Of a stretch of 64,000 bases of DNA, positions 1-64,000 are shown piece by piece. The translations under genes were made by a program, and so were the position numbers. Each line of letters opens with the position of its first letter. The first letter of the stretch is position 1. The notes beneath the pieces were generated by a model, which was not told the origin of the DNA, did not search any database, and saw nothing but the letters and a program-made list of their open reading frames with translations. The stretch is from contig NZ_JAJSAR010000002.1 of NCBI RefSeq assembly GCF_021729085.1, forward strand, positions 496,001-560,000, written 5' to 3'. This DNA is from Pseudohongiella sp. O18. GTDB taxonomy: Bacteria > Pseudomonadota > Gammaproteobacteria > Pseudomonadales > Pseudohongiellaceae.

Positions 1-951
1 ATTCCTTCCTTGTGGTGGAGCAATGCAGCCTGGCGTGCTCTGGCTGTGATAACGGCGCTGTTCGGACTGTTGTGTGTATTCAGGCGGCAGGATGGGCAGG
101 GCGCACCTTTAATGTTGCGCCTGCTGGTTATGAACGTGATGTTGATGATGTTTGGACTTTTCATCAGCAACTATTTCGCACCTGATGGCAATGTCACCCT
201 GATGGTGAATGGACTGATCATTATTATCTTCGCTGCGGCGCCTGCCTGCCTGCGTGGGGCTCGCGAGTTGTTGCTGATTTTTGGCGTACCTTTTATTGCC
301 ACTTTGCTGTTGATGGGGTGGCTGGATCAGTCGTTTCGCGATAGCAGCTATGTCCTTTATAACGTAGTCACCTCACTGATCATCGCGCTGATCATCTCAG
401 AACTGCTGTTCCGCACCCGAACCGCCCTGTTTGAACAGCAAGTTGAGTTGCGCAAGTCGGCTGCAACTGACCCGTTGACCGGAATGAACAATCGACGCTT
501 TGTCGAGCCACAATTACACAGCGAAATTGCCCGGGCACGGCGATACAACAAGACATTTTCTGTGGTGATGGCCGACCTGGACCGCTTTAAGCGCGTTAAT
601 GATGATCACGGTCATAATGTTGGTGATGCGGTACTGCGCCTGCTTGCCATCCGGATCAGTGAAACCATACGCGATGAAGATCGCGCTGTGCGCTGGGGCG
701 GGGAGGAATTTCTGATACTGATGCCTGAGATAAATGCAGAACAGGCACTTCTTGCTGCTGAGCGTATCCGACGTGCTGTCAGCGCCAGACCTTTTGAAAT
801 TGATGGTCTGTCATTAAGCATCACAATCAGCCTGGGTGTGGCCGAATACGCTGGCGAAGAAAATCCTGAAACTCTGATAGCCAGAGCAGACAAGAACCTC
901 TATCGAGCCAAGGACGAAGGTCGCAACCGCGTGTGTGCTGATCCTTCGTAA
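1..951 (+). CDS. Membrane-anchored diguanylate cyclase (GGDEF), 5' end cut by window
   Basis: Makes the second messenger c-di-GMP from two GTP. About five hydrophobic helices fill the first 135 residues, followed by a GGDEF domain with the DPLTGMNNRR entry motif, the metal-site DLDRFKRVND, and an active-site RWGGEEF. RDED five residues before GGEEF fits the RxxD inhibitory I-site, so product feedback is likely. The frame is open to the first base of the window. A TTG at position 10 is the only in-window start and has no ribosome site, so the true start is probably upstream. The TM region is a likely sensor, ligand unknown. The membrane part resembles no named input domain that I can recognise. 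Confidence 0.93.
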   Translation: MPSLWWSNAAWRALAVITALFGLLCVFRRQDGQGAPLMLRLLVMNVMLMMFGLFISNYFAPDGNVTLMVNGLIIIIFAAAPACLRGARELLLIFGVPFIATLLLMGWLDQSFRDSSYVLYNVVTSLIIALIISELLFRTRTALFEQQVELRKSAATDPLTGMNNRRFVEPQLHSEIARARRYNKTFSVVMADLDRFKRVNDDHGHNVGDAVLRLLAIRISETIRDEDRAVRWGGEEFLILMPEINAEQALLAAERIRRAVSARPFEIDGLSLSITISLGVAEYAGEENPETLIARADKNLYRAKDEGRNRVCADPS

Positions 952-965
952 AACTTTTTCCTGCG

Positions 966-2078
966 TTACGTTGTTTCTTCATGCGCTTGGTCGGTGAAGG
1001 CCGACAAATGAAATTCTGCGGCTTCTTCGACCTCTTTGACGCCAGTTGCACTGACTTGCGGCACCTCGCCGCCTGCCAGTACCTCAAGAACTGCATGTAC
1101 GCCCTGTGATAGGGAGGTCAGGTTATACCCGCCCTCCAGGACCAGCGCCAACCTGCCATCGCAATGTTTTTCTGCAATCCTCTGCACAATGCTGGTGATG
1201 ACCTTAAAGCCATCATAAGTCAGGTTCAGGGCCATATCGTTGCGGTGGGGGTCAAAACCCGCTGAAACCAGCACCAGGTCCGGTTTGAAATGGTCGGCTG
1301 CTGGAACGAGAATCTCTCTGAAGGCCTTTTCGAATGCCACATCACCTGCCGATTCCGGAAGTGGCACATTGATGGTGTAACCCTCGCCGATGCCTGCGCC
1401 AACTTCTTCAAGGTGGCCCGATCCTGGGTAGAAAGGCGCGGCGCAGTGAGTATCAAAAAACAGCACACTGGAGTCAGCCCAAAATATATCCTGAGTGCCA
1501 TTGCCATGGTGCGCATCCCAGTCGATGATCAGAATACGTTCGCAACCTAACTTGGCGTGCGCGTGCGCGGCCGCCACGGCAACATTATTGATCAGGCAGA
1601 ATCCACGCGCGCGCACCGGCTCTGCGTGATGGCCCGGTGGCCTGACCAGTGCAAATGCACTGTCAGACTTGCCTTTAACCACCGATTCTACGGCGGCGAT
1701 AGCCAGCCCTGCGGCCATGACGGCTGCCTCAATGCTGTCCGGCGATACGGCGGTTGTATCCGAGTCCAGCCAGGCACGTTTGCCGGTCAGAGAGAACAGA
1801 TAATCCAGATAGGCACTGGTGTGAACGCGTGCCAGTTGTTTGTAGCTCGCTTTTGGTCCGGTTCGGTACTGCACGCCAGGTATGGGGTTTTCATCCAAGT
1901 AGGATTTGACTGCAGAAATGCGGCCCGGATGTTCAGGATAACTCCACTTGAAGTCCAGCTCGCTGAGGATGTGCCTGACGCGTTTTTCCACGCGGCTGGG
2001 GACGTAGGGCACGTCAACCTCAGGGTTGTGGCCAAGCATGACCTCATCGTAAAACACATTGACAGTGCGTGTAGTCAT
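966..2078 (-). CDS. Histone deacetylase family protein (AcuC/HDAC class II-like)
   Basis: Zinc amidohydrolase that removes acetyl or related acyl groups from lysine side chains or small amines. Family hallmarks are all present: RPPGHHA, the zinc-binding DWDAHHGNGTQ, the FYPGSG loop, VSAGFDPHRND with the third zinc ligand, and LEGGYN near the C-terminus. About 370 aa, normal for the bacterial family. I chose the ATG at 2078 (MTTRTVNVFYDE) because AGGGGA lies about nine bases ahead. A longer reading from a TTG at 2126 lacks this. The GNAT gene at 2142 lies immediately upstream on the same strand, so acetyltransferase and deacylase could be cotranscribed. The natural substrate cannot be told from sequence. 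Confidence 0.93.
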   Translation of the reverse strand: MTTRTVNVFYDEVMLGHNPEVDVPYVPSRVEKRVRHILSELDFKWSYPEHPGRISAVKSYLDENPIPGVQYRTGPKASYKQLARVHTSAYLDYLFSLTGKRAWLDSDTTAVSPDSIEAAVMAAGLAIAAVESVVKGKSDSAFALVRPPGHHAEPVRARGFCLINNVAVAAAHAHAKLGCERILIIDWDAHHGNGTQDIFWADSSVLFFDTHCAAPFYPGSGHLEEVGAGIGEGYTINVPLPESAGDVAFEKAFREILVPAADHFKPDLVLVSAGFDPHRNDMALNLTYDGFKVITSIVQRIAEKHCDGRLALVLEGGYNLTSLSQGVHAVLEVLAGGEVPQVSATGVKEVEEAAEFHLSAFTDQAHEETT

Positions 2079-2141
2079 CAGCTGATTTCCCCTTTTTGTT
2101 GTGTCAGCGAGTTCGGCTGTTTTCAAGTGGTGTCACTCGTC

Positions 2142-2672
2142 TCACTTCAGCGCTTCCTTCACATTTTGTGTGAAGGCGGCGGCGCGAATGCCGGTTGTTA
2201 CGAAGCCAAGACGCGTCCATGCCTGTTTAGCTTCTTTGTTTGATGAGGAGTACTCCAGCACCAGGTCGTAGGCACCACGTTCATCTGCAAATTCAACCAG
2301 GCGTTTTAACAATGACCGGAAGACACCGAATTTACGATAATCGGGCTCCACCCAGATATCGTCAATGATTGCCGAGCGATACTCTGCCACAGTGGCCTGC
2401 TCCCAGATACTCTGGCTGGACCAGACGGTGACGTCACCCATGCCAATCAGTCCGACACCGGGCAAATCCGCGACCACAATACGTTTGTCTGGCGACTCAA
2501 GCGCCGTCTCCAGCACTTCGTACAGGCGTTGATACTCTGACTCCTTGAGCTGCATTTCCAATCCACCGTTCACATGCAGCGCGAGCCTGGTCAGAAAATC
2601 CACCAGCACTGGCAAATCCGCGGTGACTGCATCGCGAATTGTGAAGGCTGGCTTGGGTATTCGGGAGGCCAT
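2142..2672 (-). CDS. GNAT family N-acetyltransferase
   Basis: Predicted acetyl-CoA-dependent N-acetyltransferase of 176 aa. The GNAT core is visible in the second half: a beta-strand with IDDIWVEPDYRKFGVFRSLL, then LVLEYSSSN and AWTRLGF, the usual beta5/helix-4 tail. The pyrophosphate-binding loop normally written R/QxxGxG/A is here RKFGVF, so the last glycine of that motif is missing. Substrate unknown. It sits directly upstream of the deacetylase-like gene (gap about 63 bases to the chosen start) on the same strand, and they may form one transcript. Confidence 0.85.
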   Translation of the reverse strand: MASRIPKPAFTIRDAVTADLPVLVDFLTRLALHVNGGLEMQLKESEYQRLYEVLETALESPDKRIVVADLPGVGLIGMGDVTVWSSQSIWEQATVAEYRSAIIDDIWVEPDYRKFGVFRSLLKRLVEFADERGAYDLVLEYSSSNKEAKQAWTRLGFVTTGIRAAAFTQNVKEALK

Positions 2673-2873
2673 GCCAAGGTCCTGTAAAAGTGAATGTCAG
2701 CCCCATGGTACCAGCATAAACATGCAGTGCTCCAATCACACGGTTCAGATAGCTTCGAGCCTCTGATCCGAATACGTCCAAGCTGTTTGGGCAGCAACGA
2801 TTACAATCAAGATATTGAAAATATTTATAAATATACCGATAGTATGACAATCAGATTGGAGCAGGTTTTTAAC

Positions 2874-3632
2874 GTGACCAACAGCAAACAAGGCGTTTTA
2901 ATTGTTACCGGTGCGAGCCGCGGTATTGGTGCGGCGACTGCCCGCATTGCCGCCGAACGCGGTTACGCTGTCTGTGTTAACTATCACAGGAACCAAGCAG
3001 CTGCGCAGTCCCTGGTCTCTGAAATTGAGCATGGCGGTGGACGCGCGATTGCAGTAGCGGCAGATGTGTCCAGCGAGTCAGATGTCATTAGCCTTTTTGC
3101 AGATGTGGACAATGCTTTTGGGCCAGTCACCGCGCTGGTCAACAACGCGGGAATTCTGGAAAAGCAGACGCGTGTCGAGGACATCGATGCCGCGAGGCTA
3201 AACCGGATACTGGCTACCAATGTTATTGGAAGCTTTCTTTGTGCCCGTGAGGCGGTAAAACGCATGTCAACGCGACATGGCGGGCAGGGCGGTGCGATTG
3301 TCAATGTATCATCCGCGGCCTCCAGACTTGGTTCGGCTGGTGAATATGTTGACTATGCTGCCTCCAAAGGCGCCGTTGATACGCTGACAATTGGATTGTC
3401 GCGTGAGGTGGCTGGCGAAGGTATTCGCGTAAATGCAGTGCGTCCTGCGTTCATCTATACAGATATGCATGCCGATGGTGGAGAGCCAGGTCGCGTTGAT
3501 CGCATCAGTAAATCGCTTCCCATGCAACGCGGCGGCCACCCCGTAGAGGTGGCACATGCGATTATGTGGTTATTGTCGGAAGAGGCTTCATATACAACAG
3601 GGACGTTTATTGATCTGGCGGGAGGGCGATAG
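2874..3632 (+). CDS. SDR family NAD(P)-dependent oxidoreductase
   Basis: Classical short-chain dehydrogenase/reductase. The Rossmann glycine motif TGASRGIG is near the N-terminus, NNAG follows in the middle, and the catalytic Ser (VNVSSAAS) and Tyr-Lys (YVDYAASK) are intact. RPAFIYTDMHA is the substrate-loop region. About 252 aa from a GTG at 2874, the usual family length. That start has GGAGCAGG eight bases upstream. An ATG at 2844 would add ten residues, and the frame stays open to 2694 without family similarity. The substrate is not predictable; glucose-1-dehydrogenase-like and FabG-like members look alike. The DUF2256 gene follows after three bases. Confidence 0.92.
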   Translation: MTNSKQGVLIVTGASRGIGAATARIAAERGYAVCVNYHRNQAAAQSLVSEIEHGGGRAIAVAADVSSESDVISLFADVDNAFGPVTALVNNAGILEKQTRVEDIDAARLNRILATNVIGSFLCAREAVKRMSTRHGGQGGAIVNVSSAASRLGSAGEYVDYAASKGAVDTLTIGLSREVAGEGIRVNAVRPAFIYTDMHADGGEPGRVDRISKSLPMQRGGHPVEVAHAIMWLLSEEASYTTGTFIDLAGGR

Positions 3633-3635
3633 CCT

Positions 3636-3812
3636 GTGACTGAGCGTCAGAGACAACACTTTAGAGGCAACAAACAACATCTGCCCAGTAAACCCTGCAA
3701 GACCTGCGGTCGGGAAATGAGTTGGCGCAAGGCCTGGGCCAAAAACTGGGATCAGGTGCTGTATTGTTCGGACAAGTGCCGGGCCAGCAAAAATAAATCT
3801 GCTGGCCCCTGA
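3636..3812 (+). CDS. DUF2256 domain-containing small zinc-ribbon-like protein
   Basis: A 58-residue protein beginning with GTG. It shows the full DUF2256 pattern: LPSKPCKTCGREMSWRK, then WAKNWDQVLYCSDKCR. The four cysteines (CxxC and CxxxC) suggest metal binding. Its ribosome site GGAGGG lies inside the last codons of the SDR gene, nine bases ahead of the GTG, and only three bases separate the SDR stop from this start, so translation is probably coupled. The family is widespread in marine proteobacteria and has no established function. The stop at 3810-3812 is immediately followed by the convergent hydrolase gene, with only two bases between. Confidence 0.85.
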   Translation: MTERQRQHFRGNKQHLPSKPCKTCGREMSWRKAWAKNWDQVLYCSDKCRASKNKSAGP

Positions 3813-3814
3813 TC

Positions 3815-5128
3815 TTACTCTGCCAGACTTTCGTAAATGATATCGCGTGCCACCTCACCCATATTGGCTGCGCCAGGGCGTCGCGGGCCCTGAGCCTGAA
3901 TCATGGACAGCCAGAAAATGTCATTGACCGGATCAATCCAGAATGAGGTGCCGGCAGCGCCTGCCCAATAATAGGTGCCTGGTCCTTGTGGTGAACCGGC
4001 GGCTTGTGGATCGTAAAGCACGGCCATGTCAACGCCCCAGCCCTGTCCAGGCTGGCCGGGACCACCAATGCCGTAGCGCATGTCTTCATCACCGGTCAGG
4101 CTGTTGGTGCTCATGATGCGGACGGATTCCGGCTTCAGGATACGCACGCCATCAAGCTCGCCATTATTGACCAGCATCTGGATAAAACGTGCGTAGTCAT
4201 GAGTGGAGGAAACCAGACCGCCGCCACCAGACTCCAGTCTGTCAGCGTCCAGGTAGCTGGGTCGATCGGGGCGCTCGGCCTGCTGGGCCAGTGTATTGCG
4301 CTCAGCATCCCAGTAGTGAACCTGTGCAAAACGATCGACATCTTCCGGCAGCACATAGAAGCGTGTATCCATCATGTCCAGCGGCTCAAACAGATGCTGC
4401 CGCAGATATTCGCCAAAGCTCATGCCGGTCAGCTGCTCAACAATGTAGCCCTGGATGTCCATGCCAATAGAGTAATACCACTGCTCGCCGGGTTGTGCCA
4501 TCAGCGGGATTGCGGCGACTTTCTGGATGAGTTCATTCAGGTCGCTGGACGCCAGCACTTCCTGCTCGCGGAATGCCTGATTCGCCGGGTCATTGCCAAA
4601 CAGACCGTATGCAAAACCAGCGGTGTTGCTCATCAGCTCACGCATGGTGGGCTGGCGCTCAAGTTCTTCCAGTTCGACATTGCCATTGTTGTCGTAACTG
4701 GAAAGCACTTTCAGATTGGCAAACTCAGGGACATGCTTGCTGATCGGATCATCAAAATCCCACAGGCCCTGCTCCCAGAGCATCATCATGGCAACGCCGG
4801 TTACCGGTTTGCTCATGGAGTAAATTCGAAACAGTGAGTCTTTGGTCATGGGTGTCTGATCATCAATACTGGCGAGTCCGGCAGCCTCGAAGGTGGCGAT
4901 CTGACCATCCTTGCCCAGCATCCAGACCATGCCGGCCACGTCCTGATTCGCCACGATCTCGCGCATGGCGTCGTCCAGTCTCTCAATGCCTTCAGCAGTA
5001 AAGCCAGCCGCTTCAGCGCCAACTTCGGCCTGGGGCCAGGAGTCCGCGTGTAATGGCATTGCCAGGCAGGCTATGAATAAAGCGCTGAACAGTTTTTTGA
5101 AGCAGGGCGGCGGTGTGGGTAGTTTCAT
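3815..5128 (-). CDS. Exported serine hydrolase of the beta-lactamase (class C / EstB) family
   Basis: Secreted serine hydrolase of 437 aa. A signal peptide occupies roughly residues 10-28 (hydrophobic core LFSALFIACLAMPLHA). The catalytic SxxK is S104-M-S-K107, and a YSIG sequence supplies the second motif (Y-x-x). The third motif, usually KTG/HxG, is not obvious, as in many esterase-type members. These proteins cleave esters, D-amino-acid peptides or beta-lactams; the family as a whole is not evidence of antibiotic resistance. It is monocistronic, convergent with SDR-DUF2256, and has the terminator of the downstream-lying receptor gene behind its promoter region. Confidence 0.9.
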   Translation of the reverse strand: MKLPTPPPCFKKLFSALFIACLAMPLHADSWPQAEVGAEAAGFTAEGIERLDDAMREIVANQDVAGMVWMLGKDGQIATFEAAGLASIDDQTPMTKDSLFRIYSMSKPVTGVAMMMLWEQGLWDFDDPISKHVPEFANLKVLSSYDNNGNVELEELERQPTMRELMSNTAGFAYGLFGNDPANQAFREQEVLASSDLNELIQKVAAIPLMAQPGEQWYYSIGMDIQGYIVEQLTGMSFGEYLRQHLFEPLDMMDTRFYVLPEDVDRFAQVHYWDAERNTLAQQAERPDRPSYLDADRLESGGGGLVSSTHDYARFIQMLVNNGELDGVRILKPESVRIMSTNSLTGDEDMRYGIGGPGQPGQGWGVDMAVLYDPQAAGSPQGPGTYYWAGAAGTSFWIDPVNDIFWLSMIQAQGPRRPGAANMGEVARDIIYESLAE

Positions 5129-5232
5129 GAGTTATTCCTGGACTTTTTCTATTATTGGAATGGCTGGCTTGCCGTAGGATAACCCAAAATACGTCTATTT
5201 GTAGGGCAGCTTGGGACAGTCGGGCATTTTAC

Positions 5233-5266
5233 AAAGAAAACCCGCTCTGCATTGCTGCAGAGCGGG
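5233..5266 (-). terminator. Rho-independent terminator of the TonB receptor gene
   Basis: An 11-bp perfect stem (CCCGCTCTGCA at 5241-5251 with TGCAGAGCGGG at 5256-5266) and a 4-base loop. Read on the minus strand it is followed by TTTTCTTTG. It lies 26 bases past the stop of the receptor gene at 5292. Confidence 0.8.
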
Positions 5267-5291
5267 GCCGTTACTGCGACGGCTAAGTCAC

Positions 5292-8200
5292 CTACTCAAA
5301 GCTGAACGCTACCCGCGCATAAACCACACGTCCCAGCACATCCTGTGATTCGGCAGCGACACCGGCAATCATGCCTGTCTTTTGTGGCATACGGTCAGTC
5401 AGGTTGCGAGCGCCAATGGAGAGACTGATATCGCTGCCAAATGCTTCCAGCCCACGATAGGAATAGAACATGTCCAATTGTGTCCAGGCTCGCAGCTTGT
5501 CGGTTGGCCCGCCCCACTCAGCGCCAGGGAAGAATCGCTGAAAACTGAACTCATTGGCATCGAAGATCACTTCGTCGATGTAACGGGTGGTTGCGTTTAG
5601 CGAATGCCCACCCATCGTCCAGTTGATACGCAGATTTGCTCTGAGCTGGGGAATGGTCGGCACGGCACCAAAATCGTTGTTCTGCTTACCTACGGCCTCC
5701 ATGCGGGGCAGGTCATCGGCTAGCTGGAAGGTATAGGTGTCCATGTAGGTGGCCTGCAACTGGACACTGATGTCGCCCCAGCCGGTCAAATTCCAGTCAT
5801 CCAGGCTGAAACCGTAGTCGAGCTGAGTATCCCAGGCGCGCACCAGCATCGATGATGCATTCGAATCGCTCTGCAATATGCGATCTGGCGTTGTGATATC
5901 GCCAGGATTACGAATGATGCGTTTGTCTGAGCGAGGGTCATTAACCCAGGCTTCCAATTGGGCAATTGTCGGATAGGGGTTGGCATCCGTTGGATTGAAG
6001 CCTGTGGCGGCGCGGAAATTACGGTAGTCCGAGCGAATGATGTCCTGGGTAGTGGTGCTGACGATTCGATCGGCAAAGTCAGTCTCACTCCAGGTGATCG
6101 ACCAGGTCAGGTTGTCAAGGAGAGCCAGGTCCACACCAAATGAAAGACTGTCTGAGGTCTCCGAAGTGAGCCCTGGATTACCGGTTCGACAGGACGTGAT
6201 AAAACCCTGGAACTGAGTAAAGAGATCATCCACATTACTCAAACCGCAGCTTTCGGGTGAATTCAGCTGAGCAAGCGTTGGCACGATAAAGGCCTCGCCG
6301 CGGGTGGCGCGCACACTCAGCCAGTCTGTGGGCACATAGACCAGGCCAAACTTGTCGACCACGGCGCCTTGCCCGGTGCTGAAACTCTCATCGCGCACGG
6401 CAGCCGATACCTCCAGGTTCTCCAGTACTGGAAACGCGAGCTCGGCGAACCAGGAATTACTGAAACGGCTCTGACTGTTAGGCAGTGCCTGCACTCCGAT
6501 CAGCTGATCATTGCGTATCGATGTTGCGGTAGGGCCATCCTTGTCAGTTTCCTGGCGGCGTTGATAGCCAACTGCCATAGCGACAGGTCCCCCAGGAAGC
6601 TCAAAGTCCCCAAGCGGCACCGCGCCATTCAATATAAGATCAAACGTTTGAAGTGCATCACGGTCGTTAAGCTGATCCTGAGTAAAAATGGCATCCGCCA
6701 CGTGCTGAGGCGTTCTGAAGCGCGGATCAATCGCGCCGAACGGATTAAAACAGCTATCGACATCGTTGATGACGTCGCAATTCAATCCCTGCGCCAATGC
6801 ACCCAGGCTGAATTGCTGAGTGCTGTTGCTAACGTTGTCGTAATGACTGTAGACATAATTGGTCGTTCCCTCCCAGTCATTGAGGAAGGGGACTGCGAAA
6901 TCCAGCCCGGCTGCAAAGCGAAATGCACGCCGATCCCCATGATTGATCTGCACATCGCCATGGCGGGCCATCTCAGAGGGCAGTGTGTTGGCGGCTGATT
7001 TACCAAATGGCAGCCATTGCGATCCATTGATAGTGACATCCTCACTGAACGGTACTCCGCCCAGCGGATCGTTATCGATTGATGCAAACCGGTTATTGGC
7101 AAGCTGCACCTGACCCGACGCGTCCCTTCGCGGCAGGGGACGTCCATGGCCGTCAGTGACGATTGCTCCCGAACTATCCCTGAGGGGCTCAGCAAACAGA
7201 TCTGCGCCAGTAGAGCTTCTGGCCCGGAAGGTGTTGCCCGGCAGTTCGCCGCGTATTACGGGGATGTCGGCAGTTCTGGCGCCAGGATTGCCGGTATTGT
7301 TCCGGTTGCGTGTTACCTGTCGATTCCAGATTAACTGGGACCTGAAGCTGGTCTCAGAGTTAATATCCCAGTTCAGATTTCCATACAGCGAGGCTGTATC
7401 AAACTCTGGCTGGAAATCACGGGTATCGCCAAAGCTGAAAAAGCATCGACCACCCAGTGGATTGCCCCAGGGATTGTTTCCTGGGCTTACCTGATCCGGT
7501 TCGGTCTGATATCCGCAGCTGGGATCGACCCGGCTCCCTGCGGTGCCGGTCAGATTGCCGTTCGCATCGCGATTGGGGACCAGAAAGTTGCCCGGATTGG
7601 AGCCGCCATTGTGTGTCAGGCCTGATCGTACATAGTCAGGGCGCTCCGCCCATTCCAGAGTGGAGGCGTCAACATAGGATCCTGCCACGACGAGGTCGAC
7701 GGGGCCAAGGCTGCGTCCACCGAGGAATGAAATCTCTGACTTGCTATAGTCACCGCGGCTGTCGCCTTCTTCGAAATACTCTAGCTTGACGCCGTCGTAG
7801 GATGTATACGGGATAAGATTGACAACTCCCGCGACTGCATCCGTTCCGTACAATGCCGCAGCCCCGTCGGTTACAACCTCTATTCGTTGCAAGGCGGAAG
7901 CTGGCAGCATGGACTGTACGTTATCAGTAGCTATCCGTTTACTGTCGATCAGTGTCAACGTGGCGCGAGGTCCCAGGCCGCGCAAATTGAAATTAGAGGT
8001 AGTACTTGTGACGCCCTGAATGGAATTGGTCACAGCAGTACCGTTATTAAATGTCAGATTTTGCACAACCTGAGCCATATTGACAGTACCCTGGGCTTCC
8101 AGGTCTTCGGCATTGAGCTGAGTTACTGGTGATGCGGCATTCAGGCCTTCACTACGGCGTATGAATGATCCTGTGACAATTATCTCTTCCATCTCGGGTG

Positions 8201-8318
8201 AGTCAGATTGAGCATGACCTTGTGTCGACAGGGTAAAGAAAGTCATTGAAATGGCTGTACACAGCAAGCCGGTCTTTCTTTTGAAACAGGGTAACTGTTT
8301 TGGCAGGTGAGAAAGCAT
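5292..8318 (-). CDS. TonB-dependent outer-membrane receptor
   Basis: Outer-membrane active transporter powered by TonB-ExbB-ExbD. From an ATG at 8318 (GAGG eight bases upstream) it is 1008 aa; the frame continues 23 codons further without a ribosome site. Signal peptide up to about residue 36 (STQGHAQ), then a TonB box-like MEEIIVTGSF, and a plug domain with FNLRGLGPRATLTLIDSKR and ALYGTDAVAGVVNLIPY. The rest is the 22-strand barrel, ending in YARVAFSFE. This is the large 'IIVTGS' receptor group common in marine and xanthomonad-like bacteria that imports oligosaccharides, peptides or other bulky solutes; the ligand is unknown. It diverges from the AraC-type regulator at 8600, its likely controller, across about 280 bases with no clear operator. 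Confidence 0.95.
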   Translation of the reverse strand: MLSHLPKQLPCFKRKTGLLCTAISMTFFTLSTQGHAQSDSPEMEEIIVTGSFIRRSEGLNAASPVTQLNAEDLEAQGTVNMAQVVQNLTFNNGTAVTNSIQGVTSTTSNFNLRGLGPRATLTLIDSKRIATDNVQSMLPASALQRIEVVTDGAAALYGTDAVAGVVNLIPYTSYDGVKLEYFEEGDSRGDYSKSEISFLGGRSLGPVDLVVAGSYVDASTLEWAERPDYVRSGLTHNGGSNPGNFLVPNRDANGNLTGTAGSRVDPSCGYQTEPDQVSPGNNPWGNPLGGRCFFSFGDTRDFQPEFDTASLYGNLNWDINSETSFRSQLIWNRQVTRNRNNTGNPGARTADIPVIRGELPGNTFRARSSTGADLFAEPLRDSSGAIVTDGHGRPLPRRDASGQVQLANNRFASIDNDPLGGVPFSEDVTINGSQWLPFGKSAANTLPSEMARHGDVQINHGDRRAFRFAAGLDFAVPFLNDWEGTTNYVYSHYDNVSNSTQQFSLGALAQGLNCDVINDVDSCFNPFGAIDPRFRTPQHVADAIFTQDQLNDRDALQTFDLILNGAVPLGDFELPGGPVAMAVGYQRRQETDKDGPTATSIRNDQLIGVQALPNSQSRFSNSWFAELAFPVLENLEVSAAVRDESFSTGQGAVVDKFGLVYVPTDWLSVRATRGEAFIVPTLAQLNSPESCGLSNVDDLFTQFQGFITSCRTGNPGLTSETSDSLSFGVDLALLDNLTWSITWSETDFADRIVSTTTQDIIRSDYRNFRAATGFNPTDANPYPTIAQLEAWVNDPRSDKRIIRNPGDITTPDRILQSDSNASSMLVRAWDTQLDYGFSLDDWNLTGWGDISVQLQATYMDTYTFQLADDLPRMEAVGKQNNDFGAVPTIPQLRANLRINWTMGGHSLNATTRYIDEVIFDANEFSFQRFFPGAEWGGPTDKLRAWTQLDMFYSYRGLEAFGSDISLSIGARNLTDRMPQKTGMIAGVAAESQDVLGRVVYARVAFSFE

Positions 8319-8599
8319 CTTGGGCCTCGTCTGATTATTGTTATTGATCGTTTTCGGAACAGAACGCTCAATCGTATTACCATACAAGGCTGGCAGTGAT
8401 GTCTTGCGTAAAATGAAAAAAGTTATGACGAACTTTGGAAACGTTCGATTACAGAATTCGTCAGCCGACGTATTTTAAATTTTGTTCAGCAATGCCAACT
8501 GGGTCACAACGAAACTGGAAAATGGCGGTTGTAGTGATTGCCAATTCAATTCAGGTCGACTATCTTCGAAGGATAATAAACAATAAAAGTCAGGCTTTA

Positions 8600-9700
8600 A
8601 TGCAGATCGTATTGCACTATTCAGTTAGTGCACTCGCTGTCTCCCAATTGTTGTTCATGGGACTGAGCAGCCTCGTGCACTATCGTCACCAGACGCTGGC
8701 ACGCCTGATGGCGCTATACAGCGTGGGTCTGATTTTCTATATCATTCTCGTGATGCCCGTCACAGAATTTGCTCCCACGGCGGCGCAGCAAACTTTTCGA
8801 GCGTTCGCCAGTAGTACCCCATTTCTCTTGTGGTTGATCAGTCGACATCTATTCATGGACCAACATGGCACGCCGGCCTGGGCCTGGGCTACGCTAGCGG
8901 TTTATGTGAGTCTGCGAGTGATCGGCTCGATCCTGATTTCTACCACGGGCGAGCTTCCTTTTTTATCGCAGCTATTGCTTATGCAACTGCCTTTGGCAGT
9001 CATGCTCGGATTTACGGTACATGCGATATATCTGGCGCTAAAGCACTTCAATTCTGATCTTGTAGAGTCACGCAGGCGACTGAGGGGGCCTTTTGTTGTT
9101 TCCATGGGTTTAATAGTCGGTGTGATTGTCGCCTCTGGTTTTTTCTATTCCGTCCCCGGCGCTGTGCGAATTGGATTTTTTACTGTTATTTTTGCTTGTG
9201 CACTGTTTTTTAATATTGTCATCTTCCGGCTTCATCACGATTCGCCGCAACTGATCAGAAACAAGGCGGTCGGTGTGGCACATAACATCAATCTTGCTGA
9301 TTTTGAAAGTCGGTCTGATAAAGCTCTTCTGGAGCGATTAAAGTCAGCAATGGAGAAGGACCAGCTTTATACCAAACTCGGTCTAACGATTAAGGATCTG
9401 GCAATGGCGTTGGGAATTCAGGAATATCTGCTGCGGCGCTTCATAAACAAAAAAATGCACTACCGTAACTTTAACCAGTTTCTCAATGAGTATCGTATCA
9501 ACAAAGCCACCGCGCGCCTGATAGATCCCTCGGAGTTTGATACGCAGATATCCAATATCGCTTTCGAGGTTGGGTATGCCTCGTTATCTTCATTCAACAA
9601 GGCGTTTAAGGAGAAACATGGCGTCACGCCAAGTGCATTTCGAAACCAGCTTGGAAGCCAGGAGTTTGACGAAGAGCCATGGCTGACTCAACAGATGTAA
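8600..9700 (+). CDS. Membrane-anchored AraC family transcriptional regulator
   Basis: About 366 aa. The first 230 residues hold roughly seven hydrophobic helices. The C-terminal 100 residues are an AraC/XylS double helix-turn-helix: LTIKDLAMALGIQEYLLRRFIN for the first, and ISNIAFEVGYASLSSFNKAF-type sequence plus HGVTPSAFR for the second. I chose the ATG at 8600 with CAGG about six bases ahead; a TTG at 8435 would add 55 unlikely residues. Membrane AraC regulators are thought to sense an extracellular or periplasmic cue and bind DNA while membrane-bound. Divergent from the receptor gene, so it likely regulates that gene. The lipoprotein gene at 9758 may be cotranscribed. Confidence 0.9.
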   Translation: MQIVLHYSVSALAVSQLLFMGLSSLVHYRHQTLARLMALYSVGLIFYIILVMPVTEFAPTAAQQTFRAFASSTPFLLWLISRHLFMDQHGTPAWAWATLAVYVSLRVIGSILISTTGELPFLSQLLLMQLPLAVMLGFTVHAIYLALKHFNSDLVESRRRLRGPFVVSMGLIVGVIVASGFFYSVPGAVRIGFFTVIFACALFFNIVIFRLHHDSPQLIRNKAVGVAHNINLADFESRSDKALLERLKSAMEKDQLYTKLGLTIKDLAMALGIQEYLLRRFINKKMHYRNFNQFLNEYRINKATARLIDPSEFDTQISNIAFEVGYASLSSFNKAFKEKHGVTPSAFRNQLGSQEFDEEPWLTQQM

Positions 9701-9757
9701 GGAAAGCGCTGCAATTAGATAGTGAGCCGTTCACAGCATAATAATCAGGAGGTCGGA

Positions 9758-10210
9758 TTGAGATTTGATCCCCGTTTGTGGCGATTGAGAAATTTGCATT
9801 TGATCATGTTGCTGGTCGTGGGGTGCTCGGTTGCCGAGCCGCACGCAATCCGTATAGAGTCAATGGCGGACAGCAATCAGAGTTCGGCAATCGCTGTTGA
9901 TCTTGTCGCTGTAAATGATCCAGTCTTGACGTCAGAGTTGAAGTCACTGTCCGGGCCCGACTGGTTTGAGCGAAGAGCCGAACTGTTGGCTGCTCATGCA
10001 GACAGACTGTCTGTCGTCAGTCTCCAGATCGTACCCGCATACGTGGTAACTGAAGTTGAGAGACCTTCTTGGCACCGAAGTGCTGAGACAGTCTTGCTGT
10101 TTGCCAATTACCTGTCTCCAGCCGGTCAGCACGCATCGGTGCTAACCGGTTATAAGCAATTACTGATTCGCTTTGAACGCGACAGCTATCAGCTCATCGA
10201 GTCAGATTGA
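9758..10210 (+). CDS. Predicted lipoprotein of unknown function
   Basis: 150 aa from a TTG at 9758 that sits five bases after a perfect AGGAGG. A GTG at 9722 would add 12 residues but lacks such a site. The N-terminus MRFDPRLWRLRNLHLIMLLVVGC is split into a basic start and a lipobox-like LVVGC, indicating lipidation. The mature part carries SAIAVDLVAVNDPVLTSEL, GPDWFERRAELLAAH and LSVVSLQIVPA. I recall similar patterns in lipoproteins of type VI secretion gene neighbourhoods, but nothing here supports that role. Its last 22 bases overlap the 3' end of the convergent DoxX gene. Confidence 0.7.
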   Translation: MRFDPRLWRLRNLHLIMLLVVGCSVAEPHAIRIESMADSNQSSAIAVDLVAVNDPVLTSELKSLSGPDWFERRAELLAAHADRLSVVSLQIVPAYVVTEVERPSWHRSAETVLLFANYLSPAGQHASVLTGYKQLLIRFERDSYQLIESD

Positions 10211-10584
10211 AAGTTGTTAACAATCGCCGGATAGCGCAGCACAACCACTAACCACACACTGGCCAGCATCAGTGACTGAAACCAGAAACTGGTCAGCACT
10301 GGTCCGAAAAAGTTTTCGCCGCGGATGATGTGAAACAGGATGGCGCCACCCAGGTGCGCACTCAGGAACAGGGCGCCGATGATTGAAGTTCTGGGAAGCG
10401 CGTAAAGCAGTGCTGCCGTGACCTCGCCCAGCCCGATCCAGAACACCCAGGGTGCCATGGCTTCGATGCTCGCCAGCGGGTTCGCACCGAGCATTTTGGT
10501 AGAGCCTGCCAGCAGCAGGAACATCGTGGCTGGCACGACCAGCACCCACGCAACGATCCGGCGTGTCTTATGACTGTCTTGCAT
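10189..10584 (-). CDS. DoxX-like integral membrane protein
   Basis: 131 aa with four predicted transmembrane helices: VAWVLVVPATMFLLLAGSTK, WVFWIGLGEVTAALLYALP, IIGALFLSAHLGGAILFHI and SLMLASVWLVVVLRY. The layout and the AGSTKM sequence after helix 1 match the DoxX-like (DUF4870/DoxX_2) group. Function of the group is poorly defined; some members join redox complexes of the membrane. Located 22 bases downstream of the sugar dehydrogenase on the same strand, so probably an operon, which could link it to a membrane electron route for that enzyme. Tail-to-tail overlap of 22 bases with the lipoprotein gene. Confidence 0.82.
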   Translation of the reverse strand: MQDSHKTRRIVAWVLVVPATMFLLLAGSTKMLGANPLASIEAMAPWVFWIGLGEVTAALLYALPRTSIIGALFLSAHLGGAILFHIIRGENFFGPVLTSFWFQSLMLASVWLVVVLRYPAIVNNFQSDSMS

Positions 10585-10606
10585 TAGTCGAGTCCCTCTG
10601 TGGATT

Positions 10607-11794
10607 TTATTGAGCGGGTTCCAGTCGCAGTACCGCGCCGTTTTCTTCCTCGGTCAGCAGATAGATAAAACCGTCGGGACCCTGAGCCACATCTCGCACG
10701 CGTTGATGGAGTTCCGTGACCAGCGTTTCGCGCTGCAGCTCCCACATGTTGTCATTGAACACAACCCGCTCAAGACCACCGGTGCCCGGCAGGCGGCCGC
10801 GCTGGATGCTGCCGGCAAACAGATTGCCCTGCCATTGCGGGAAGGCATCGCCGGTGTAAAAGATCAGGCCGGACGGGACAATGCCCGGCTGCCAGATCAG
10901 CAAGGCTGATTCAAAACCTTCCTGGGGTAATTTGGCCATGGGCTCGCCATCGTTATAGCTGCCATAGCCGTACAGCGGCCAGCCATAGTTGCCCCCGGCC
11001 TTGATAATGTTCAGTTTGTCGCCGCCCAGTGGACCAAGTTCGGCGTGGAACAGCTCGCCGGTCGTCGGGTGGATGGTGACAGCATACTGGTCTCGATGAC
11101 CATAGGAATAGATTTCCGGTCGCACATCAGCGCGGCCCACAAAGGGGTTGTCTACAGGAATGCTGCCGTCTGCGTTCAGACGCAACACCTTGCCTTCCAG
11201 GCGCATCAGATCCTGTGCCAGCGGACGGCGGTCCATGGCGCCACCCACGGTGACGAAAAGTTTGCCATCCGGCGCAAATACCATCCGCGAGCCGCCGGAG
11301 ATCGTCATCGGTGTGCCGATAAATAGCTGCTCAAAGTCTTTGAGCTGATTACTGCCGTCGTAGCGGGCACGACCGACCGTGATGGCATATTCACCCTCGG
11401 TTTCCAGGGCGGTGTGGTAGCTCAGATAAATGAGCTGGTTTTCCGCAAAGTCCGGGTGCGCCTCAACATCCAACAGCCCGGAATGAAAGCCCGTGCGGAT
11501 CTCCGGGAGACCCTGCAGCGGCCGGGGATCAAGCGTGTCGTCACGGATGACACGCAGGGCCGGCGTGTAACGATCCGTGATCAGGATATCGCCAGTAGGC
11601 AGGACTGCGAAGGCAAACGGGCGCGGTATGCCCTGCGCGATGACCGATACGCGAACGTCGGCGTTAACAGTTTGCAGGACAGTTGGCGAATCTGGTAACG
11701 GATAAGGTGTCGGGCGGCCCTGGGCCTGGACAGGCGCGGCCAGGATCGCCTGAAGCGTGATAATGGCGAGGGCCAATGTAAAACGTAGGTGCAT
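10607..11794 (-). CDS. Periplasmic PQQ-dependent sugar dehydrogenase (YliI/Asd-like)
   Basis: 395 aa secreted six-bladed beta-propeller of the glucose/sorbosone dehydrogenase family. Signal peptide with core LALAIITLQAILAAPVQAQ. Diagnostic segments are TGFHSGLLDVEAHPDF, SGGSRMVFAPDGKLFVTVG, the YSYGHRDQYAV turn (family form SxGHRNxQG), GPLGGDKLNIIKAGGNYGWP and DGFIYLLTEE. Family enzymes oxidise aldose sugars with PQQ and calcium in the periplasm. The GHRNPQG core is here GHRDQYAV, so cofactor or substrate use may deviate. DoxX-like membrane gene follows 22 bases later. Confidence 0.9.
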   Translation of the reverse strand: MHLRFTLALAIITLQAILAAPVQAQGRPTPYPLPDSPTVLQTVNADVRVSVIAQGIPRPFAFAVLPTGDILITDRYTPALRVIRDDTLDPRPLQGLPEIRTGFHSGLLDVEAHPDFAENQLIYLSYHTALETEGEYAITVGRARYDGSNQLKDFEQLFIGTPMTISGGSRMVFAPDGKLFVTVGGAMDRRPLAQDLMRLEGKVLRLNADGSIPVDNPFVGRADVRPEIYSYGHRDQYAVTIHPTTGELFHAELGPLGGDKLNIIKAGGNYGWPLYGYGSYNDGEPMAKLPQEGFESALLIWQPGIVPSGLIFYTGDAFPQWQGNLFAGSIQRGRLPGTGGLERVVFNDNMWELQRETLVTELHQRVRDVAQGPDGFIYLLTEEENGAVLRLEPAQ

Positions 11795-11984
11795 AGCGTC
11801 AAACTCTGGTAGTGGTATTTGTGAATGGATTCAGTTGGAGAGAGTGGAGCATACGGCAATAGGGCAACGTCGGAAAGCGCTGTATCAGTTTTGTTCGCTG
11901 AAGCTCTTGGCGGCCTCGAATAAGTGAGCTGTTCGCGGTGTATGATGAAGCGACCGAATTAATGTCGTAGTTGTAGAGGGAACA

Positions 11985-12752
11985 ATGCCTGCTGAATCCG
12001 CTATCAAACCGTCTCGTTTGCACTTTGGGCTCTACCTGTGGCTTGCCGGGATGCTCGGTGTTGTAACACTTACGATCATGGTCATACCGCAGCAAACCGC
12101 TAACGCCGTGTTACCCGTGCCCTTATGGCTGGTGACCCTGGTGAGTATCCTGCAAAGCGGACTATTGCTGGCAGTGGCTGTCTGGTTGGGATTGCGACTG
12201 GCGCCAAAGCTCGGCCTGAGAGCGGATGCGTTTCTGGCGGCGGCGACCGGCGCTTCGGTGGTTGATGCCCTGAGACCACAGTGGCGAGTGGGGTTGCTGG
12301 GCGGCCTGGCGGGTGGCGTCGGCCTGTTTCTGTTTGCAATGTTTACACCCGTCGTGTTGTCGGAAGGCGGGCAGGCGTTTTCCTTGCCGCTGGTCGCCCG
12401 CGTGCTTTACGGCGGCGTGACTGAGGAACTGTTATTGCGTTGGGGGCTGATGAGCCTGCTGGTCTGGCTGCCATGGCGATTACTGCAAGGCAAAACCGGC
12501 GAACCTCGCCAGGCTTACGTATGGTTTGCGATACTGTTAAGTGCAGTGATATTCGGTATCGGTCATCTGCCTGCTGTGGCAGCCATGCTTGGTGAGTTGA
12601 CGAGCGAAGTTGTTCTGTTCATCGTGGGTGCAAACAGTGTATTTGGTGTGTTGTTCGGCTATCTGTTCTGGCGATACGGGCTTGAGGCTGCGATTATTGC
12701 CCATGGCGCGTCACACATTGTCAGTTTTGTGATGATGACCCTTGTTATGTAA
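11985..12752 (+). CDS. CPBP family intramembrane glutamic endopeptidase (Abi/CAAX protease-like)
   Basis: 255 aa multipass membrane protein with about eight helices. Catalytic motif 1 is VTEELLLRWG (EExxxR form), motif 2 FGIGHLP (FxxxH), motif 3 AIIAHGASHIV (HxxxH/N). These match the CPBP/Rce1-type intramembrane proteases, which process prenylated proteins in eukaryotes and peptides in bacteriocin systems; bacterial chromosomal members mostly lack known substrates. GAGGG eight bases before the ATG. The P-loop gene follows after 41 bases and could share the transcript. Confidence 0.9.
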   Translation: MPAESAIKPSRLHFGLYLWLAGMLGVVTLTIMVIPQQTANAVLPVPLWLVTLVSILQSGLLLAVAVWLGLRLAPKLGLRADAFLAAATGASVVDALRPQWRVGLLGGLAGGVGLFLFAMFTPVVLSEGGQAFSLPLVARVLYGGVTEELLLRWGLMSLLVWLPWRLLQGKTGEPRQAYVWFAILLSAVIFGIGHLPAVAAMLGELTSEVVLFIVGANSVFGVLFGYLFWRYGLEAAIIAHGASHIVSFVMMTLVM

Positions 12753-12793
12753 ATCCAGCGGAATGGTTCAACACCGAACAGGTAAGACAGACA

Positions 12794-13285
12794 ATGCAAA
12801 CAGGTCAATTGACTTTCTTCTGCGGAAAAATGGGCGCAGGCAAATCCACAAAATCGGTGGAAATTGCCAGGCAGAGTGGGGCAGTGCTGCTGTCAGAAGA
12901 TGAGTGGCTGGCGTCACTGTATCCGGGCCGCATTCAGATGCTGCAGGACTACATTGAATATTCGCGTCGCCTTAAACCGCCAATCAAAAAACTGGTGCAG
13001 GATATTCTGCTTGCCGGAACCGATGTTGTGATGGATTTTCCGGCCAATACCGTGCAGCAGCGGCAATGGTTCAGAGATATTTATTCAGAGATCAATGCGC
13101 CGCATCAGCTGATCTTTATCAACCAGTCTGATGCGGTGTGTCTGGAACAGATCGCCAGACGGCGCGAGTCACATCCGGAAAGAGCAGCAACAGACACCGA
13201 GGAAATGTTTGCGAGCGTCAGCAAACATTTTGTAGCGCCCACCGCGGATGAGGGGTTCAATCTCGTCACCAACAATCAGGCCTGA
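12794..13285 (+). CDS. P-loop kinase-like ATPase (AAA_33 / zeta-toxin-like fold)
   Basis: 163 aa single-domain P-loop protein. Walker A is CGKMGAGKST at residues 10-19. LLSEDEWLASLYPG is the acidic Walker B-like strand with substrate-binding character, VVMDFPANTV follows, and a basic lid IARRRESHPE lies near the C-terminus. Typical of small cytoplasmic kinases that phosphorylate a small molecule or act in antibiotic inactivation; some databases mislabel this group as a division protein. The exact substrate is unknown. The last ten bases overlap the convergent MFS gene. Confidence 0.82.
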   Translation: MQTGQLTFFCGKMGAGKSTKSVEIARQSGAVLLSEDEWLASLYPGRIQMLQDYIEYSRRLKPPIKKLVQDILLAGTDVVMDFPANTVQQRQWFRDIYSEINAPHQLIFINQSDAVCLEQIARRRESHPERAATDTEEMFASVSKHFVAPTADEGFNLVTNNQA

Positions 13286-15093
13286 GCTTCACGCTCTCCA
13301 TGCGCTCCGAGCGAAATCACCGGGATAAACGCTGTGATCAACAGCCCGATCAGGCAAATCCAGAGACTGGCGCTGAACATTGATGTGATTGCGTTCGAAA
13401 ACGCCGTTCGGGTGCCTTGCTGAATGGTGGTCACGGCAGCCTCAACCTGAGCGTCGACACTGGCATGGTAGGCGGCAAGATAGCGCTGCGCATTGGGAAT
13501 TGCACTGTCAGTTTTGCTGCCCAGATATTCCACCAGTGGCGCCTTGAACTCATCGGGCAGCAGGGGGTTACCGACCACCTCCGAAGCGGCGCTGCGGTCA
13601 CCGGCAAAAGCCTGCTCCACCGTCGGGGTATATGCGTCAAACCGGGCACGCACCATGTCCTGCACTGCCTGCGGATTCATGGCACTGGACTGCGCCTGAC
13701 TCATGTTCATTGTCGCGCCGCTGCCTGCCATTTGTGGCAACTGTCTGGGAAGTTCAGTTGCCAGACTGCTGACCATGACTGCACCGAAGATGGCGACACC
13801 AACGGTATTGCCCACTTGCCGGAAGAATTGCGTTGAGCTGGTTGCGACACCAATTTTTGCAATCGGAAATGCACTTTGTACGATCAGATTGATCAGGCTT
13901 TGCGACGGCCCCAGACCCAGTCCAACCACAACCATGGCAATATTCAATTGCGTGAGCGTGGAACTGGCATCAAGTCGTGTCAGCAGATAAACACCGGCCA
14001 CCAGAATGATCACACCACCGACCATGTAGGCCTTGTACTTGCCCGATTTTGAAACCAGGCGACCGCTGAGAATGCTGGTGAACATCAGTCCGCCCATCAG
14101 CGGCAGCATGGCAAAACCACTGCCTGTGGCGTCAACGCCGAGGACCACCTGCATATACAGGGGCATGAACATCACCGCGCCCATGAAAGCCATGCCGAGA
14201 ATGAAAGAGGACAGATTGGCGAACACAAACACCCGGCTTTTAAACAGATCGAGCGGCATGACCGCATCAGGCGTGCGTGACTCCACAGCAATAAAGGCGA
14301 CGAGCGAGACTGCGCTGAGTGCAAACATGCCAAGCAACTGGGCAGAGTCCCAGGCGTAACGGTTGCCACCCCAGGTCAAGGCCAGCAGGAAGGGGATAAA
14401 TACCAGCAACAGCAGCGATGCGCCCAGGTAGTCGATTTTGCCACCCTGGTGGTTGTTCAGCGTGGGCATTTTTTTCGCCACCATGTAAAGTGCCACGAGT
14501 CCCAGCGGCAGATTGGCGTAGAAAACCCAGCGCCAGCCGGCTACAGGATGACCAAACCACACACCGCTGGCGTGATCGGTGAGCAGCCCCCCAATCGTCG
14601 GTCCGATGAGACTCGCAAGCGCAAATATTGCGCCGAACAGCCCCATGAACTTGGCGCGTTTCAGGGGCGGGTAAAGATCAGCGACAATACCGATGGCACT
14701 GGTGAACAGTGCGGCGCCGCCAACCCCTTTGACTGCGCGAAAGATAATGAGCTGCATCATGCCGTCACCGAGTAAGGGCAGGTCACCGAACTCACCACTC
14801 ATGCCACAGAGCACTGAGCCGGCTAAAAAGATAGAGATGCCCCATACCAGGATGCGCTTGCGACCATACATATCACCCAGCTTGCCAAAAATTGGTACCA
14901 GGACAGTCGATGACAGCATGTACGCCGTGGTTACCCAGGCATACAGTTCCAGGCCATTTAGATCTGCCACAATAGTGGGCGTGGCGGTGGACAGGATGGT
15001 CATGTCCAGCGCGCCGAGCATGAATACAACAAGGATGGCGATCAGTGATATACGGCGTTGCTGATCCGTAATCGCGGTTTGGGTGTCACTCAT
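13276..15093 (-). CDS. MFS multidrug exporter, DHA2 (14-TM EmrB/QacA) family
   Basis: About 605 aa proton-driven drug exporter. Family signatures: LGALDMTILSTATPTI in TM1, GKLGDMYGRKRIL between TM2 and TM3, FRAVKGVGGAALF in TM4, and GLFGAIFALASLIGPTIGG for motif C in TM5. A roughly 110-residue non-membrane stretch separates TM13 and the last helix (residues about 465-575), longer than in most EmrB proteins. Start at 15093 (MSDTQTAITDQQ) with AGGA ten bases upstream; 20 more codons upstream overlap marR and are improbable. It is the second gene after marR (28 bases apart) and is likely derepressed when MarR binds ligand. Confidence 0.94.
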   Translation of the reverse strand: MSDTQTAITDQQRRISLIAILVVFMLGALDMTILSTATPTIVADLNGLELYAWVTTAYMLSSTVLVPIFGKLGDMYGRKRILVWGISIFLAGSVLCGMSGEFGDLPLLGDGMMQLIIFRAVKGVGGAALFTSAIGIVADLYPPLKRAKFMGLFGAIFALASLIGPTIGGLLTDHASGVWFGHPVAGWRWVFYANLPLGLVALYMVAKKMPTLNNHQGGKIDYLGASLLLLVFIPFLLALTWGGNRYAWDSAQLLGMFALSAVSLVAFIAVESRTPDAVMPLDLFKSRVFVFANLSSFILGMAFMGAVMFMPLYMQVVLGVDATGSGFAMLPLMGGLMFTSILSGRLVSKSGKYKAYMVGGVIILVAGVYLLTRLDASSTLTQLNIAMVVVGLGLGPSQSLINLIVQSAFPIAKIGVATSSTQFFRQVGNTVGVAIFGAVMVSSLATELPRQLPQMAGSGATMNMSQAQSSAMNPQAVQDMVRARFDAYTPTVEQAFAGDRSAASEVVGNPLLPDEFKAPLVEYLGSKTDSAIPNAQRYLAAYHASVDAQVEAAVTTIQQGTRTAFSNAITSMFSASLWICLIGLLITAFIPVISLGAHGEREAQA

Positions 15094-15121
15094 GGTGGTT
15101 GTGTCCTGAATGGTGTCTTTT

Positions 15122-15583
15122 CTATTCGGGGGAGCTGGTCTTGCGCAGGGCATCGACCAGTTTTTTGTTCAGGCGTTCGTATTCCTGTAATTCGTCGGCA
15201 CTCAGCGCATCAAAAATTGGCGCCAGGTAAGAGGCCGCATTCTCTGTTCGGGCTGCCACCAGCTGTTCATATTTGGGGCCCAGAGTCACAACGGAGGCAC
15301 GGCGATCGCGCGAGTCCTGACTGCGAATCAGCAAGCCTTTGTCGACGAGAGAATTAACGACCTGTGTCGCGGCGCTGCTGCTGATCATGCGCGCTGCGGC
15401 AATCTCCTTGACGCTCATCGCACCCCGTGCGGCGATGGTCAGCAGTGTCATCTGCTGCGCCAGGCTGACATTGTCTTCGTTGTCATGGCACGACTGGTGA
15501 GCAGCTACCTGTTGCAGCATGGCGCGCCGGATGATCTGGAAGCTGCCAAGAATTCTGGAGATGGTCTGTTTACGGTTGGGCAT
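15122..15583 (-). CDS. MarR family transcriptional regulator
   Basis: 153 aa winged-helix repressor. N-terminal dimerisation helix, then the DNA-binding wHTH: QMTLLTIAARGAMSVKEIAAARM, SSSAATQVVNSLVDKGL as recognition helix, and the wing RSQDSRDRRASVVTLG with the conserved DxRDRR. C-terminal helices FDALSADELQEYERLNKKL close the dimer. First gene of an operon with the DHA2 exporter, and preceded at 15612-15652 by a near-perfect inverted repeat, so it most likely represses both genes and releases on binding a toxic lipophilic compound. Confidence 0.93.
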   Translation of the reverse strand: MPNRKQTISRILGSFQIIRRAMLQQVAAHQSCHDNEDNVSLAQQMTLLTIAARGAMSVKEIAAARMISSSAATQVVNSLVDKGLLIRSQDSRDRRASVVTLGPKYEQLVAARTENAASYLAPIFDALSADELQEYERLNKKLVDALRKTSSPE

Positions 15584-15611
15584 GGTGTTCTGGCGTGGGT
15601 GGATAGCTGGA

Positions 15612-15652
15612 ATATAGGTAAGTAACTTAATAGATAAGTAGCTTACCTATAT
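15612..15652. promoter_or_regulatory. MarR operator, long inverted repeat
   Basis: Two 18-base arms, ATATAGGTAAGTAACTTA (15612-15629) and TAAGTAGCTTACCTATAT (15635-15652), match at 16 of 18 positions around a 5-base spacer. It ends 29 bases upstream of the marR start codon, the position expected for an autoregulatory operator over the promoter of the marR-exporter operon. Confidence 0.75.
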
Positions 15653-15748
15653 CCATGTAATAGTCAAGATCCTTATCACCAGAGAGACTCATTGGGTGTC
15701 ACCGAGGTACAGAAGATGCGCAATCAGAAAGAGGGATAACAAAATTAA

Positions 15749-15843
15749 TGGCGGAAGGACATGGGAGTCGAACCCACCAGACGCGCGCTGCGCATCTCAC
15801 CGGATTTGAAGTCCGGGCGCCCCACCGGGGACGATGTCCTTCC
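15749..15843 (-). tRNA. selC: tRNA-Sec (selenocysteine, anticodon UCA)
   Basis: A 95-base tRNA with encoded CCA. The minus-strand transcript begins GGAAGGACAUCGUCC and ends with GUCCUUCCGCCA, an extended 8-bp acceptor stem. The anticodon arm is GGACUUCAAAUCC with anticodon UCA, which reads UGA. A long variable arm (GAUGCGCAGCGCGCGUC region) and T-arm GGUUCGACUCC are clear, and the overall length matches bacterial selC. It starts only 12 bases beyond the selB stop codon, so it is most likely processed from the selA-selB transcript. Confidence 0.97.
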
Positions 15844-15855
15844 ATGTATGGCAAC

Positions 15856-17751
15856 TTAACACTTGCCTGGAGCGGCCTCCTCACGCCAGGCTGCCCGCAT
15901 GTATCTTCGTTCATCGCGGTAGTATGTCACAGCTGCGCGATCCAGATATTCAAGCACTTTGATGGTCAGGTTGCGGCCTATACCCGAGAGGTCACGATAC
16001 TCGGCAGCTAAAAAACTGCCGTCACTGCTATTTTGGCAAAGCTGTTGTGCCACCGCAGTAAGTTCATCCAGTTGCTCGGGCAGATAGAAGCGATTGGGAG
16101 CCACTGGCAGCACGTACCCCCATGTCTGCAGGCGCTGCATGATCGCGAGCATCTCGTCTCGCGGCAATCCCAACTGATCGCCGAGCTCTCCGACAATCGG
16201 CGGACGTAATCCCGCATTACTGATGATGTCACGAATCTGAGGCCAATACTTTTGATCCTCGACTGGCAGTTGCGGCTGATGATCAGGCAGTGCCAGGATG
16301 CTGCCGTGCCGCCGGAGCTGCCCGTCGCTCACCAATTGTTTGATGAGGGCCAGGCCGGTCGCTGGCGACAGCTCAGGTATCGCAGCTCTTAGTACAGACT
16401 GCTGGTGTGAGCCTAGCTGTTCAGCTTGTAGCAGGTGTGCCTTTCTCAGGAACTCCAGCAGCAGCAATTGTGATTTTTGCCATCGGTTTTTGCTGAGAGC
16501 CATATCACCCAGTTTTACGACATCGGACCCTGCCAATAGCTTGTTACTCTGCGATTCGCTCAAGTTCCAGCGTTGCGCGAATTTTGATATCTCAATCTCA
16601 GCCTGGTGTTGAAGCTCGATCGATAAGGCATCAGAAGCAGCACTGATACCAGCCAATTCCCGCAGCCGCGCAATAGACCCGGGCTTGCTGCGTCCGCGCT
16701 GACGCCCCTGCGGATCCAGTACCCGGCCGCCAGCCAGTGTAATATTGGCTGCAGGCTCACGCACGATCACTGTGTCACCGACAATGCTGTGCACCGGTTT
16801 GTCGAGCAACAGTTGTGCCAGCCCGGAAGATTCTTCCAGCCAGACCAGTCGACCACTGACGGCTGTGGCGCCGCTGAGAATCTGCAGTGTGCCACGGTGC
16901 ACATTTTGATTCGAGAGCACGCGTAGCTGCACATCCAGTCGCTGACTGCTCTGCACCATGTCGGTCGCCAGCAGCCAGTCACCGCGCTGTGGGTGCGCCT
17001 CACTGATGTCGCCCGTCAGGTTTAAGGCACCGCGTTGCCCGCTGACGATTTCAGTTGCAGGTTCTCCGTCGATCTGGATGCTTCGCAGGCGTAGCTCACC
17101 TTCAGTGGCGGCCAGCCGCAGTGCGATTGGTTCTTTTGAGTTCAGCCTTCCATTGATCAGCGTGCCCGTTACCACACAACCTGCCCCTGGAACGGTGAAC
17201 CGCCGGTCAATCAGGAAACGGGGTGAACCCTCTGTGGCGCGCGCCGGGTTTGTCTGGGCCAACTCCCTGACGCATGTCAGCAGTTCGCCCATCCCATAGC
17301 CGCTGACGGCATCCGTTACAACAACAGGCGAGCCTGCCAGACTGCTACCCTTAATAAGCGAACGGACAGCGTACAGGCAATCATCTAATTGTTGCGGGCT
17401 GGCGCGATCTGCAACGCTTATGACGATGATGCCGCGATCAATACCAAGCAGATCCAGCAGCGCCATATGTTCATGTGTTTGTGGCATCGGACCTTCGTCG
17501 GCGGCGACCACCAGCAGGGCGGCATGCGCACCGGCCAGACCAGCCAGCATGGTGCGGATAAATTGCAAGTGACCTGGCACGTCAACAAAGCACAGCGCGC
17601 CTGCCTGCTTGTCGTGAAGCCAGGCAAAGCCCAGATCGATGGTCAGACCACGGCGTTTTTCTTCAGCCAGCTGGTCGGTGTCTTTGCCTGTCAGAGCTTT
17701 GATGAGAGTAGTCTTGCCATGGTCGACATGACCTGCGGTAGCGATAATCAC
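15856..17751 (-). CDS. selB: Selenocysteine-specific elongation factor SelB
   Basis: GTPase that brings Sec-tRNA(Sec) to UGA codons marked by a SECIS hairpin. Start is the GTG at 17751 (VIIATAGHVDHGKT, as in E. coli MIIATAGHVDHGKT), with GGAG eight bases ahead, giving 631 aa. G1 GHVDHGKT, switch-2 DVPGH and the EF-Tu-like domains 2-3 are present, and C-terminal winged helices (LGDQLGLPRDEMLAI and similar) bind the SECIS. The G4 motif, NKxD or TKAD in relatives, reads SVAD, so the guanine-contacting lysine is replaced by valine. The GTG overlaps the selA stop by four bases (GTGA), so the two are translationally coupled. Confidence 0.96.
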   Translation of the reverse strand: MIIATAGHVDHGKTTLIKALTGKDTDQLAEEKRRGLTIDLGFAWLHDKQAGALCFVDVPGHLQFIRTMLAGLAGAHAALLVVAADEGPMPQTHEHMALLDLLGIDRGIIVISVADRASPQQLDDCLYAVRSLIKGSSLAGSPVVVTDAVSGYGMGELLTCVRELAQTNPARATEGSPRFLIDRRFTVPGAGCVVTGTLINGRLNSKEPIALRLAATEGELRLRSIQIDGEPATEIVSGQRGALNLTGDISEAHPQRGDWLLATDMVQSSQRLDVQLRVLSNQNVHRGTLQILSGATAVSGRLVWLEESSGLAQLLLDKPVHSIVGDTVIVREPAANITLAGGRVLDPQGRQRGRSKPGSIARLRELAGISAASDALSIELQHQAEIEISKFAQRWNLSESQSNKLLAGSDVVKLGDMALSKNRWQKSQLLLLEFLRKAHLLQAEQLGSHQQSVLRAAIPELSPATGLALIKQLVSDGQLRRHGSILALPDHQPQLPVEDQKYWPQIRDIISNAGLRPPIVGELGDQLGLPRDEMLAIMQRLQTWGYVLPVAPNRFYLPEQLDELTAVAQQLCQNSSDGSFLAAEYRDLSGIGRNLTIKVLEYLDRAAVTYYRDERRYMRAAWREEAAPGKC

Positions 17752-19151
17752 GCCGCTGTCTCCGGGACATAACGATGTGACCGCCACTGGCTGGCAAGGG
17801 TATCTGGTTCCTCAACGCAACGACAATCGAGCAGCACACTGTCATCGGCTATGCGACCTATGACTGGCACAGGCAGCTTTCTCAACTGGCTGGCGAGTTC
17901 GCGCAGCTCCCGACTGCGGGCGCGTTTGTTGCCCTGTTGACTGCGCAGGCGCAGTGAAGCACTGGGCAGTCGGTCCAGGGGCTGGGAACCGGAACCAATC
18001 TGGCTGAGCGTATCAGTTCGATCAACGTCGATGCTGTTGCCGGTCCAGGACCTTAGCGCAGGCAGAAGAGCTTCAACTGTCGCCCGGATGGCAGTTTGTT
18101 CCCGGGACAGCAGTCGCAGTACCGGGATTCGCTGGACGAGTGTCTCCGGGTTGGCGTAAAGTCTGAGCACGGCGGACAGGGCGGCCAGCGTGAGTTTGTC
18201 GCAGCGTAGTGCGCGTTTTAGCGGACTTTTTCGAATACGGGCAATCAGGTCTGCGCGCCCGGCTATGATGCCGGCTTGTGGTCCGCCGAGCAGTTTGTCA
18301 CCGCTGAAGGTGACCACATCGACACCCTGGGCCAGTACATCGCGAACCACTGGTTCGGCCGGCAGTCCCAGCTCCTGCATGTCGATCAAAGAGCCACTGC
18401 CCAGATCCACCACCAGGGGGATGCCATGATCGTGGGCTATCGCAGCGAGCTCCGATTCGCTCAGGCTGCTGGTGAAGCCTTGCACAGCGTAATTGCTGGT
18501 ATGTGCTTTAAGCAGCAGTGCGGTCGATTTGCCAATGGCATCGGCGAAGTCATGTTTATGTGTGCGATTGGTGGTGCCGACTTCGCGAAGTTTGCAGCCA
18601 GCGCGCCCCATGATGTCCGGCAGGCGGAATGAACCACCGATTTCGATCAGTTCCCCGCGCGAGACAATGACTTCCTTCCGCAATGCCAGGGCGTTCAGTA
18701 CCAACAGCACTGCCGCAGCGTTGTTGTTTACGACGGTAGCAGCTTCGGCGCCGGTCAGACGGCAGATCCAGTCTTCGACATGAGCGTCGCGGTCGCCGCG
18801 CTGGCCGCTGTCCAGCTCATACTCCAGGTTGCTCGCACCGATGGCGACAGCTGTCATTGCCTCGATGGCTTCTGGCGGCAGGGGCGCGCGTCCCAGATTG
18901 GTGTGAATGACAGTGCCAGTGAGATTGAAAACCGGCTTGAAGGAGGGCGTCAGCCAGCCTTCGAGGCGGGCGCGAACATCAGAGAGCAGGGATTGTTCAT
19001 CATGAATCAGGCCGTCGCGCCATCGCTGCAATCCTGAGCGCAGTGCACCCAGAACCAGCGTGCGGCCATGGCAGGCGATCAAATCTTTAACACCTGGCCA
19101 GGCCAGCGTTTTGTCCACCGAAGGTGGGCGTGAACTGGGGGCGCTACTCAC
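17748..19151 (-). CDS. selA: L-seryl-tRNA(Sec) selenium transferase SelA
   Basis: PLP enzyme converting Ser-tRNA(Sec) to Sec-tRNA(Sec) using selenophosphate. About 467 aa. NLTGTVIHTNLGRAPL and NLEYELDSGQRGDRD are family hallmarks, VVNNNAAAVLL lies before the cofactor site, and the PLP lysine is in FSGDKLLGGPQAG at about residue 286. I prefer the GTG at 19151, with GGGGG seven bases upstream, over the GTG at 19157, which is only one base from it. It begins 21 bases after the UGSC selenoprotein stop and ends overlapping selB. It needs selenophosphate from SelD, which is not in this window. Confidence 0.96.
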   Translation of the reverse strand: MSSAPSSRPPSVDKTLAWPGVKDLIACHGRTLVLGALRSGLQRWRDGLIHDEQSLLSDVRARLEGWLTPSFKPVFNLTGTVIHTNLGRAPLPPEAIEAMTAVAIGASNLEYELDSGQRGDRDAHVEDWICRLTGAEAATVVNNNAAAVLLVLNALALRKEVIVSRGELIEIGGSFRLPDIMGRAGCKLREVGTTNRTHKHDFADAIGKSTALLLKAHTSNYAVQGFTSSLSESELAAIAHDHGIPLVVDLGSGSLIDMQELGLPAEPVVRDVLAQGVDVVTFSGDKLLGGPQAGIIAGRADLIARIRKSPLKRALRCDKLTLAALSAVLRLYANPETLVQRIPVLRLLSREQTAIRATVEALLPALRSWTGNSIDVDRTDTLSQIGSGSQPLDRLPSASLRLRSQQGNKRARSRELRELASQLRKLPVPVIGRIADDSVLLDCRCVEEPDTLASQWRSHRYVPETAA

Positions 19152-19172
19152 ATCCACGCCCCCGTTTCTGGA

Positions 19173-19724
19173 TCAGCTGAGCCCGGTTGTCCCGTCGAGG
19201 TTTTGATCTGCACACAGCAGGCGCAGAATTTCACCCAAAGCCTCGTCGGCCAGGGTGCGCATTTCCGCATCGGTGCGGTTCTGTATCGGGTGCGGCACAA
19301 ATACCATGGCAGGATCGAAACCCAGCGTTTTGCATTGTGCAGCTGCCGCATCAATAAACTCAGTGGAGGCAACTCCAACTCCCGGAATCTGTCGTGACTC
19401 CAGATCGGCTATGTCATGCATACAGCACGACGTACACGATCCTCAGTCAGCCAGACCTTCTACCAGTACATCCACTTCGCCCGCTATCTGCTGCTTGAGC
19501 TCAGTCGGGGCGGGGCGGGTGAACGTGGGTTTACTGTAGCGTTTTACCGAAACGCCGATTGCCGCCAGCTGTTCCTCGATACGATCAAGAAAGACATTGC
19601 CGCGCGGCTTGGAAATATCCAGCAGACCAACGACTTTGCCTTCCAGATTATCAGGTCTTGGCAGTCTCGCCCGCTCGGCCGGGGCGTTCTCGGCCGTCGG
19701 ATCCAGCAGGATGGTATCGTTCAT
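19173..19724 (-). CDS. UGSC-motif selenoprotein read through an in-frame UGA
   Basis: A 183-residue protein whose residue 94 is encoded by TGA at 19443-19445. Reading TGA as Sec joins two in-frame segments: residues 1-93, ending VDVLVEGLAD, and the rest, beginning U-G-S-C-T-S-C-C-M-H-D. That is the hallmark of the UGSC family, whose non-seleno relatives have Cys at this place. The N-terminal half has a GKVVGLLDISKPRGNVFLDRI strand-loop, possibly Rossmann-like; the C-terminal half holds GVASTEFIDAAAAQC and FVPHPIQNRT. The predicted role is redox or thiol chemistry, not established. ATG overlaps the upstream gene's stop (ATGA), with GAGAGG ahead. selA, selB and selC follow on the same strand. 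Confidence 0.9.
19414..19439 (-). promoter_or_regulatory. Candidate bacterial SECIS hairpin
   Basis: Begins three bases after the UGA of the UGSC gene, on the mRNA strand. UCGUGUA (19439-19433) pairs with UAUGCGUA-type sequence UGCAUGA/U (19420-19414) in a seven-pair stem including two G-U pairs. A one-base mismatch, two further wobble pairs and a six-base apical loop CGUGCU follow. The loop lies about 14-19 bases after UGA, inside the range seen for bacterial SECIS elements. It was folded by eye only. Confidence 0.5.
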
Positions 19725-21157
19725 AATGTGACCTCTCGTGTGACAGGTGAAGAGCCTACCGGGCCAGAGGCGGCCCAGCCAGCGATGATCGCAGAAAACA
19801 GGCCGGCTGTGCCACCGGCGCGGACAATCAAAAGGCCACCCGGTCGAAACTTGGGGACCTGTTTATCTTTGAATTTTTCCGGAATTCCCTCGGCAATGCC
19901 ACCGGCACCAATGACCAGTCTCTCACCGGGTGCCAGCAGCAGTTCTTCCAGCCGCTCTCGCAGGCGCTGTTTGGACCAGCCAGCTTCAATAAAAATACGG
20001 GCATGATCGGGTGCCACCACCAGCACGGCATCGCCCGCCATGGCCAGTTTGACATTATCCACCGCCCGCAATGATTCGGCGATAGACCGGGCCAGCGACT
20101 CGGGGTCGCGGGATTTCTGATCAATGATGCCCTGCACACCCTCGCCGGGGAAGATGGTGACAGCCGAACGGCCGGCTGGAATACCGCGTTCCTGCGCCAG
20201 TGGCAGCCAGTCGCTGTCTTCGGCCTCCGCAAAGCAGAAGGTGTATTTGCCGGGATTGCCGAGTGTGGCCCGGTCAATTTCCCCGGGTCGGCCGCCGCCG
20301 ACATTACGTATGATCAGTTGTAGCGCCCGGCCAATCGTTGCGTTGGCGCGATTACCCTGTCCCAGGGCATTATTGCCGGAATTCATGCCGATGGCTTTGG
20401 CGATCGGGCCATTGACCATGATCATGGGACTGCCGAACATGGTGGTGCAGATCAGGCCATGCAGGCCAAAGTCATCATCCAGCGCCGCCTCCAGCGCTGC
20501 CAGCAGCACCGGCATGTATTCGGGTTTGCAGCCTGCCATGACGGCGTTGATGGCGACTTTTTCAACGGTGCACGGGACCAGGTCTGGCGGCATGATGCCA
20601 ATGACTTCCTGTGGGTCACGCTGAGTGCCTTTTAACATGCGCAGGACGCGCACCGCTGTTGGCGGCACCACTGGCAGACCATCACTCCAGCCGCGAGCAT
20701 AACAGGCTTCTATGGCATCATCTTCGGCGCTGACATCAATCTCGCGCGATTGCAGCTTTACATCGCCAAACGCCAGTTCGAGCTTCTCCGCGATGCCAGG
20801 TTCCAGCGTTTTAGAGCCGCAACCGGGGCGCATGACTGGCAGCTCTTCACCAAGGTCAGTGAGCCCGCTGATCGCCCGCCATTCCGCCTTGTCCCAGCCG
20901 TAAGTGCGCGCTGTTTCCCGCCCATTTTCAAAACGAATCAGGGTTGGGACAAACTCGGTGGTCAGACGCCACGAGTGTTCCAGGCTCTGGTCGAAGTGAG
21001 TGCCCGGCAGGCTGGCGGCAAATGCAGGGTCATCCTGGACGAGCACCTGAAGCGGGCCAGCGGCGGCGAGATCAGTCAGCAGTGGTTCGATCAGTCGGCA
21101 GGTAGGACAGTCTGCCTTGGCAACAACAACGAGGCCATCGGCTGGTAGTGAAGTCAT
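19721..21157 (-). CDS. Thioredoxin-like domain fused to a 'DGLPVVPPT' domain; UGSC partner
   Basis: 478 aa, cytoplasmic by lack of a signal peptide. Residues 1-105 form a thioredoxin fold with active site ADCPTC and a late VPTLIRFENG, the cis-proline strand. Residues from about 150 are a second domain beginning ACYARGWSDGLPVVPPTAVRV. It has conserved GCKPEYMPVLLAAL, FGSPMIMVNGP, a Gly/Asn-rich NSGNNALGQGNRAN and a closing KFRPGGLLIVRAGG. I recognise this second domain only as one found near UGSC proteins; its reaction is unknown. Start ATG with AAGGCAG upstream. The stop overlaps the UGSC start by four bases. Probable electron donor or scaffold for the selenoprotein. Confidence 0.8.
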   Translation of the reverse strand: MTSLPADGLVVVAKADCPTCRLIEPLLTDLAAAGPLQVLVQDDPAFAASLPGTHFDQSLEHSWRLTTEFVPTLIRFENGRETARTYGWDKAEWRAISGLTDLGEELPVMRPGCGSKTLEPGIAEKLELAFGDVKLQSREIDVSAEDDAIEACYARGWSDGLPVVPPTAVRVLRMLKGTQRDPQEVIGIMPPDLVPCTVEKVAINAVMAGCKPEYMPVLLAALEAALDDDFGLHGLICTTMFGSPMIMVNGPIAKAIGMNSGNNALGQGNRANATIGRALQLIIRNVGGGRPGEIDRATLGNPGKYTFCFAEAEDSDWLPLAQERGIPAGRSAVTIFPGEGVQGIIDQKSRDPESLARSIAESLRAVDNVKLAMAGDAVLVVAPDHARIFIEAGWSKQRLRERLEELLLAPGERLVIGAGGIAEGIPEKFKDKQVPKFRPGGLLIVRAGGTAGLFSAIIAGWAASGPVGSSPVTREVTL

Positions 21158-21322
21158 GGAGCTGCCTTATCAAGAAAAATTATAGTTTTTACGGGTTCAA
21201 TAACCCAGAAAGGTAGCGCCGGCGCGGGGAATTGTCCAGCCGCAACAGGCTGGCTGGCGTCCTGATCGGGATCGTGGTTCCTGACGTACAATGACATAAC
21301 AGACCTGAATGCGGAGATTTGC

Positions 21323-21739
21323 ATGAAATTGCGTGTGTTCTACGACGGCAGTTGCCCGCTTTGTGCAGCCGAAATGAAGCAGCTGGCTGCGGCGGATCGC
21401 CACGGCCAGGTGGAGCTCCAGGATATTACCCGGCCGGACTTCAGTGAGCGTTTTCCGCATATCGATCCGGTGGCGGCCGATCGTATTCTGCATGGCGAAA
21501 CGGATGATGGGACCCTGCTGTACGGCCTTGATGTGACTGCGCGAGCCTGGCACCTGGCGGGTAAAGGCTGGCGGGTAAACTGGTTGCGCTGGCCGTTGGT
21601 TCGTCCCGTGGCTGATCGAGTGTATCTGTTTTTCGCCCGACACCGGCACCGTATCTCAAGCCTGCTCACCGGGCGGGAACATTGCGAGGCTGGCACCTGC
21701 AGCCCCGCCGAGTCCAGACAACAGTCGTCGCGGCGCTAG
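21323..21739 (+). CDS. DCC family thiol-disulfide oxidoreductase (DUF393)
   Basis: 138 aa. The N-terminus VFYDGSCPLCAAEM carries the DxxCxxC signature for which the family is named (here DGSCPLC). WLRWPLVRPVADRVYLFFARHRHRIS is the conserved C-terminal helix pair. Family members are predicted to be small thioredoxin-like reductases. It diverges from the thioredoxin-UGSC operon across about 165 bases that show no other clear signal. A redox role alongside the selenoprotein is possible but rests only on position. Confidence 0.9.
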   Translation: MKLRVFYDGSCPLCAAEMKQLAAADRHGQVELQDITRPDFSERFPHIDPVAADRILHGETDDGTLLYGLDVTARAWHLAGKGWRVNWLRWPLVRPVADRVYLFFARHRHRISSLLTGREHCEAGTCSPAESRQQSSRR

Positions 21740-21754
21740 GCGGGGCTAACGCCG

Positions 21755-22438
21755 TCAAGGCTGGTCTTCGCTGACAGTTTCAAGCAATTCCTCTTCGCCG
21801 GTGATTGCCAGATATAGTGCCGCGAAAGAGGCCTTGATCCAGATCAGCGCCGGGAAAACACCCACTATCAGCAACACCAGGCCCAGAACGAATACAAAAA
21901 TCGACACAATGGCCAGCAGGAAAATCCGCCAGGTGTGTCCTCGGGTCAGACGCCAGCTGGCTTCCACAGCAGCGATCGGATCCAGGTCTTCATCCATCAC
22001 AAGGTAGGAGACAAACGCCAGGCGGCAGGCGACATAAATGCCAGGTATGATAAAAACCACCAGACCAATGCCAATCAGACCAGCCGTCAGCAATGATGCG
22101 AGAATGACATTTACGTAATTCTCGAAGCCATCAAAGATGCTTTTCACTTCTACCCGATCTCCGCGCACTCCTCGCAGGAAAATCATGTCAGCGCCGTAGT
22201 TGATGATGGGGTACAGCAAAACCAGGTATGCCGTCTCCAGGATACCTATCAGGGCTGAGACGTCGCCATGGTCGTCACCATCAATGTTGACCGGCATCAT
22301 AAAAACGGTGAGGACCAGAACGGCCAGCAGGAATACCAGGAAGTTCTCCCGCATCTCGGACCAGCCGCGCCCAAGTGCATTACCCACGCCCAGTTCGAAG
22401 TCCTCTTTGCTCACGTTGTCGTGTAATTCATCGTTCAT
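21755..22438 (-). CDS. Conserved polytopic membrane protein
   Basis: About 227 aa with six hydrophobic segments: FLVFLLAVLVLTVFMMPV, ALIGILETAYLVLLYPII, VILASLLTAGLIGIGLVVFIIPGIYVACR (two helices), IFLLAIVSIFVFVLGLVLLIVGVFPALIW and ASFAALYLAI. The AVEASWRLTRGHTWRIF sequence before TM5 is typical of a widespread family of unknown function sometimes labelled as a GlpQ membrane-like domain. Start at 22438 (MNDELHDNVSK) with GGAG seven bases upstream; 32 further codons have no site. Divergent from the LuxR regulator gene across the region with twin palindromes. Confidence 0.8.
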   Translation of the reverse strand: MNDELHDNVSKEDFELGVGNALGRGWSEMRENFLVFLLAVLVLTVFMMPVNIDGDDHGDVSALIGILETAYLVLLYPIINYGADMIFLRGVRGDRVEVKSIFDGFENYVNVILASLLTAGLIGIGLVVFIIPGIYVACRLAFVSYLVMDEDLDPIAAVEASWRLTRGHTWRIFLLAIVSIFVFVLGLVLLIVGVFPALIWIKASFAALYLAITGEEELLETVSEDQP

Positions 22439-22527
22439 GGCGATCTCCACCTTTGGTTGAGTCTTGCAGGGAGAGTGAAAGGGCTCTCGTGATGCCAACA
22501 CTAGGTCTGATGCGCAATACTGCAAAC

Positions 22528-22575
22528 CTACCAAAGTAGTGATTTGTGTTTTTTTGCCATTTACTACTTTGGTAG
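22528..22575. promoter_or_regulatory. Twin CTACNNNNGTAG palindromes between divergent genes
   Basis: CTACCAAAGTAG (22528-22539) and CTACTTTGGTAG (22564-22575) are each dyad-symmetric, and together they form a perfect 14-bp inverted repeat (CCTACCAAAGTAGT with its complement) 36 bases apart centre to centre. They lie 71 bases upstream of the LuxR-type gene and about 90 upstream of the divergent membrane protein gene. Likely binding sites for the LuxR-type regulator. Confidence 0.6.
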
Positions 22576-22645
22576 GGGGTCAGAAATATGGCCTGGTGCT
22601 ATATTCCAGACCACAAGTTGCCCGGGCCAGATTCCTTGAGCGCTA

Positions 22646-23554
22646 ATGAGTCTTTTTAATAACTTCAACATCAACAGCCTGCCTCTGTGGATCAGCTTTA
22701 TGCTGTGCCTGTCCATCACAGCGGGTGGTTTGCTGGTGCTTTTTCGATTTCGCCAGATCCGCAACAGTAATAGCTTTCACTATCTGCAGTACTTCCTCAT
22801 TCTGTTGTATGTGTACGGCTATTACAGCCTGTGGAGTGATATTCTGCTGTCCGGGTTTTTGCAAATGGACAACGTGGAGAGTGTGGCCACCCTGGTGGCG
22901 CAGATGGGTGCCCCTTTTCTTTTGATCAGCCTGATCATGGTTCTGTTATGGGTAGCGCGCGTGCAGGAGCGGTCCTGGCCGCTTTTGCTGGGCATCAGCA
23001 TTACCGGAGGAGCTGCCGTTTTTGCTGGGCAGTACCTGTGGGCGGGACCTCTGATGGACGGAATCCGGGTATTTTGCTCCTCGCTGGCAATGGTCAGTCT
23101 GCTGGTGGTAGCGGCAACTCTTGCGACTGGCAAGCAGGCAATAGTCACCGACAAGGGGCGTCGGCTGTTGATAGCGCTCGCTGCTGCAGCTGGCTTTATG
23201 CATCTGACCGTATTCAGTTCGCTGACTGACTACCAGCACTTCGACACGGTATTCGTGCTGTATTTCTATCTGCTGAATACCGCGCTGGTTGTGGTTTACA
23301 CCTACCAGGCCACCGAGGGATTGATGCGGCCTCAGCTGTCGCTGGATGATTTTCTGGTCAAACACGGTATCAGCAAGCGCGAAGCTGACATACTCAGGGG
23401 CATCTACGCTGGCAAGACCAACAGGGAGATCGCCGACGAGCTGTTTATCTCGCTGCAGACGGTGAAGGATCACTCTTCACGCATCTATCAGAAGACTTAC
23501 GTAAAAAATCGCGCGCAGCTGATGGCGCTGGTGCGTGAAAGTCAGGAAGCCTGA
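22646..23554 (+). CDS. Membrane-anchored LuxR-type transcriptional regulator
   Basis: 302 aa. Seven hydrophobic helices in residues 10-225 (for example LWISFMLCLSITAGGLLVLF and FLILLYVYGYYSLWSDILL). A LuxR/GerE helix-turn-helix follows at about 240-295: GISKREADILRGIYAGKTNREIADELFISLQTV is the four-helix core in pieces, ending with VKNRAQLMALV. There is no receiver domain, so this is a one-component regulator with a membrane sensor of unknown ligand. Weak ribosome site (TTGAGCGCTA). The twin palindromes upstream suggest self-control and control of the divergent membrane protein gene. Confidence 0.88.
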   Translation: MSLFNNFNINSLPLWISFMLCLSITAGGLLVLFRFRQIRNSNSFHYLQYFLILLYVYGYYSLWSDILLSGFLQMDNVESVATLVAQMGAPFLLISLIMVLLWVARVQERSWPLLLGISITGGAAVFAGQYLWAGPLMDGIRVFCSSLAMVSLLVVAATLATGKQAIVTDKGRRLLIALAAAAGFMHLTVFSSLTDYQHFDTVFVLYFYLLNTALVVVYTYQATEGLMRPQLSLDDFLVKHGISKREADILRGIYAGKTNREIADELFISLQTVKDHSSRIYQKTYVKNRAQLMALVRESQEA

Positions 23555-23639
23555 AGCAGCCGCCGCTCTTTCATCATCCTCTGACAAGCCAGTTGCCGTG
23601 TTAGCATACGGCCATTGTCTGAATTGCGAGGATATTGAC

Positions 23640-24287
23640 ATGACAAACATCCAGATCGACATAGTTTCCGACATTGCCTGTCCCTGGTGTGCCATTGGTT
23701 ATGCACGTCTGGAGCGCGCCATGGCCCAGCTGGAAACCGAGCACAAGTTTACGGTCAACTGGCATGCCTTTGAACTGAACCCCACGCAGAGCGGGCAGGG
23801 CGAACCCATCCTGCCGGCGCTGGCCCGCAAATACGGGCGCAGTGAGGACGAAATGCGTGAAGCTCAGGGCAATATGATGAGCATTGCCAAAGAGCTGGGA
23901 ATCAACTTTGAAAAGTTACAGGAGCGCAGGACGGCCAATACCTTCGATGCCCATCGTCTTGTTAAATGGGCGGCAGAGCAGGGGCAGCAGACCGCGATGA
24001 AACAGATTCTGTTCGAGGCCTACTTTGGGCGCGCCTTGGATGTGTCCGACCATGATGTGCTGCTGGATTGCGTTAAATCTGTCGGCCTGGACGTGACAGC
24101 GGCCAGCAAGGTACTCGCGTCGGCGCAATTTGCTGACGAAGTCCGCGAAGACGAGGCTACCTACCAGCGCGCAGGCGTGAACTCAGTACCGGCCTTTATC
24201 ATCAATCAGAAATACCTGATTTCCGGTGCGCAGGATCCTGAAGTATTGGTGAAAGCCTTTAAAGATATCAGCGCGGAAGTGGCCTGA
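23640..24287 (+). CDS. DsbA family oxidoreductase, FrnE-like
   Basis: 215 aa cytoplasmic thioredoxin-fold protein of the FrnE/2-hydroxychromene-2-carboxylate isomerase branch. Active site SDIACPWC near the N-terminus; HAFELNP, NTFDAHRLVKWA, the helical insert KQILFEAYFGRALDVSDHDVL and the cis-proline AGVNSVPAFIINQ are family features. Start ATG at 23640 (MTNIQIDIVSDIAC) with GAGG nine bases upstream. Some relatives take part in polyketide tailoring or oxidative stress tolerance, but no context here argues for either. Confidence 0.92.
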   Translation: MTNIQIDIVSDIACPWCAIGYARLERAMAQLETEHKFTVNWHAFELNPTQSGQGEPILPALARKYGRSEDEMREAQGNMMSIAKELGINFEKLQERRTANTFDAHRLVKWAAEQGQQTAMKQILFEAYFGRALDVSDHDVLLDCVKSVGLDVTAASKVLASAQFADEVREDEATYQRAGVNSVPAFIINQKYLISGAQDPEVLVKAFKDISAEVA

Positions 24288-24353
24288 CGAAGGCCACCCG
24301 ACAGGCCGAAGTTGTGGTATTGTTATCTGACAAAAACAAGCAGGATGCCAGCT

Positions 24354-24887
24354 ATGACTCAGTCTGATCAGTCAAAGATTCCGGTGAAAGAGCTTGAGAT
24401 ACCGCTGGAGCGAGACGTATTTATGCGCTCAATGTTGCGTGAACTGGCAGGCGCGCTGCAGGATGTTGTTGGCATGGAGGAGGCGGCAGGCTTCGTCAGC
24501 CTGGTCGGACAGCGCATCGGTGATCAACTCAATAATAGCTATCGCGAGGCACTTTCGCAGCGGCGCTTGAGTCGAGAGCAGGTCGCGGATGTTCTCGTCG
24601 ATCTGAAACGACGCATCAATGGCGGTTTTTCAATTGTCGAGCAGAACGACGAACGCATCGTTTTGAGCAATACCCGCTGTCCTTTTGCTGAGAAGGTAGA
24701 GGGTCGTCCCGCACTGTGCATGATGACATCCAATGTGTTCGGAAATATTACTGCTGAAAACCTTGGCTATGCGCGGGTCGATCTTGAAGAAACCATTGCC
24801 GATGGCGCCCCGGGCTGCAGAGTTGTCATCCACCTCATCCTGCCTGCGGATGAGCAGGTTACTGGCCGAGAGTATTTTCGCGGGTGA
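24354..24887 (+). CDS. Methanogen output domain 1 (MOD1)-type sensor protein
   Basis: 177 aa soluble protein. LELRGALQD-type helix, then [22 protein letters not shown], the cysteine-containing [21 protein letters not shown], and NIAENLGYA-type strand with [10 protein letters not shown] at the end. This matches the pattern of methanogen output domain 1 proteins, which pair with signalling kinases; CPF and LCMM supply a possible metal or redox site. Start ATG at 24354 with CAGGA eight bases ahead. Its stop overlaps the kinase start (GTGA), so it is probably the dedicated partner or input of that kinase. Confidence 0.72.
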
Positions 24888-26494
24888 GCAGCAAAAGTTC
24901 TGACATATCCTTCCTGCAAGCCGCTGAGCTGTTGGAGGATGCCTTGCTGGTGGTTGCCAGCGATGGCCTGATTCTGGGCGCGAATCGTGCTGCAAGACGC
25001 TTGTTGACTAATTCTGGTCAATCAATCGATGGTCAGTCATTGTTGACATTCTCGCACGGTGCTGAGGCGGACGTACTCAAGCTCCTCCGGGACGGATCAC
25101 GCACGCGAGAACGTCTGCCGGGCGTGTTGGTTTTAAAAAGTGAGAATGGTCAGCCGCGTCGGGTTCGCAGCGCGATGCACCTGCTGACGCCCGCCACTGA
25201 AGAAAAACCCGCGCAGCTGGTACTTCAATTGCGTGACGCAGACAGCGCACCAACAAAATTCAAGGAACTTTCCGATCGCGTAGCAAAAGTTACTGCGGCC
25301 CTGCATCGGCAGCAACGTGCAGAGGCAGAACGCCGTGAGCTTGAAGCGCAGATGCTGCAATCCCAGAAACTGGAAAGTCTGGGTGTCATGGCCGGCGGCA
25401 TTGCGCATGACTTTAATAATTTGCTGACCAGCATCATCGGCTATTCAGAACTGGCCCGCGCTCAGTTGCCACCGCATTCGGCTGCCGGAGAATTTGTTGA
25501 CGCGGCTGTGACTGGTGCTCGCCGCGCAGCAGAGCTTACCCAGCAGATGCTGGCTTACTCGGGTAAAGGTTCGCGTATAGTGGAGCCGGTGCAGCTGTCC
25601 CGGCTGGTCAAGGATATCACCCGTTTGCTGGAGGTTTCGATCTCCAAGAAGTGTGTCATGCGCTTTGAGCTACCAGAGGATTTGCCGGCGTGCATGGCCG
25701 ACGCTACGCAGCTCAGGCAGGTGATCATGAACCTGATCATCAATGCGTCTGATGCAATCGGAGACAGAAGCGGCGTCATCTCAATAACGACCGGCACCGC
25801 CTGGTGCGATCAGGACTATCTGGCGGAAAACTTTATTAATGACACCCTGGAAGAAGGTCTCTACGTGCATCTGGAGGTGGCGGACACCGGTAAAGGTATG
25901 ACTGCTGATGTTCGCACACGCATATTCGATCCATTCTTCACCACCAAGTTTACCGGGCGCGGCCTCGGACTGGCGGCAGTGCTGGGTGTAATCCGTGGGC
26001 ATAAGGGAGCGATCAGAGTCTACAGCGAACCAGGGCGAGGTACTACGTTCAAGGTGTTGTTGCCGGCGGCGCCGGGCGTGGAGCCAAAGTCAGCCAAGTC
26101 AGACAGTGAGACTGAACAATGGCAGGGGTTTGGCACTGCGCTGGTTATCGACGATGAAGAGAGTATTCGTGCGCTGGCGCGCCACATGTTAATGCGTATG
26201 GGTTTTGATGTCGCCACAGCATCTGATGGCCGCGAAGGGGTCGAGGTGTACCGGGAAATGGCCGCCAGTAATCCGCTGGTTTTGCTCGACCTCACCATGC
26301 CACACCTGGACGGGGCGGCTGCATTTGCCCAGCTGCGTCGTATCAATCCGAAAGTCCGGGTTATTGTGATGAGTGGCTACGGCGAACAGACTATAGATAC
26401 ACAGTTTGCCGGCAAGGGGCTGGCCGGCTTCCTGCAAAAGCCATTCCGCCTGGCTGAGCTGCGTGACGTGGTCAAAGCTGCAGTAGAGCCTTAG
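24884..26494 (+). CDS. Hybrid sensor histidine kinase with PAS and receiver domains
   Basis: 536 aa cytoplasmic hybrid kinase. PAS-like domain residues about 8-115 ([20 protein letters not shown]). Coiled linker 123-160. HisKA H-box [11 protein letters not shown] with phospho-accepting His about 175. HATPase_c with [13 protein letters not shown] (N-box), EVADTGKGM (G1), [13 protein letters not shown] (G2). C-terminal receiver with VIDDEES and phospho-Asp in LLDLTMP about 469. No transmembrane helices, so it senses a cytosolic signal. The GTG start overlaps the MOD1 gene by four bases. No cognate output regulator is adjacent; phosphorelay through a separate HPt is likely. Confidence 0.94.
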
Positions 26495-26574
26495 TCGACG
26501 GTTAAGTTGTAGATCAAGACAGCAGATGCTCAGGTGATATGGCATTTCGGGTATTGTATTAGAACTGGCACTGA

Positions 26575-28155
26575 TTACAGATTAAGGATTTTGTCCAGAC
26601 CGAGCTGTTCGGCAAAAACCTCACTGTGGGTCACGACGAGAAGAGTGCCTTGATAGCATCTCAGCACCTGAGCGAGCAGGGTCTGGCTCTCCAGGTCCAG
26701 ATGGTTGTCGGGTTCATCCAACAGTATGAGCTGGGCGGCTTTCGGCCCCATCAATGTACAGGCCAGCGCCACTTTCAGGCGCTCGCCGCCGCTTAGCTGA
26801 GCGACCGGGTGCAGAGCCTGATTGCCCGGCAAACGCACCAGAGCCAGCCTGTCGCGATATTGCCCTTCAGTCCAGCCGGGATTAAGTCGGCGGAAATTTT
26901 CCAGCGCGTTTTCCGTGTCGTCCAACAGGCTCAGGTGCTGGTCCAGTTTGAGCGCCGAGCCACGGCGATGAATCTGTCCCGAGTGTGGTGCAAGGTCACC
27001 GTTGATCGCTCGCAACAGTGTTGATTTTCCGCTGCCATTATTGCCGCGCAGCCACCAGCGCTCACCGCTCCTTATTTGAACATCAAGCGAAAGAGGGCTG
27101 CTCAACCAGGGCAGAATGACTTTATCCAGGTGCAGCAGGTGGCCGGAAATGGGTGTCGGCTCGGTAAGCGGGAAACCCAAAACAGTTTCTCTGCCCAGTA
27201 CTGATTCGGCGCCGGCTTTGCGCAGCTGTTCCTCCTGCAGCACGGACTGGTGCTTTTGAGCGATTCGCCCACCGGTGGCTTCGCTGCGTTGTTTGCGAGC
27301 GTCCAGCAGGATCTTGGGCATGTCCTTTTTGCTGGCTTTGGCTCGGCCTTTTTTGACGCGCTGTTCGTGACGCTCTTTTTCTGTCTGCTGTTGTTGAAGC
27401 TCATTTTTTATCGTCTGACGTGCATGCTGCTGGTCATGCCGGGCCTTTTCCAGCAATTGCTCCCGGGTTTGCAGATAAGCCGCGAATCCAAGGCCGTGCC
27501 ACTGAATGGCGCCATTGCGCAGTTCAAGCAGTCGTCCGAACGATTGCAAAAGCGTTTGATCATGCGTGATCACCAATGCACCACCGGGCCGCGTGCTGAG
27601 CCACTCACTCAGCCAGCGTCGACCGGCCTGATCCAGATGATTGCTCGGCTCGTCCAGGATCAGGAATGCGTCACGGATACGTGACAGTCTCAACAAATGT
27701 AAACGCGTACGCTGTCCGCCGCTGAGCGAGCTTATCGGGACCATTAGGCAGTTGGCGGGCAGTTCGAAGCGGACGAGCTCGCCGATCAGATCCTCTTTCA
27801 GGGTCCAGCGTTCATCGAGCAAAGACAGGTCATCGACCCGGCCGGTGCCGCAGAGCAGACGCTGAAGTGCTGCAAGCGCCGCTTCAACACCCAGAAAGGC
27901 AGCCACAGTGTCCCGCGTGAGATGCTCTGCGGCGTGCTGCGAGAGATAGGCGACCGGCACATGGTGTTGTACCTGTCCAGCGTGCGGATGGCGAACCCCT
28001 GCCAGGCATTCGCCCAGCAGCGTTTTGCCGGCGCCGTTGGGGCCGATCAATGCAACAGTCTCGTCAGGCAGATGCAGATCAAGAGAGTGAAAAACCGGGG
28101 GATTGGGTTCGAATGCAACGGAAAGCCCCGTTGCGGAAATACAGGCCTTGGCCAT
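26575..28155 (-). CDS. ABC-F family ATP-binding protein (Uup/EttA type)
   Basis: 526 aa soluble protein with two ABC ATPase domains and no membrane segments. Domain 1: Walker A GPNGAGKT, signature SSLSGGQRTRL, Walker B FLILDEPSNHLD. Charged linker about 235-300, rich in Q/K/E, as in the ABC-F P-site tRNA-interacting motif. Domain 2: GNNGSGKST, AQLSGGERLKV, LILLDEPDNHLD. ABC-F proteins act on the ribosome (translation rescue or antibiotic protection). Start ATG at 28155 with AGGAG seven bases upstream; six upstream codons are not needed. The order of linker and domains resembles the Uup/YheS side; specificity is unclear. Confidence 0.93.
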   Translation of the reverse strand: MAKACISATGLSVAFEPNPPVFHSLDLHLPDETVALIGPNGAGKTLLGECLAGVRHPHAGQVQHHVPVAYLSQHAAEHLTRDTVAAFLGVEAALAALQRLLCGTGRVDDLSLLDERWTLKEDLIGELVRFELPANCLMVPISSLSGGQRTRLHLLRLSRIRDAFLILDEPSNHLDQAGRRWLSEWLSTRPGGALVITHDQTLLQSFGRLLELRNGAIQWHGLGFAAYLQTREQLLEKARHDQQHARQTIKNELQQQQTEKERHEQRVKKGRAKASKKDMPKILLDARKQRSEATGGRIAQKHQSVLQEEQLRKAGAESVLGRETVLGFPLTEPTPISGHLLHLDKVILPWLSSPLSLDVQIRSGERWWLRGNNGSGKSTLLRAINGDLAPHSGQIHRRGSALKLDQHLSLLDDTENALENFRRLNPGWTEGQYRDRLALVRLPGNQALHPVAQLSGGERLKVALACTLMGPKAAQLILLDEPDNHLDLESQTLLAQVLRCYQGTLLVVTHSEVFAEQLGLDKILNL

Positions 28156-28411
28156 AAACAGCTCCTCTAACACACCAGAAAAAATGGGGGTTTAGAGTGC
28201 TTGCTTCATTGGCCTGGCTCCTGCTTACTGTTGGAAAGAAACGCGGATAGGTATCACCCAATGCGATTAGTTTAACAGCAATGCTGACTATTGATCAAAA
28301 ACTCAATTGCTCAGAGCAAAAGGTCATATTGATAACAGCATATTTAATAGGCTACCCAGTCCCGAGTAATCGTAGTATGGTTGCCTCAAAACACAGATTC
28401 ACGGAGCGAAT

Positions 28412-28837
28412 ATGTTTTTCACACTATTGGCCCTTACACTAAGCCTGTCCCTGGCCGTTTCCTACACGGCTGCCCGCGTATTTCGCAAGCCCATCGGCGC
28501 CATCTTCACGCGCATCATTCAGGACGAAATCAGCACCGCATGGCAGCGCTACGTGATGTTTGCCACCTACGTAGTGGGCATCTCCTCTGGCGTTCGTATC
28601 TATGAACTGGAGCGGTATATCAGTCCGCAGATCAGCGACATGGGTATCCTGCAACTGACATTGGAGCGCTGGGTGCTGGAGATCTATCGCACGCTGATCG
28701 CCTGTCTGCAGGGCATCGCCTGGATGTATCTGGTGGTATTTGTGGTTGCGCTGATTGCCTATGTGATTGTACGTGGGTTTGAGTTGCGGCGAGGGAGGAC
28801 GCATGGGACAACAGGTTCAGAGTCGGTGGAGCAGTAG
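28412..28837 (+). CDS. Conserved inner-membrane protein, unknown function
   Basis: 141 aa. Three hydrophobic helices: LLALTLSLSLAVSYTAARVF, YVMFATYVVGISSGVRIYEL and LIACLQGIAWMYLVVFVVALIAYVIV. Conserved-looking polar segment PIGAIFTRIIQDEISTAWQ between helix 1 and helix 2, and ERYISPQISDMGI in the loop. GGAG six bases before ATG. Followed by the S41 protease gene after two bases, so the two are cotranscribed. I do not recognise the family. Confidence 0.72.
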   Translation: MFFTLLALTLSLSLAVSYTAARVFRKPIGAIFTRIIQDEISTAWQRYVMFATYVVGISSGVRIYELERYISPQISDMGILQLTLERWVLEIYRTLIACLQGIAWMYLVVFVVALIAYVIVRGFELRRGRTHGTTGSESVEQ

Positions 28838-28839
28838 TC

Positions 28840-29895
28840 ATGACTACGTTTTCAAAAGCCATTTTTACGTTCTTGCTGGTACTTGCCTTTTCATCTCAGG
28901 TTTTCTCTGCAGAGTATTTGACGCCTGAATCCAAACGGCAGGTCGTTACTGAGGTAAGTGAAAGGCTGGCCCAAGAGTATGTCCTGCCCGACGTCGGACA
29001 GGCCATGGCCCAGGCCCTAATGATCAGGCTGGAAAGCGGGCACTACGATGATGTGACGAATTCTGAGCAGTTCACTGAGCAGTTGACCGAAGATATGGTG
29101 GAGGTCAGTAATGATCAGCACCTGTTTATCTTTTACATGGAAGGAGATCTGCCTACTGAAGAAGAGATGATGAATCCGACGCAAGAAATGCAGGAGCAGA
29201 ATCTCCGATTTCTCCAGTATGACAATTATGCCATCCGCGAAGTGAGCTGGCTGGACGGCAATATAGGTTATCTTGAGTTGGCTGCATTCGTAGATGCTGA
29301 GCCCGCTAAACGTGCGATCGGCAATGCCATGGATCTGTTTCAGCATACAGGCGGATTGATTATTGATCTGCGACAGAACGGCGGCGGCATGCCTGAAACG
29401 GTTGCTTTGTTGGCGAGCTATTTTCTAGGCCCGGAATCTGTCCACGTGGATTCAATTTATTGGCGCAAAACCGACACAACGGAAGAGTTCTGGACCAGCA
29501 CTGATCTTGAAGGTGCCTGGTATGGCACGACGCGTCCTGTATACATCCTGACAAGCGAAGCAACCTTTTCGGCTGCGGAGGCTTTCAGCTATGCCATGCA
29601 GGTAAACAATCGCGCGACAATTGTTGGTGAAACGACGCGTGGCGGTGCACATCCTGGCGCCATCGCTCGGATCGGTGATCATTATCATATGTTTATTTCG
29701 AATGGTCGTGCGTTCAGTGCAGTCACGGGTGAAAACTGGGAAGGTACCGGTGTTATCCCCGATCATGCCGAAAGCGCTGATGCTGCGCTGAATAGCGCGC
29801 ACAAGCTAATTCTAAGAGATGTCATTGATCAGACTGAGTCACCCATGGCTCGACAGGATAGGGAGATGCAATTGCGAAGACTGGAGACCGAATAA
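28840..29895 (+). CDS. Exported S41 family peptidase (tail-specific protease-like)
   Basis: 351 aa with signal peptide (IFTFLLVLAFSSQVFSA). S41 fold: N-terminal helical cap residues 28-100, a strand GYLELAAF, GGLIIDLRQNGGGMPETV, nucleophile loop TSEATFSAAEAFSY (Ser after Phe), and GETTRGGAHPGA before the last conserved strand. No PDZ domain, unlike Prc or CtpA; this is the short IRBP/TSPc form. The general-base Lys/His pair of Prc cannot be assigned with certainty. Starts two bases after the preceding membrane gene, and its TAA overlaps the next start (TAATG). Confidence 0.9.
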   Translation: MTTFSKAIFTFLLVLAFSSQVFSAEYLTPESKRQVVTEVSERLAQEYVLPDVGQAMAQALMIRLESGHYDDVTNSEQFTEQLTEDMVEVSNDQHLFIFYMEGDLPTEEEMMNPTQEMQEQNLRFLQYDNYAIREVSWLDGNIGYLELAAFVDAEPAKRAIGNAMDLFQHTGGLIIDLRQNGGGMPETVALLASYFLGPESVHVDSIYWRKTDTTEEFWTSTDLEGAWYGTTRPVYILTSEATFSAAEAFSYAMQVNNRATIVGETTRGGAHPGAIARIGDHYHMFISNGRAFSAVTGENWEGTGVIPDHAESADAALNSAHKLILRDVIDQTESPMARQDREMQLRRLETE

Positions 29896-30296
29896 TGGTG
29901 ATTTCATTTCGCTTTCAGAAAATGCAGGTATTAAAACTGAGTTTGTCTGTCATTTTAGTTCTTAGTTTGGTGCCACATGTGTTCGCACAGTCTGATCTGC
30001 TATCGCTGGAACTGGACCTGGAAGGAATGCCCAGGCTGATACATGAAGTTGAGCCGCGGTACCCCGCACGGGCGGTAGCACGAGGTATAGAGGGATGGGT
30101 TCAGGTAAAGTTCACAATCATGGCTGATGGAACTGTTGATCCACTCTCTATTGAAATCGCTGACGCTGACCCCTGGGGCATGTTCAATTCGACCGCCATT
30201 AGAGCGATCGAACAGTTTAGATACGAACCAAGAGTGGTTGATGGTGTCGCCGTAGAAATGCCGAATTACCAGCACGTTTTTCGTTTTGAATTGTGA
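29895..30296 (+). CDS. Secreted protein with TonB C-terminal domain
   Basis: 133 aa. Signal peptide (VLKLSLSVILVLSLVPHVFAQ), then a TonB C-terminal-like domain: HEVEPRYPARAVARGIEGWVQV, FTIMADGTVDPLSIEI and AIRAIEQFRYEPRVVDGVAVEMP. Canonical TonB has an N-terminal membrane anchor and proline-rich linker; here a cleavable signal replaces both, so it probably cannot transduce ExbB energy. Starts within the stop of the S41 protease gene (TAATG). Such proteins are frequent in bacteria rich in TonB receptors, but their role is unknown. Confidence 0.85.
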   Translation: MVISFRFQKMQVLKLSLSVILVLSLVPHVFAQSDLLSLELDLEGMPRLIHEVEPRYPARAVARGIEGWVQVKFTIMADGTVDPLSIEIADADPWGMFNSTAIRAIEQFRYEPRVVDGVAVEMPNYQHVFRFEL

Positions 30297-30309
30297 GCTG
30301 CGCCGGTTT

Positions 30310-30783
30310 ATGCAGTTCATATTTCTTGCCAACCTCCCCCAGGCCGTCCCCACTGTCGCCGACTGGTATTACCAGGAGTGGGGCGCGTCCAACCCGGACC
30401 TGAGTCCTGCCATCATCGCGGCCAATCTGGAGAAAAGTCTGAATACCGACAAACTGCCATTGGTACTGTTGGCCATGGATCAGGGCAACCTGCTTGGTGT
30501 GGTCGAGTTGAAATACCGCGAAATGGCGATGTATCCAGAAAAGGAGCACTGGCTGGGCGGCATGTATATCAGGCCGGATTATCGTGGCAGGGGCGTCGGC
30601 AGAAAATTGATTGAACACGCATTAGAGGTGGCTGCCCGTCTGGTAGTACCAACATTGCACCTGCAAACCGAACAACTAGATGGCGGTCTGTACAGGCGTC
30701 TGGGTTGGCGGCCAGTTGAACAGGTCAATAACAAGGGCATTCAGGTGCTGGTGATGGAGCGCGATATCTGCTCTTCAGTCTGA
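30310..30783 (+). CDS. GNAT family N-acetyltransferase
   Basis: 157 aa from the ATG at 30310. GNAT core: LGVVELKYREM (beta4), GGMYIRPDYRGRGVGRKLIEHAL with the intact pyrophosphate loop RGRGVGRKL, then VPTLHLQTEQLDGGLYRRLGW. A TTG at 30286, eight codons upstream, overlaps the preceding gene and has no ribosome site, though an ATG site is weak as well. Substrate unknown. It lies 13 bases downstream of the TonB-C gene. Confidence 0.88.
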   Translation: MQFIFLANLPQAVPTVADWYYQEWGASNPDLSPAIIAANLEKSLNTDKLPLVLLAMDQGNLLGVVELKYREMAMYPEKEHWLGGMYIRPDYRGRGVGRKLIEHALEVAARLVVPTLHLQTEQLDGGLYRRLGWRPVEQVNNKGIQVLVMERDICSSV

Positions 30784-30922
30784 GGAGGCTGAACAGAACC
30801 GCGCGAGCAGAGCATGCGTCAGGCCGCTCCAGTCCAAGGTTGGTCGGAATGAGTAATGCTTTCCCGGCCAGTATTTGCATGATAGTGTCCCCAAAAAGCA
30901 ACGGTGTCAGGGAGGGAGTCCT

Positions 30923-32746
30923 ATGTCGATTGTTAGATGGAACTGCTTTAGTGTTTTCTTTGCACTTGTGTTCTTGCCAGTATTTTCACATGCTCAGGGC
31001 ACTGTCACCGCTGATCTGCTTACCGACAGAAGTTTTATTGCACCTGGCGGCCAGATTACCCTGGTGGTGGAAATAACCAATCCTGCCGATTCGGGTAGAA
31101 CTATCGAAAGATTCAGTGGTGTCGGTTACAGCGCTACCCCGCTGGCTGAGTCCAATTACGAATTCACCGACGTTTCTTCATGTCAACAGATATTCTGTCC
31201 GGTTGACCCGACGCGGAGCTTTCCACTTCCCCCCGGGAGCTCGGCACAATTCTACTGGCAAACGCTCAAAGTCAGTCCCAGTGCGCCTGAGAACCTCCTT
31301 ATTCGCGCTTCAAATATAAATCTGGGATTGACCGACGCAAACGATCGACGTTTGAATGATGTTCACCTGCAGCGTGACTTTGTTGCCATCGTGGTCAGAG
31401 AAGGGCAGGGCTCGATATCGCAACTCAATGCACAGAGCACGCAAAATGCAAAGGCGGGCTCCGCCAATATCAACGCCTCGCTCAATCTGGCTTACCCGCC
31501 AACCGTTAGCGCTGGCAGCCACATAGAAGTGACAGGTACGCTGAGCAATCATGACAGCTCGGAGATCAGTTCTATTTTTACTCTGGGCTCCAGTCGTCAC
31601 CTCGGCAATCATGTCACTTCCTATAATCAGATCTTCTGTCAATTCAAGTGCTCATATAACGGGGCTTTCCCACTGTCTGCGGGCGAAAGCGTTGACGTGC
31701 TGTTTCGTCAAATGTACTACGAGGCAGATACGCTTTTCTCCGGCGCTTTGCAGATACTGAATCCGCACGCAATTGTCAGTGACAGTCTGGGCCGCCGGGC
31801 ATACGTATATGCCGACGACATACACGTCGCAGTCACGCACGCGGGCATTGAGAACACACCTGCCGACTATCCGCCGATCCCGTCAAGAGAGCCGCTGGTG
31901 CGTATGATGTCTGACGATCCGACACCGAGAACCGTCATCAAGGACCCGAACACTCACAAATACTGGCTCCCTTTGTCAGAAAGTCAGGGCATGTCTTTGT
32001 CCAGGGTGGTGGCCGAGACGCGCGTGGGCGGGCGCTTTGAAGGTTACTCTGTCGCCAGCCTGGAGGAAGTCAGAACACTGTTTATGAACCATGTTCATGC
32101 TTCGCAGCTGAATTATCCTCGCTATGCCTTGTTTGCAGGTAATCAGGCGCTGCATGGCGTTACGGGCAGTCTGCTGGACCTGGTGGGCGAGACATTGGAC
32201 GCTATCCATGTCGGTGGAACGACTCGCTACGCGCGAGGTATGGTATCTGAGCTCCCAGAGCCTGGACGCCAGACCGTCAGTGTCGGCATCTGGCAGCAAA
32301 ACACCAGCGGCAGCCCGTTCGGAGTGACTGGCATGTTCTCTGTCAATTCATTCTATGCGACCCAGTACGCCGGTATGGGTACCTGGCTGGTCAGGAGTTC
32401 GCTGCGACCTGGAAACACCCAGGCCCTGAGCCGCAAAGACGAGGTCGACTTCCGCTACGGACAGTTGTTCATCGCTTCGGTTGATGTAGACGGCCAGACC
32501 TATCAGGTCAATTTCCGGGTAATTGACAAGGACGAGCTGATTCTGGAACTGGTCTCGATCATGGATGAGTACAGCCGCGAGCCGGCTGCTGTCTACGATG
32601 TGCAAAACCTGATCCTGCAGATCCCACGCTTGGCGTACTTTGTGTTCCCGACTGATACGGTTTTCTTCGATGTGGCCTTGGTTCTGGTTCCTGACAGTAA
32701 TCCGATGCGATTCCGCGTGATCAGTGCTGAACCGGTAGACGAATAA
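30923..32746 (+). CDS. Large secreted protein of unknown function
   Basis: 607 aa from the ATG at 30923, which follows GGGAG. Signal peptide ends near VFSHAQG (residue 25). The first half looks like two beta-sandwich repeats: SFIAPGGQITLVVEITNPADSG and VSAGSHIEVTGTLSNHDSSE begin comparable segments, each with a later CxxIFCP/QIFCQFKC cysteine pair that may form disulfides. The second half has YWLPLSESQGMSLSRVV followed by GYSVASLEEVRTLF, a pattern seen in secreted proteins with sorting signals in other gammaproteobacteria. No PEP-CTERM tail is visible here. No catalytic motif seen. Confidence 0.75.
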   Translation: MSIVRWNCFSVFFALVFLPVFSHAQGTVTADLLTDRSFIAPGGQITLVVEITNPADSGRTIERFSGVGYSATPLAESNYEFTDVSSCQQIFCPVDPTRSFPLPPGSSAQFYWQTLKVSPSAPENLLIRASNINLGLTDANDRRLNDVHLQRDFVAIVVREGQGSISQLNAQSTQNAKAGSANINASLNLAYPPTVSAGSHIEVTGTLSNHDSSEISSIFTLGSSRHLGNHVTSYNQIFCQFKCSYNGAFPLSAGESVDVLFRQMYYEADTLFSGALQILNPHAIVSDSLGRRAYVYADDIHVAVTHAGIENTPADYPPIPSREPLVRMMSDDPTPRTVIKDPNTHKYWLPLSESQGMSLSRVVAETRVGGRFEGYSVASLEEVRTLFMNHVHASQLNYPRYALFAGNQALHGVTGSLLDLVGETLDAIHVGGTTRYARGMVSELPEPGRQTVSVGIWQQNTSGSPFGVTGMFSVNSFYATQYAGMGTWLVRSSLRPGNTQALSRKDEVDFRYGQLFIASVDVDGQTYQVNFRVIDKDELILELVSIMDEYSREPAAVYDVQNLILQIPRLAYFVFPTDTVFFDVALVLVPDSNPMRFRVISAEPVDE

Positions 32747-32843
32747 GGCGCATCGCTAGTCAGGATGTTGGACAGAATCCGCATTTGGCGTTAACGTGTC
32801 TCACTGTAATTACAACAATAATGCAAGTCCCGGGAGTCGAACA

Positions 32844-34004
32844 ATGAGAAAAAGATCGCTCTATACCCTGGCAGTTGCGGCCCTCGTGTCGCTGCTTGCC
32901 ATGCCTGCCAGCGTGCTGGCCCAACCCAATATCCAGCCCGCAGAACCCTTCAAGGTCGGCACCTTCGCGGTAGGCAATGAGCAGTTCTCCGGTCTGGTCA
33001 TGCGCGATGACAGCCTGATCGTGGATCTGGTCGAAGCCAACAAGGCTCTGGAATTGATGCCAGAGTACCCCTCGATTGACATGCCTGATGATGTTCTTGG
33101 TCTGATTGAAGGCTACGAATACGGACTGAAGTTCCGGGTCTATGAAATAGTCAATGCGCTGGTAGAGTCCGGCATGCTGAATGGCAGCAACATGCCTGAT
33201 TACATCCATGCTGTTGAAGACGTGGATATCCGTGCGCCAATCCAGTATCCCAGCAAGATCATGAACGCGGCGGTCAACTTCTACACTCATGCCTGTGAAG
33301 GATGCACCGAGGCGGAACTGGCCGAGCGCACCCGCCAGCGTCGCGAAAACCGTGGCGTGCCCTATCTGTTCCTGAAGCCAACGCGTGGTGCCATCATCGG
33401 TGACGGTGAAAATGTGATCATGCCCTACGGTCGTGATGAGATCGAATACGAAGTCGAAATGGCCATCGTGTTTGGTCGTTCTGGCAAATACATCTCTGCT
33501 TCGCGTGCCTACGACCATGTCTTTGGTTACATGGTGGCAATGGATATTTCAGACCGTGGTGGCCGTCCACCAGGTGGCTTCAGCTCCGGTCTGGACTGGT
33601 TTGTGGGCAAAGGTCACGATACCTTTGCACCGCACGGCCCCTGGATTGTGCCCAAAGAGTTTTATGGTGACCCTATGGACCGCCTGCACCAGATCACGGT
33701 TGTTGATGGTGTTACCGTGCAGGAAGCCAAAGCAGGCGACATGATCCACAACATCCCTGAGCTGATTGAATACGCCTCATCGCTGATCACCTTGTTCCCG
33801 GGTGATGTGCTGCAAAGTGGTACATCAGGTGGCACAGGTGCCGGCCGTGTTGAACGTGCGACAGGGTCGGGTTATCTGATCGATGGTGAAACCATCAGCG
33901 CAACGATTGAAGGTATCGGTACCCTGACACACCGTGTGGTTCGCGAACAAAGTGTACCCGACGATCTGTCAGGTTCGCAGTTGCCGCCGACCAGCACTTA
34001 CTAA
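32844..34004 (+). CDS. Exported fumarylacetoacetate hydrolase family protein
   Basis: 386 aa FAH-fold hydrolase or isomerase. The metal-binding acidic residues sit in EIEYEVEMAIVF and VAMDISDR, and KPTRGAIIGDGENV is the conserved loop; PGDVLQSGTSGGTGAGR is the C-terminal FAH motif. Start ATG at 32844 with GGGAG eight bases ahead. It begins with a clear Sec signal peptide (LAVAALVSLLAMPASVLAQ), whereas FAH enzymes are cytoplasmic in known pathways. The predicted substrate is a beta-diketone or aromatic ring-cleavage product in the periplasm; this is inference. Monocistronic, with a strong terminator downstream. Confidence 0.9.
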   Translation: MRKRSLYTLAVAALVSLLAMPASVLAQPNIQPAEPFKVGTFAVGNEQFSGLVMRDDSLIVDLVEANKALELMPEYPSIDMPDDVLGLIEGYEYGLKFRVYEIVNALVESGMLNGSNMPDYIHAVEDVDIRAPIQYPSKIMNAAVNFYTHACEGCTEAELAERTRQRRENRGVPYLFLKPTRGAIIGDGENVIMPYGRDEIEYEVEMAIVFGRSGKYISASRAYDHVFGYMVAMDISDRGGRPPGGFSSGLDWFVGKGHDTFAPHGPWIVPKEFYGDPMDRLHQITVVDGVTVQEAKAGDMIHNIPELIEYASSLITLFPGDVLQSGTSGGTGAGRVERATGSGYLIDGETISATIEGIGTLTHRVVREQSVPDDLSGSQLPPTSTY

Positions 34005-34030
34005 TACTTTTCGATTGCATGAATGAATAA

Positions 34031-34066
34031 AGAGCCCTGGCACCTGTAGTGGTGCCGGGGCTTTAT
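34031..34066 (+). terminator. Rho-independent terminator after the FAH-like gene
   Basis: Arms AGCCCTGGCACC and GGTGCCGGGGCT pair over 12 bases with one G-T and a five-base loop TGTAG, followed by TTTATT. Starts 27 bases after the stop codon. Confidence 0.85.
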
Positions 34067-34092
34067 TCTGAGTGAGATAAGGAACAACGGCC

Positions 34093-34827
34093 ATGACAAT
34101 GCGCAAACTGATACTGCCTGCGGTGATTGGTGTCGTAGTGGCGGGGTTGTTTATCAACAGCAGGACTAATCAGCGGGAACAGAATGCTGATTCAATGGCT
34201 GATCCTGTGGCGGAGGCGCAGCAGGTCGATGACGGCCTTACGACTAGCCCAGGTCAGGCTGCGGCGGTCAACGATTCAGCCAAATCTCAGTCTGTATCAG
34301 ATGAGAGTTCGCCGACAGACGCAACAGAACCTGGAGCCTCCGATCGAAGTGGCGATAGTACAGCCGAGCCGCAACGATCTACGCGCACACTCTCTACAAT
34401 CAGCGACAACGCGGACGCGCCCGCCATGAGCGATCGCGTTTATTATGTAATTGAAGAAGCGCAGCGGATGCAGCAGGCTGATCAATGGGAAGCGGCGCTG
34501 ATGGGACTGAATGCACTCTACGCCAGCTTTGAAAACCTGACACCTTTCGAGCAGATGACGCTGCTGAATTTCTACACCAATACTCTGATCAGGCTGGAGA
34601 TGTGGCAGGAGTCGATCACTGCATTTTCAAAAATGCTGACGGTGCGCGATCTGCGTCCGGATATCAATGCGCGCGCTCTGTTGGCGTTGGGACAATTACA
34701 TCAACAAGTTAACGAGGCGCCTGCGGCAGTTACCTATTACGAAGCCTGGCTTGATTTCACCGAGAATACACCCGGTCTGGAGGCGCAAAGAGCACGCGTG
34801 CATGAACAGGTGCAAGCGCTACGGTAG
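34093..34827 (+). CDS. Membrane-anchored TPR-like protein
   Basis: 244 aa. One N-terminal transmembrane helix (LILPAVIGVVVAGLFINS) followed by about 80 residues of low-complexity S/D/E/T/Q-rich linker. The C-terminal 120 residues are helical with TPR-like repeats: EEAQRMQQADQWEAALMGL, MTLLNFYTNTLIRLEMWQ and RALLALGQLHQQVNEAPAAV. The periplasmic TPR part probably binds a protein partner, which cannot be named. AAGGA about nine bases before the ATG. Confidence 0.75.
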   Translation: MTMRKLILPAVIGVVVAGLFINSRTNQREQNADSMADPVAEAQQVDDGLTTSPGQAAAVNDSAKSQSVSDESSPTDATEPGASDRSGDSTAEPQRSTRTLSTISDNADAPAMSDRVYYVIEEAQRMQQADQWEAALMGLNALYASFENLTPFEQMTLLNFYTNTLIRLEMWQESITAFSKMLTVRDLRPDINARALLALGQLHQQVNEAPAAVTYYEAWLDFTENTPGLEAQRARVHEQVQALR

Positions 34828-34840
34828 CTAATTAGCTCAA

Positions 34841-35038
34841 TCAGACATCCGTTTTGTCAAACACCTCTTCGACAGACAGTTTGAACGCATCTGCAATCTT
34901 GAACGCCAGCGGCAAGGATGGGTCAAACCGCCCGTTTTCAATGGCGTTGATGGAATTACGGGAAACCTGTACACGCTCAGCCAATTCGGCCTGGCTCCAG
35001 CCTTTTTCAGCGCGTAGCACGCGAATAAAGTTCTTCAT
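34841..35038 (-). CDS. Small XRE family transcriptional regulator (Cro/CI type)
   Basis: 65 aa, essentially one HTH_3 domain: IRVLRAEKGWSQAELAERV, VSRNSINAIENG as turn-recognition helix, and DPSLPLAFKIADAFKLSVEEVF. Such short XRE proteins occur in pairs with a small membrane protein. Here the partner gene lies upstream on the same strand, ending 16 bases before this ATG, so both come from the promoter at about 35550-35620, where a perfect 8-bp dyad lies. Confidence 0.9.
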   Translation of the reverse strand: MKNFIRVLRAEKGWSQAELAERVQVSRNSINAIENGRFDPSLPLAFKIADAFKLSVEEVFDKTDV

Positions 35039-35053
35039 GTCAGCACTCGCCCA

Positions 35054-35518
35054 TCAGTCTGATGACTTGCCCAGTCGCCGGGTCCACCAGAGTGAGACGG
35101 CGCCGGTGCCAATGAGTTGTAGAACCACTACCAACATAAACCCGAATGTGATGCCCAGCTTGACGGACTCCTCAGGTGACTCGGTTCCCAGCCGCAACGC
35201 TGCATCGGCAAGGGCGTTCATCAATGGCGGAATCATCATGACAATGACAGCGGCGACACTGCCGACCGTCATGCCCCAGGTGCTGGAAAAGCGCTGGCCA
35301 GCTACCTGTACTTCATCCAGTTGGCGATTGACACGGGCAGACAGGAACAGGCTGTAGGCCATGACAAATAATGCGGCGGCTGCGGCTAAAGACAGCGTGA
35401 GGGCATCAGGCTGTTGTTCAAGCCAGGGTGTTGCAGCTAAAAATGTCACAGGTACGATAATTACCGGCGATAACCAAATCGCGCAGCTTCCTATTTTTCG
35501 GATATTCAGGGTGGTCAT
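35054..35518 (-). CDS. Membrane protein partner of the XRE regulator
   Basis: 154 aa from the ATG at 35518 (GGAGG six bases upstream). Four helices: IWLSPVIIVPVTFLAATPWL, LSLAAAAALFVMAYSLFLSA, GMTVGSVAAVIVMMIPPLMNAL and ITFGFMLVVVLQLIGTGAVSL. The arrangement XRE plus four-helix membrane protein (DUF2178-like) recurs across bacteria and archaea. The family is not biochemically characterised; control of the regulator by the membrane protein is plausible but inferred. Confidence 0.8.
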   Translation of the reverse strand: MTTLNIRKIGSCAIWLSPVIIVPVTFLAATPWLEQQPDALTLSLAAAAALFVMAYSLFLSARVNRQLDEVQVAGQRFSSTWGMTVGSVAAVIVMMIPPLMNALADAALRLGTESPEESVKLGITFGFMLVVVLQLIGTGAVSLWWTRRLGKSSD

Positions 35519-35583
35519 GGGAACCTCCAATTTCTTCTATAAGACGTTAGGTGAAAACAATACTGGTCAAAATGTAAAGCTAG

Positions 35584-35611
35584 CTTGTCATAATGTGGCG
35601 ATAATGACAAG
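35584..35611. promoter_or_regulatory. Dyad operator candidate for the XRE operon
   Basis: CTTGTCAT (35584-35591) and ATGACAAG (35604-35611) form a perfect 8-bp inverted repeat with 12-base spacer. It extends by two further matched bases after one mismatch (CTTGTCATAAT against CTTGTCATTAT). Lies about 66 bases upstream of the operon's first ATG, a place suited to XRE autoregulation. Confidence 0.5.
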
Positions 35612-35717
35612 TAAACTTTGCACTATATTCCTGAGGTGTGTTCATCTCAGTATTACTGAATGACGAACCGTAGTATCTTGACCGCTAAATAGCAGGGCCT
35701 GTCCGAGGCAAAAAAGC

Positions 35718-36179
35718 ATGCGATCACTGGAACTGAAAATACCACCTCTGGCACTGGTCGTTTTGTTCGCAGGCCTGATGTGGCTTCTTGCGCGACTGAC
35801 CCCGGGATTAAATTATGCAGTGCCGTGGCGTCAGGTGCTGGTGGCCACTCTCAGTGCACTCGCTGTCTTGATAATATTGGCAGGTGTTGCGTCTTTCAGG
35901 CGAGCCAGCACAACGGTCAACCCCCTGAATCCTGAAAGCTCCAGTGCGCTGGTGGTGTCTGGAATCTACAGGGTCGCACGCAATCCAATGTACCTGGGCT
36001 TCCTGCTACTGCTTGCGGCCTGGGCGCTATTGCTGGGTAACCTGACGGTATTGCTATTGCTGCCTGTGTTTGTCTGGTACATGAATCGCTTTCAGATTTT
36101 ACCAGAAGAGCGTGCGCTGACCAGTCTGTTCGGGAATGACTATACCAATTACTGCGCGCGAGTTCGGAGGTGGCTTTAA
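35718..36179 (+). CDS. Isoprenylcysteine carboxyl methyltransferase (ICMT/PEMT) family protein
   Basis: 153 aa membrane methyltransferase. Four helices; the SAM-binding signature is SGIYRVARNPMYLGFLLLL (RNPMYLG core) followed by FQILPEERALTSLFGNDYTNYCARVRRWL, with the conserved EE and the YxxYxxRVRRW tail. Family members methylate lipids or small thiols at the membrane; the substrate is unknown. GAGG about nine bases before the ATG. Its stop overlaps the start of a small gene (TAATG). Confidence 0.9.
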   Translation: MRSLELKIPPLALVVLFAGLMWLLARLTPGLNYAVPWRQVLVATLSALAVLIILAGVASFRRASTTVNPLNPESSSALVVSGIYRVARNPMYLGFLLLLAAWALLLGNLTVLLLLPVFVWYMNRFQILPEERALTSLFGNDYTNYCARVRRWL

Positions 36180-36400
36180 TGCGTTCTTTGCTTTCGTCAA
36201 TGCTCTCGCGATCCATGGTTTTTTTAATAGTGATCCTGACACCGCTGTCGGCCGCGGCGCGAAGCATTGTCGAAGCTGGCCTAAGCAGAGAGTTTCACAC
36301 CAGCGGGCCGATGGTGACGGTGACTGGGTTCCCGTCGTTGGACACTCGTTGTGAACCATGGTGCCGCGCCGCAGGCAGGAACTTTAATTTTGACCGTTAA
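36179..36400 (+). CDS. Small secreted or membrane peptide, 73 aa, unknown
   Basis: ATG overlaps the preceding stop (TAATG) and is preceded by a perfect GGAGG (36166-36170) eight bases away. The N-terminus LLSSMLSRSMVFLIVILTPLSAAARS looks like a signal peptide or single helix, and the tail contains two cysteines (DTRCEPWCRAAG). No family recognised. The translation signals are good, but coding character of the second half is unclear; it could be a 3' truncated or frameshifted gene. Confidence 0.45.
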   Translation: MRSLLSSMLSRSMVFLIVILTPLSAAARSIVEAGLSREFHTSGPMVTVTGFPSLDTRCEPWCRAAGRNFNFDR

Positions 36401-36452
36401 TGGGGCAGAATCGATAGCTGAAAAGGGCACAAAATTTGAATAAGGACATCAT

Positions 36453-37076
36453 ATGAAAGACCCAAGAAAGTTCTGGAACAAATTGGCGCCGCGCTATGCC
36501 AAAAGCCCGGTGCGTGACGAAAAAACCTACCAGAAAAAGCTGGAAATCACGCAATCCTATTTCAAGCCAGACTGGTCAGTATTTGAGTTCGGCTGCGGTA
36601 CCGGCAGTACGGCTATCGTACACTCACCGTATGTCAAACAGATTCTGGCAACTGACATCTCCGATGAGATGATCGCAATTGCCGAACAGAAAACCCAGGC
36701 TCAGGGCATCACTAATATCAGCTTTCAGCAGGGCACGCTCGACAGCCTGCCTTTGAACCCCGAAAGTTTTGATGCCGTGCTTGGTCTGAATATTCTGCAC
36801 CTGCTGCCCAACGTGGATGAAACCATCAATCGCGTGAACCAACTATTGAAGCCGGGCGGCATTTTTGTGTCCAGTAACGCATTGATGCGAGAAGTGTCGC
36901 TGCACTGGCGACTTTTAATACCGGTGATGCAGTTTATCGGTCTCGCGCCGCACATAGACAGTTTCAGCAAAGATGAGCTGATCGGCATGCTGACCAAGAA
37001 CGGGTTTACTATTGACCATGAATGGCAACCAGCCAAGGCGTCGTTGTTCATTGTTGCAAGGAAGAAAGTGAACTGA
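36453..37076 (+). CDS. Class I SAM-dependent methyltransferase
   Basis: 207 aa. Motif I VFEFGCGTGSTAIV, DISDEMIAIAEQK (acidic end of beta2), PESFDAVLGLNILHLLPN (motif II and the following helix) and LLKPGGIFVSSNAL (motif III). Methyltransf_11/25 fold. Substrate unknown; the C-terminal region FIGLAPHIDSFSKDELIGML is typical of small-molecule or quinone-type methyltransferases. AAGGA seven or eight bases before ATG. The next gene, a small membrane protein, starts 39 bases downstream. Confidence 0.92.
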   Translation: MKDPRKFWNKLAPRYAKSPVRDEKTYQKKLEITQSYFKPDWSVFEFGCGTGSTAIVHSPYVKQILATDISDEMIAIAEQKTQAQGITNISFQQGTLDSLPLNPESFDAVLGLNILHLLPNVDETINRVNQLLKPGGIFVSSNALMREVSLHWRLLIPVMQFIGLAPHIDSFSKDELIGMLTKNGFTIDHEWQPAKASLFIVARKKVN

Positions 37077-37115
37077 TATCCAGCATAGATCCAATAAACT
37101 CAGGGAAGTGATTAA

Positions 37116-37400
37116 ATGAAATCCATTACTTATATTGCACCTCATAAAACTGCGTTCACTGTTGCTGTAGTTGTAGCGATCGCATCGCTAGTCATGATGA
37201 TTCCGATGATACTGATGTTCGCACTCATACCTGTCGAGGCAGAGGGACAGGGTATGGCTTCGGTATTCTCTGTCATGATGATAGTGATGCCATTGATGCA
37301 GTTCGTGTTTGCGTACCTTATCGTGGCGGTGATGGCCTGGCTGTATAATCTGGTTGCCAGACGTACTGGTGGCATTAGCTATGAAAGCTCAGAACAGTAG
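37116..37400 (+). CDS. Small two-helix membrane protein
   Basis: 94 aa. Two long helices (TVAVVVAIASLVMMIPMILMF and VFSVMMIVMPLMQFVFAYLI) and a cytoplasmic tail YNLVARRTGGISYES. The tail is of the DUF3566-like type. AGGGAAG lies before the ATG. Its last 20 bases overlap the ACT-domain gene, which suggests cotranscription. Function unknown. Confidence 0.72.
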   Translation: MKSITYIAPHKTAFTVAVVVAIASLVMMIPMILMFALIPVEAEGQGMASVFSVMMIVMPLMQFVFAYLIVAVMAWLYNLVARRTGGISYESSEQ

Positions 37401-37797
37401 CGGACACCAGCTGGGAATCGCAGATCTGGATGACTTGCTGCAGTCCCTGCAGCCAAGTCTCACAGGTACCGAGTTTGTATTCTGCAGTGTCTCCGGGTCC
37501 CTTTCTGAATACATCAGATTAGAACCTCTGGCCACGATTCGGGAGGAAGAGGGGCTGACTCTGGTACTGCCCCTGGCTATCGCAGAGCGTGAGAATTTTA
37601 AGGTTGGCAGCGTCTTTCGGCAGATTACGCTGACAGTGCATTCCAGTCTCGAGGCAGTTGGTCTGACTGCGGCTGTATCGCGCCTGCTGGCTGATCATGG
37701 GATTGCTGCAAACATACTGGCGGGCTATTATCACGATCATATTTTTGTGCCTCGCGACAAGGCTGACGTCGCCTTACGTTTACTCCAGCGCATTTAG
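37381..37797 (+). CDS. ACT domain-containing protein
   Basis: 138 aa from the ATG at 37381. Central strand LVLPLAIAERENFK, then VFRQITLTVHSSLEAVGLTAAVSRLLADHGIAANILAGYYHDHIFVP is an ACT fold in which the regulatory ligand site normally lies. The pattern matches the DUF2241/ACT_7 family. Likely a small-molecule (amino-acid) binding regulator; no ligand can be given. Overlaps the previous small membrane gene by 20 bases. Next membrane gene starts 12 bases after its stop. Confidence 0.85.
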   Translation: MKAQNSSGHQLGIADLDDLLQSLQPSLTGTEFVFCSVSGSLSEYIRLEPLATIREEEGLTLVLPLAIAERENFKVGSVFRQITLTVHSSLEAVGLTAAVSRLLADHGIAANILAGYYHDHIFVPRDKADVALRLLQRI

Positions 37798-37809
37798 CGC
37801 TACACAACT

Positions 37810-38382
37810 ATGTCTATTCTTGTCTGGTTAATGGCCGCAATAAAGCTGGGAATGCCAATGGCAGCGCTGAGCTGGCTGATGTTTAACTGGTTATATGGTG
37901 CCGGCCAGCTCCCTCGTGATGCCGGGCACAAGGCGATTCGTGATCGCCTTGCGGAGCTAAAGAAGCATCACAAGACCAACAAAAGCCGCAGTGGCAATTA
38001 CCTGTACAAGCAATGGCTGTTTTTTGGCGGCGGTTTCTACGGACTGGCGGTACTCTGGACATTGCTGGTGCTGGAGACTGGCGAGTTGATCAGTTTTATT
38101 GCCAACTTTGATCTCCCTGGGCTTTTTGCCAATGGCATTGTGGCGCTGATTGTCAATTTCATCGTGTCACAGGTTGGCAATATCGTTCAGGCGTTCATGT
38201 GGTTCGGCTACTGGCCCGATGGAAGGGGCGGCGAGCAGATTGTCGTCTGGGTGCTGGTTGCTTATGCGGGATATCTGTTTGGTATTCACCTGGCGCGAGA
38301 GACAGAAAGCCTGCATAGCCTTTCAGAACTGGTTCGGAGAGTCAGCCGTCGCAGGCAGCTTCGAGGCAAGGATGAGGACTAG
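37810..38382 (+). CDS. Conserved membrane protein, unknown function
   Basis: 190 aa. N-terminal helix MAAIKLGMPMAALSWLMFNW, a basic cytosolic segment HKAIRDRLAELKKHHKTNKS, two central helices (FYGLAVLWTLLVLETGELI and GIVALIVNFIVSQVGNIVQA) and a last helix VWVLVAYAGYLFGIHLA before a basic tail. GYWPDGRGGEQIV is a conserved-looking loop. No enzyme motif seen. Probably in the operon with the ACT-domain gene. Confidence 0.72.
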   Translation: MSILVWLMAAIKLGMPMAALSWLMFNWLYGAGQLPRDAGHKAIRDRLAELKKHHKTNKSRSGNYLYKQWLFFGGGFYGLAVLWTLLVLETGELISFIANFDLPGLFANGIVALIVNFIVSQVGNIVQAFMWFGYWPDGRGGEQIVVWVLVAYAGYLFGIHLARETESLHSLSELVRRVSRRRQLRGKDED

Positions 38383-38517
38383 TATGTATCACCCGATGTG
38401 GCACCTGCAAAGGTGTCCTTGTCGCCCTCAGTCGTTATAATTTTCCCCGTGAATAACAACGATCTCCCAAAGTGGCGCTCTTCCCGGTCACTGATGCGCA
38501 GCGTGCTGGGGCGCATC

Positions 38518-38746
38518 ATGCTGGCAGCTGCCCTGGTTGTAGCCGGCCAGGCGCGTACTGGCGGGCGTTGTGCAAATGAACATTCCATTCCCTGAGTCCG
38601 CCCACGGTCGAGTTACGATCAGTGCCGGGCTTGCACGCGGTCACACGGACTGCGTAAATGCTGATCAGCTTGTCACTGAGGCCGACAGGCATTTATATGC
38701 TGCCAAACGGGCTGGACGCAACAGGTTAATCTCAGAACCGGTCTGA
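38518..38746 (+). pseudogene. Decayed GGDEF domain fragment
   Basis: Only the C-terminal part of a diguanylate cyclase is left. One frame gives AALVVAGQAR, as in the helix after the active site. The next frame continues with ARRVLAGVVQMN, GRVTISAGLA, ADQLVTEADRHLYAAKRAGRNRL, the normal GGDEF ending, to a TGA at 38744-38746. A frameshift is needed between them, and an in-frame TAG precedes the second part. No GGDEF active site or start region remains recognisable upstream, where the DNA from 38383 shows no other gene. Confidence 0.7.
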
Positions 38747-38770
38747 CACGACTCGCCATCAATCCCTGCC

Positions 38771-38836
38771 TGTCATCCGAATGTGACGCGAAAGTCATAA
38801 AACCCTCATCTAATCGTCACCGACTGGTCATAGTCT
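38771..38836 (+). promoter_or_regulatory. Six Pho-box-like half-sites at 11-bp spacing
   Basis: Hexamers TGTCAT, TGTGAC, AGTCAT, CCTCAT, CGTCAC and GGTCAT start at 38771, 38782, 38793, 38804, 38815 and 38826, exactly 11 bases apart, each followed by five mostly A/C-rich bases. The PhoB box is a direct repeat of CTGTCATAAAA-type 11-mers, so this is three tandem Pho boxes. A TAGGCT at 38842 may be the -10. The receptor ATG follows at 38895. Confidence 0.7.
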
Positions 38837-38894
38837 GGGCGTAGGCTGCCTGTTTTTAAATCAACAATCACAAGCAGCCCCTGGAGAGATTTTT

Positions 38895-41786
38895 ATGTCC
38901 ACCGGTCATTTCAAGCGTCGTTCCACCAGGCTTTGTTTTGGCATTTTCCTTGCCATAAACAGCGCCACCCTTGTTTTCGCCCAGGGTGGTGATGGCGCCG
39001 TTTTTGGTCGTATTGCCGAGGCCGCCAGCGGTCGCTCACTGGAAGGTGCAATCGTCACTGTAGCGGACGAGAGGTTCCGTGATTTTACTGATGCCAGTGG
39101 TCGATTCTCGATTGCAGACGTGCCTCCTGGCACCTATCCTGTCACCATCACATACGTTGGCCTTGCGCCAGTGGAAAGTACCATCACTGTTTCTGCCGAC
39201 CAGGTCGCTACCCTGAATGTGTCTATGGAGCGCAGCGACGCCATCGAGACCATCACTGTACGCGCGGCCCGCACCGGTATCGATCGTGCCATTAATGAGC
39301 AGAAAACCGCAGCCGGTATCGTCAATGTGGTCTCCGAGGAGATGTTCGGTGCCATGCTGGATGGCAATATCGGTCAGGCTATGCAACGTCTGCCAGGCCT
39401 CAGTGTGGATCTTGCCCAGGACGGCTCGCACGGTGGCATCAACATCCGTGGTGTGTCCGGTGAGTTCAACTCTGTGCAGATGGATGGCAATCGTGTTCCG
39501 TCCTCTGGCAGCAGCAATACCTTTGATCCCCGGCAGCTGGCTGCTGATGGTGTTACCAAGATTGAAGTGATCAAGTCGCCAACACCGGACCGTGACGGTG
39601 ATGCGGTAGGCGGTATCGTCAATCTGCTATCGCGAAGTGCGTTTCAGCGTACGGGTCGCGAAATGAGTGTTGATATCGGAGCACAACTGAATGAAGAGCC
39701 CGGCAATTGGGGGCACAGCGGCAAATTCTCATTCTCTGATATTTTCAGCGTTGGGGATGAGCAAAACAATCTGGGTATCAGCTTTACATTGAGCACCTAT
39801 GATACTGATCGCTATTCGCGCAATGCCGACCAGGACTGGGTGCGTGTGACACCTGAAACTAACCCGCAGTTAAATCTCGGCGGATATAACGAGCCAGTGT
39901 GGTTCATGGAGTCCACACACTTTGAACACGACACGCGCACGACTGAGACGCATACGCTGAGTGGTTCTATTGATTTTCGTGTAGGCAGCAATCACGAGTT
40001 CTATGTGCGACCGATGGTCAGCACATTTTCTCGCCAGGGCACAAAATACGAAACCGATATCGATATCGACACTGCGTTCGGCAATAGTCTAAGCGGCGAC
40101 AAAACCTACGCCGAACTGACTCCCACTTATGGTCGTGGCACGGTGGATAGCGAAGCGTCTCGCGGCTGGATCGGCACGCTGGAAGATCAGGACAACGACC
40201 TGTTCTCACTGTCTGTTGGTGCAAAACATGAATACGATGCAGACTTGTTGACCTATGATGTTTCCTACTCTCGAAACAAAAGCCAGATACATGACGACAG
40301 TGAATTGAACATGCTGATGGAGCCGGATGATCCCTGGTTCATCTTTGAGTATGAAGTGTTTGATCCCAACGGTGACATCCGCGTTGATGTGGTCAATGGT
40401 GTGGATTCCACAGATCTTAGCCTGATGACTGAAGGCGAACTGGAAGATGTGTTCGGTAGCAAGGAAGATGAAGTATTGAGCGGTCGCATCGACTGGCAGC
40501 GTGAAATGACACTGGCCAGTGGTTCGTTTACCTTCAAGACTGGTGCCAAGTATCGCCGTAGTTCGCAGTTCCGCGATATGACGGTTGATCTGTATGAAAT
40601 GGATGATGCTTTCCCTTATGCGGATGTGCTGATTCCGACCAATGAGGTCATCTTCCGCAAGCCCAAGTACTTTGATGTGCAACCACAGATCGGCCTGGCC
40701 ATGCTGCAAAGCAATCCGGAACTGTTTGAGTTTGTCGAAGACGACTCACTGGAGGACAGCAACGTTGAAGATTACGATGCCACTGAAACTGTCTCGGCCG
40801 CGTATCTGATGGGTACCTATGAAACAGGAATTCACACAGTGATTGCTGGCGTGCGTTACGAGCGCTACGAATGGGACAACCAGAATAAAATCGTCAGCTA
40901 CCTTAACGATGAGCCTTCCGTGACACCAGGCACTAGTGGAGACAGTCATGGCTTCTGGTTGCCAGGGGTTCACTTCCGTCACGCGCTTACTGACAACCTT
41001 ATCCTGCGTGAAAGCTACAATCGCAGCTATGCGCGACCGCGCCTGACTGAGCTGTCTCGTGGGCGCTGGGTTGATGACGACGGTAATATAGAAGATGGCA
41101 ACGCCAATCTTCAGCCAGCGCTTTCGGATAATTTTGATGTCCAGCTTGAGTACTACACCGATCGCGGTGGTCTGTATTCGGTAGGTGTGTTCTACAAGGA
41201 TATCGAGGACTTTACCTACACCGAAACTTACGACTTTGACACGCTGGGCAGTAATGGTATTCCGGTGCCAGCGGAAAACGGCGATCTGGAATACGAGCGT
41301 CCAGTCAATGGCTCATCTGCTACCAACTACGGTCTGGAGTTGATTGCCCGACAGAATCTGTTTTTCCTCCCTGGTGCACTGCAGGGGCTGAGCATCGCTG
41401 CCAGTACCACACTGACTGAAAGTGACGCGACCTATCCAAATCGTACGGACAACCGCGATCTGCCACTGGAAGGATTTTCAGAGTTGCTGTACACGTTCAC
41501 TCTGGACTATGCCTGGGGCAATCTTAGTGCGCGACTGGACTATACCTACCGTGATGACTACATCGAAGGACTGGGCAGCGATATCGAAAGTGACGAGTTC
41601 TACGCGGCTGAAGATCGCGTGGATGCTGAACTGCAGTATCGCTTCTCAGACAATCTGCAGGCCTTTCTCACCGGCAGCAACCTGACTGATGAGCCTCAGG
41701 TCTCCTATCAGGGCTACCGTCCGTTTGTTGAGGATGCCAGTTTTTCTGGCCGTAAGTACACCATGGGTGTGCGTTACGAGTTCTGA
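38895..41786 (+). CDS. TonB-dependent receptor with N-terminal carboxypeptidase-regulatory-like domain
   Basis: 963 aa outer-membrane transporter. Signal peptide through about residue 29 (NSATLVFAQ). Residues 32-110 form a CarboxypepD_reg-like beta-sandwich (GRIAEAASGRSLEGAIV and FSIADVPPGTYPVTITYVG). TonB box-like ETITVRAAR follows, then a plug (LPGLSVDLAQDGSHGG, INIRGVSGEFNSVQMDG, TPDRDGDAVGGIVNLLSR) and barrel to the C-terminal YTMGVRYEF. It resembles the Caulobacter-type receptors. Preceded by Pho-box-like repeats, so likely induced in phosphate starvation, with a phosphorylated organic ligand as a possible cargo. Convergent with the propeller lipoprotein. Confidence 0.95.
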   Translation: MSTGHFKRRSTRLCFGIFLAINSATLVFAQGGDGAVFGRIAEAASGRSLEGAIVTVADERFRDFTDASGRFSIADVPPGTYPVTITYVGLAPVESTITVSADQVATLNVSMERSDAIETITVRAARTGIDRAINEQKTAAGIVNVVSEEMFGAMLDGNIGQAMQRLPGLSVDLAQDGSHGGINIRGVSGEFNSVQMDGNRVPSSGSSNTFDPRQLAADGVTKIEVIKSPTPDRDGDAVGGIVNLLSRSAFQRTGREMSVDIGAQLNEEPGNWGHSGKFSFSDIFSVGDEQNNLGISFTLSTYDTDRYSRNADQDWVRVTPETNPQLNLGGYNEPVWFMESTHFEHDTRTTETHTLSGSIDFRVGSNHEFYVRPMVSTFSRQGTKYETDIDIDTAFGNSLSGDKTYAELTPTYGRGTVDSEASRGWIGTLEDQDNDLFSLSVGAKHEYDADLLTYDVSYSRNKSQIHDDSELNMLMEPDDPWFIFEYEVFDPNGDIRVDVVNGVDSTDLSLMTEGELEDVFGSKEDEVLSGRIDWQREMTLASGSFTFKTGAKYRRSSQFRDMTVDLYEMDDAFPYADVLIPTNEVIFRKPKYFDVQPQIGLAMLQSNPELFEFVEDDSLEDSNVEDYDATETVSAAYLMGTYETGIHTVIAGVRYERYEWDNQNKIVSYLNDEPSVTPGTSGDSHGFWLPGVHFRHALTDNLILRESYNRSYARPRLTELSRGRWVDDDGNIEDGNANLQPALSDNFDVQLEYYTDRGGLYSVGVFYKDIEDFTYTETYDFDTLGSNGIPVPAENGDLEYERPVNGSSATNYGLELIARQNLFFLPGALQGLSIAASTTLTESDATYPNRTDNRDLPLEGFSELLYTFTLDYAWGNLSARLDYTYRDDYIEGLGSDIESDEFYAAEDRVDAELQYRFSDNLQAFLTGSNLTDEPQVSYQGYRPFVEDASFSGRKYTMGVRYEF

Positions 41787-41828
41787 TAGTCGCAGCTTGA
41801 GAGATCAGCCTTGATCCGTCATCAAGAA

Positions 41829-41854
41829 AGCAGCGCCCATGGCTGGGCGCTGCT
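41829..41854. terminator. Bidirectional terminator between receptor and propeller genes
   Basis: AGCAGCGCCCA (41829-41839) and TGGGCGCTGCT (41844-41854) form a perfect 11-bp stem with a four-base loop between two convergent stops. T-rich sequence follows on both strands, though weakly (TTACTTGATTT on the plus strand). Confidence 0.7.
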
Positions 41855-41870
41855 TACTTGATTTGGCTGA

Positions 41871-43007
41871 TCAGGGATTGACTGAATACTTGGTGAATGC
41901 ACCGCCAGCCTGACTCAATGAGTTGGGTCCTTCCGCAGCATAGACATTGCCATCTGCATCGACTGCCACACCTTCACCTGCTGTGCCCTGATACACACGG
42001 TCTTCTCGCTCAAATGGTGGGATGAATCCAGTCACATGATCGTGATCGATATGGCCGATACGGACACCATTACGCCAGCCAACGTGGTTGGTCGGGCTTG
42101 ATTCGGAATCAATCGCGTAAAGCATGTCGTCATCGGTGATAAAAATACCACTGACCCGACTGAACATGTATCGGGACTCCAGGTAGTTGCCATCCTGGTC
42201 GAATATCTCGAGTCGATGATTGCCGCGATCCGCCACCCACAATCGGCCCTGGGAATCAAAATCCAGCGCATGTGGCGTGCGGAATTCTCCGTGGCGAACC
42301 CCAATCTGTCCCCATTGTTTGATGAACGTGCCATCGGGCGCAAACTTCATGACACGTGCTGTCTGACCATTGGCTCTGCCTTCGGCCATGGCCTGGTTGG
42401 TGGTCATACCCTGGCCGCTATGTCCATCGGACACATAGATGCTGCCATCAGGACCAACCACCACGTCGTTTGGCTGGTTAAAGTGCTGGCCATCCTTGCC
42501 TGTCTGTCCGGGCGTACCCAGGCTCATCAGCAATTCCCCAGCAGGGCTGAATTTATGCACCTGCTGGCCTTTAGTACCTTCATCGTTGGTAGCGAAGTCT
42601 GTAACCCAGACATTGCCATCATCGTCAACGTGAATACCATGCGGCGTTACCATGATGCCCCCGCCAAAGTTGGCAAGAACTTCACCGGTGTGGCGATCAA
42701 ATTTAAAAATGGGATCGACCGGATTGGTATGGCAGTTGACCGGCACACCTGACCCGAAACTGCCGGCCCCGCAGCGCTCGTAGGCCCAGATGTTTCCGTC
42801 AAAGGGGTCAATGTCCACGCCTGCGGTAGACCCCCATTCGCGCCCGGCAGGTAACTCACCCCAGTTGCGCGTCAGCACAGGATTGGGGTTGGGCAGACCT
42901 TCGCCAGTGATTGCATTGTCATAACTAGTGCTGAGATTGGTGCAGCCGGTGAGTAGGGCCAGTGCCAGACCGGCGCCCGCAAGGCCCGGCTTGATGGGGT
43001 TTGTCAT
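41871..43007 (-). CDS. NHL-repeat six-bladed beta-propeller lipoprotein
   Basis: 378 aa. Lipobox ALALLTGCTN gives a lipidated N-terminus. NHL-type repeats follow: HVDDDGNVWVTDFATND, QPNDVVVGPDGSIYVSDGH, PHALDFDSQGRLWVADRGNHRLEIF-type segments, and a last VAVDADGNVYAAEG. The overall pattern matches the peptidyl-alpha-hydroxyglycine lyase-like propellers, without evidence for that activity. The Cys pair ERCGAG and VNCHT may form a disulfide. The neighbouring receptor runs in the other direction and ends nearby; a shared ligand is possible but not shown. Confidence 0.88.
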   Translation of the reverse strand: MTNPIKPGLAGAGLALALLTGCTNLSTSYDNAITGEGLPNPNPVLTRNWGELPAGREWGSTAGVDIDPFDGNIWAYERCGAGSFGSGVPVNCHTNPVDPIFKFDRHTGEVLANFGGGIMVTPHGIHVDDDGNVWVTDFATNDEGTKGQQVHKFSPAGELLMSLGTPGQTGKDGQHFNQPNDVVVGPDGSIYVSDGHSGQGMTTNQAMAEGRANGQTARVMKFAPDGTFIKQWGQIGVRHGEFRTPHALDFDSQGRLWVADRGNHRLEIFDQDGNYLESRYMFSRVSGIFITDDDMLYAIDSESSPTNHVGWRNGVRIGHIDHDHVTGFIPPFEREDRVYQGTAGEGVAVDADGNVYAAEGPNSLSQAGGAFTKYSVNP

Positions 43008-43107
43008 GGGTGCTCCTTGTTATTATCGTGTCCTGCATTGATTGGGTGGGGTACTGCCATGAAGTCCCAAGCATACTATCCCCGGTGTACGGGTCAACCC
43101 AATCGTG

Positions 43108-45045
43108 TCAATGGCGCCCTGTTGAGGAATGTTCCAGGGCCCATAGCAACAGTCGCTGCTCCAGCCTGTCCATTATGCTATGTGGCTTTTCCAGACCCAT
43201 CCGTCGCAACAGTGGCTGCCAGTGCGGACGATTCGCTGGTCGCATCAAAGCCGCTGCGATGGTTTGCCATTTGCCAGCAGTAGTATCGGTCGCGGACTTG
43301 AGCGTCTGCAGCGCTCGACTTAGCTCCAGCTCTTCATCGGTGAAATCATGACCAAACGGGTAGGGTGGGAACAGGCCTTCCAGGGATTGATCTTCAGCAA
43401 GTGCCTTGATTGCCTCAGGAGTATTACCCTGCCAATGTGGTGGTGGGGTAAAGTCAGCGTGAATCTTGCCAGCGTCTTTGGCCTTTTGCAGCAGTTCACT
43501 CTGAAATTGCGCATCGGCCAGGCCGATCAGCCGGGTATAGACATCCTGCTCGGGTTGGCCGCGCAGATCAGCAATGCCGTATTCGGTGATGACAATGTCG
43601 CGCAGGTGCCTTGGAATTGTGCAGTGAGCGTAGTTGAACAGGATATTTGAAACTGTTTTTCCTTTGTGCTGCCTGGTACTGCGCAGTGTGATGATGGATC
43701 GTGCGCCGGGTAACTCATGCGCCATCGCAACAAAATTGTATTGACCACCGACGCCAGAAATAATGCGACCATCTTCAAGTGCGTCGGAAATAACCGCGCC
43801 ATTTAATGTGCACATCATGGCGGAATTTATGAACCGGCCATGTTCGCGCTGCGACACCTTCAGCCGCTGATCTCCCAGGCGATGATCGAAAAGATCGTTG
43901 ATGAAGTTGACGCTGGTCATGCAGATTTTCTCACGCAGCTCATCAGGAAGCTCGCGCAGACGCTGATAAAAACGACGGGTACCCAGAAAAAAACCGCCAT
44001 GCATTAGCGTGGAGCCGGCGTCATCAGATTCACGGCTGGCGACTTCACGTTTCAGTACACCTGCATCAAGCAGATCGAAAAATCCCTCCGTCATCATTTC
44101 GCTGCAGCCATAGAGACCTGCCGTGAAAGCTTGACTGCTGCCGACGTCGCAGGCAAAGGGGAAGCGCTGGTCGACCTCTAGAGTCTGGTATAACTGCAGC
44201 CACTGCTGATTATTACTGTGCCGCTGGATCGTCTGGTAAATGAGACCTGTCCCCAGTGAGCCTATACCCAGCTGCAGAGTGCCACCATCGCGCAGCAGGG
44301 TGCTGGCGTAAAAACCGATGAGATGATCCTGGGCACTGAGTGCCATATTGGGTACAGAAAAAAGGGGATAGTCATACTGCGGCGAGTCAATTACAACATC
44401 GAACTGATCCTGGTTGACCAGAGCATCACGGGACATGAACGGAAGCTCGCGGTTTGTTTCAGCGACCAATGCGGTCGGCGTGCCATCCCGGGCGCGCTGT
44501 TTAAGCATGGGAATCAGGTCCAGTGTCAGGTCTGGATTGCCACTCAGACTGAATGCCTCGGAATCGCCTGATGGGTCGGGTGACACCAGTTGCGCAATTA
44601 CGTTCATGCCCTGTGCCATCAGGTCGCGGACCGCGTGAGTGTAATTAGTACACACGTAATCACGTTGTTGCTGCGGCTGATCAACAAAGTTGCCCGCCTG
44701 GAAAAAGAATTCGGACACCCTGACATTGTCCGGCAGCTTGCCCGTGGCAGCGTCGCGCGCATATTCCAGTTCGGGAATGTCACCATAAAGACGCTCTAAA
44801 AAAGGTTCGAGAAAGCGGCGCTCCATGGATGAGGACGCTTTCGGTGCCTGTAGCGAGAGACCGGTGACAATATGCAGGGAGATGCTGGAGTCACGGCATG
44901 CGCGTTGATAGATGGCGTTGGCAAAATGCAGGGGTTTGCCAATGCCCAGTGGCAGCCCGAGCACGACGCGATGCCCAACGCGTTCCAGGACTGCGTCGAC
45001 AGCGGCCTCGGCATCTTGTGACCATTGGGGCCTTGCTGATGTCAT
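43108..45045 (-). CDS. Acetyl-CoA hydrolase/transferase family protein
   Basis: 645 aa CoA-transferase-fold enzyme of the ACH1/cat1/4-hydroxybutyrate CoA-transferase group, which moves CoA between acids or hydrolyses acyl-CoA. The C-terminal AcetylCoA_hyd domain carries GVGGQYNFVAMAHELPGARSI, VVITEYGIADLRGQ and GLADAQFQ; the N-terminal half has LGLPLGIGKPLHF. The family catalytic Glu is expected in the middle segment (near LYGCSEMMTEGFF) but I cannot assign it. Longer than the 430-500 aa common for the family, with about 100 extra C-terminal residues ending LLWALEHSSTG. No partner genes adjacent. Confidence 0.9.
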   Translation of the reverse strand: MTSARPQWSQDAEAAVDAVLERVGHRVVLGLPLGIGKPLHFANAIYQRACRDSSISLHIVTGLSLQAPKASSSMERRFLEPFLERLYGDIPELEYARDAATGKLPDNVRVSEFFFQAGNFVDQPQQQRDYVCTNYTHAVRDLMAQGMNVIAQLVSPDPSGDSEAFSLSGNPDLTLDLIPMLKQRARDGTPTALVAETNRELPFMSRDALVNQDQFDVVIDSPQYDYPLFSVPNMALSAQDHLIGFYASTLLRDGGTLQLGIGSLGTGLIYQTIQRHSNNQQWLQLYQTLEVDQRFPFACDVGSSQAFTAGLYGCSEMMTEGFFDLLDAGVLKREVASRESDDAGSTLMHGGFFLGTRRFYQRLRELPDELREKICMTSVNFINDLFDHRLGDQRLKVSQREHGRFINSAMMCTLNGAVISDALEDGRIISGVGGQYNFVAMAHELPGARSIITLRSTRQHKGKTVSNILFNYAHCTIPRHLRDIVITEYGIADLRGQPEQDVYTRLIGLADAQFQSELLQKAKDAGKIHADFTPPPHWQGNTPEAIKALAEDQSLEGLFPPYPFGHDFTDEELELSRALQTLKSATDTTAGKWQTIAAALMRPANRPHWQPLLRRMGLEKPHSIMDRLEQRLLLWALEHSSTGRH

Positions 45046-45149
45046 TCCGTGCTCCCGTGTTGAATAAGCCGACTGGCCAGTAGCCGATATTGACTGGTTT
45101 GGAGTATCTTTGCGTCTGTATTAAGAACTATAACAATGAGGAAAGAGGG

Positions 45150-46202
45150 ATGTCTGCCCTGATACACAAAACTTTGAAGCTAATCTCTATTATTCTGCTG
45201 ACGGTTGGTAGCGCGGCTATCTTTGCCCAGGAGGATAGCGGGCTGGTATCCACCCTTCGCCCTGTACTTCGTTATCCTCCTTCACTAGAGAACCAGGATG
45301 AGGAGGGCATGGTGCTTGTACGATATATGGTTGATCAGGAGGGCAAGGTTTTTGAGCCAAGCATCTATCGGTCGACAGGCCACCCCGCCTTTCAGGAGGA
45401 AGCGTTAAAGGCAGTAGCATCCAGTCGTTGGAGGCCGGCGGTAAAAGATGGCCAGCCAGTGATGAACGCAGCGTTTTACTTGGCGATTTTCTACGACACA
45501 GATGAGGATCCTTCCGTTAATTTTGCATTTCGGCGTCGCTATGATGCGGTGGTAGCCGCCATTGCAGATGACAATCAGCAACAGGCGGCGCAGTTGTTGG
45601 AAGAACTTGAGAATTACCCCGTTGCTACTAACTTTGAGCACGTGCTTCTGAATCTCACTCGTTACAGCTATTACAGAAGATACGGCGGTAGTGAGCTGCA
45701 ACTTATGCAATACCTGGATGCGGCATTGTTTTTTGAGTCCAGCTACCGGTCGCGCAGTTCAATGGAGCTGGCTGCTGAGTCCATGCCAGTTGATGTTCTT
45801 GCCACGGCACGTCGGAATTTGTTCATGCTTCAGGTCAACAATCGCCGCTATGTCGAGGCACTGAAGACTTATGAGTTAATGCTGGAGGGAGGGCAGGATG
45901 TGAGTGAGTTCGAGACGGCGTCGGATCGTATCCTTGCACTCACCCGGGATGATTCCGCTTATGCAGTCGCAGATGTAGTGCCGGATAGCGGCTCGTGGAA
46001 TATTATGCTAGCCAAGCGAGGCTTCTACGTTGAAAGCCCTGACGGTGGCATCACGGAAATCAAACTGCGATGTCTTCATAACATACAGACTTTTCAATTT
46101 AGCGAAGGTGCGGAATACCGGATTCCCGCATCCTGGGCCAACTGCAGCCTGGAAATAAAAGGAAACCCTGGCGCTCAGATTCACCTGGAACAGTTCGGCT
46201 GA
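45150..46202 (+). CDS. Secreted TonB-C-domain protein with helical repeats
   Basis: 350 aa from an ATG at 45150 (AGAGGG upstream). Signal peptide ends near AAIFAQ. Residues 35-115 resemble a TonB C-terminal domain: PVLRYPPSLENQDEEGMVLV, YMVDQEGKVFEPSI, FQEEALKAVASSRWRPAVKDGQPV. Then about 170 residues of helical, TPR-like sequence (RYVEALKTYELMLEGGQDV) and a C-terminal beta part with two cysteines (LRCLHNI, ANCSLEI). Unlike real TonB it lacks a membrane anchor and carries the domain at the N-terminus. Function unknown. Confidence 0.82.
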   Translation: MSALIHKTLKLISIILLTVGSAAIFAQEDSGLVSTLRPVLRYPPSLENQDEEGMVLVRYMVDQEGKVFEPSIYRSTGHPAFQEEALKAVASSRWRPAVKDGQPVMNAAFYLAIFYDTDEDPSVNFAFRRRYDAVVAAIADDNQQQAAQLLEELENYPVATNFEHVLLNLTRYSYYRRYGGSELQLMQYLDAALFFESSYRSRSSMELAAESMPVDVLATARRNLFMLQVNNRRYVEALKTYELMLEGGQDVSEFETASDRILALTRDDSAYAVADVVPDSGSWNIMLAKRGFYVESPDGGITEIKLRCLHNIQTFQFSEGAEYRIPASWANCSLEIKGNPGAQIHLEQFG

Positions 46203-46274
46203 TCCTCCTAATTCGCATTGCCGCAATGGATATGTTACACAGTGAGCGTAGGATTAATGAAGTAAGGAGGTGTT

Positions 46275-46571
46275 ATGAGCAACTTGCTGCAAAAGAGTTG
46301 GGAAAGTCACCGCAATCGTTTAAATGCCTTTGCAGGCTTGATTCTGAGTGTCGGTCTAGCCGGTTGCGCCTCGTCCAGTGACGACCTTGAGGCGCCATCC
46401 TATGCCACCATGTGGGACAACGACAGCTATCGTGTTATTTGTACCGGCGTAGACAATCGTGACGTCTATGTGCGCTACAATGCCATGGACACGTTTTATA
46501 ACGAAGATGGTACTGCCAAGACGCGTGATGAGTTCTGCCGTGAGAACGCAGCAGGAGCCAGATCGCGATAA
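46275..46571 (+). CDS. Small lipoprotein, unknown function
   Basis: 98 aa. AAGGAGG five bases before the ATG. Lipobox LSVGLAGCAS around residue 31, after a basic N-terminus (SHRNRLNAFAG). Mature part about 67 residues with ATMWDNDSYRVICTGVDNRDVYVRYN, two cysteines and a charged tail. Nothing in it is recognised as a known family. It ends just before a bidirectional terminator shared with the receptor gene. Confidence 0.72.
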   Translation: MSNLLQKSWESHRNRLNAFAGLILSVGLAGCASSSDDLEAPSYATMWDNDSYRVICTGVDNRDVYVRYNAMDTFYNEDGTAKTRDEFCRENAAGARSR

Positions 46572-46601
46572 TATGCAATGTTTGAATTGATAATTCTGCG
46601 G

Positions 46602-46632
46602 CTCAGCCAGAGCATCTTTTGCTCTGGCTGAG
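46602..46632. terminator. Bidirectional terminator
   Basis: CTCAGCCAGAGCA (46602-46614) and TGCTCTGGCTGAG (46620-46632) form a 13-bp perfect stem with loop TCTTT. It lies between the lipoprotein gene and the convergent btuB-like gene. The T-tracts on either side are short, so strength is uncertain. Confidence 0.7.
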
Positions 46633-46653
46633 TCTGAATCATTAGCCTGAAAA

Positions 46654-48588
46654 CTAGAACTGATACCGCGTCGTCAGCAGGGCAGTGCGACCGTAGGTAT
46701 TGTAGCCGTCGACGACCTGATAGTCCCTGTCAAACAGATTGCCGATCTTGAGCTGCAAACGCAGATCATCAATCAGTTGATACTCCATCACAAGATCAAA
46801 AACGGCATTGCTGTCTACCGAAGACGTGCCAAATGTCACTGGATCAACGTCCTTCTGTTTGCCGCGCAGATGCCAGTCCAGTCCCACTTCAAGCTTCTGG
46901 AAACTTCGTGAAATACCGGCGCTAAGGGTTTGATTGGGTCGGCGCAACAGCTCCTGACCCGTATCGCGGTTCTCGTGATCCAGCAGTGTCAGCGCCGCAT
47001 TGGCCTGCCAGCCCAACCATTCGCCCTGAAGGCTGAGTTCCAGTCCGTTGATCAGAGCGCGTTCAACATTTGCTAATGTTGTAAAGCTCGCGTCGGTTGC
47101 GATGAGGTTTTTGATTTCATTTCTGAAAGCATTGACGGACCAGTTCATGCTGGAATTTGCGCCACGCAGGCCAAGCTCAATGTTGCGTGACGTCTCAGGC
47201 TGCAGATCGGGATTTCCATAGAAGAAAAACGCCGGGAAATCGACGTAAAGATCTACCAGTGTCGGGGCCTTGAACGCCGTACTGTAGGATGCCCAGAGCT
47301 GCATCGTTGCACCCAGGTCTGTGCCTATTGCAGCTTTGCCAGTTGTCTCGCCTCCGAATTGTTCATTGTCATCGTAGCGCAGTGAAAATGTTGTGTGCAG
47401 GCTGTTGCTGTCGCGCGGGAATTCACTGTGAATGACGGCGAATGCGGCACTGTTGTCGCGACTGGTGTCGCTTTGTGTCGCTCCGCTGGACAGATACAGC
47501 AGCTCTTCTGACTCAAAGTCAGCACCCAACACCAAAGCATGTTCACCAAGCTCAATATGGTTTTGCCAATTGAAGGAGTCCCGCTCTGTGCGGCTTTGCG
47601 AGCCAAACGTACTCCGGTTGATGCTCTCATCCTCGAAACGCGCGAGCTGTACATCACTTTGCCATTGCTCTGTGACCGGCAGGCTCAGTCCGACGCTGGC
47701 GGACTGGGCATCGCTGTTATTGATACCGCCGTCATAGACCAGCTCAGATTCCGTCCAATAATAACCACCTCTCAGTGTGGCGCCGCCGGTAAATTCGTGG
47801 GCGATTGAAACGTCGGCAGCGTCATTGTCATAAGCGCTACGACGGGCGCTCGGCGTTGGCGTGTGGATGGGACGAATGCCATCAGTCTCATGATGGGCAA
47901 TGTTGAGTGACAACGATGTGTTGTTGACTCGGGTATTGATACTGCCATTGGTGTTTAAGGTAGATTCCGTGCCTGCTGCGACACTGACACTACCATGCAG
48001 CCCCTGGTCAACGGATCGATTGGCTGCCTGCTTGGTGAAAATCTGAATAACACCACCAATCGCATCGGCGCCATACAGGCTTGACTGTGGTCCGCGCACG
48101 ATCTCAATGCGCTCAATTTGCGCGACCGGAATATTCTCCAACCTGGCGAATCCTTCGCTGGCGGTGTTGGCCTTGACCCCATCAATCAGTATCAGCGTGT
48201 GATCAGAATTGGTACCACGCATAAACAGGCTGGTCTGTGTCCCCTGGCCGCCGGTGCGCGCCATCTGGATGCCCGGTGAGCCGCTCAGCAGATCAAACAG
48301 GCTGAGTGCCTGCGAGGCTTCAATGTCTTCCAGCGTAAAAACGGTGCTGGCAGCAAGTGTTTCGTTCAGGGGCTGGTTCATGCGGTTGGCAGTGACTATC
48401 ACTTCCTGAGTCTTTTGATCAGCGGACTCGTTAGCGGGAGTCTCCTGACTGGCAGAGGCGATTGTCGCAAGCGGCAGTGCGGTACACAGCAGACCAGCGT
48501 AACGCAAAAGCGCGGCAGCGCTGCGCGGCGATTGAATGGTAGCTGTGATGTCTTGAGGAGTCTTTTTAGGCGTGTTCTTGTAAATCAT
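46654..48588 (-). CDS. btuB: TonB-dependent vitamin B12 receptor (BtuB-like)
   Basis: 644 aa outer-membrane cobalamin receptor. Signal peptide near LLCTALPLATIASASQ, TonB box QEVIVTAN, plug with LLSGSPGIQMARTGGQGTQTSLFMRG, HTLILIDGVKANTAS and VRGPQSSLYGADAIGGVIQI, a close match in order to BtuB. The barrel ends in a typical terminal aromatic (ALLTTRYQF). The upstream cobalamin riboswitch gives independent support for B12 specificity. No BtuF, BtuCD or cobalamin synthesis gene is adjacent, so the inner-membrane transporter lies elsewhere. The start is ATG at 48588; GGTGAG lies eight bases upstream. Confidence 0.93.
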   Translation of the reverse strand: MIYKNTPKKTPQDITATIQSPRSAAALLRYAGLLCTALPLATIASASQETPANESADQKTQEVIVTANRMNQPLNETLAASTVFTLEDIEASQALSLFDLLSGSPGIQMARTGGQGTQTSLFMRGTNSDHTLILIDGVKANTASEGFARLENIPVAQIERIEIVRGPQSSLYGADAIGGVIQIFTKQAANRSVDQGLHGSVSVAAGTESTLNTNGSINTRVNNTSLSLNIAHHETDGIRPIHTPTPSARRSAYDNDAADVSIAHEFTGGATLRGGYYWTESELVYDGGINNSDAQSASVGLSLPVTEQWQSDVQLARFEDESINRSTFGSQSRTERDSFNWQNHIELGEHALVLGADFESEELLYLSSGATQSDTSRDNSAAFAVIHSEFPRDSNSLHTTFSLRYDDNEQFGGETTGKAAIGTDLGATMQLWASYSTAFKAPTLVDLYVDFPAFFFYGNPDLQPETSRNIELGLRGANSSMNWSVNAFRNEIKNLIATDASFTTLANVERALINGLELSLQGEWLGWQANAALTLLDHENRDTGQELLRRPNQTLSAGISRSFQKLEVGLDWHLRGKQKDVDPVTFGTSSVDSNAVFDLVMEYQLIDDLRLQLKIGNLFDRDYQVVDGYNTYGRTALLTTRYQF

Positions 48589-48704
48589 TGTGCAATCTCA
48601 CCCGAGTGCGTCATGTGAAATCACGCAGGCAGAGATGGCGGCAACAGAAAGAACCACGGGCAGGCCGGGGGAAGCGTCTTTCCGCAGCACTGCCCTCCGC
48701 AGCG

Positions 48705-48935
48705 TGTCGTTGGCATCAGGCCGGTCTCCGGGCTTGCAAGTCATAATCGTTCGAAACAGAACGTTATCAAGCAGTATCGCCTTCCCGTCATTATCGCCGT
48801 CTGGCACTTTTGACAGTGGCATTGTGATACAGCTTACTTGCTTACCGTTGCGGGGGCAGCGTTGGCATAGACCTGATTGTGCGTCGCACCAACTTCCCGT
48901 TTAATTCCGGGGTCACTGAGGACCACGGAACACCT
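48705..48935 (-). promoter_or_regulatory. Cobalamin riboswitch controlling btuB
   Basis: On the minus strand the conserved blocks appear in order: AAACGGGAA near 48905, CTGCCCCCGCAACGGTAAGC (48859-48840), GCCACTG (48820-48814), GGGAAGGC (48786-48779) and the B12-box end AAGCCCGGAGACCGGCC (48735-48719). These are the signatures of the adenosylcobalamin riboswitch. The 116 bases to the btuB ATG hold an expression platform that I cannot fold with certainty. Translation of btuB is expected to fall when cobalamin is plentiful. Confidence 0.95.
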
Positions 48936-49075
48936 GAAGCGGCGCCAATGTTAGGTGAATGCGGCGCATTAGGCAAATTGAATCGTAGATGCACTGGCGC
49001 TGGCAGAGGCGTTAAGCTTGACGTCCATCCGGTTGGCATCGGAAACTGAATGTTCACCTATCTGTCGGAGAGAGC

Positions 49076-50029
49076 ATGAAAAATAACAACATCTTAATGC
49101 ATGGCGTGTCGCGATCAATCGCCCTGTTGGTGGGATTAATGGCTGCATCCACCGTCATGGCCCAGGACTGGGTGCCGTCGCGTTTCGGTGCCGATGATCG
49201 CATTGGAGCTGCCAATTTTCTGAATGATGAACTGGTGCTGCAGGCTGCAGAGCTGGTCAGTACGGGGAAAGTCTATTCACTGGGTGTGGAAACTGCCGAA
49301 AACTCCCCAGCTTACGGCAACCGCAGCTACAACATCGACATCGTCAGCGCTAACAGTCAGATTCCGGTCGGTGCCGATGTGGTCACTTCCAACGATGAAC
49401 GTGTCAGCACCAGCTTTGGTATTGGTTCGCAACTTGATGGTCTCGGCCATCTTGGGATCGGCCACCAGTACTACAATGGCCTGACCACCGAGCAGATTGT
49501 TGCAGACGACGGTCTGTCGCAACTGGGCACCCATACAGTTCCGCCTATCGTGACACGCGGCATACTGCTGGACATGACAGAGCACTTTGGCGTCGATATG
49601 GTCACCGAGGGTACGGCGTTCAATCGTTCTGAAATCGAGGCGGCTGCGGCGGCACAGGGCATAGAGATACGCCAGGGCGATGTTGTGCTGTTTCACACTG
49701 GCTGGATGCGGCTGCTGGGTGTGGATGACCAGCGATTTATCTCTGCCCAGCCCGGTCCCGGAGTTGAAGGTGCGGAATATCTGGCCAGTCTGGGCGTTGT
49801 TGCCATAGGGGCGGATACCCCGGCTCTGGAGGTCATTCCCTTTGAAGACCCGGCCCGTGCTTTTGCGGTGCATCAGACGCTGCTTGCCAAGCAAGGTGTG
49901 TACATACTGGAAAGTATGAATACCGCGGAGCTTGCTGCGGATGGCGTGCAGGAGTTCATGTTTGTCCTGGGTCAGCCGCGCTTCAAAGGTGCTGTGCAGG
50001 TGGTGGTGAATCCGATCGCCATACGCTAA
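49076..50029 (+). CDS. Exported cyclase family protein (kynurenine formamidase-like)
   Basis: 317 aa from the ATG with GGAGAGAGC upstream. Signal peptide LLVGLMAASTVMAQ. The Cyclase fold (PF04199-type) carries QLDGLGHLGIGHQYYNG, the counterpart of the HxGTHxDxPxH metal motif in which the first His and the Thr are replaced by Gln/Gly/Leu, and later GDVVLFHTGWM and AIGADTPALEVIPF. This SQLDGLGH subgroup is common in proteobacteria. Most cyclase enzymes are cytoplasmic; this one is exported. Substrate unknown. Promoter region is shared with the B12 riboswitch transcript on the other strand. Confidence 0.88.
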   Translation: MKNNNILMHGVSRSIALLVGLMAASTVMAQDWVPSRFGADDRIGAANFLNDELVLQAAELVSTGKVYSLGVETAENSPAYGNRSYNIDIVSANSQIPVGADVVTSNDERVSTSFGIGSQLDGLGHLGIGHQYYNGLTTEQIVADDGLSQLGTHTVPPIVTRGILLDMTEHFGVDMVTEGTAFNRSEIEAAAAAQGIEIRQGDVVLFHTGWMRLLGVDDQRFISAQPGPGVEGAEYLASLGVVAIGADTPALEVIPFEDPARAFAVHQTLLAKQGVYILESMNTAELAADGVQEFMFVLGQPRFKGAVQVVVNPIAIR

Positions 50030-50062
50030 GCTGATCGTCATAACTTATTTGGAGAGACCTAG

Positions 50063-50422
50063 ATGACCGCGAAATATTCAAGCCATCCGGCAATGTTCAA
50101 GAATAATCCGATTGGCTTTGTAATCTCAGTGTTGCTGATTCCGGTGTTTGGCGTCGGCATCCTCATTCTGCTGTGGTGGTATTTGCAGACCAAGGCAGCG
50201 CGACTGACAGTGACAGATACCGAGATCATTTATGAAACCGGGTTGCTGAACAAAGAACATTCGGAGGTCACTCTCAGCAGTATTCGCACGGTGCGTGTCA
50301 AACAAAGTTTCTTCGATCGTATATTTGGGGTGGGCACCATCGCTATCTACACAGCTGGAGATAACCCCGAGATCATCGCAAAGGGTATGCCCGATCCGAA
50401 CAAAGTCAGAGAGCTGGTCTGA
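50063..50422 (+). CDS. PH domain-containing membrane protein (bPH2/YdbS-like)
   Basis: 119 aa. One hydrophobic segment (IGFVISVLLIPVFGVGILILLWWYL) near the N-terminus, then a bacterial PH-like domain: TVTDTEIIYETGLLNKEHSEVTL-type strands and VRVKQSFFDRIFGVGTIAIYTAGD. GGAG upstream of the ATG. Only two bases separate its stop from the next gene. Role in the membrane unknown. Confidence 0.88.
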   Translation: MTAKYSSHPAMFKNNPIGFVISVLLIPVFGVGILILLWWYLQTKAARLTVTDTEIIYETGLLNKEHSEVTLSSIRTVRVKQSFFDRIFGVGTIAIYTAGDNPEIIAKGMPDPNKVRELV

Positions 50423-50424
50423 TC

Positions 50425-50748
50425 ATGAGAGCGCCTCTGGGTGAAACGGATAACAAAGATAAAAAGGAGTCGCGGCGTATTGCTGCTGTGCTGGTGTCAT
50501 TGCTTATCGTGCTGGCCGTGGGTGTGCTGTTACTGCTGCCCAGTCTTTCTGATATTGTTGCGACGCAGCTGGCTCCGGGTGTGGGACTGCGCACCGCAGC
50601 AATCATTGCATTTTTTGTGTCGGTCGTACTGATGATAGTGTTTACACTGTCGTCTGGGGATGGACTGATCGGGGAAGTGCAGTTTGTGATGCCTGGCTTT
50701 TTGCTGTTTTTCCTCATTTTGTGGTTGATGATTGCCTGGATTTTCTAG
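50425..50748 (+). CDS. Small three-helix membrane protein
   Basis: 107 aa. Basic N-terminus then three hydrophobic helices: AAVLVSLLIVLAVGVLLLLP, AAIIAFFVSVVLMIVFTLS and FVMPGFLLFFLILWLMIAWIF. Starts two bases after the PH-domain gene; probably an operon. No family recognised. Confidence 0.7.
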   Translation: MRAPLGETDNKDKKESRRIAAVLVSLLIVLAVGVLLLLPSLSDIVATQLAPGVGLRTAAIIAFFVSVVLMIVFTLSSGDGLIGEVQFVMPGFLLFFLILWLMIAWIF

Positions 50749-50783
50749 GCCATTTCTCAGTCGATCATCATTAGCTCGATACA

Positions 50784-51125
50784 CTAAAGAATTTCCCGGT
50801 GCACTTCCAGCACGGGTGCATCTATGTGCTGGGCAATTGCCTTTTCGATCTGATCGAGGCGTGCATTGATTTCAGAGGGAGTGCCACCCACAGTAACAAC
50901 ACTCCATACTGCGCTGTCCAGGGCATCAAAATCGCCGCTTTCGGCAACGGCCACCTCGGGCTGTTTACCCCAGATCGAACGCATTGGCGCGAACACGCGT
51001 CGCTTCTCTTTTAAATCACTGACACCATAAAGCTGAAAGTGCAGGGACATGACACCAACCGGCACGGTGATTGCCGTTGGCACTGGCTGGCGGGCCGCCA
51101 TAAGCTTGCGAAATGCTTCAGACAT
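50784..51125 (-). CDS. DUF503 family protein
   Basis: 113 aa. Matches the short DUF503 fold: MSLHFQLYGVSDLKEKRRV (family LKEKR motif) and DALDSAVWSVVTVGGTPSEINARLDQIEKAI. The core could begin at an internal Met before SLHFQL, but the first ATG has AGGAAG nine bases upstream and overlaps the BrkB stop by eight bases. DUF503 proteins are uncharacterised; a translation-related role has been proposed for related genes, not shown here. Confidence 0.88.
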   Translation of the reverse strand: MSEAFRKLMAARQPVPTAITVPVGVMSLHFQLYGVSDLKEKRRVFAPMRSIWGKQPEVAVAESGDFDALDSAVWSVVTVGGTPSEINARLDQIEKAIAQHIDAPVLEVHREIL

Positions 51126-52035
51126 CGCTACTGCTTCCTGGTTGACTGGTATCAGAATTGATGCGCACGGCGGCCGCGCGCGGCTTTATTTCCTGCCCCC
51201 TGGCAAGCAGATGCACGCGACTGAACGCGGCACCGAACAGCAGGATCAGCGAGGAATAGTAGACCCACATCAGAATCAGCACAATGGCGCCTGCTGCACC
51301 GTAAGTAGAGTCAGGAGCCTGATAGGCCAGGTAGCTTGCAATACCGAAGCGACCGAGTGAAAACAGCAGCGCAGTGACGACTGCTCCGATCAACACCTGG
51401 CGCCACCCCAGCACGACATCAGGCAGAACTTTAAATATGGCTGCGAACAGCAGCGTGATAACTACAAATGAGAGCACCGCCTCGGCACTGCTGATCAGCA
51501 TCTCCACAGCTGGTAGAAGCTGCACGGTAAAATCCAGCATGGCGCGCAGCACTACCCCCAGCACCAGGGAGACGAGCAGGATAAAACCTATCGAGACGAC
51601 CAGCATCAGGGAGAAAAACCGTTTGCGCAGAAACAGGAAAAAACTGTTACGCGAAGGTTTGGGTTTGACGCCCCAGATATCGTTAAGCGAATACTGGAGC
51701 TGCGCAAATACAGTTGTGGCACCCACCATCAACGCTGCCATACCGGCAATCGTTGGCAATATGCCGCTTGCTTCAATACGTGAATTGGCTACTGCTTCTT
51801 CGACCAGACTGGCCGCATCGTCGCCCATGACAGACTGAAATTCGGCAACGATCTGTCCTTGAGCAGCCGCCTCACCCAATACGACACTGGCGACCGATAC
51901 AGCGATGATAAGCGTGGGTGCCAGTGAGAACAGTGTGTAAAAGGCCAGTGAACCGGCGTAACTGAAAGCATTGCATTCCAGCCATAACTTGCCGGCATCG
52001 ATCAACAGCCGCCAGCCATAACGCAAAGTATCCAT
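51118..52035 (-). CDS. YihY/virulence factor BrkB family membrane protein
   Basis: 305 aa. N-terminal WLECNAFSYAGSLAFYTLFSLAPTLIIAV is the family entry helix. Further helices include VLGVVLRAMLDFTVQLL, VITLLFAAIFKVLPDV, LIGAVVTALLFSLGRF and GAIVLILMWVYYSSLILLFGAAF, in the order of the YihY fold. The YGAAGAIVLILMWVYYSS sequence is the most conserved block. The function of this family is not established. Overlaps DUF503 by eight bases, so cotranscribed. Confidence 0.92.
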   Translation of the reverse strand: MDTLRYGWRLLIDAGKLWLECNAFSYAGSLAFYTLFSLAPTLIIAVSVASVVLGEAAAQGQIVAEFQSVMGDDAASLVEEAVANSRIEASGILPTIAGMAALMVGATTVFAQLQYSLNDIWGVKPKPSRNSFFLFLRKRFFSLMLVVSIGFILLVSLVLGVVLRAMLDFTVQLLPAVEMLISSAEAVLSFVVITLLFAAIFKVLPDVVLGWRQVLIGAVVTALLFSLGRFGIASYLAYQAPDSTYGAAGAIVLILMWVYYSSLILLFGAAFSRVHLLARGQEIKPRAAAVRINSDTSQPGSSSDV

Positions 52036-52144
52036 GGGTGCATCCTCTTACGTGCCAGCTGCCTACAGTGTGACGGCTGGCGCGCAGGCTTGCAAACTTT
52101 GACTGGATTCGATAGCTCTAGCTGGGGTTGAGTTGCGCACAGGC

Positions 52145-53692
52145 TCAGCAATTGTTCTGGGCAGTCCTGATAATCCCCTGGGCTCGCTCGCGTGCCAGAT
52201 TCCATTCCTGCCAGTCACCAGCCGCCGGATCCAGATACGCTGGCCAGTTAGCCGCAACTGAGCAGGATGCCCAACGGGGCGCGATGGTCGCCTCCAGATA
52301 ACGGGTGTATGCGGGTAACGCATCTGCGCCGAGTCGCATCAGGTAGCCGTCATCAAGCGGAACCCGCCGCTCATGGGCCAGGTGAATATTGATATGAGCA
52401 ACCCGAGCGGCGGGATTGGATGCGGCGAATAGCAACATGATAGTAATGGCGCCATAGAGCAATCCTGACAGAAAGTGCCGTGAATTGCCGCGCAGAACTG
52501 TCGTGGCGAACCAGATCAGTGCTCCCCCCAGCCATCCCAACGCGGCGAGCGCCATCATACGCGACAATGTCATCCCGAAATGTTCAATATAGAGTGACAG
52601 GCGCAGCAGTGCGGATACCAGCATAAGCAGGACACAGCCAATGAGCACTGCGCCGAAACGACGAAACAGGGTTTGGTGGCACTCAGTTGATGCCATGGTC
52701 ATCAGCAGCGCCAGTGTCAGACCTGCAACCAGCAGCAGTTCGAAAAAACCGCGACGTGCGTAACTGGCCAGTGTCAGCCCGGCGCGTTCTACAATCACGT
52801 CATATCCGCCAAATAGATAGAACGCCTGCAGGGCCACAAAGGCGATAAACAATAGCCCAATGGAGCCCATGATGATTGCTGTTTCTTCCGCGCCAAGTCG
52901 CAACCAGCTGTGTGCTGTGCCAGGCACGGATTCCGTTGCGGCGCCTGAAGATTTGTTTTGATCGCGTAACAGCGTGCAACTGAGAACGCCAGTTGTCAGC
53001 ACGATCAGTACCAGACTGACAAAAGGGGTAACGGGTGTAATTTGACCCAGCCGGGCCGTCAGCTTTTCCAGTTGCTGGCCAACTAGTGCGTCGGCGGAGG
53101 CAAACAGCATGACAAAAACAATCAGCAACGGAGCGGCAAACAGTGCGCCGCGCAGCACAGCCCGAACACGCGGGTTGTTATGATGTGACTGGTGCAAAAG
53201 CGTGTCGATGGGTGGTAGGATGCCCATAACAATCTGTGCCGGAAATCGCCAGGCAGCTTTGATTAGCATTGGCAGTCTTGCATTAGCCAGAGCATCAACA
53301 TGTGTCTTGTAGTACACCAGCCCCAGGCTTAGCAGCATGACCAGATACATGGGCAGAATGACTGCAGGGGATGCCCGCAACACAGCCAGCCCTGCCGCTG
53401 ACACCATGACCACAGACCAAATGCCAAGCTCCAGACGCCACGCCTTTGGCTGGTGTCGATTGAGCCAGCATACGGTCGCACTGGCCAGCGCGCTCCACAC
53501 AGGCAGGCCCAGTCCACCCGGGAGTTGATCCCAGACCAGCCAGTGAAGTGCCAGGCCGCATACCAGGCCGGCGCTCAGAAGCGCAACCATGTCGGACGTG
53601 GATGATCGTGCGTCTCTTGATTGGCGCGAGTCACCTGTGACCGGAGAGCCGTATTTGGCTGACATTGAACCTGTGGGATCCAGAATTGTCAT
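52145..53692 (-). CDS. DUF4173 domain multipass membrane protein
   Basis: 515 aa with ten or more predicted helices. NPRVRAVLRGALFAAPLLIVF, the FASADALVG loop, QAFYLFGG and LTLASYARRGFFELLLVAGLTL are typical of the DUF4173 (DUF4153-like) family. Unknown function. Last gene of an operon with a winged-helix regulator and a second membrane protein: the ATG comes four bases after the regulator stop, with AGGAGTAGCGAC upstream. The soluble tail from residue 440 has no known domain. Confidence 0.88.
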   Translation of the reverse strand: MTILDPTGSMSAKYGSPVTGDSRQSRDARSSTSDMVALLSAGLVCGLALHWLVWDQLPGGLGLPVWSALASATVCWLNRHQPKAWRLELGIWSVVMVSAAGLAVLRASPAVILPMYLVMLLSLGLVYYKTHVDALANARLPMLIKAAWRFPAQIVMGILPPIDTLLHQSHHNNPRVRAVLRGALFAAPLLIVFVMLFASADALVGQQLEKLTARLGQITPVTPFVSLVLIVLTTGVLSCTLLRDQNKSSGAATESVPGTAHSWLRLGAEETAIIMGSIGLLFIAFVALQAFYLFGGYDVIVERAGLTLASYARRGFFELLLVAGLTLALLMTMASTECHQTLFRRFGAVLIGCVLLMLVSALLRLSLYIEHFGMTLSRMMALAALGWLGGALIWFATTVLRGNSRHFLSGLLYGAITIMLLFAASNPAARVAHINIHLAHERRVPLDDGYLMRLGADALPAYTRYLEATIAPRWASCSVAANWPAYLDPAAGDWQEWNLARERAQGIIRTAQNNC

Positions 53693-53696
53693 GTCG

Positions 53697-54089
53697 CTAC
53701 TCCTGTTTCATTGCCCGGATCAGGGCTTCCATGTGAGATACGTAGCGCTTTAATGCGGTACGACCTGTGTCTGTAAGCGTAAACTCGGTGCGCGGTGTAC
53801 GGCCAACAAACTGCTTGTGGCAGCTCAGGTATCCAGCCTCCTCAAGTTTTCGAGCCTGCACACTGAGGTTGCCGTCCGATAGCTCCAGCAGTTCTTTCAA
53901 TTCACTGAAACTCAAGCAGTCATGGACAGCCAGTGTACTGATGATGGCCAGACGACTGCGCTCATGAATCAGGTTGTCCAGTTGTCCTGCAGCGGCGCCG
54001 TTGCCTGCTGCAGATGAATGGGCACGGGATGTCGTGATAGGGCCGATTGTTTGATCGCTGACAGGTTTTTGTTTTCGATTAGCCGCCAT
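53697..54089 (-). CDS. Winged-helix transcriptional regulator (MarR/ArsR-like, HTH_27-type)
   Basis: 130 aa from the ATG at 54089, which has GGAGG just upstream. A polar 35-residue leader, then the wHTH: LAIISTLAVHDCLSFSELKELLEL, DGNLSVQARKLEEAGYL recognition helix, and the wing VGRTPRTEFTLTDTGRTALKRY. Small regulators of this sort are often paired with the membrane proteins they control. Overlaps the upstream membrane gene by 11 bases and precedes the DUF4173 gene by four. Confidence 0.87.
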   Translation of the reverse strand: MAANRKQKPVSDQTIGPITTSRAHSSAAGNGAAAGQLDNLIHERSRLAIISTLAVHDCLSFSELKELLELSDGNLSVQARKLEEAGYLSCHKQFVGRTPRTEFTLTDTGRTALKRYVSHMEALIRAMKQE

Positions 54090-54675
54090 AGCGCCTCCAG
54101 ATAATAAAACCAAAAATGCAGTGCAGGCCGCCGAACCCTGTACCCATCAGTGTATTGCCGGCGTCTGGTATCAGCAGTGCAACGCTGCCCAGCGCAATAA
54201 AAAGGCTGCCCATTAGTGGCAGTACACGCACGGACCATGCCCCCGCTGTCATCACCGCAGCGCCGTACAAGGTAAGCCAGATGCCTGGCAACAGCGCATG
54301 AAAACCGTGGATATAGCCTGCGAGTGTCAGCAATCCGCCGGCAATCATTGTTGGTAAGAAAGCGCCCAACAGCTTGCGTGTAGTGGCCATGCGCAAAGAG
54401 CGGCCCTGACGTCGAGTCTTCACGACAGTGAATGTGGTCGCCAGGCAGGTAGCGATGAGGAGTTCACTCATCCAGATGCTGACGCGAGGTTCTGGCGCAT
54501 AAGGGGCAGCGACCCACGTCGCAACCAGTGCTGTCAATCCGGTCAGCAGGTAGCCAATGCCGGAAATGCCGGTAAAAACACCGGCATGCTCGATAGTTGA
54601 TCGGATGAATCGCAGGTTTTCCTCAGCGTGGTCGGCGAGGCGGGTGGGCGTACCGGATTTCACTGTTTTGGTCAT
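54079..54675 (-). CDS. Conserved membrane protein of the wHTH/DUF4173 operon
   Basis: 198 aa with six helices after a 35-residue soluble leader (for example ISGIGYLLTGLTALVATWVAA and LMGSLFIALGSVALLIPDA). FIRSTIEHAGVFTGISGIGY is a conserved-looking start of the membrane part. First gene of a three-gene operon; its stop overlaps the regulator start. I do not recognise the family name. The recurring trio with a winged-helix protein hints at a shared stress or envelope role. Confidence 0.8.
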   Translation of the reverse strand: MTKTVKSGTPTRLADHAEENLRFIRSTIEHAGVFTGISGIGYLLTGLTALVATWVAAPYAPEPRVSIWMSELLIATCLATTFTVVKTRRQGRSLRMATTRKLLGAFLPTMIAGGLLTLAGYIHGFHALLPGIWLTLYGAAVMTAGAWSVRVLPLMGSLFIALGSVALLIPDAGNTLMGTGFGGLHCIFGFIIWRRYGG

Positions 54676-54809
54676 GATAGCGTTTGGGAGTGGAAGCTAT
54701 GAAAGAACTTTATAGTATAAAGTTAATGGCCGCAAGAGCTATCTGTTATCAGGGCTGGGGAGTGTTGTGGAATGGTCCAGGATTCAGTTGAGAGATCCTG
54801 TCCAGTCCA

Positions 54810-55520
54810 TTAGTTATAAAATACTTCGACGTAGTGGGAGGAAACTGCTGTGTCGCCCACAAAAGCAGGGATGAATCTGCTCTGATCAACCGCTGACAGC
54901 ACGTTGCGTTTGCAGGCGTCGTTGAGAGAACCATTCGATATATCAATATCATGTGCCATGCCGTTTGCGTCAACACGTGCCCTGACGACTTCAGCGAAAC
55001 GCCTTTGAAAACAGAACCATGTTTCAGTGGCAACCCGCTGGGCCGAGATATATTCAGTGCCCAGAGTATTGGTGTTTAGAAAATGGTGGTTATAAATCCG
55101 AGCGCTTTGATTATTGCCGGTCTTCTCCAGCAGGACTGAAAAGTTCACCCACACCTCTACAAGCTGCCCATTCAAACGGGCAGCGGTCATGCGTCTGTTT
55201 TGCATGGTAGTGTTTATCAATCGAATCACTCGTCGCGCAGTGTGCGGTGATTCATCGGTTGGGTAGCAAACAAGATTCGCGAGTTGTCCGGAAGTACGCA
55301 CGCGCCCAGCGCATCGGACGAGCAGGCTTTCGTCATACTCAAACTTTAAACGGGAGAGTCGGGTGGCAATCAACTCAGCGTGCTCACCGATGTGAGCTGG
55401 AGATGTGACGTTTTGATCAGCGTCAGCTGAAGAGGTCGTCGACATTACCGTTTGTGCCGCGAATAGCAGCGCCAGAGTGAGGATGTAGCGTCCCCGGCCT
55501 GACTTCCTTGGCTTGTTCAA
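54810..55520 (-). CDS. Secreted protein with C-terminal TonB-like domain
   Basis: 236 aa with signal peptide (YILTLALLFAAQTVMSTTSSA). The middle (residues 60-150) has three cysteines. The last 60 residues, VVRARVDANGMAHDIDIS, NACKRNVLSAVDQSRFIPA and VSSHYVEVFYN, follow the TonB C-terminal pattern. As with the genes at 29895 and 45150 there is no membrane anchor. Terminates toward the membrane operon; monocistronic. Confidence 0.72.
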   Translation of the reverse strand: MNKPRKSGRGRYILTLALLFAAQTVMSTTSSADADQNVTSPAHIGEHAELIATRLSRLKFEYDESLLVRCAGRVRTSGQLANLVCYPTDESPHTARRVIRLINTTMQNRRMTAARLNGQLVEVWVNFSVLLEKTGNNQSARIYNHHFLNTNTLGTEYISAQRVATETWFCFQRRFAEVVRARVDANGMAHDIDISNGSLNDACKRNVLSAVDQSRFIPAFVGDTAVSSHYVEVFYN

Positions 55521-55792
55521 GGTCCAGTCTCCTTTGGACTTTTTCTATCTGTTTAGCCGTTTATCAGGCGTTTGTCAATATACCTTTTACACGACGGTAG
55601 ACCGAGTCAGTCAGTGTCTGGACATACTCTCTGTGTCGGTATAAGTGGCAAAATCTACCCATTTTCAGGAGAATTCGTTACGATTTTATACATTGCTTGA
55701 AAAGATTTGCTCTCTGGCTAAAATCCCGCGCTTCGATTGGAAATGGGTCATTGTCCCATAAGCAGTCGGAGTCATCTTTCTAGGGAGAAGCC

Positions 55793-58669
55793 ATGTATAA
55801 TTTCAAGAATGATTTCAAGCGCAGCAAAAAAAATGCACTCCGGCATTTGATCGCTGCATGTATTGCTTCGTCATCTGCATTGCCTCTGATGGCATCGGCG
55901 CAGTCTGACGCACCGGAACTTGAAGAAGTTGTGGTAACTGGCTCTTATATCAGGAACAGCGCGTTTGCAGGCGCCTCTCCTGTCAACACTGTTACTCAGG
56001 CTGACCTGCTTGAGTCCGGTGCACCGGCCATGGGTCAATACATTCGAGACCTGCCATATACTCAAAATACTGACGTTGTCGCCAACGTCAACTCAACTCA
56101 AAACGGTCAGCAGGATTCCAATGCTGCGCGCTTCAATCTGCGCGGCCTGGGCGTGAACAGCACATTGACGCTGGTTGATGGAACACGCTCTGTAAACGAT
56201 GGTGCTGTAGCATCTTTGCTGCCCGACATTGCCATGGAGCGACTGGAAGTCGTTCTCGACGGTGGTTCCGCTTTGTATGGCTCTGATGCCGTGGCGGGCG
56301 TTGTCAACCTGATTCCGATCAAAGAATTTGATGGTCTGCGCGTTCGCAGTTACTACCAGACTGACGAAGAAACCTCCTACGAAGAGCCCAAGCTGGCACT
56401 GATGTTTGGTCGTTCTTTCCGAAATGATGTCAACTGGGTAGCGGCCTTCGAAGCATCCAAAAAGACACCAGTTCTGCGCACCGAACGCCCTGAATACCTG
56501 TACTACGACATTTCGGAAACATCCACAGGTACACCTGGCTCCTTCCAGCGTGCTGCAGGTGGGATCGGTGATGCCGGTGTTGGTGGACTGTTGCGTGATC
56601 CGTCTTGTGGTACCTTCAATGAGGGTAATACCGACAAGACCAAGCCTGGTGCGTTCCCGAGTGGTCAGCCGCTGGGTTCAACCACCTGTCTCTACCACTA
56701 CGGTCCTCAGCATGACTATGCCCGTGGCAATGTCGACTACACGCTGTTTAACAACCTGACCTGGGACGCCAACGATTGGCTTCAGCTCGAGTGGCAGTCC
56801 AGCTACAACTACCGTGAGTCGCGTTATAACACCTCTGCCAGCCTGGCAAACACCACCAACAACCGGTTTGCACTGCTGGTGCCAGAAAGTCACCCGGCCA
56901 ACCCATGGGGTTTTGATGTGGTACCGCGCAACTGGCGTCCTTTCAATGGTCTGGCCGGCACACAGCCTTCCTTCCTGAAAGACGACGGTCGTGAGGTGCA
57001 GGATTACCGTTACTACACGGACTCCAACCGGTTCAGCGCGCGTTATGACATGACCGATACCTGGACAGGTTATACCTACTACACGCACCAGGAAACGCGT
57101 CGCAGTGTGGATACCCGTACCATGGTTCTGCCACGTCTGCAGGCAGCACTGTTGGGGCAGGGTGGTCCAAATGGTGATGAATGGTTCAACCCCTTCGGTT
57201 CAGCTGATCCACGATCGCCATTCTATGAGGCAGGTGTCACAGATAACAGTCAGGAACTGGTTGACTGGTTGTATGAGATCCAGAATCAGCGTGAAGTCAG
57301 CCGCAACAACCTGGAAATCTTTGAGACCATGGCGACAGGCGAGATATTCCAGACGGCATTCGGTCCTGCACAGGCGGCGGTCGGCCTGCAGCGTCGTGAC
57401 GCGCGCGTCCGCACAACTCCGAACCCCTTCTCAATGCTGGGGCAGAACTATAACAGCTCTATCACGGATGCACCGCCTGAGCCGACTGACTACGATGATC
57501 GCGTAAACGCAGCATTCGTAGAGTTTGAAGTACCGCTTTACGAGACCATCTCCGCTCAGATCGCTGCCCGTCATGAAGAGTTTACAGATCAGGACATCGA
57601 GACGACAACTCCAAAAGTGGCACTGCGCTGGGAAGCACGTCACGATCTGGCTTTCCGTCTGTCCTGGGGCGAAAGTTTCCTGGCTCCAGAGCCGGGCACC
57701 AATCGTCCGTTCAACCCGAACGAGAACTGTGGTGAAGTTTTTGCCGGAACTGACCCGATCACTGGTAACAGTCTGGCAGGCACGCAGTCGTGCTCATCAG
57801 GTAATCCGGCCATTCGTCCTGAGACATCAGAAATCTGGAACGCAGGCTTTACCTGGGAACCAACTGATGAGCTGAGCCTGAGTGTGGATTATCAGACCAT
57901 CGAATATAAAGACCGTATTCGTGAGCTGAGCACAGTAGATGCAGTTGAGCTGCAGTTTGCCGAGATGCTGAATGCGATTGGCGAAACTGAAAGCAGCTAC
58001 GATGCGACACCTGGCTCTGCAACGCGTCAGGCTGCCAATGCATGGCTGGCCGCACAGGGTTCGCTGACTGGTCCTGGCATCCAGCGTGATCCGAACAACC
58101 AGCAGATCGTCAAGACCGTTCGCAACGCCGCAAACGTAGCAGAGGTGATGATCGATCTGGTGGACGTGAAAGGGCGCTACCGCATCCCGACGGACGACTT
58201 CGGTACCTTTGTTGCCACGGCTACCGCTTCATACTTTACCAAGTATGAGTACGTGGATCTGTCTGGTCAGGTGAGCGATGCCCGTGGTCGTCAGAACGGT
58301 GACAGCGGTATTGTGCCACCACTGCCCAAGCTGAAAGCCAATATGCGACTGAACTGGTTCCTGGGAGCACACAGTGCGTCCCTGACAGCCAACTTCCAGG
58401 ACCGTGTCAGCACCGATGGTTCGTTCTTCGCGTACACCACGGGCCTGACAGCCCCGGATTACATTTCTTCGCAGACCTTGTTCAACACGCAGTACTCTTA
58501 TGCGTTTGACAATTTCTACGACAGTGAAGTGATTCTCAGCCTGGGTGTTACCAACCTGTTCGACAAGCGTGCCCAGCCGCTGCCGCAACTCGGTGGTATG
58601 GAAACACGTTTGCAGACACCGTTCGGCCGTCAATTCTGGCTGAGCCTGGACTGGACGCCTAACTTCTAA
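55793..58669 (+). CDS. TonB-dependent outer-membrane receptor
   Basis: 958 aa. GGGAG precedes the ATG. Signal peptide ends near LMASAQ. TonB box-like ELEEVVVTGSYIR, plug with FNLRGLGVNSTLTLVDGTR and ALYGSDAVAGVVNLIPIK, then the barrel to a C-terminal WLSLDWTPNF. Same 'VTGS' receptor subgroup as the gene at 5292, with matching plug motifs, so paralogous. A disulfide-capable Cys pair in CGEVFAG and TQSCSSG lies in an extracellular loop. Ligand unknown. About 270 bases upstream carry no operator that I can identify. A strong terminator follows. Confidence 0.95.
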   Translation: MYNFKNDFKRSKKNALRHLIAACIASSSALPLMASAQSDAPELEEVVVTGSYIRNSAFAGASPVNTVTQADLLESGAPAMGQYIRDLPYTQNTDVVANVNSTQNGQQDSNAARFNLRGLGVNSTLTLVDGTRSVNDGAVASLLPDIAMERLEVVLDGGSALYGSDAVAGVVNLIPIKEFDGLRVRSYYQTDEETSYEEPKLALMFGRSFRNDVNWVAAFEASKKTPVLRTERPEYLYYDISETSTGTPGSFQRAAGGIGDAGVGGLLRDPSCGTFNEGNTDKTKPGAFPSGQPLGSTTCLYHYGPQHDYARGNVDYTLFNNLTWDANDWLQLEWQSSYNYRESRYNTSASLANTTNNRFALLVPESHPANPWGFDVVPRNWRPFNGLAGTQPSFLKDDGREVQDYRYYTDSNRFSARYDMTDTWTGYTYYTHQETRRSVDTRTMVLPRLQAALLGQGGPNGDEWFNPFGSADPRSPFYEAGVTDNSQELVDWLYEIQNQREVSRNNLEIFETMATGEIFQTAFGPAQAAVGLQRRDARVRTTPNPFSMLGQNYNSSITDAPPEPTDYDDRVNAAFVEFEVPLYETISAQIAARHEEFTDQDIETTTPKVALRWEARHDLAFRLSWGESFLAPEPGTNRPFNPNENCGEVFAGTDPITGNSLAGTQSCSSGNPAIRPETSEIWNAGFTWEPTDELSLSVDYQTIEYKDRIRELSTVDAVELQFAEMLNAIGETESSYDATPGSATRQAANAWLAAQGSLTGPGIQRDPNNQQIVKTVRNAANVAEVMIDLVDVKGRYRIPTDDFGTFVATATASYFTKYEYVDLSGQVSDARGRQNGDSGIVPPLPKLKANMRLNWFLGAHSASLTANFQDRVSTDGSFFAYTTGLTAPDYISSQTLFNTQYSYAFDNFYDSEVILSLGVTNLFDKRAQPLPQLGGMETRLQTPFGRQFWLSLDWTPNF

Positions 58670-58688
58670 GCGGATCGCATCCAGTAAG

Positions 58689-58723
58689 CAAAAAAAACCC
58701 CGGCACTGCCGGGGTTTTTTTTT
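58689..58723 (+). terminator. Strong Rho-independent terminator
   Basis: AAAAAACCCCGGCA and TGCCGGGGTTTTTTTTT enclose a three-base loop; a nine-T tract follows on the plus strand and an A/T-rich tract on the minus strand, so it can act for the receptor and for the convergent secDF gene. Confidence 0.92.
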
Positions 58724-58758
58724 ACCGTTCTGGGCCCTTACATGACAGGTCGAGCCAC

Positions 58759-61077
58759 TCAGACTTGATGCGGCAATTGTGTGCGTGCCGACTCCAGTGG
58801 ACGTAGCTGCGGCAGACCCAATCGCTGTCTGCGACGTCCCAGCAACAACACGATAGGTGCTGCTATAAATATTGATGAGCTGGTGCTGACAACAATACCG
58901 AAGAGCATGGGCACCGCAAAACTGGCTACTGCACTGCCACCTGCTACTGCCATCGGCAGAACAGCCACCAGTGTGCTCAGTGAGGTGTAAGTAGTCCGGG
59001 TCAGCGTTGCGCTGATGCTGCGGTTCACAATCTGCTCCAGCGGCTGATCAGGACGGGCACGCATACTTTCACGCATCCGGTCGAAGACCACCACTTTGTC
59101 GTTGACCGAATAGCCGATCAGAGCGAGCAGGGCAGCGATAGCCGTCAGGTTGAACTCAATGCCAGTCAGTACAAAAAAGCCGATAGTTTTGGTCAGGTCC
59201 AGCGCAATTGTCAGCACAGCAGCCATGGCAAAGTGGTTTTCAAAGCGGTACCACAGGTACAGCAACATGCCGGCACCTGCCAGCATTACCGCGAGAATAC
59301 TCATGTCAGTGAAATCGCCACTGACGCGAGGGCCCACCAGTTCCGCTCGGTCAATGCTTGCCTCAGGCAGGACTGAATTGACGGTGCCCCGTAGTGTTTC
59401 CATCTGACTGCCGCCGTCGATATTTTCATGTATCGCCTGTCGCAGCAGCCACGACTGTTCACGGTCTCCCGATAGTGCCTGAACACTGATATCCACCAGG
59501 CCGGCGTCAGCCAGCTGCGTACGCAGGGTTTCGATGGAGGTGTCCGGAGTTCGGATTTCCAGCAATGCACCACCGCTGAAATCGATACCGTAATTCAGGC
59601 CAGGTTTGGCCATCAGCCCCAGAGAGGCAATGGACAGGACGGCTGACACTATCAGTCCGGTGGTACCAGCCTTCATGAAGCGGATGACACGACGGCCACT
59701 GCTGAACTGATCACCAAATTTATCCAGCATCGGCAGTCCGCGAATGATCAAAGCTTGTCGCGCCCTGCGTCGCACTACCCACTCCATCATGACGCGGTTT
59801 ACAGCGACAGCAGTAAACAGCGATGTCAGCAGACCTATGCCCATGGTGACCGCAAATCCGCGTATCGGGCCAGAGCCCATCATGAACAGCAGGCTGATGG
59901 CGATCAGCGTTGTGATATTGGAATCCAGGATGGTGCCGTAGGCGCGACGGAAGCCATTATCCAGAGACAGCCAGGCACCTTTGCCCTGACGTGCCTCATC
60001 GCGGATCCGTTCGTTGATCAGAATATTCGCATCGACAGCCATGCCCAGCACCAGAATCAGGCCGGCAATACCGGGCAGCGTAAGTGTGGCTCCCAGCAGG
60101 CTGAGAATGCCGAACACCAGTCCCATATTGATGCCCAGTCCCAGCCAGGCAATCAGACCCCAGCTGCCGTAGCTGCACAACATGAACACCAGCACCAGTG
60201 CGGCACCGAAGATGCCAGCAACAATACCCATGCTGATGGCGTCACTGCCCAGGTTGGGGCCTACAGTGCGTTCCTCGACAATTTCCAGCGCCGCGGGTAA
60301 GGCGCCAGCACGCAGCAGCATGGCCAGTTCACCCGCCTCCACGGCCGTAAACTGACCGCTGATCTCCCCGCTGCCACCCGTGATGGGGGAGCGTATGACG
60401 GGTGCAGTCACAACCTCACCGTCGAGCACAACGGCCAGAGCCCGGCCAACATTCTGACGTGTCATGTCGCCGAATATGCGGCCGCCTTCCTGGTCCAGTG
60501 TGAAGTTGACAACTGGCAGGTTGGTCTGTGGCTGCATGGCCATGCGCGCATCGCGCACATGTTTGCCTTCCATCGCCACTTTGCGTTCCAGGCGATAGTT
60601 CTGTGCGGGATCCGCCTGATCAGGCAGCGTCATTACATTTCTATTGCCCGGCTCGGCCACCCAATGGAAACTCATTTGTGCCGTCGTACCCAGCAGCGAA
60701 CGGACCTGTTGCGGATCTTCAACGCCCGGCAGCTGCACCAGTATGCCATCACGTCCCTGTCGGGTGATGCTGGGTTCAACCATGCCGGTCTCATCCAGCC
60801 GACGATGAATGACCTCAATGCTCTGGTTAACGACATCATCGAGCAGCGCATCAGCGCTAAGCTCGTCGCGGTCGCTGTAGATCTCCTGGGTGTCCACTAC
60901 CAGCAGCAGCTGAGAGCCGCCGCGCAGGTCCAGGCCGAGTTTGACTGTGTTGTTCTGGTAAGCAGTCGGCAGGCTATTACTCACCGACTCAGGCAATACA
61001 TTGGGCAGGGCACTGAGCAGGCCCAGTATGATGATAAATGCGTACCACAGGGTGCGCTTGTGAAGCGAAGTAGTCAT
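58759..61077 (-). CDS. secDF: Fused protein translocase subunit SecDF
   Basis: 772 aa from the ATG at 61077 (AGGAG upstream). Proton-driven Sec accessory factor for protein export. SecD half: LGLDLRGGSQLLLVVD, VEPSITRQGRDGILVQLPGVEDP and MAVDANILINERIRDE in TM4. SecF half from residue about 460: NYGIDFSGGALLEI, IALDLTKTIGFFVLTGIEF and IGYSVNDKVVVFDRMRE. E. coli and most gammaproteobacteria have separate secD and secF beside yajC; here both halves are joined and no yajC, tgt or queA is nearby, so this may be a second copy. Confidence 0.95.
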   Translation of the reverse strand: MTTSLHKRTLWYAFIIILGLLSALPNVLPESVSNSLPTAYQNNTVKLGLDLRGGSQLLLVVDTQEIYSDRDELSADALLDDVVNQSIEVIHRRLDETGMVEPSITRQGRDGILVQLPGVEDPQQVRSLLGTTAQMSFHWVAEPGNRNVMTLPDQADPAQNYRLERKVAMEGKHVRDARMAMQPQTNLPVVNFTLDQEGGRIFGDMTRQNVGRALAVVLDGEVVTAPVIRSPITGGSGEISGQFTAVEAGELAMLLRAGALPAALEIVEERTVGPNLGSDAISMGIVAGIFGAALVLVFMLCSYGSWGLIAWLGLGINMGLVFGILSLLGATLTLPGIAGLILVLGMAVDANILINERIRDEARQGKGAWLSLDNGFRRAYGTILDSNITTLIAISLLFMMGSGPIRGFAVTMGIGLLTSLFTAVAVNRVMMEWVVRRRARQALIIRGLPMLDKFGDQFSSGRRVIRFMKAGTTGLIVSAVLSIASLGLMAKPGLNYGIDFSGGALLEIRTPDTSIETLRTQLADAGLVDISVQALSGDREQSWLLRQAIHENIDGGSQMETLRGTVNSVLPEASIDRAELVGPRVSGDFTDMSILAVMLAGAGMLLYLWYRFENHFAMAAVLTIALDLTKTIGFFVLTGIEFNLTAIAALLALIGYSVNDKVVVFDRMRESMRARPDQPLEQIVNRSISATLTRTTYTSLSTLVAVLPMAVAGGSAVASFAVPMLFGIVVSTSSSIFIAAPIVLLLGRRRQRLGLPQLRPLESARTQLPHQV

Positions 61078-61173
61078 GGATAACTCCTGTGGCTGACGCG
61101 AAACGCAGTTGAACTGAATCAACAACTGTGACGGCAGCCGGTTACATCAAAGAAGAAAAAGATGTTTACAGGG

Positions 61174-61581
61174 TTATCGGATTGGCGGCGCGCGCGCCTG
61201 TTGAGAAGAGGAGTTACGACTACGATCGGCAGCAGTGGTAGCGACGAAACCAGCAGTAGTGGTTCTCAGATAGCTGAGTGCTGCTTGGTCGAGCGTGGCC
61301 GGATTGTCGTCACTGTCTGTATCGCCGGGCATGCCGGACAGCACAGTACGAGCGTTTGGCGAGATCGCCAGCTGTGTCGAAGTCAGCCGCTCCAGGGTGT
61401 CGCCACTCTGGCGTTCGATCGAGTTACTGCCGGCAGCAGGCAGGCTGATTCCCACTGACAATAGCAGCGAGCAGATCAACAGCTGAACAGACAACATGTG
61501 GCGGAGCAAAGTCACAGCACGAATATCCTGAATTGCAGGTTGCCATTGACCGACTGGCACAATGCCAGACATCACGGACAC
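61174..61581 (-). CDS. Hypothetical secreted or single-helix protein
   Basis: 135 aa from a GTG at 61581 chosen for a perfect AAGGAGG (61588-61594) six bases upstream. The frame is open further to 61755 without any ribosome site. A hydrophobic run MLSVQLLICSLLLSVGISLPAAG is a signal peptide or TM helix. The rest is a Ser/Thr/Ala-rich tail, without family similarity that I can see. 96 bases before the secDF start on the same strand, so it may be the first gene of that transcript. Uncertain gene call. Confidence 0.5.
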   Translation of the reverse strand: MSVMSGIVPVGQWQPAIQDIRAVTLLRHMLSVQLLICSLLLSVGISLPAAGSNSIERQSGDTLERLTSTQLAISPNARTVLSGMPGDTDSDDNPATLDQAALSYLRTTTAGFVATTAADRSRNSSSQQARAPPIR

Positions 61582-61773
61582 TTGCAGCCTCCTTATACGC
61601 CTGTCACGAAGGAACAGCAAGAGCCATGGTCGGAATTTTTGTCGCCGCACACCTGGTTGTACAGCTGCCTTCGCCAATGGCTTTCGCTGCGCTGGCGATT
61701 GATTAGTTGAGCCAGGTTGGTTAGATTTCATTGTCGATTTTAATCTCTCGTACATACTGATGGGGCCTATCGT

Positions 61774-63096
61774 TTGGATCTCGAATCAATCTATCAGCGT
61801 CTGATCACGCTTAGTGACCAGATACTGCTGGTTCTTCTGCAAACAGAAACCTATGCGCAGCTCGCGCTGGTGATGCTGATCTATGCATTTGCATTCTTTT
61901 TTGCCAACCGTCTGCGTGCCTATTTACCTGCATTTGCGGAAGCCCCACCAGATGCTCCACTGAGCCCGTTGCGTCGCGCTGCAGGCCATATCGGTAACCT
62001 GATGTTCCCGTTGCTGAGCATCCTGGCACTGGGATTTGCTGTTGAGCTCAGTGCGTCGCTGATTGGTCAATCCTGGCTGGTAAAAGTGGCACTGGTCATT
62101 GCCATGCTGCTGGTCTACAACGCCATCATTCGTGATCATGTTCGCAATGAATTCATTGCCTTTGTGTTCCGCTGGGCCGGACTGCCGCTGGTGTTCCTGT
62201 ATTCAGTGGAGTGGCTGGGGCCATTGATTTCGATTCTTGAATCCATGCAGGTAACGCTGGGCAACATTCAGATCTCTGCCTACGGCGTCGTCCGCGTGCT
62301 GCTATTCGGTTCCATTCTGTTCTGGTTGGGACGTCTGTCCAACAATACCGGACAGGAAATCATCCGCCGTCAGGAGAAGCTTGATTTCCGGGCCAAGGAA
62401 GTCGCTGCCAAACTGCTGCAGGTGACCATCTTCTTTGTCATCTTCCTGCTGCTGCTGCAGATCATGGGCATCAACCTGACTGCGCTGGCGGTGTTCGGTG
62501 GTGCGGTAGGTGTGGGTCTCGGTTTCGGCCTGCAGGCCATTGCTTCCAACTTTATCTCCGGCATCATCATTTTGCTGGATCGCTCGATTTCACTGGGTGA
62601 CTACATTGAACTCGAAGACGGACGTACCGGTGTGGTTCGTGAGCTGACACTCAGGTCAACCACACTGGAAACCTATGATGGCAAAGACATCATGGTGCCC
62701 AACGAAAAGTTCGTTACCGAAAGCTTCACCAACTGGACGCACAAGAATCAGAAACAGCGATACCGGGTCGATTTCTCGGTTGCCTATGACTCCGATATTC
62801 ACAAGCTGGTGGAGGTCATCAAGGCGGCAGTGGCCAGTCATCCTCAGGTTCTCAGTGGTGACGACATTCCACTTGAAGAGCGACCCGATTGTGAGATTGA
62901 TGGCTTTGGAGACTCAGGCGTCAACATGTTTGTTGAGTTCTGGATGGAAGGAATCGACGACGGCAGAAACCGTGTCGGTGGCGATCTGATGCTGTTGATC
63001 TATGACACCATGCGCGAACATGGCTTTGTCATACCGTTCCCGCAGCGCGAAGTGCGCGTGTTAAATAAGCAGTCACTCAACGACGATCGTCAGTGA
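61774..63096 (+). CDS. MscS family mechanosensitive ion channel
   Basis: 440 aa. Four to five N-terminal helices, then the pore helix and beta domain of MscS: LTALAVFGGAVGVGLGFGLQ, SGIIILLDRSISLGDYIELE and STTLETYDGKDIMVPNEKF. The cytoplasmic alpha/beta end RYRVDFSVAYDSDIHKL, GDSGVNMFVEFW and MREHGFVIPFPQREV closes the vestibule. Start TTG at 61774 with GGGG nine bases upstream, a weak site. Releases solutes on hypo-osmotic shock. 3' overlap of 20 bases with the convergent lipoprotein gene. Confidence 0.93.
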   Translation: MDLESIYQRLITLSDQILLVLLQTETYAQLALVMLIYAFAFFFANRLRAYLPAFAEAPPDAPLSPLRRAAGHIGNLMFPLLSILALGFAVELSASLIGQSWLVKVALVIAMLLVYNAIIRDHVRNEFIAFVFRWAGLPLVFLYSVEWLGPLISILESMQVTLGNIQISAYGVVRVLLFGSILFWLGRLSNNTGQEIIRRQEKLDFRAKEVAAKLLQVTIFFVIFLLLLQIMGINLTALAVFGGAVGVGLGFGLQAIASNFISGIIILLDRSISLGDYIELEDGRTGVVRELTLRSTTLETYDGKDIMVPNEKFVTESFTNWTHKNQKQRYRVDFSVAYDSDIHKLVEVIKAAVASHPQVLSGDDIPLEERPDCEIDGFGDSGVNMFVEFWMEGIDDGRNRVGGDLMLLIYDTMREHGFVIPFPQREVRVLNKQSLNDDRQ

Positions 63097-63577
63097 CCCG
63101 ATCCAGAAAGTCCTGAATCTCGCGACGCAGGCGGATATCGTTGCCGGCTTCGCGAAGCGCTCTTTGCGCCAGTGCAGTTGCTTCGGCAGTCCGGTTTTGT
63201 AGTAACCGGACATTTGCCAGACTCAGCCAAATGCTGGCGTCGCGCGGATCAATTCTTAAACCGCGCTCTGCAATCGCTGCGGCACGCTCAAGTTCTCCCG
63301 TGTCTACTGCGCTGTTAATGCCGGCCATCAGTGTGGATGTGGGAGTGGCACGAGTGTCTGACGGGGCAGGGGGTGTGGGACCAACAAAACCACCCTGGGA
63401 ATCTGCCTGGCCGTCTCCTGAACGGACCGGGCCGGGTGACTCAGATATCGAATCTGCTGCCGATGCCCCCGTCAATGATGGCTGACTGCGCTCCACAGGT
63501 GCAGGCGATTGCCTTTGGGGTGATGCACAGGCTGCGAGTAACAGGGTGCCGATCAACAGGCCAGAACGTAAGTTCAT
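63077..63577 (-). CDS. TPR lipoprotein downstream of PBP1b
   Basis: 166 aa. Lipobox GTLLLAACAS at residue 17, Pro/Ser/Gly-rich linker, then TPR-like AVDTGELERAAAIAERGLRI and ASIWLSLANVRLLQNRTAEA. Its ATG overlaps the stop of the mrcB gene (ATGA), so it is co-translated. Outer-membrane lipoproteins near PBP1b may regulate it (as LpoB does in enterics), but this one shows no LpoB similarity that I can see. The operon position suggests a partner role. Confidence 0.8.
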   Translation of the reverse strand: MNLRSGLLIGTLLLAACASPQRQSPAPVERSQPSLTGASAADSISESPGPVRSGDGQADSQGGFVGPTPPAPSDTRATPTSTLMAGINSAVDTGELERAAAIAERGLRIDPRDASIWLSLANVRLLQNRTAEATALAQRALREAGNDIRLRREIQDFLDRVTDDRR

Positions 63578-64000
63578 GGGTTGAACACCCTGAAGCGATC
63601 AAGCACTCTGTTAAACAAAGATCCGTTATCCTCGCAATCAACCGCACGGTCCGGTGGGCGGCTTTCAGCAAAGGGCAGCAGCACACTGTCCTGACACTGG
63701 CGATAGGCAGGGTCGCGTACCGCATTTTGAGAGACCTGGCGCCACTCAATGTCCGGAGGTGGCGCTGTTGTTCTGGGCTCTATGCGCAGGGAGCTCATGA
63801 TATCGCTCCACACTTTTAGCGCGCCTGTGGCGCCGGTGAGTCCTGTAGTGCCGTTGTTATCATGACCAAGCCAGACTACCGCCACCAGATCATCACCATA
63901 ACCGGCAAACCAGCTGTCACGCAGGTCATTGGTCGTACCTGTTTTTCCGGCCAGCGGCAGGTTTGCCTGCATGGTGTTCTGAGCAGTCCGTGCAGTGCCG
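63574..64000 (-). CDS. mrcB: Penicillin-binding protein 1B, C-terminal part (cut by window end)
   Basis: Only the last 142 residues are present: GTARTAQN, the transpeptidase KTGTTNDLRDSWFAGYGDDLVAVVWLGHD motif in parts, TGATGALKVWSDIM and the tail. The KTG motif and following WFAGYG are diagnostic of class A PBPs, and the GTAR start agrees with PBP1b. The N-terminal glycosyltransferase half lies beyond position 64000. The last codons overlap the lipoprotein gene by four bases. Confidence 0.92.
   Translation of the reverse strand, partial: GTARTAQNTMQANLPLAGKTGTTNDLRDSWFAGYGDDLVAVVWLGHDNNGTTGLTGATGALKVWSDIMSSLRIEPRTTAPPPDIEWRQVSQNAVRDPAYRQCQDSVLLPFAESRPPDRAVDCEDNGSLFNRVLDRFRVFNP

Follow-up and report, generated by a model that had tools for sequence, protein, structure and literature searches.

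A UGSC-family selenoprotein gene of Pseudohongiella sp. O18 with a near-constant partner gene and a candidate role in a two-component reductase

Introduction

The UGSC family had been described, together with its motif, by 2008 at the latest (PMC2398784). The UGSC passages of that GOS aquatic survey reported 255 Sec and 21 Cys members and placed UGSC among the most abundant selenoprotein families. UGSC-containing proteins were listed among bacterial selenoproteins in the corresponding part of a 2016 survey (PMC5029168), and UGSC-motif selenoproteins were described in the relevant section on Geodermatophilaceae, where tRNA-Sec had the anticodon CUA (PMC5330540). A 2026 review (PMC13188914) included the family in its list of selenoproteins and, in that portion of the text, described the functions of nearly all of them as still largely uncharacterised.

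Glycine reductase and D-proline reductase are among the closest described systems. According to the sections of PMC10298544 concerned with them, glycine reductase couples selenoether cleavage to selenenylsulfide formation, with thioredoxin as the reductant overall, while for D-proline reductase thioredoxin was ruled out as partner. In the examined passages of papers naming UGSC together with glycine reductase, a link between UGSC and protein B was not found.

This work analysed a UGSC gene in a 64,000-nucleotide stretch of Pseudohongiella sp. O18 (the window; all coordinates refer to it). Elsewhere, the window contained a cobalamin riboswitch (RF00174, 48702-48952, minus strand, 105.9 bits).

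Results

The UGSC gene and its in-frame UGA

Family membership, Sec/Cys conservation, the hairpin, gene order and partner co-occurrence were all established computationally. The gene and its recoded codon were located as follows.

19173 to 19724, minus strand: UGSC-family selenoprotein gene, 183 aa, Sec94, motif U94-G-S-C97, matching PF24696 and NF041046
19443 to 19445, minus strand: in-frame UGA read as Sec94

The gene started with ATG at 19724 and stopped with TGA at 19175-19173; its strand, left unnamed in an earlier sequence-only reading of this DNA, was minus, and reading 19173-19724 on the plus strand gave no sensible protein. That reading had placed a UGA between two in-frame segments and before GSCTSCC, had proposed that its reading as Sec would yield a protein of 183 residues, and had predicted that automatic callers would report fragments of 93 and 82 aa. 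The coordinates proved exact: GSCTSCC directly followed the UGA at 19445-19443 in the UGSC reading frame, and the standard ORF caller (table 11) listed both fragments, namely a 93-aa piece at 19443-19724 and an 82-aa piece at 19173-19421. The observation of a UGA-split gene is confirmed, and this gene is a clear example of one cut in two by the standard reading. The anticipated ease of misannotation had a counterpart on the Acidovorax plasmid p2-T1, where the UGSC gene with TGA is recorded as a 'hypothetical protein' of 291 nt, its end being placed at the UGA.

The joined protein matched (i) Pfam PF24696 'UGSC family' with E=1e-40 and 140.1 bits (cut-off 25) over residues 6-171, covering both sides of the UGA, and (ii) NCBIfam NF041046 'UGSC family (seleno)protein' with 145.1 bits (cut-off 125).

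The terminal stop of the UGSC gene (19175-19173) was also UGA, as in 95 of the 135 Sec-form entries (repeats included), and the GTG start of selA lay in the same frame five codons on (19157-19175, minus strand). This shared frame is probably due to chance, because it was absent from locus L023, though common to L020 and L021.

Sec and Cys at the motif in relatives

The window protein was aligned with 42 representatives of 93 UGSC entries, clustered at 85% (alignment A1). The Sec/Cys, G, S and C columns of [U/C]GSC were invariant in all 43 aligned members (Sec written as C); conservation of Cys or Sec at the UGA, one of the points on which the sequence-only reading had staked its claim, thus held throughout the alignment. 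The genome contig scan gave TGA as the codon at the Sec position in 64/64 relatives' loci, and 19 UGSC matches, each with one TGA, were found in 18 of 56 near genomes. Several distant homologues had a Cys codon at this position: among the eight plasmid loci L100-L107 all except L100, which had TGA, and among proteobacterial genomes G195, G329 and G554. The UGSC gene of G329 had Cys at the motif, a TGA elsewhere and a coding sequence spread over two frames, and it may be broken because of this TGA outside the motif and the two frames.

Selenium machinery

Three genes of Sec incorporation were located directly downstream of UGSC, as had been claimed, and all on the same strand.

17748 to 19157, minus strand: selA (selenocysteine synthase), an open reading frame
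15856 to 17787, minus strand: selB (Sec-specific elongation factor), over the TIGR00475 cut-off
15749 to 15843, minus strand: selC (tRNA-Sec, anticodon UCA), found by ARAGORN and Rfam RF01852 (83.2 bits)

The open reading frame at 17748-19157 is taken by us to be selA from recognition of its sequence, and the selB assignment rested on a TIGR00475 match with E=1.2e-105 (matched stretch 15901-17751). Homologues of selA and selB (tblastn) were found in 52 and 54 of the 64 relatives' loci, respectively, and at least one of the two shared a stretch with UGSC in 58 of them (some contigs end early). A selD gene was present elsewhere in the genome, its matched stretch having no in-frame stop. The whole genome was searched for in-frame UGA in PF24696, SelD and Fdh-alpha only: one UGSC match with TGA was found, and neither the best SelD match nor the best Fdh-alpha-like match contained an in-frame UGA.

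SelB scored over cut-off in 17/18 near genomes with UGSC vs 5/38 without (Fisher p=4e-9), and within the own genus in 10/10 vs 0/5 (Fisher p=3e-4), both p values ignoring shared ancestry and the location of the genes in the same cluster; the association in the genus may go back to one event in which a single cluster of genes was gained or lost. The near genome with UGSC and SelB below cut-off, G020, was a fragmented one. Of 11 Sec-form genomes tested, all except the fragmented G552 had SelB over cut-off (10/11); of three Cys-form genomes, G554 did (1/3).

Hairpin and codon constraint 3' of the UGA

Folding and comparison of relatives gave one further element.

19413 to 19431, minus strand: SECIS-like hairpin with a 7-bp stem GUCGUGC/GCAUGAC and loop UGUAU (19424-19420)

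In the bacterial SECIS consensus, a hairpin on the 3' side of the UGA carries G at one of its first two loop positions. The predicted structure of the first 45 nt from the UGA was topped by the 7-bp hairpin, whose loop UGUAU lay 18 nt from the UGA and fitted this consensus; G occupied loop position 2 in 82/83 distinct Sec sequences. Stem pairing was distributed as follows: (i) among the 83 distinct Sec sequences, 7/7 pairs in 45, six in 34, five in three and three in one; and (ii) among 11 distinct Cys sequences, seven pairs in one, six in two and five in five. Relative to synonymous-codon shuffles, folding was more stable in the Sec regions (mean z -1.5, 108 distinct regions) but not in those of Cys homologues (mean z -0.18, n=11).

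Codon 7 after the UGA was UGU in 48, AGU in 33, GGU in one and ACC in one of the 83 Sec sequences, and never UGC or another Ser codon; in the Cys homologues UGU or AGU occurred at this codon in 0/11. Partner genes used UGU for 184/898 Cys codons (20%) and AGU for 153/2596 Ser codons (6%), some genes being counted repeatedly, and Cys at positions 3 and 6 after the UGA was mostly encoded by UGC (65/83 and 77/80). Since UGC or other Ser codons would also be compatible with the amino acid, the bias at codon 7 points to a constraint at the RNA level. Covariation of the hairpin was thin: one pair, the loop-closing one (C-G, U-A, G-C), showed double changes, accounting for all 5 cells; at least one doubly changed pair also arose in 234/500 shuffles, so that the count was not unusual; and sliding the stem by +2 raised the covariation score above that of the proposed stem, but pairing was 49.9% vs 92.4%.

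Reading of the UGA as Sec, with restoration of the UGSC motif, is well supported by the family profile running across it, Sec/Cys alternation, the SECIS-like hairpin, the Sec machinery and selD.

Partner gene

A second gene was located immediately upstream of UGSC, and its C-terminal domain of about 330 aa is given our own label, PC.

19721 to 21157, minus strand: upstream partner gene, 478 aa, its stop overlapping the UGSC start (ATGA)
20811 to 21157, minus strand: N-terminal thioredoxin-like domain of the partner, with CPTC (Foldseek on the whole-partner model)
19724 to 20740, minus strand: C-terminal domain PC of the partner, with conserved C210 and C308, outside Pfam and NCBIfam families

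Foldseek with the whole-partner model gave mostly thioredoxins from rank 7 on among the hits listed (E about 3e-3 to 1.5e-2); Pfam had no match for the N-terminal domain at 1e-3. The PC domain had no coherent family match in Pfam or NCBIfam (34 members, E<=1), and its conserved cysteines were Cys210 in 33/34 and Cys308 in 32/34 rows of a hand-picked alignment (A7). PC was present in 152/153 loci with a UGSC match (some loci repeat the same gene), the sole exception being L042, where UGSC sits on the edge of a 3-kb contig, and in 63/64 genome-contig relatives' loci. In 153/154 entries the nearest PC was encoded on the strand of UGSC, the domain edges being no more than 192 nt apart (upstream in 141, downstream in 12). 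A thioredoxin-like domain of the window type (CPTC) was likewise found in 63/64 genome-contig relatives' loci, and many distant members, e.g. those of plasmid loci L100-L107, had none.

In Variovorax boronicumulans and Acidovorax p2-T1, UGSC and PC were joined within a single frame. The latter locus (L100, 5001-7500) belongs to plasmid p2-T1 of Acidovorax sp. T1, an IncP plasmid typed as conjugative, where a Sec-form UGSC continued in frame into PC. The UGSC/Unknown_1 fusion in the GOS study (the corresponding passage of PMC2398784) is similar in that UGSC is joined to another domain, PC being the joined domain in the two present cases.

Kinship of PC with class I fumarase was considered and rejected: six Foldseek hits had E<=1e-3 (best 3.1e-5), but with low TM (~0.2), the partner model itself being moderate (pLDDT 79.2, pTM 0.67), and profile comparison with four relatives' fumarases found nothing (E=0.41). 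PADLOC gave no match for the partner at E<=1. PC resembled neither protein B nor any of the models for reductase subunits, and the pyruvoyl-bearing GrdE/PrdA-type model had no match at E<=1 in the 34 members searched with the PC domain only.

Fold and possible kinship with protein B

The AlphaFold2 model of UGSC (Cys for Sec; pLDDT 91.8, pTM 0.85) had a five-stranded alpha/beta fold, with residue 94 between the third strand (86-92) and helix 95-110; the alignments behind the models were A3 (35 of 43 rows; UGSC model, 35 rows) and A4 (21 of 30 rows). The best 50 of 1868 Foldseek hits were flavodoxin, FMN-reductase and other alpha/beta folds with TM (query length) of 0.36-0.47. A thioredoxin fold of UGSC itself is not borne out by this model, none being among these best 50 hits. 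Solved structures sought by sequence gave no convincing match, and a PDB sequence search with a four-sequence PrdB-like profile returned no protein B structure.

The 43 UGSC members were compared with NCBIfam at E<=1, and matches were found to GrdB in 27, GrdF in 18, GrdH in 4, PrdB in 4 and the general protein B model in 4, the best GrdB match having E=5.3e-4; in a second UGSC set, 14/29 matched GrdB (best 1.1e-3). Pfam GRDB was not among the 17 families matched by the 43 members. The window protein matched the GrdB model with E=0.079 and 11.9 bits, far below the cut-off of 602.2; by this sequence comparison UGSC is placed outside the protein B family, because the curated cut-off lies so far off.

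PrdB-like proteins from proteobacterial genomes, including Sec forms, served as a comparison set (A9, 17 hand-picked of 30 found; A10 was a hand-picked set of 29). At E<=1 all 17 had matches to both the PrdB and the protein B model, the strongest being to PrdB (3.7e-37); the UGSC model was matched by one of them (E=0.012). Profile-profile comparison (hhalign) of UGSC with the PrdB-like set gave E=6.9e-5 and a probability of 63% over about 60 columns, with UxxC aligned on UxxC; the reverse run gave 5e-4 and 31%, an earlier, smaller set gave 0.0019 and 14%, and four control pairs with no expected kinship gave E=0.098, 0.41, 0.57 and 0.39. As judged from these profiles, UGSC probably shares remote ancestry with the Sec-bearing region of protein B of the glycine and D-proline reductases, a weak and unproven kinship.

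Gene settings and spread of distant members

Gene settings were retrieved for 14 of 15 plasmid matches (11 annotated, 3 unannotated), and neighbours were counted only if named by Pfam or the record, since our own gene calling gave antisense shadow ORFs in GC-rich loci. Neighbours observed on plasmids were: (i) trxB, annotated near Cys-type UGSC in Roseovarius THAF8, Arthrobacter ERGS1:01 (with trxA) and Variovorax SRS16; (ii) an NAD(P)/FAD-dependent oxidoreductase near UGSC in Variovorax boronicumulans and Haloterrigena; and (iii) recurrent CoA transferases, isocitrate lyase/PEP mutase-type enzymes and parts of TRAP or tripartite tricarboxylate transporters. Pfam naming of proteobacterial settings covered ten hand-chosen proteins, eight of them neighbours: the Cys form of G195 had a Pyr_redox_2 protein and a dicarboxylate symporter close by, and other UGSC genes were accompanied by a TctC receptor, AMP-binding enzyme, enoyl-CoA hydratase, luciferase-like protein and acyl-CoA dehydrogenase. 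Cys forms on haloarchaeal and actinobacterial plasmids also lay beside metabolic genes. Together, these settings suggest organic-acid metabolism, a range that does not fix the substrate.

In the order of G191, UGSC was found in 75/76 genomes, with up to six copies per genome. In the single-contig genomes G191 and G462, selB was more than 300 kb from every listed UGSC copy (two and three copies, respectively). Viral contigs searched with the UGSC query gave no relative.

Genes of the protein B type were also observed: GRDB-family matches (E<=0.001) occurred in 52/76 genomes of the order of G191, and a PrdB-like gene with an in-frame UGA (locus L152 on G451:C61, 9486-10259, plus strand) shared a stretch of 10.5 kb with two UGSC-partner pairs.

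Discussion

A mechanism is proposed in which we infer the cellular recoding, the electron flow and the reductive chemistry. SelB and tRNA-Sec would decode the UGA as Sec94, aided by the hairpin just 3' of it, and in a reductase of two components UGSC would be the subunit that carries out catalysis. The Sec94 selenolate would attack a small organic substrate bound by the PC domain of the partner; Cys97, three residues after Sec94, would resolve the adduct, leaving a selenenylsulfide; and the thioredoxin-like CPTC domain of the partner, fed by thioredoxin reductase, would reduce the latter. The resulting chemistry would resemble that of glycine/D-proline reductase protein B. We give an even chance to the reading of the window gene as a UGSC selenoprotein acting with its PC partner as such a thioredoxin-fed, two-component reductase.

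The nearest competitor is a general thioredoxin-type thiol-disulfide oxidoreductase with no small-molecule substrate, as the literature suggests. The UxxC motif and the thioredoxin-like domain in the partner agree with it, but the confident UGSC model is a five-stranded alpha/beta fold with no thioredoxin among the best 50 of 1868 Foldseek hits, and the near-constancy of the partner and the metabolic genes around UGSC speak for a substrate; we consider a general oxidoreductase unlikely. The cluster with selA-selB-selC would also suit a role of UGSC in selenium homeostasis or in sensing Sec supply, and both the frequent presence of a selA or selB homologue in the same stretch (58/64 loci, some contigs ending early) and the co-occurrence with SelB in the genus fit such a role; it is nevertheless distinctly improbable, given the near-universal and multi-copy occurrence of UGSC in the order of G191, the distance of selB from each listed copy in G191 and G462, and the Cys forms beside metabolic genes on haloarchaeal and actinobacterial plasmids. 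That the UGA is a true stop, be it in a pseudogene, through a sequencing error or between two distinct proteins, accords with the two ORFs given by table 11; this we regard as extremely improbable in view of the same UGA in 64/64 relatives with Cys in that column elsewhere, the family profile spanning it, and the hairpin and codon constraint 3' of it.

For the thioredoxin-fed two-component reductase, a broader proposal is made tentatively, as somewhat unlikely: UGSC plus PC might constitute an unrecognised class of selenium-dependent reductases, comprising a minimal stand-alone relative of the Sec domain of Stickland-reductase protein B and a new substrate-binding subunit, driven by thioredoxin and reductively cleaving a bond in organic acids, which would have spread on plasmids, multiplied to several copies per genome in one proteobacterial order, and have Cys forms in haloarchaea and actinobacteria. 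With the nearly constant partner, the redox supply and the possible kinship with protein B, the 'function unknown' of UGSC becomes a two-protein system that can be expressed and assayed.

Compared to the UGSC family (PF24696/NF041046), the window gene shared scores above the curated cut-offs, the UGSC motif and the existence of Sec or Cys forms, and it differed in nothing essential, standing in one cluster with selA-selB-selC and a partner having a thioredoxin-like domain. It adds a member to an already described selenoprotein family and is not a new kind of selenoprotein, because family and motif have long been published; as a selenoprotein it brings little novelty, and what is new here is the functional lead, i.e. 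the partner and the likeness to protein B. Compared to protein B of glycine, sarcosine, betaine and D-proline reductases (GrdB/GrdF/GrdH and PrdB), UGSC had its UxxC in the corresponding position, behind a D-hydrophobic stretch and ahead of LExxGI(P), and HP of UGSC was aligned over FPLG/FELG of the PrdB-like proteins; on the other hand, UGSC was only 183 aa long, the likeness spanned about 60 columns, and its constant partner belonged to another, unnamed family, with no GrdE/PrdA-like partner recognised. Compared to glycine reductase, UGSC had no recognised pyruvoyl-type subunit (PC domain examined), but UGSC and PC with the thioredoxin-like domain possess the parts for a similar chemistry.
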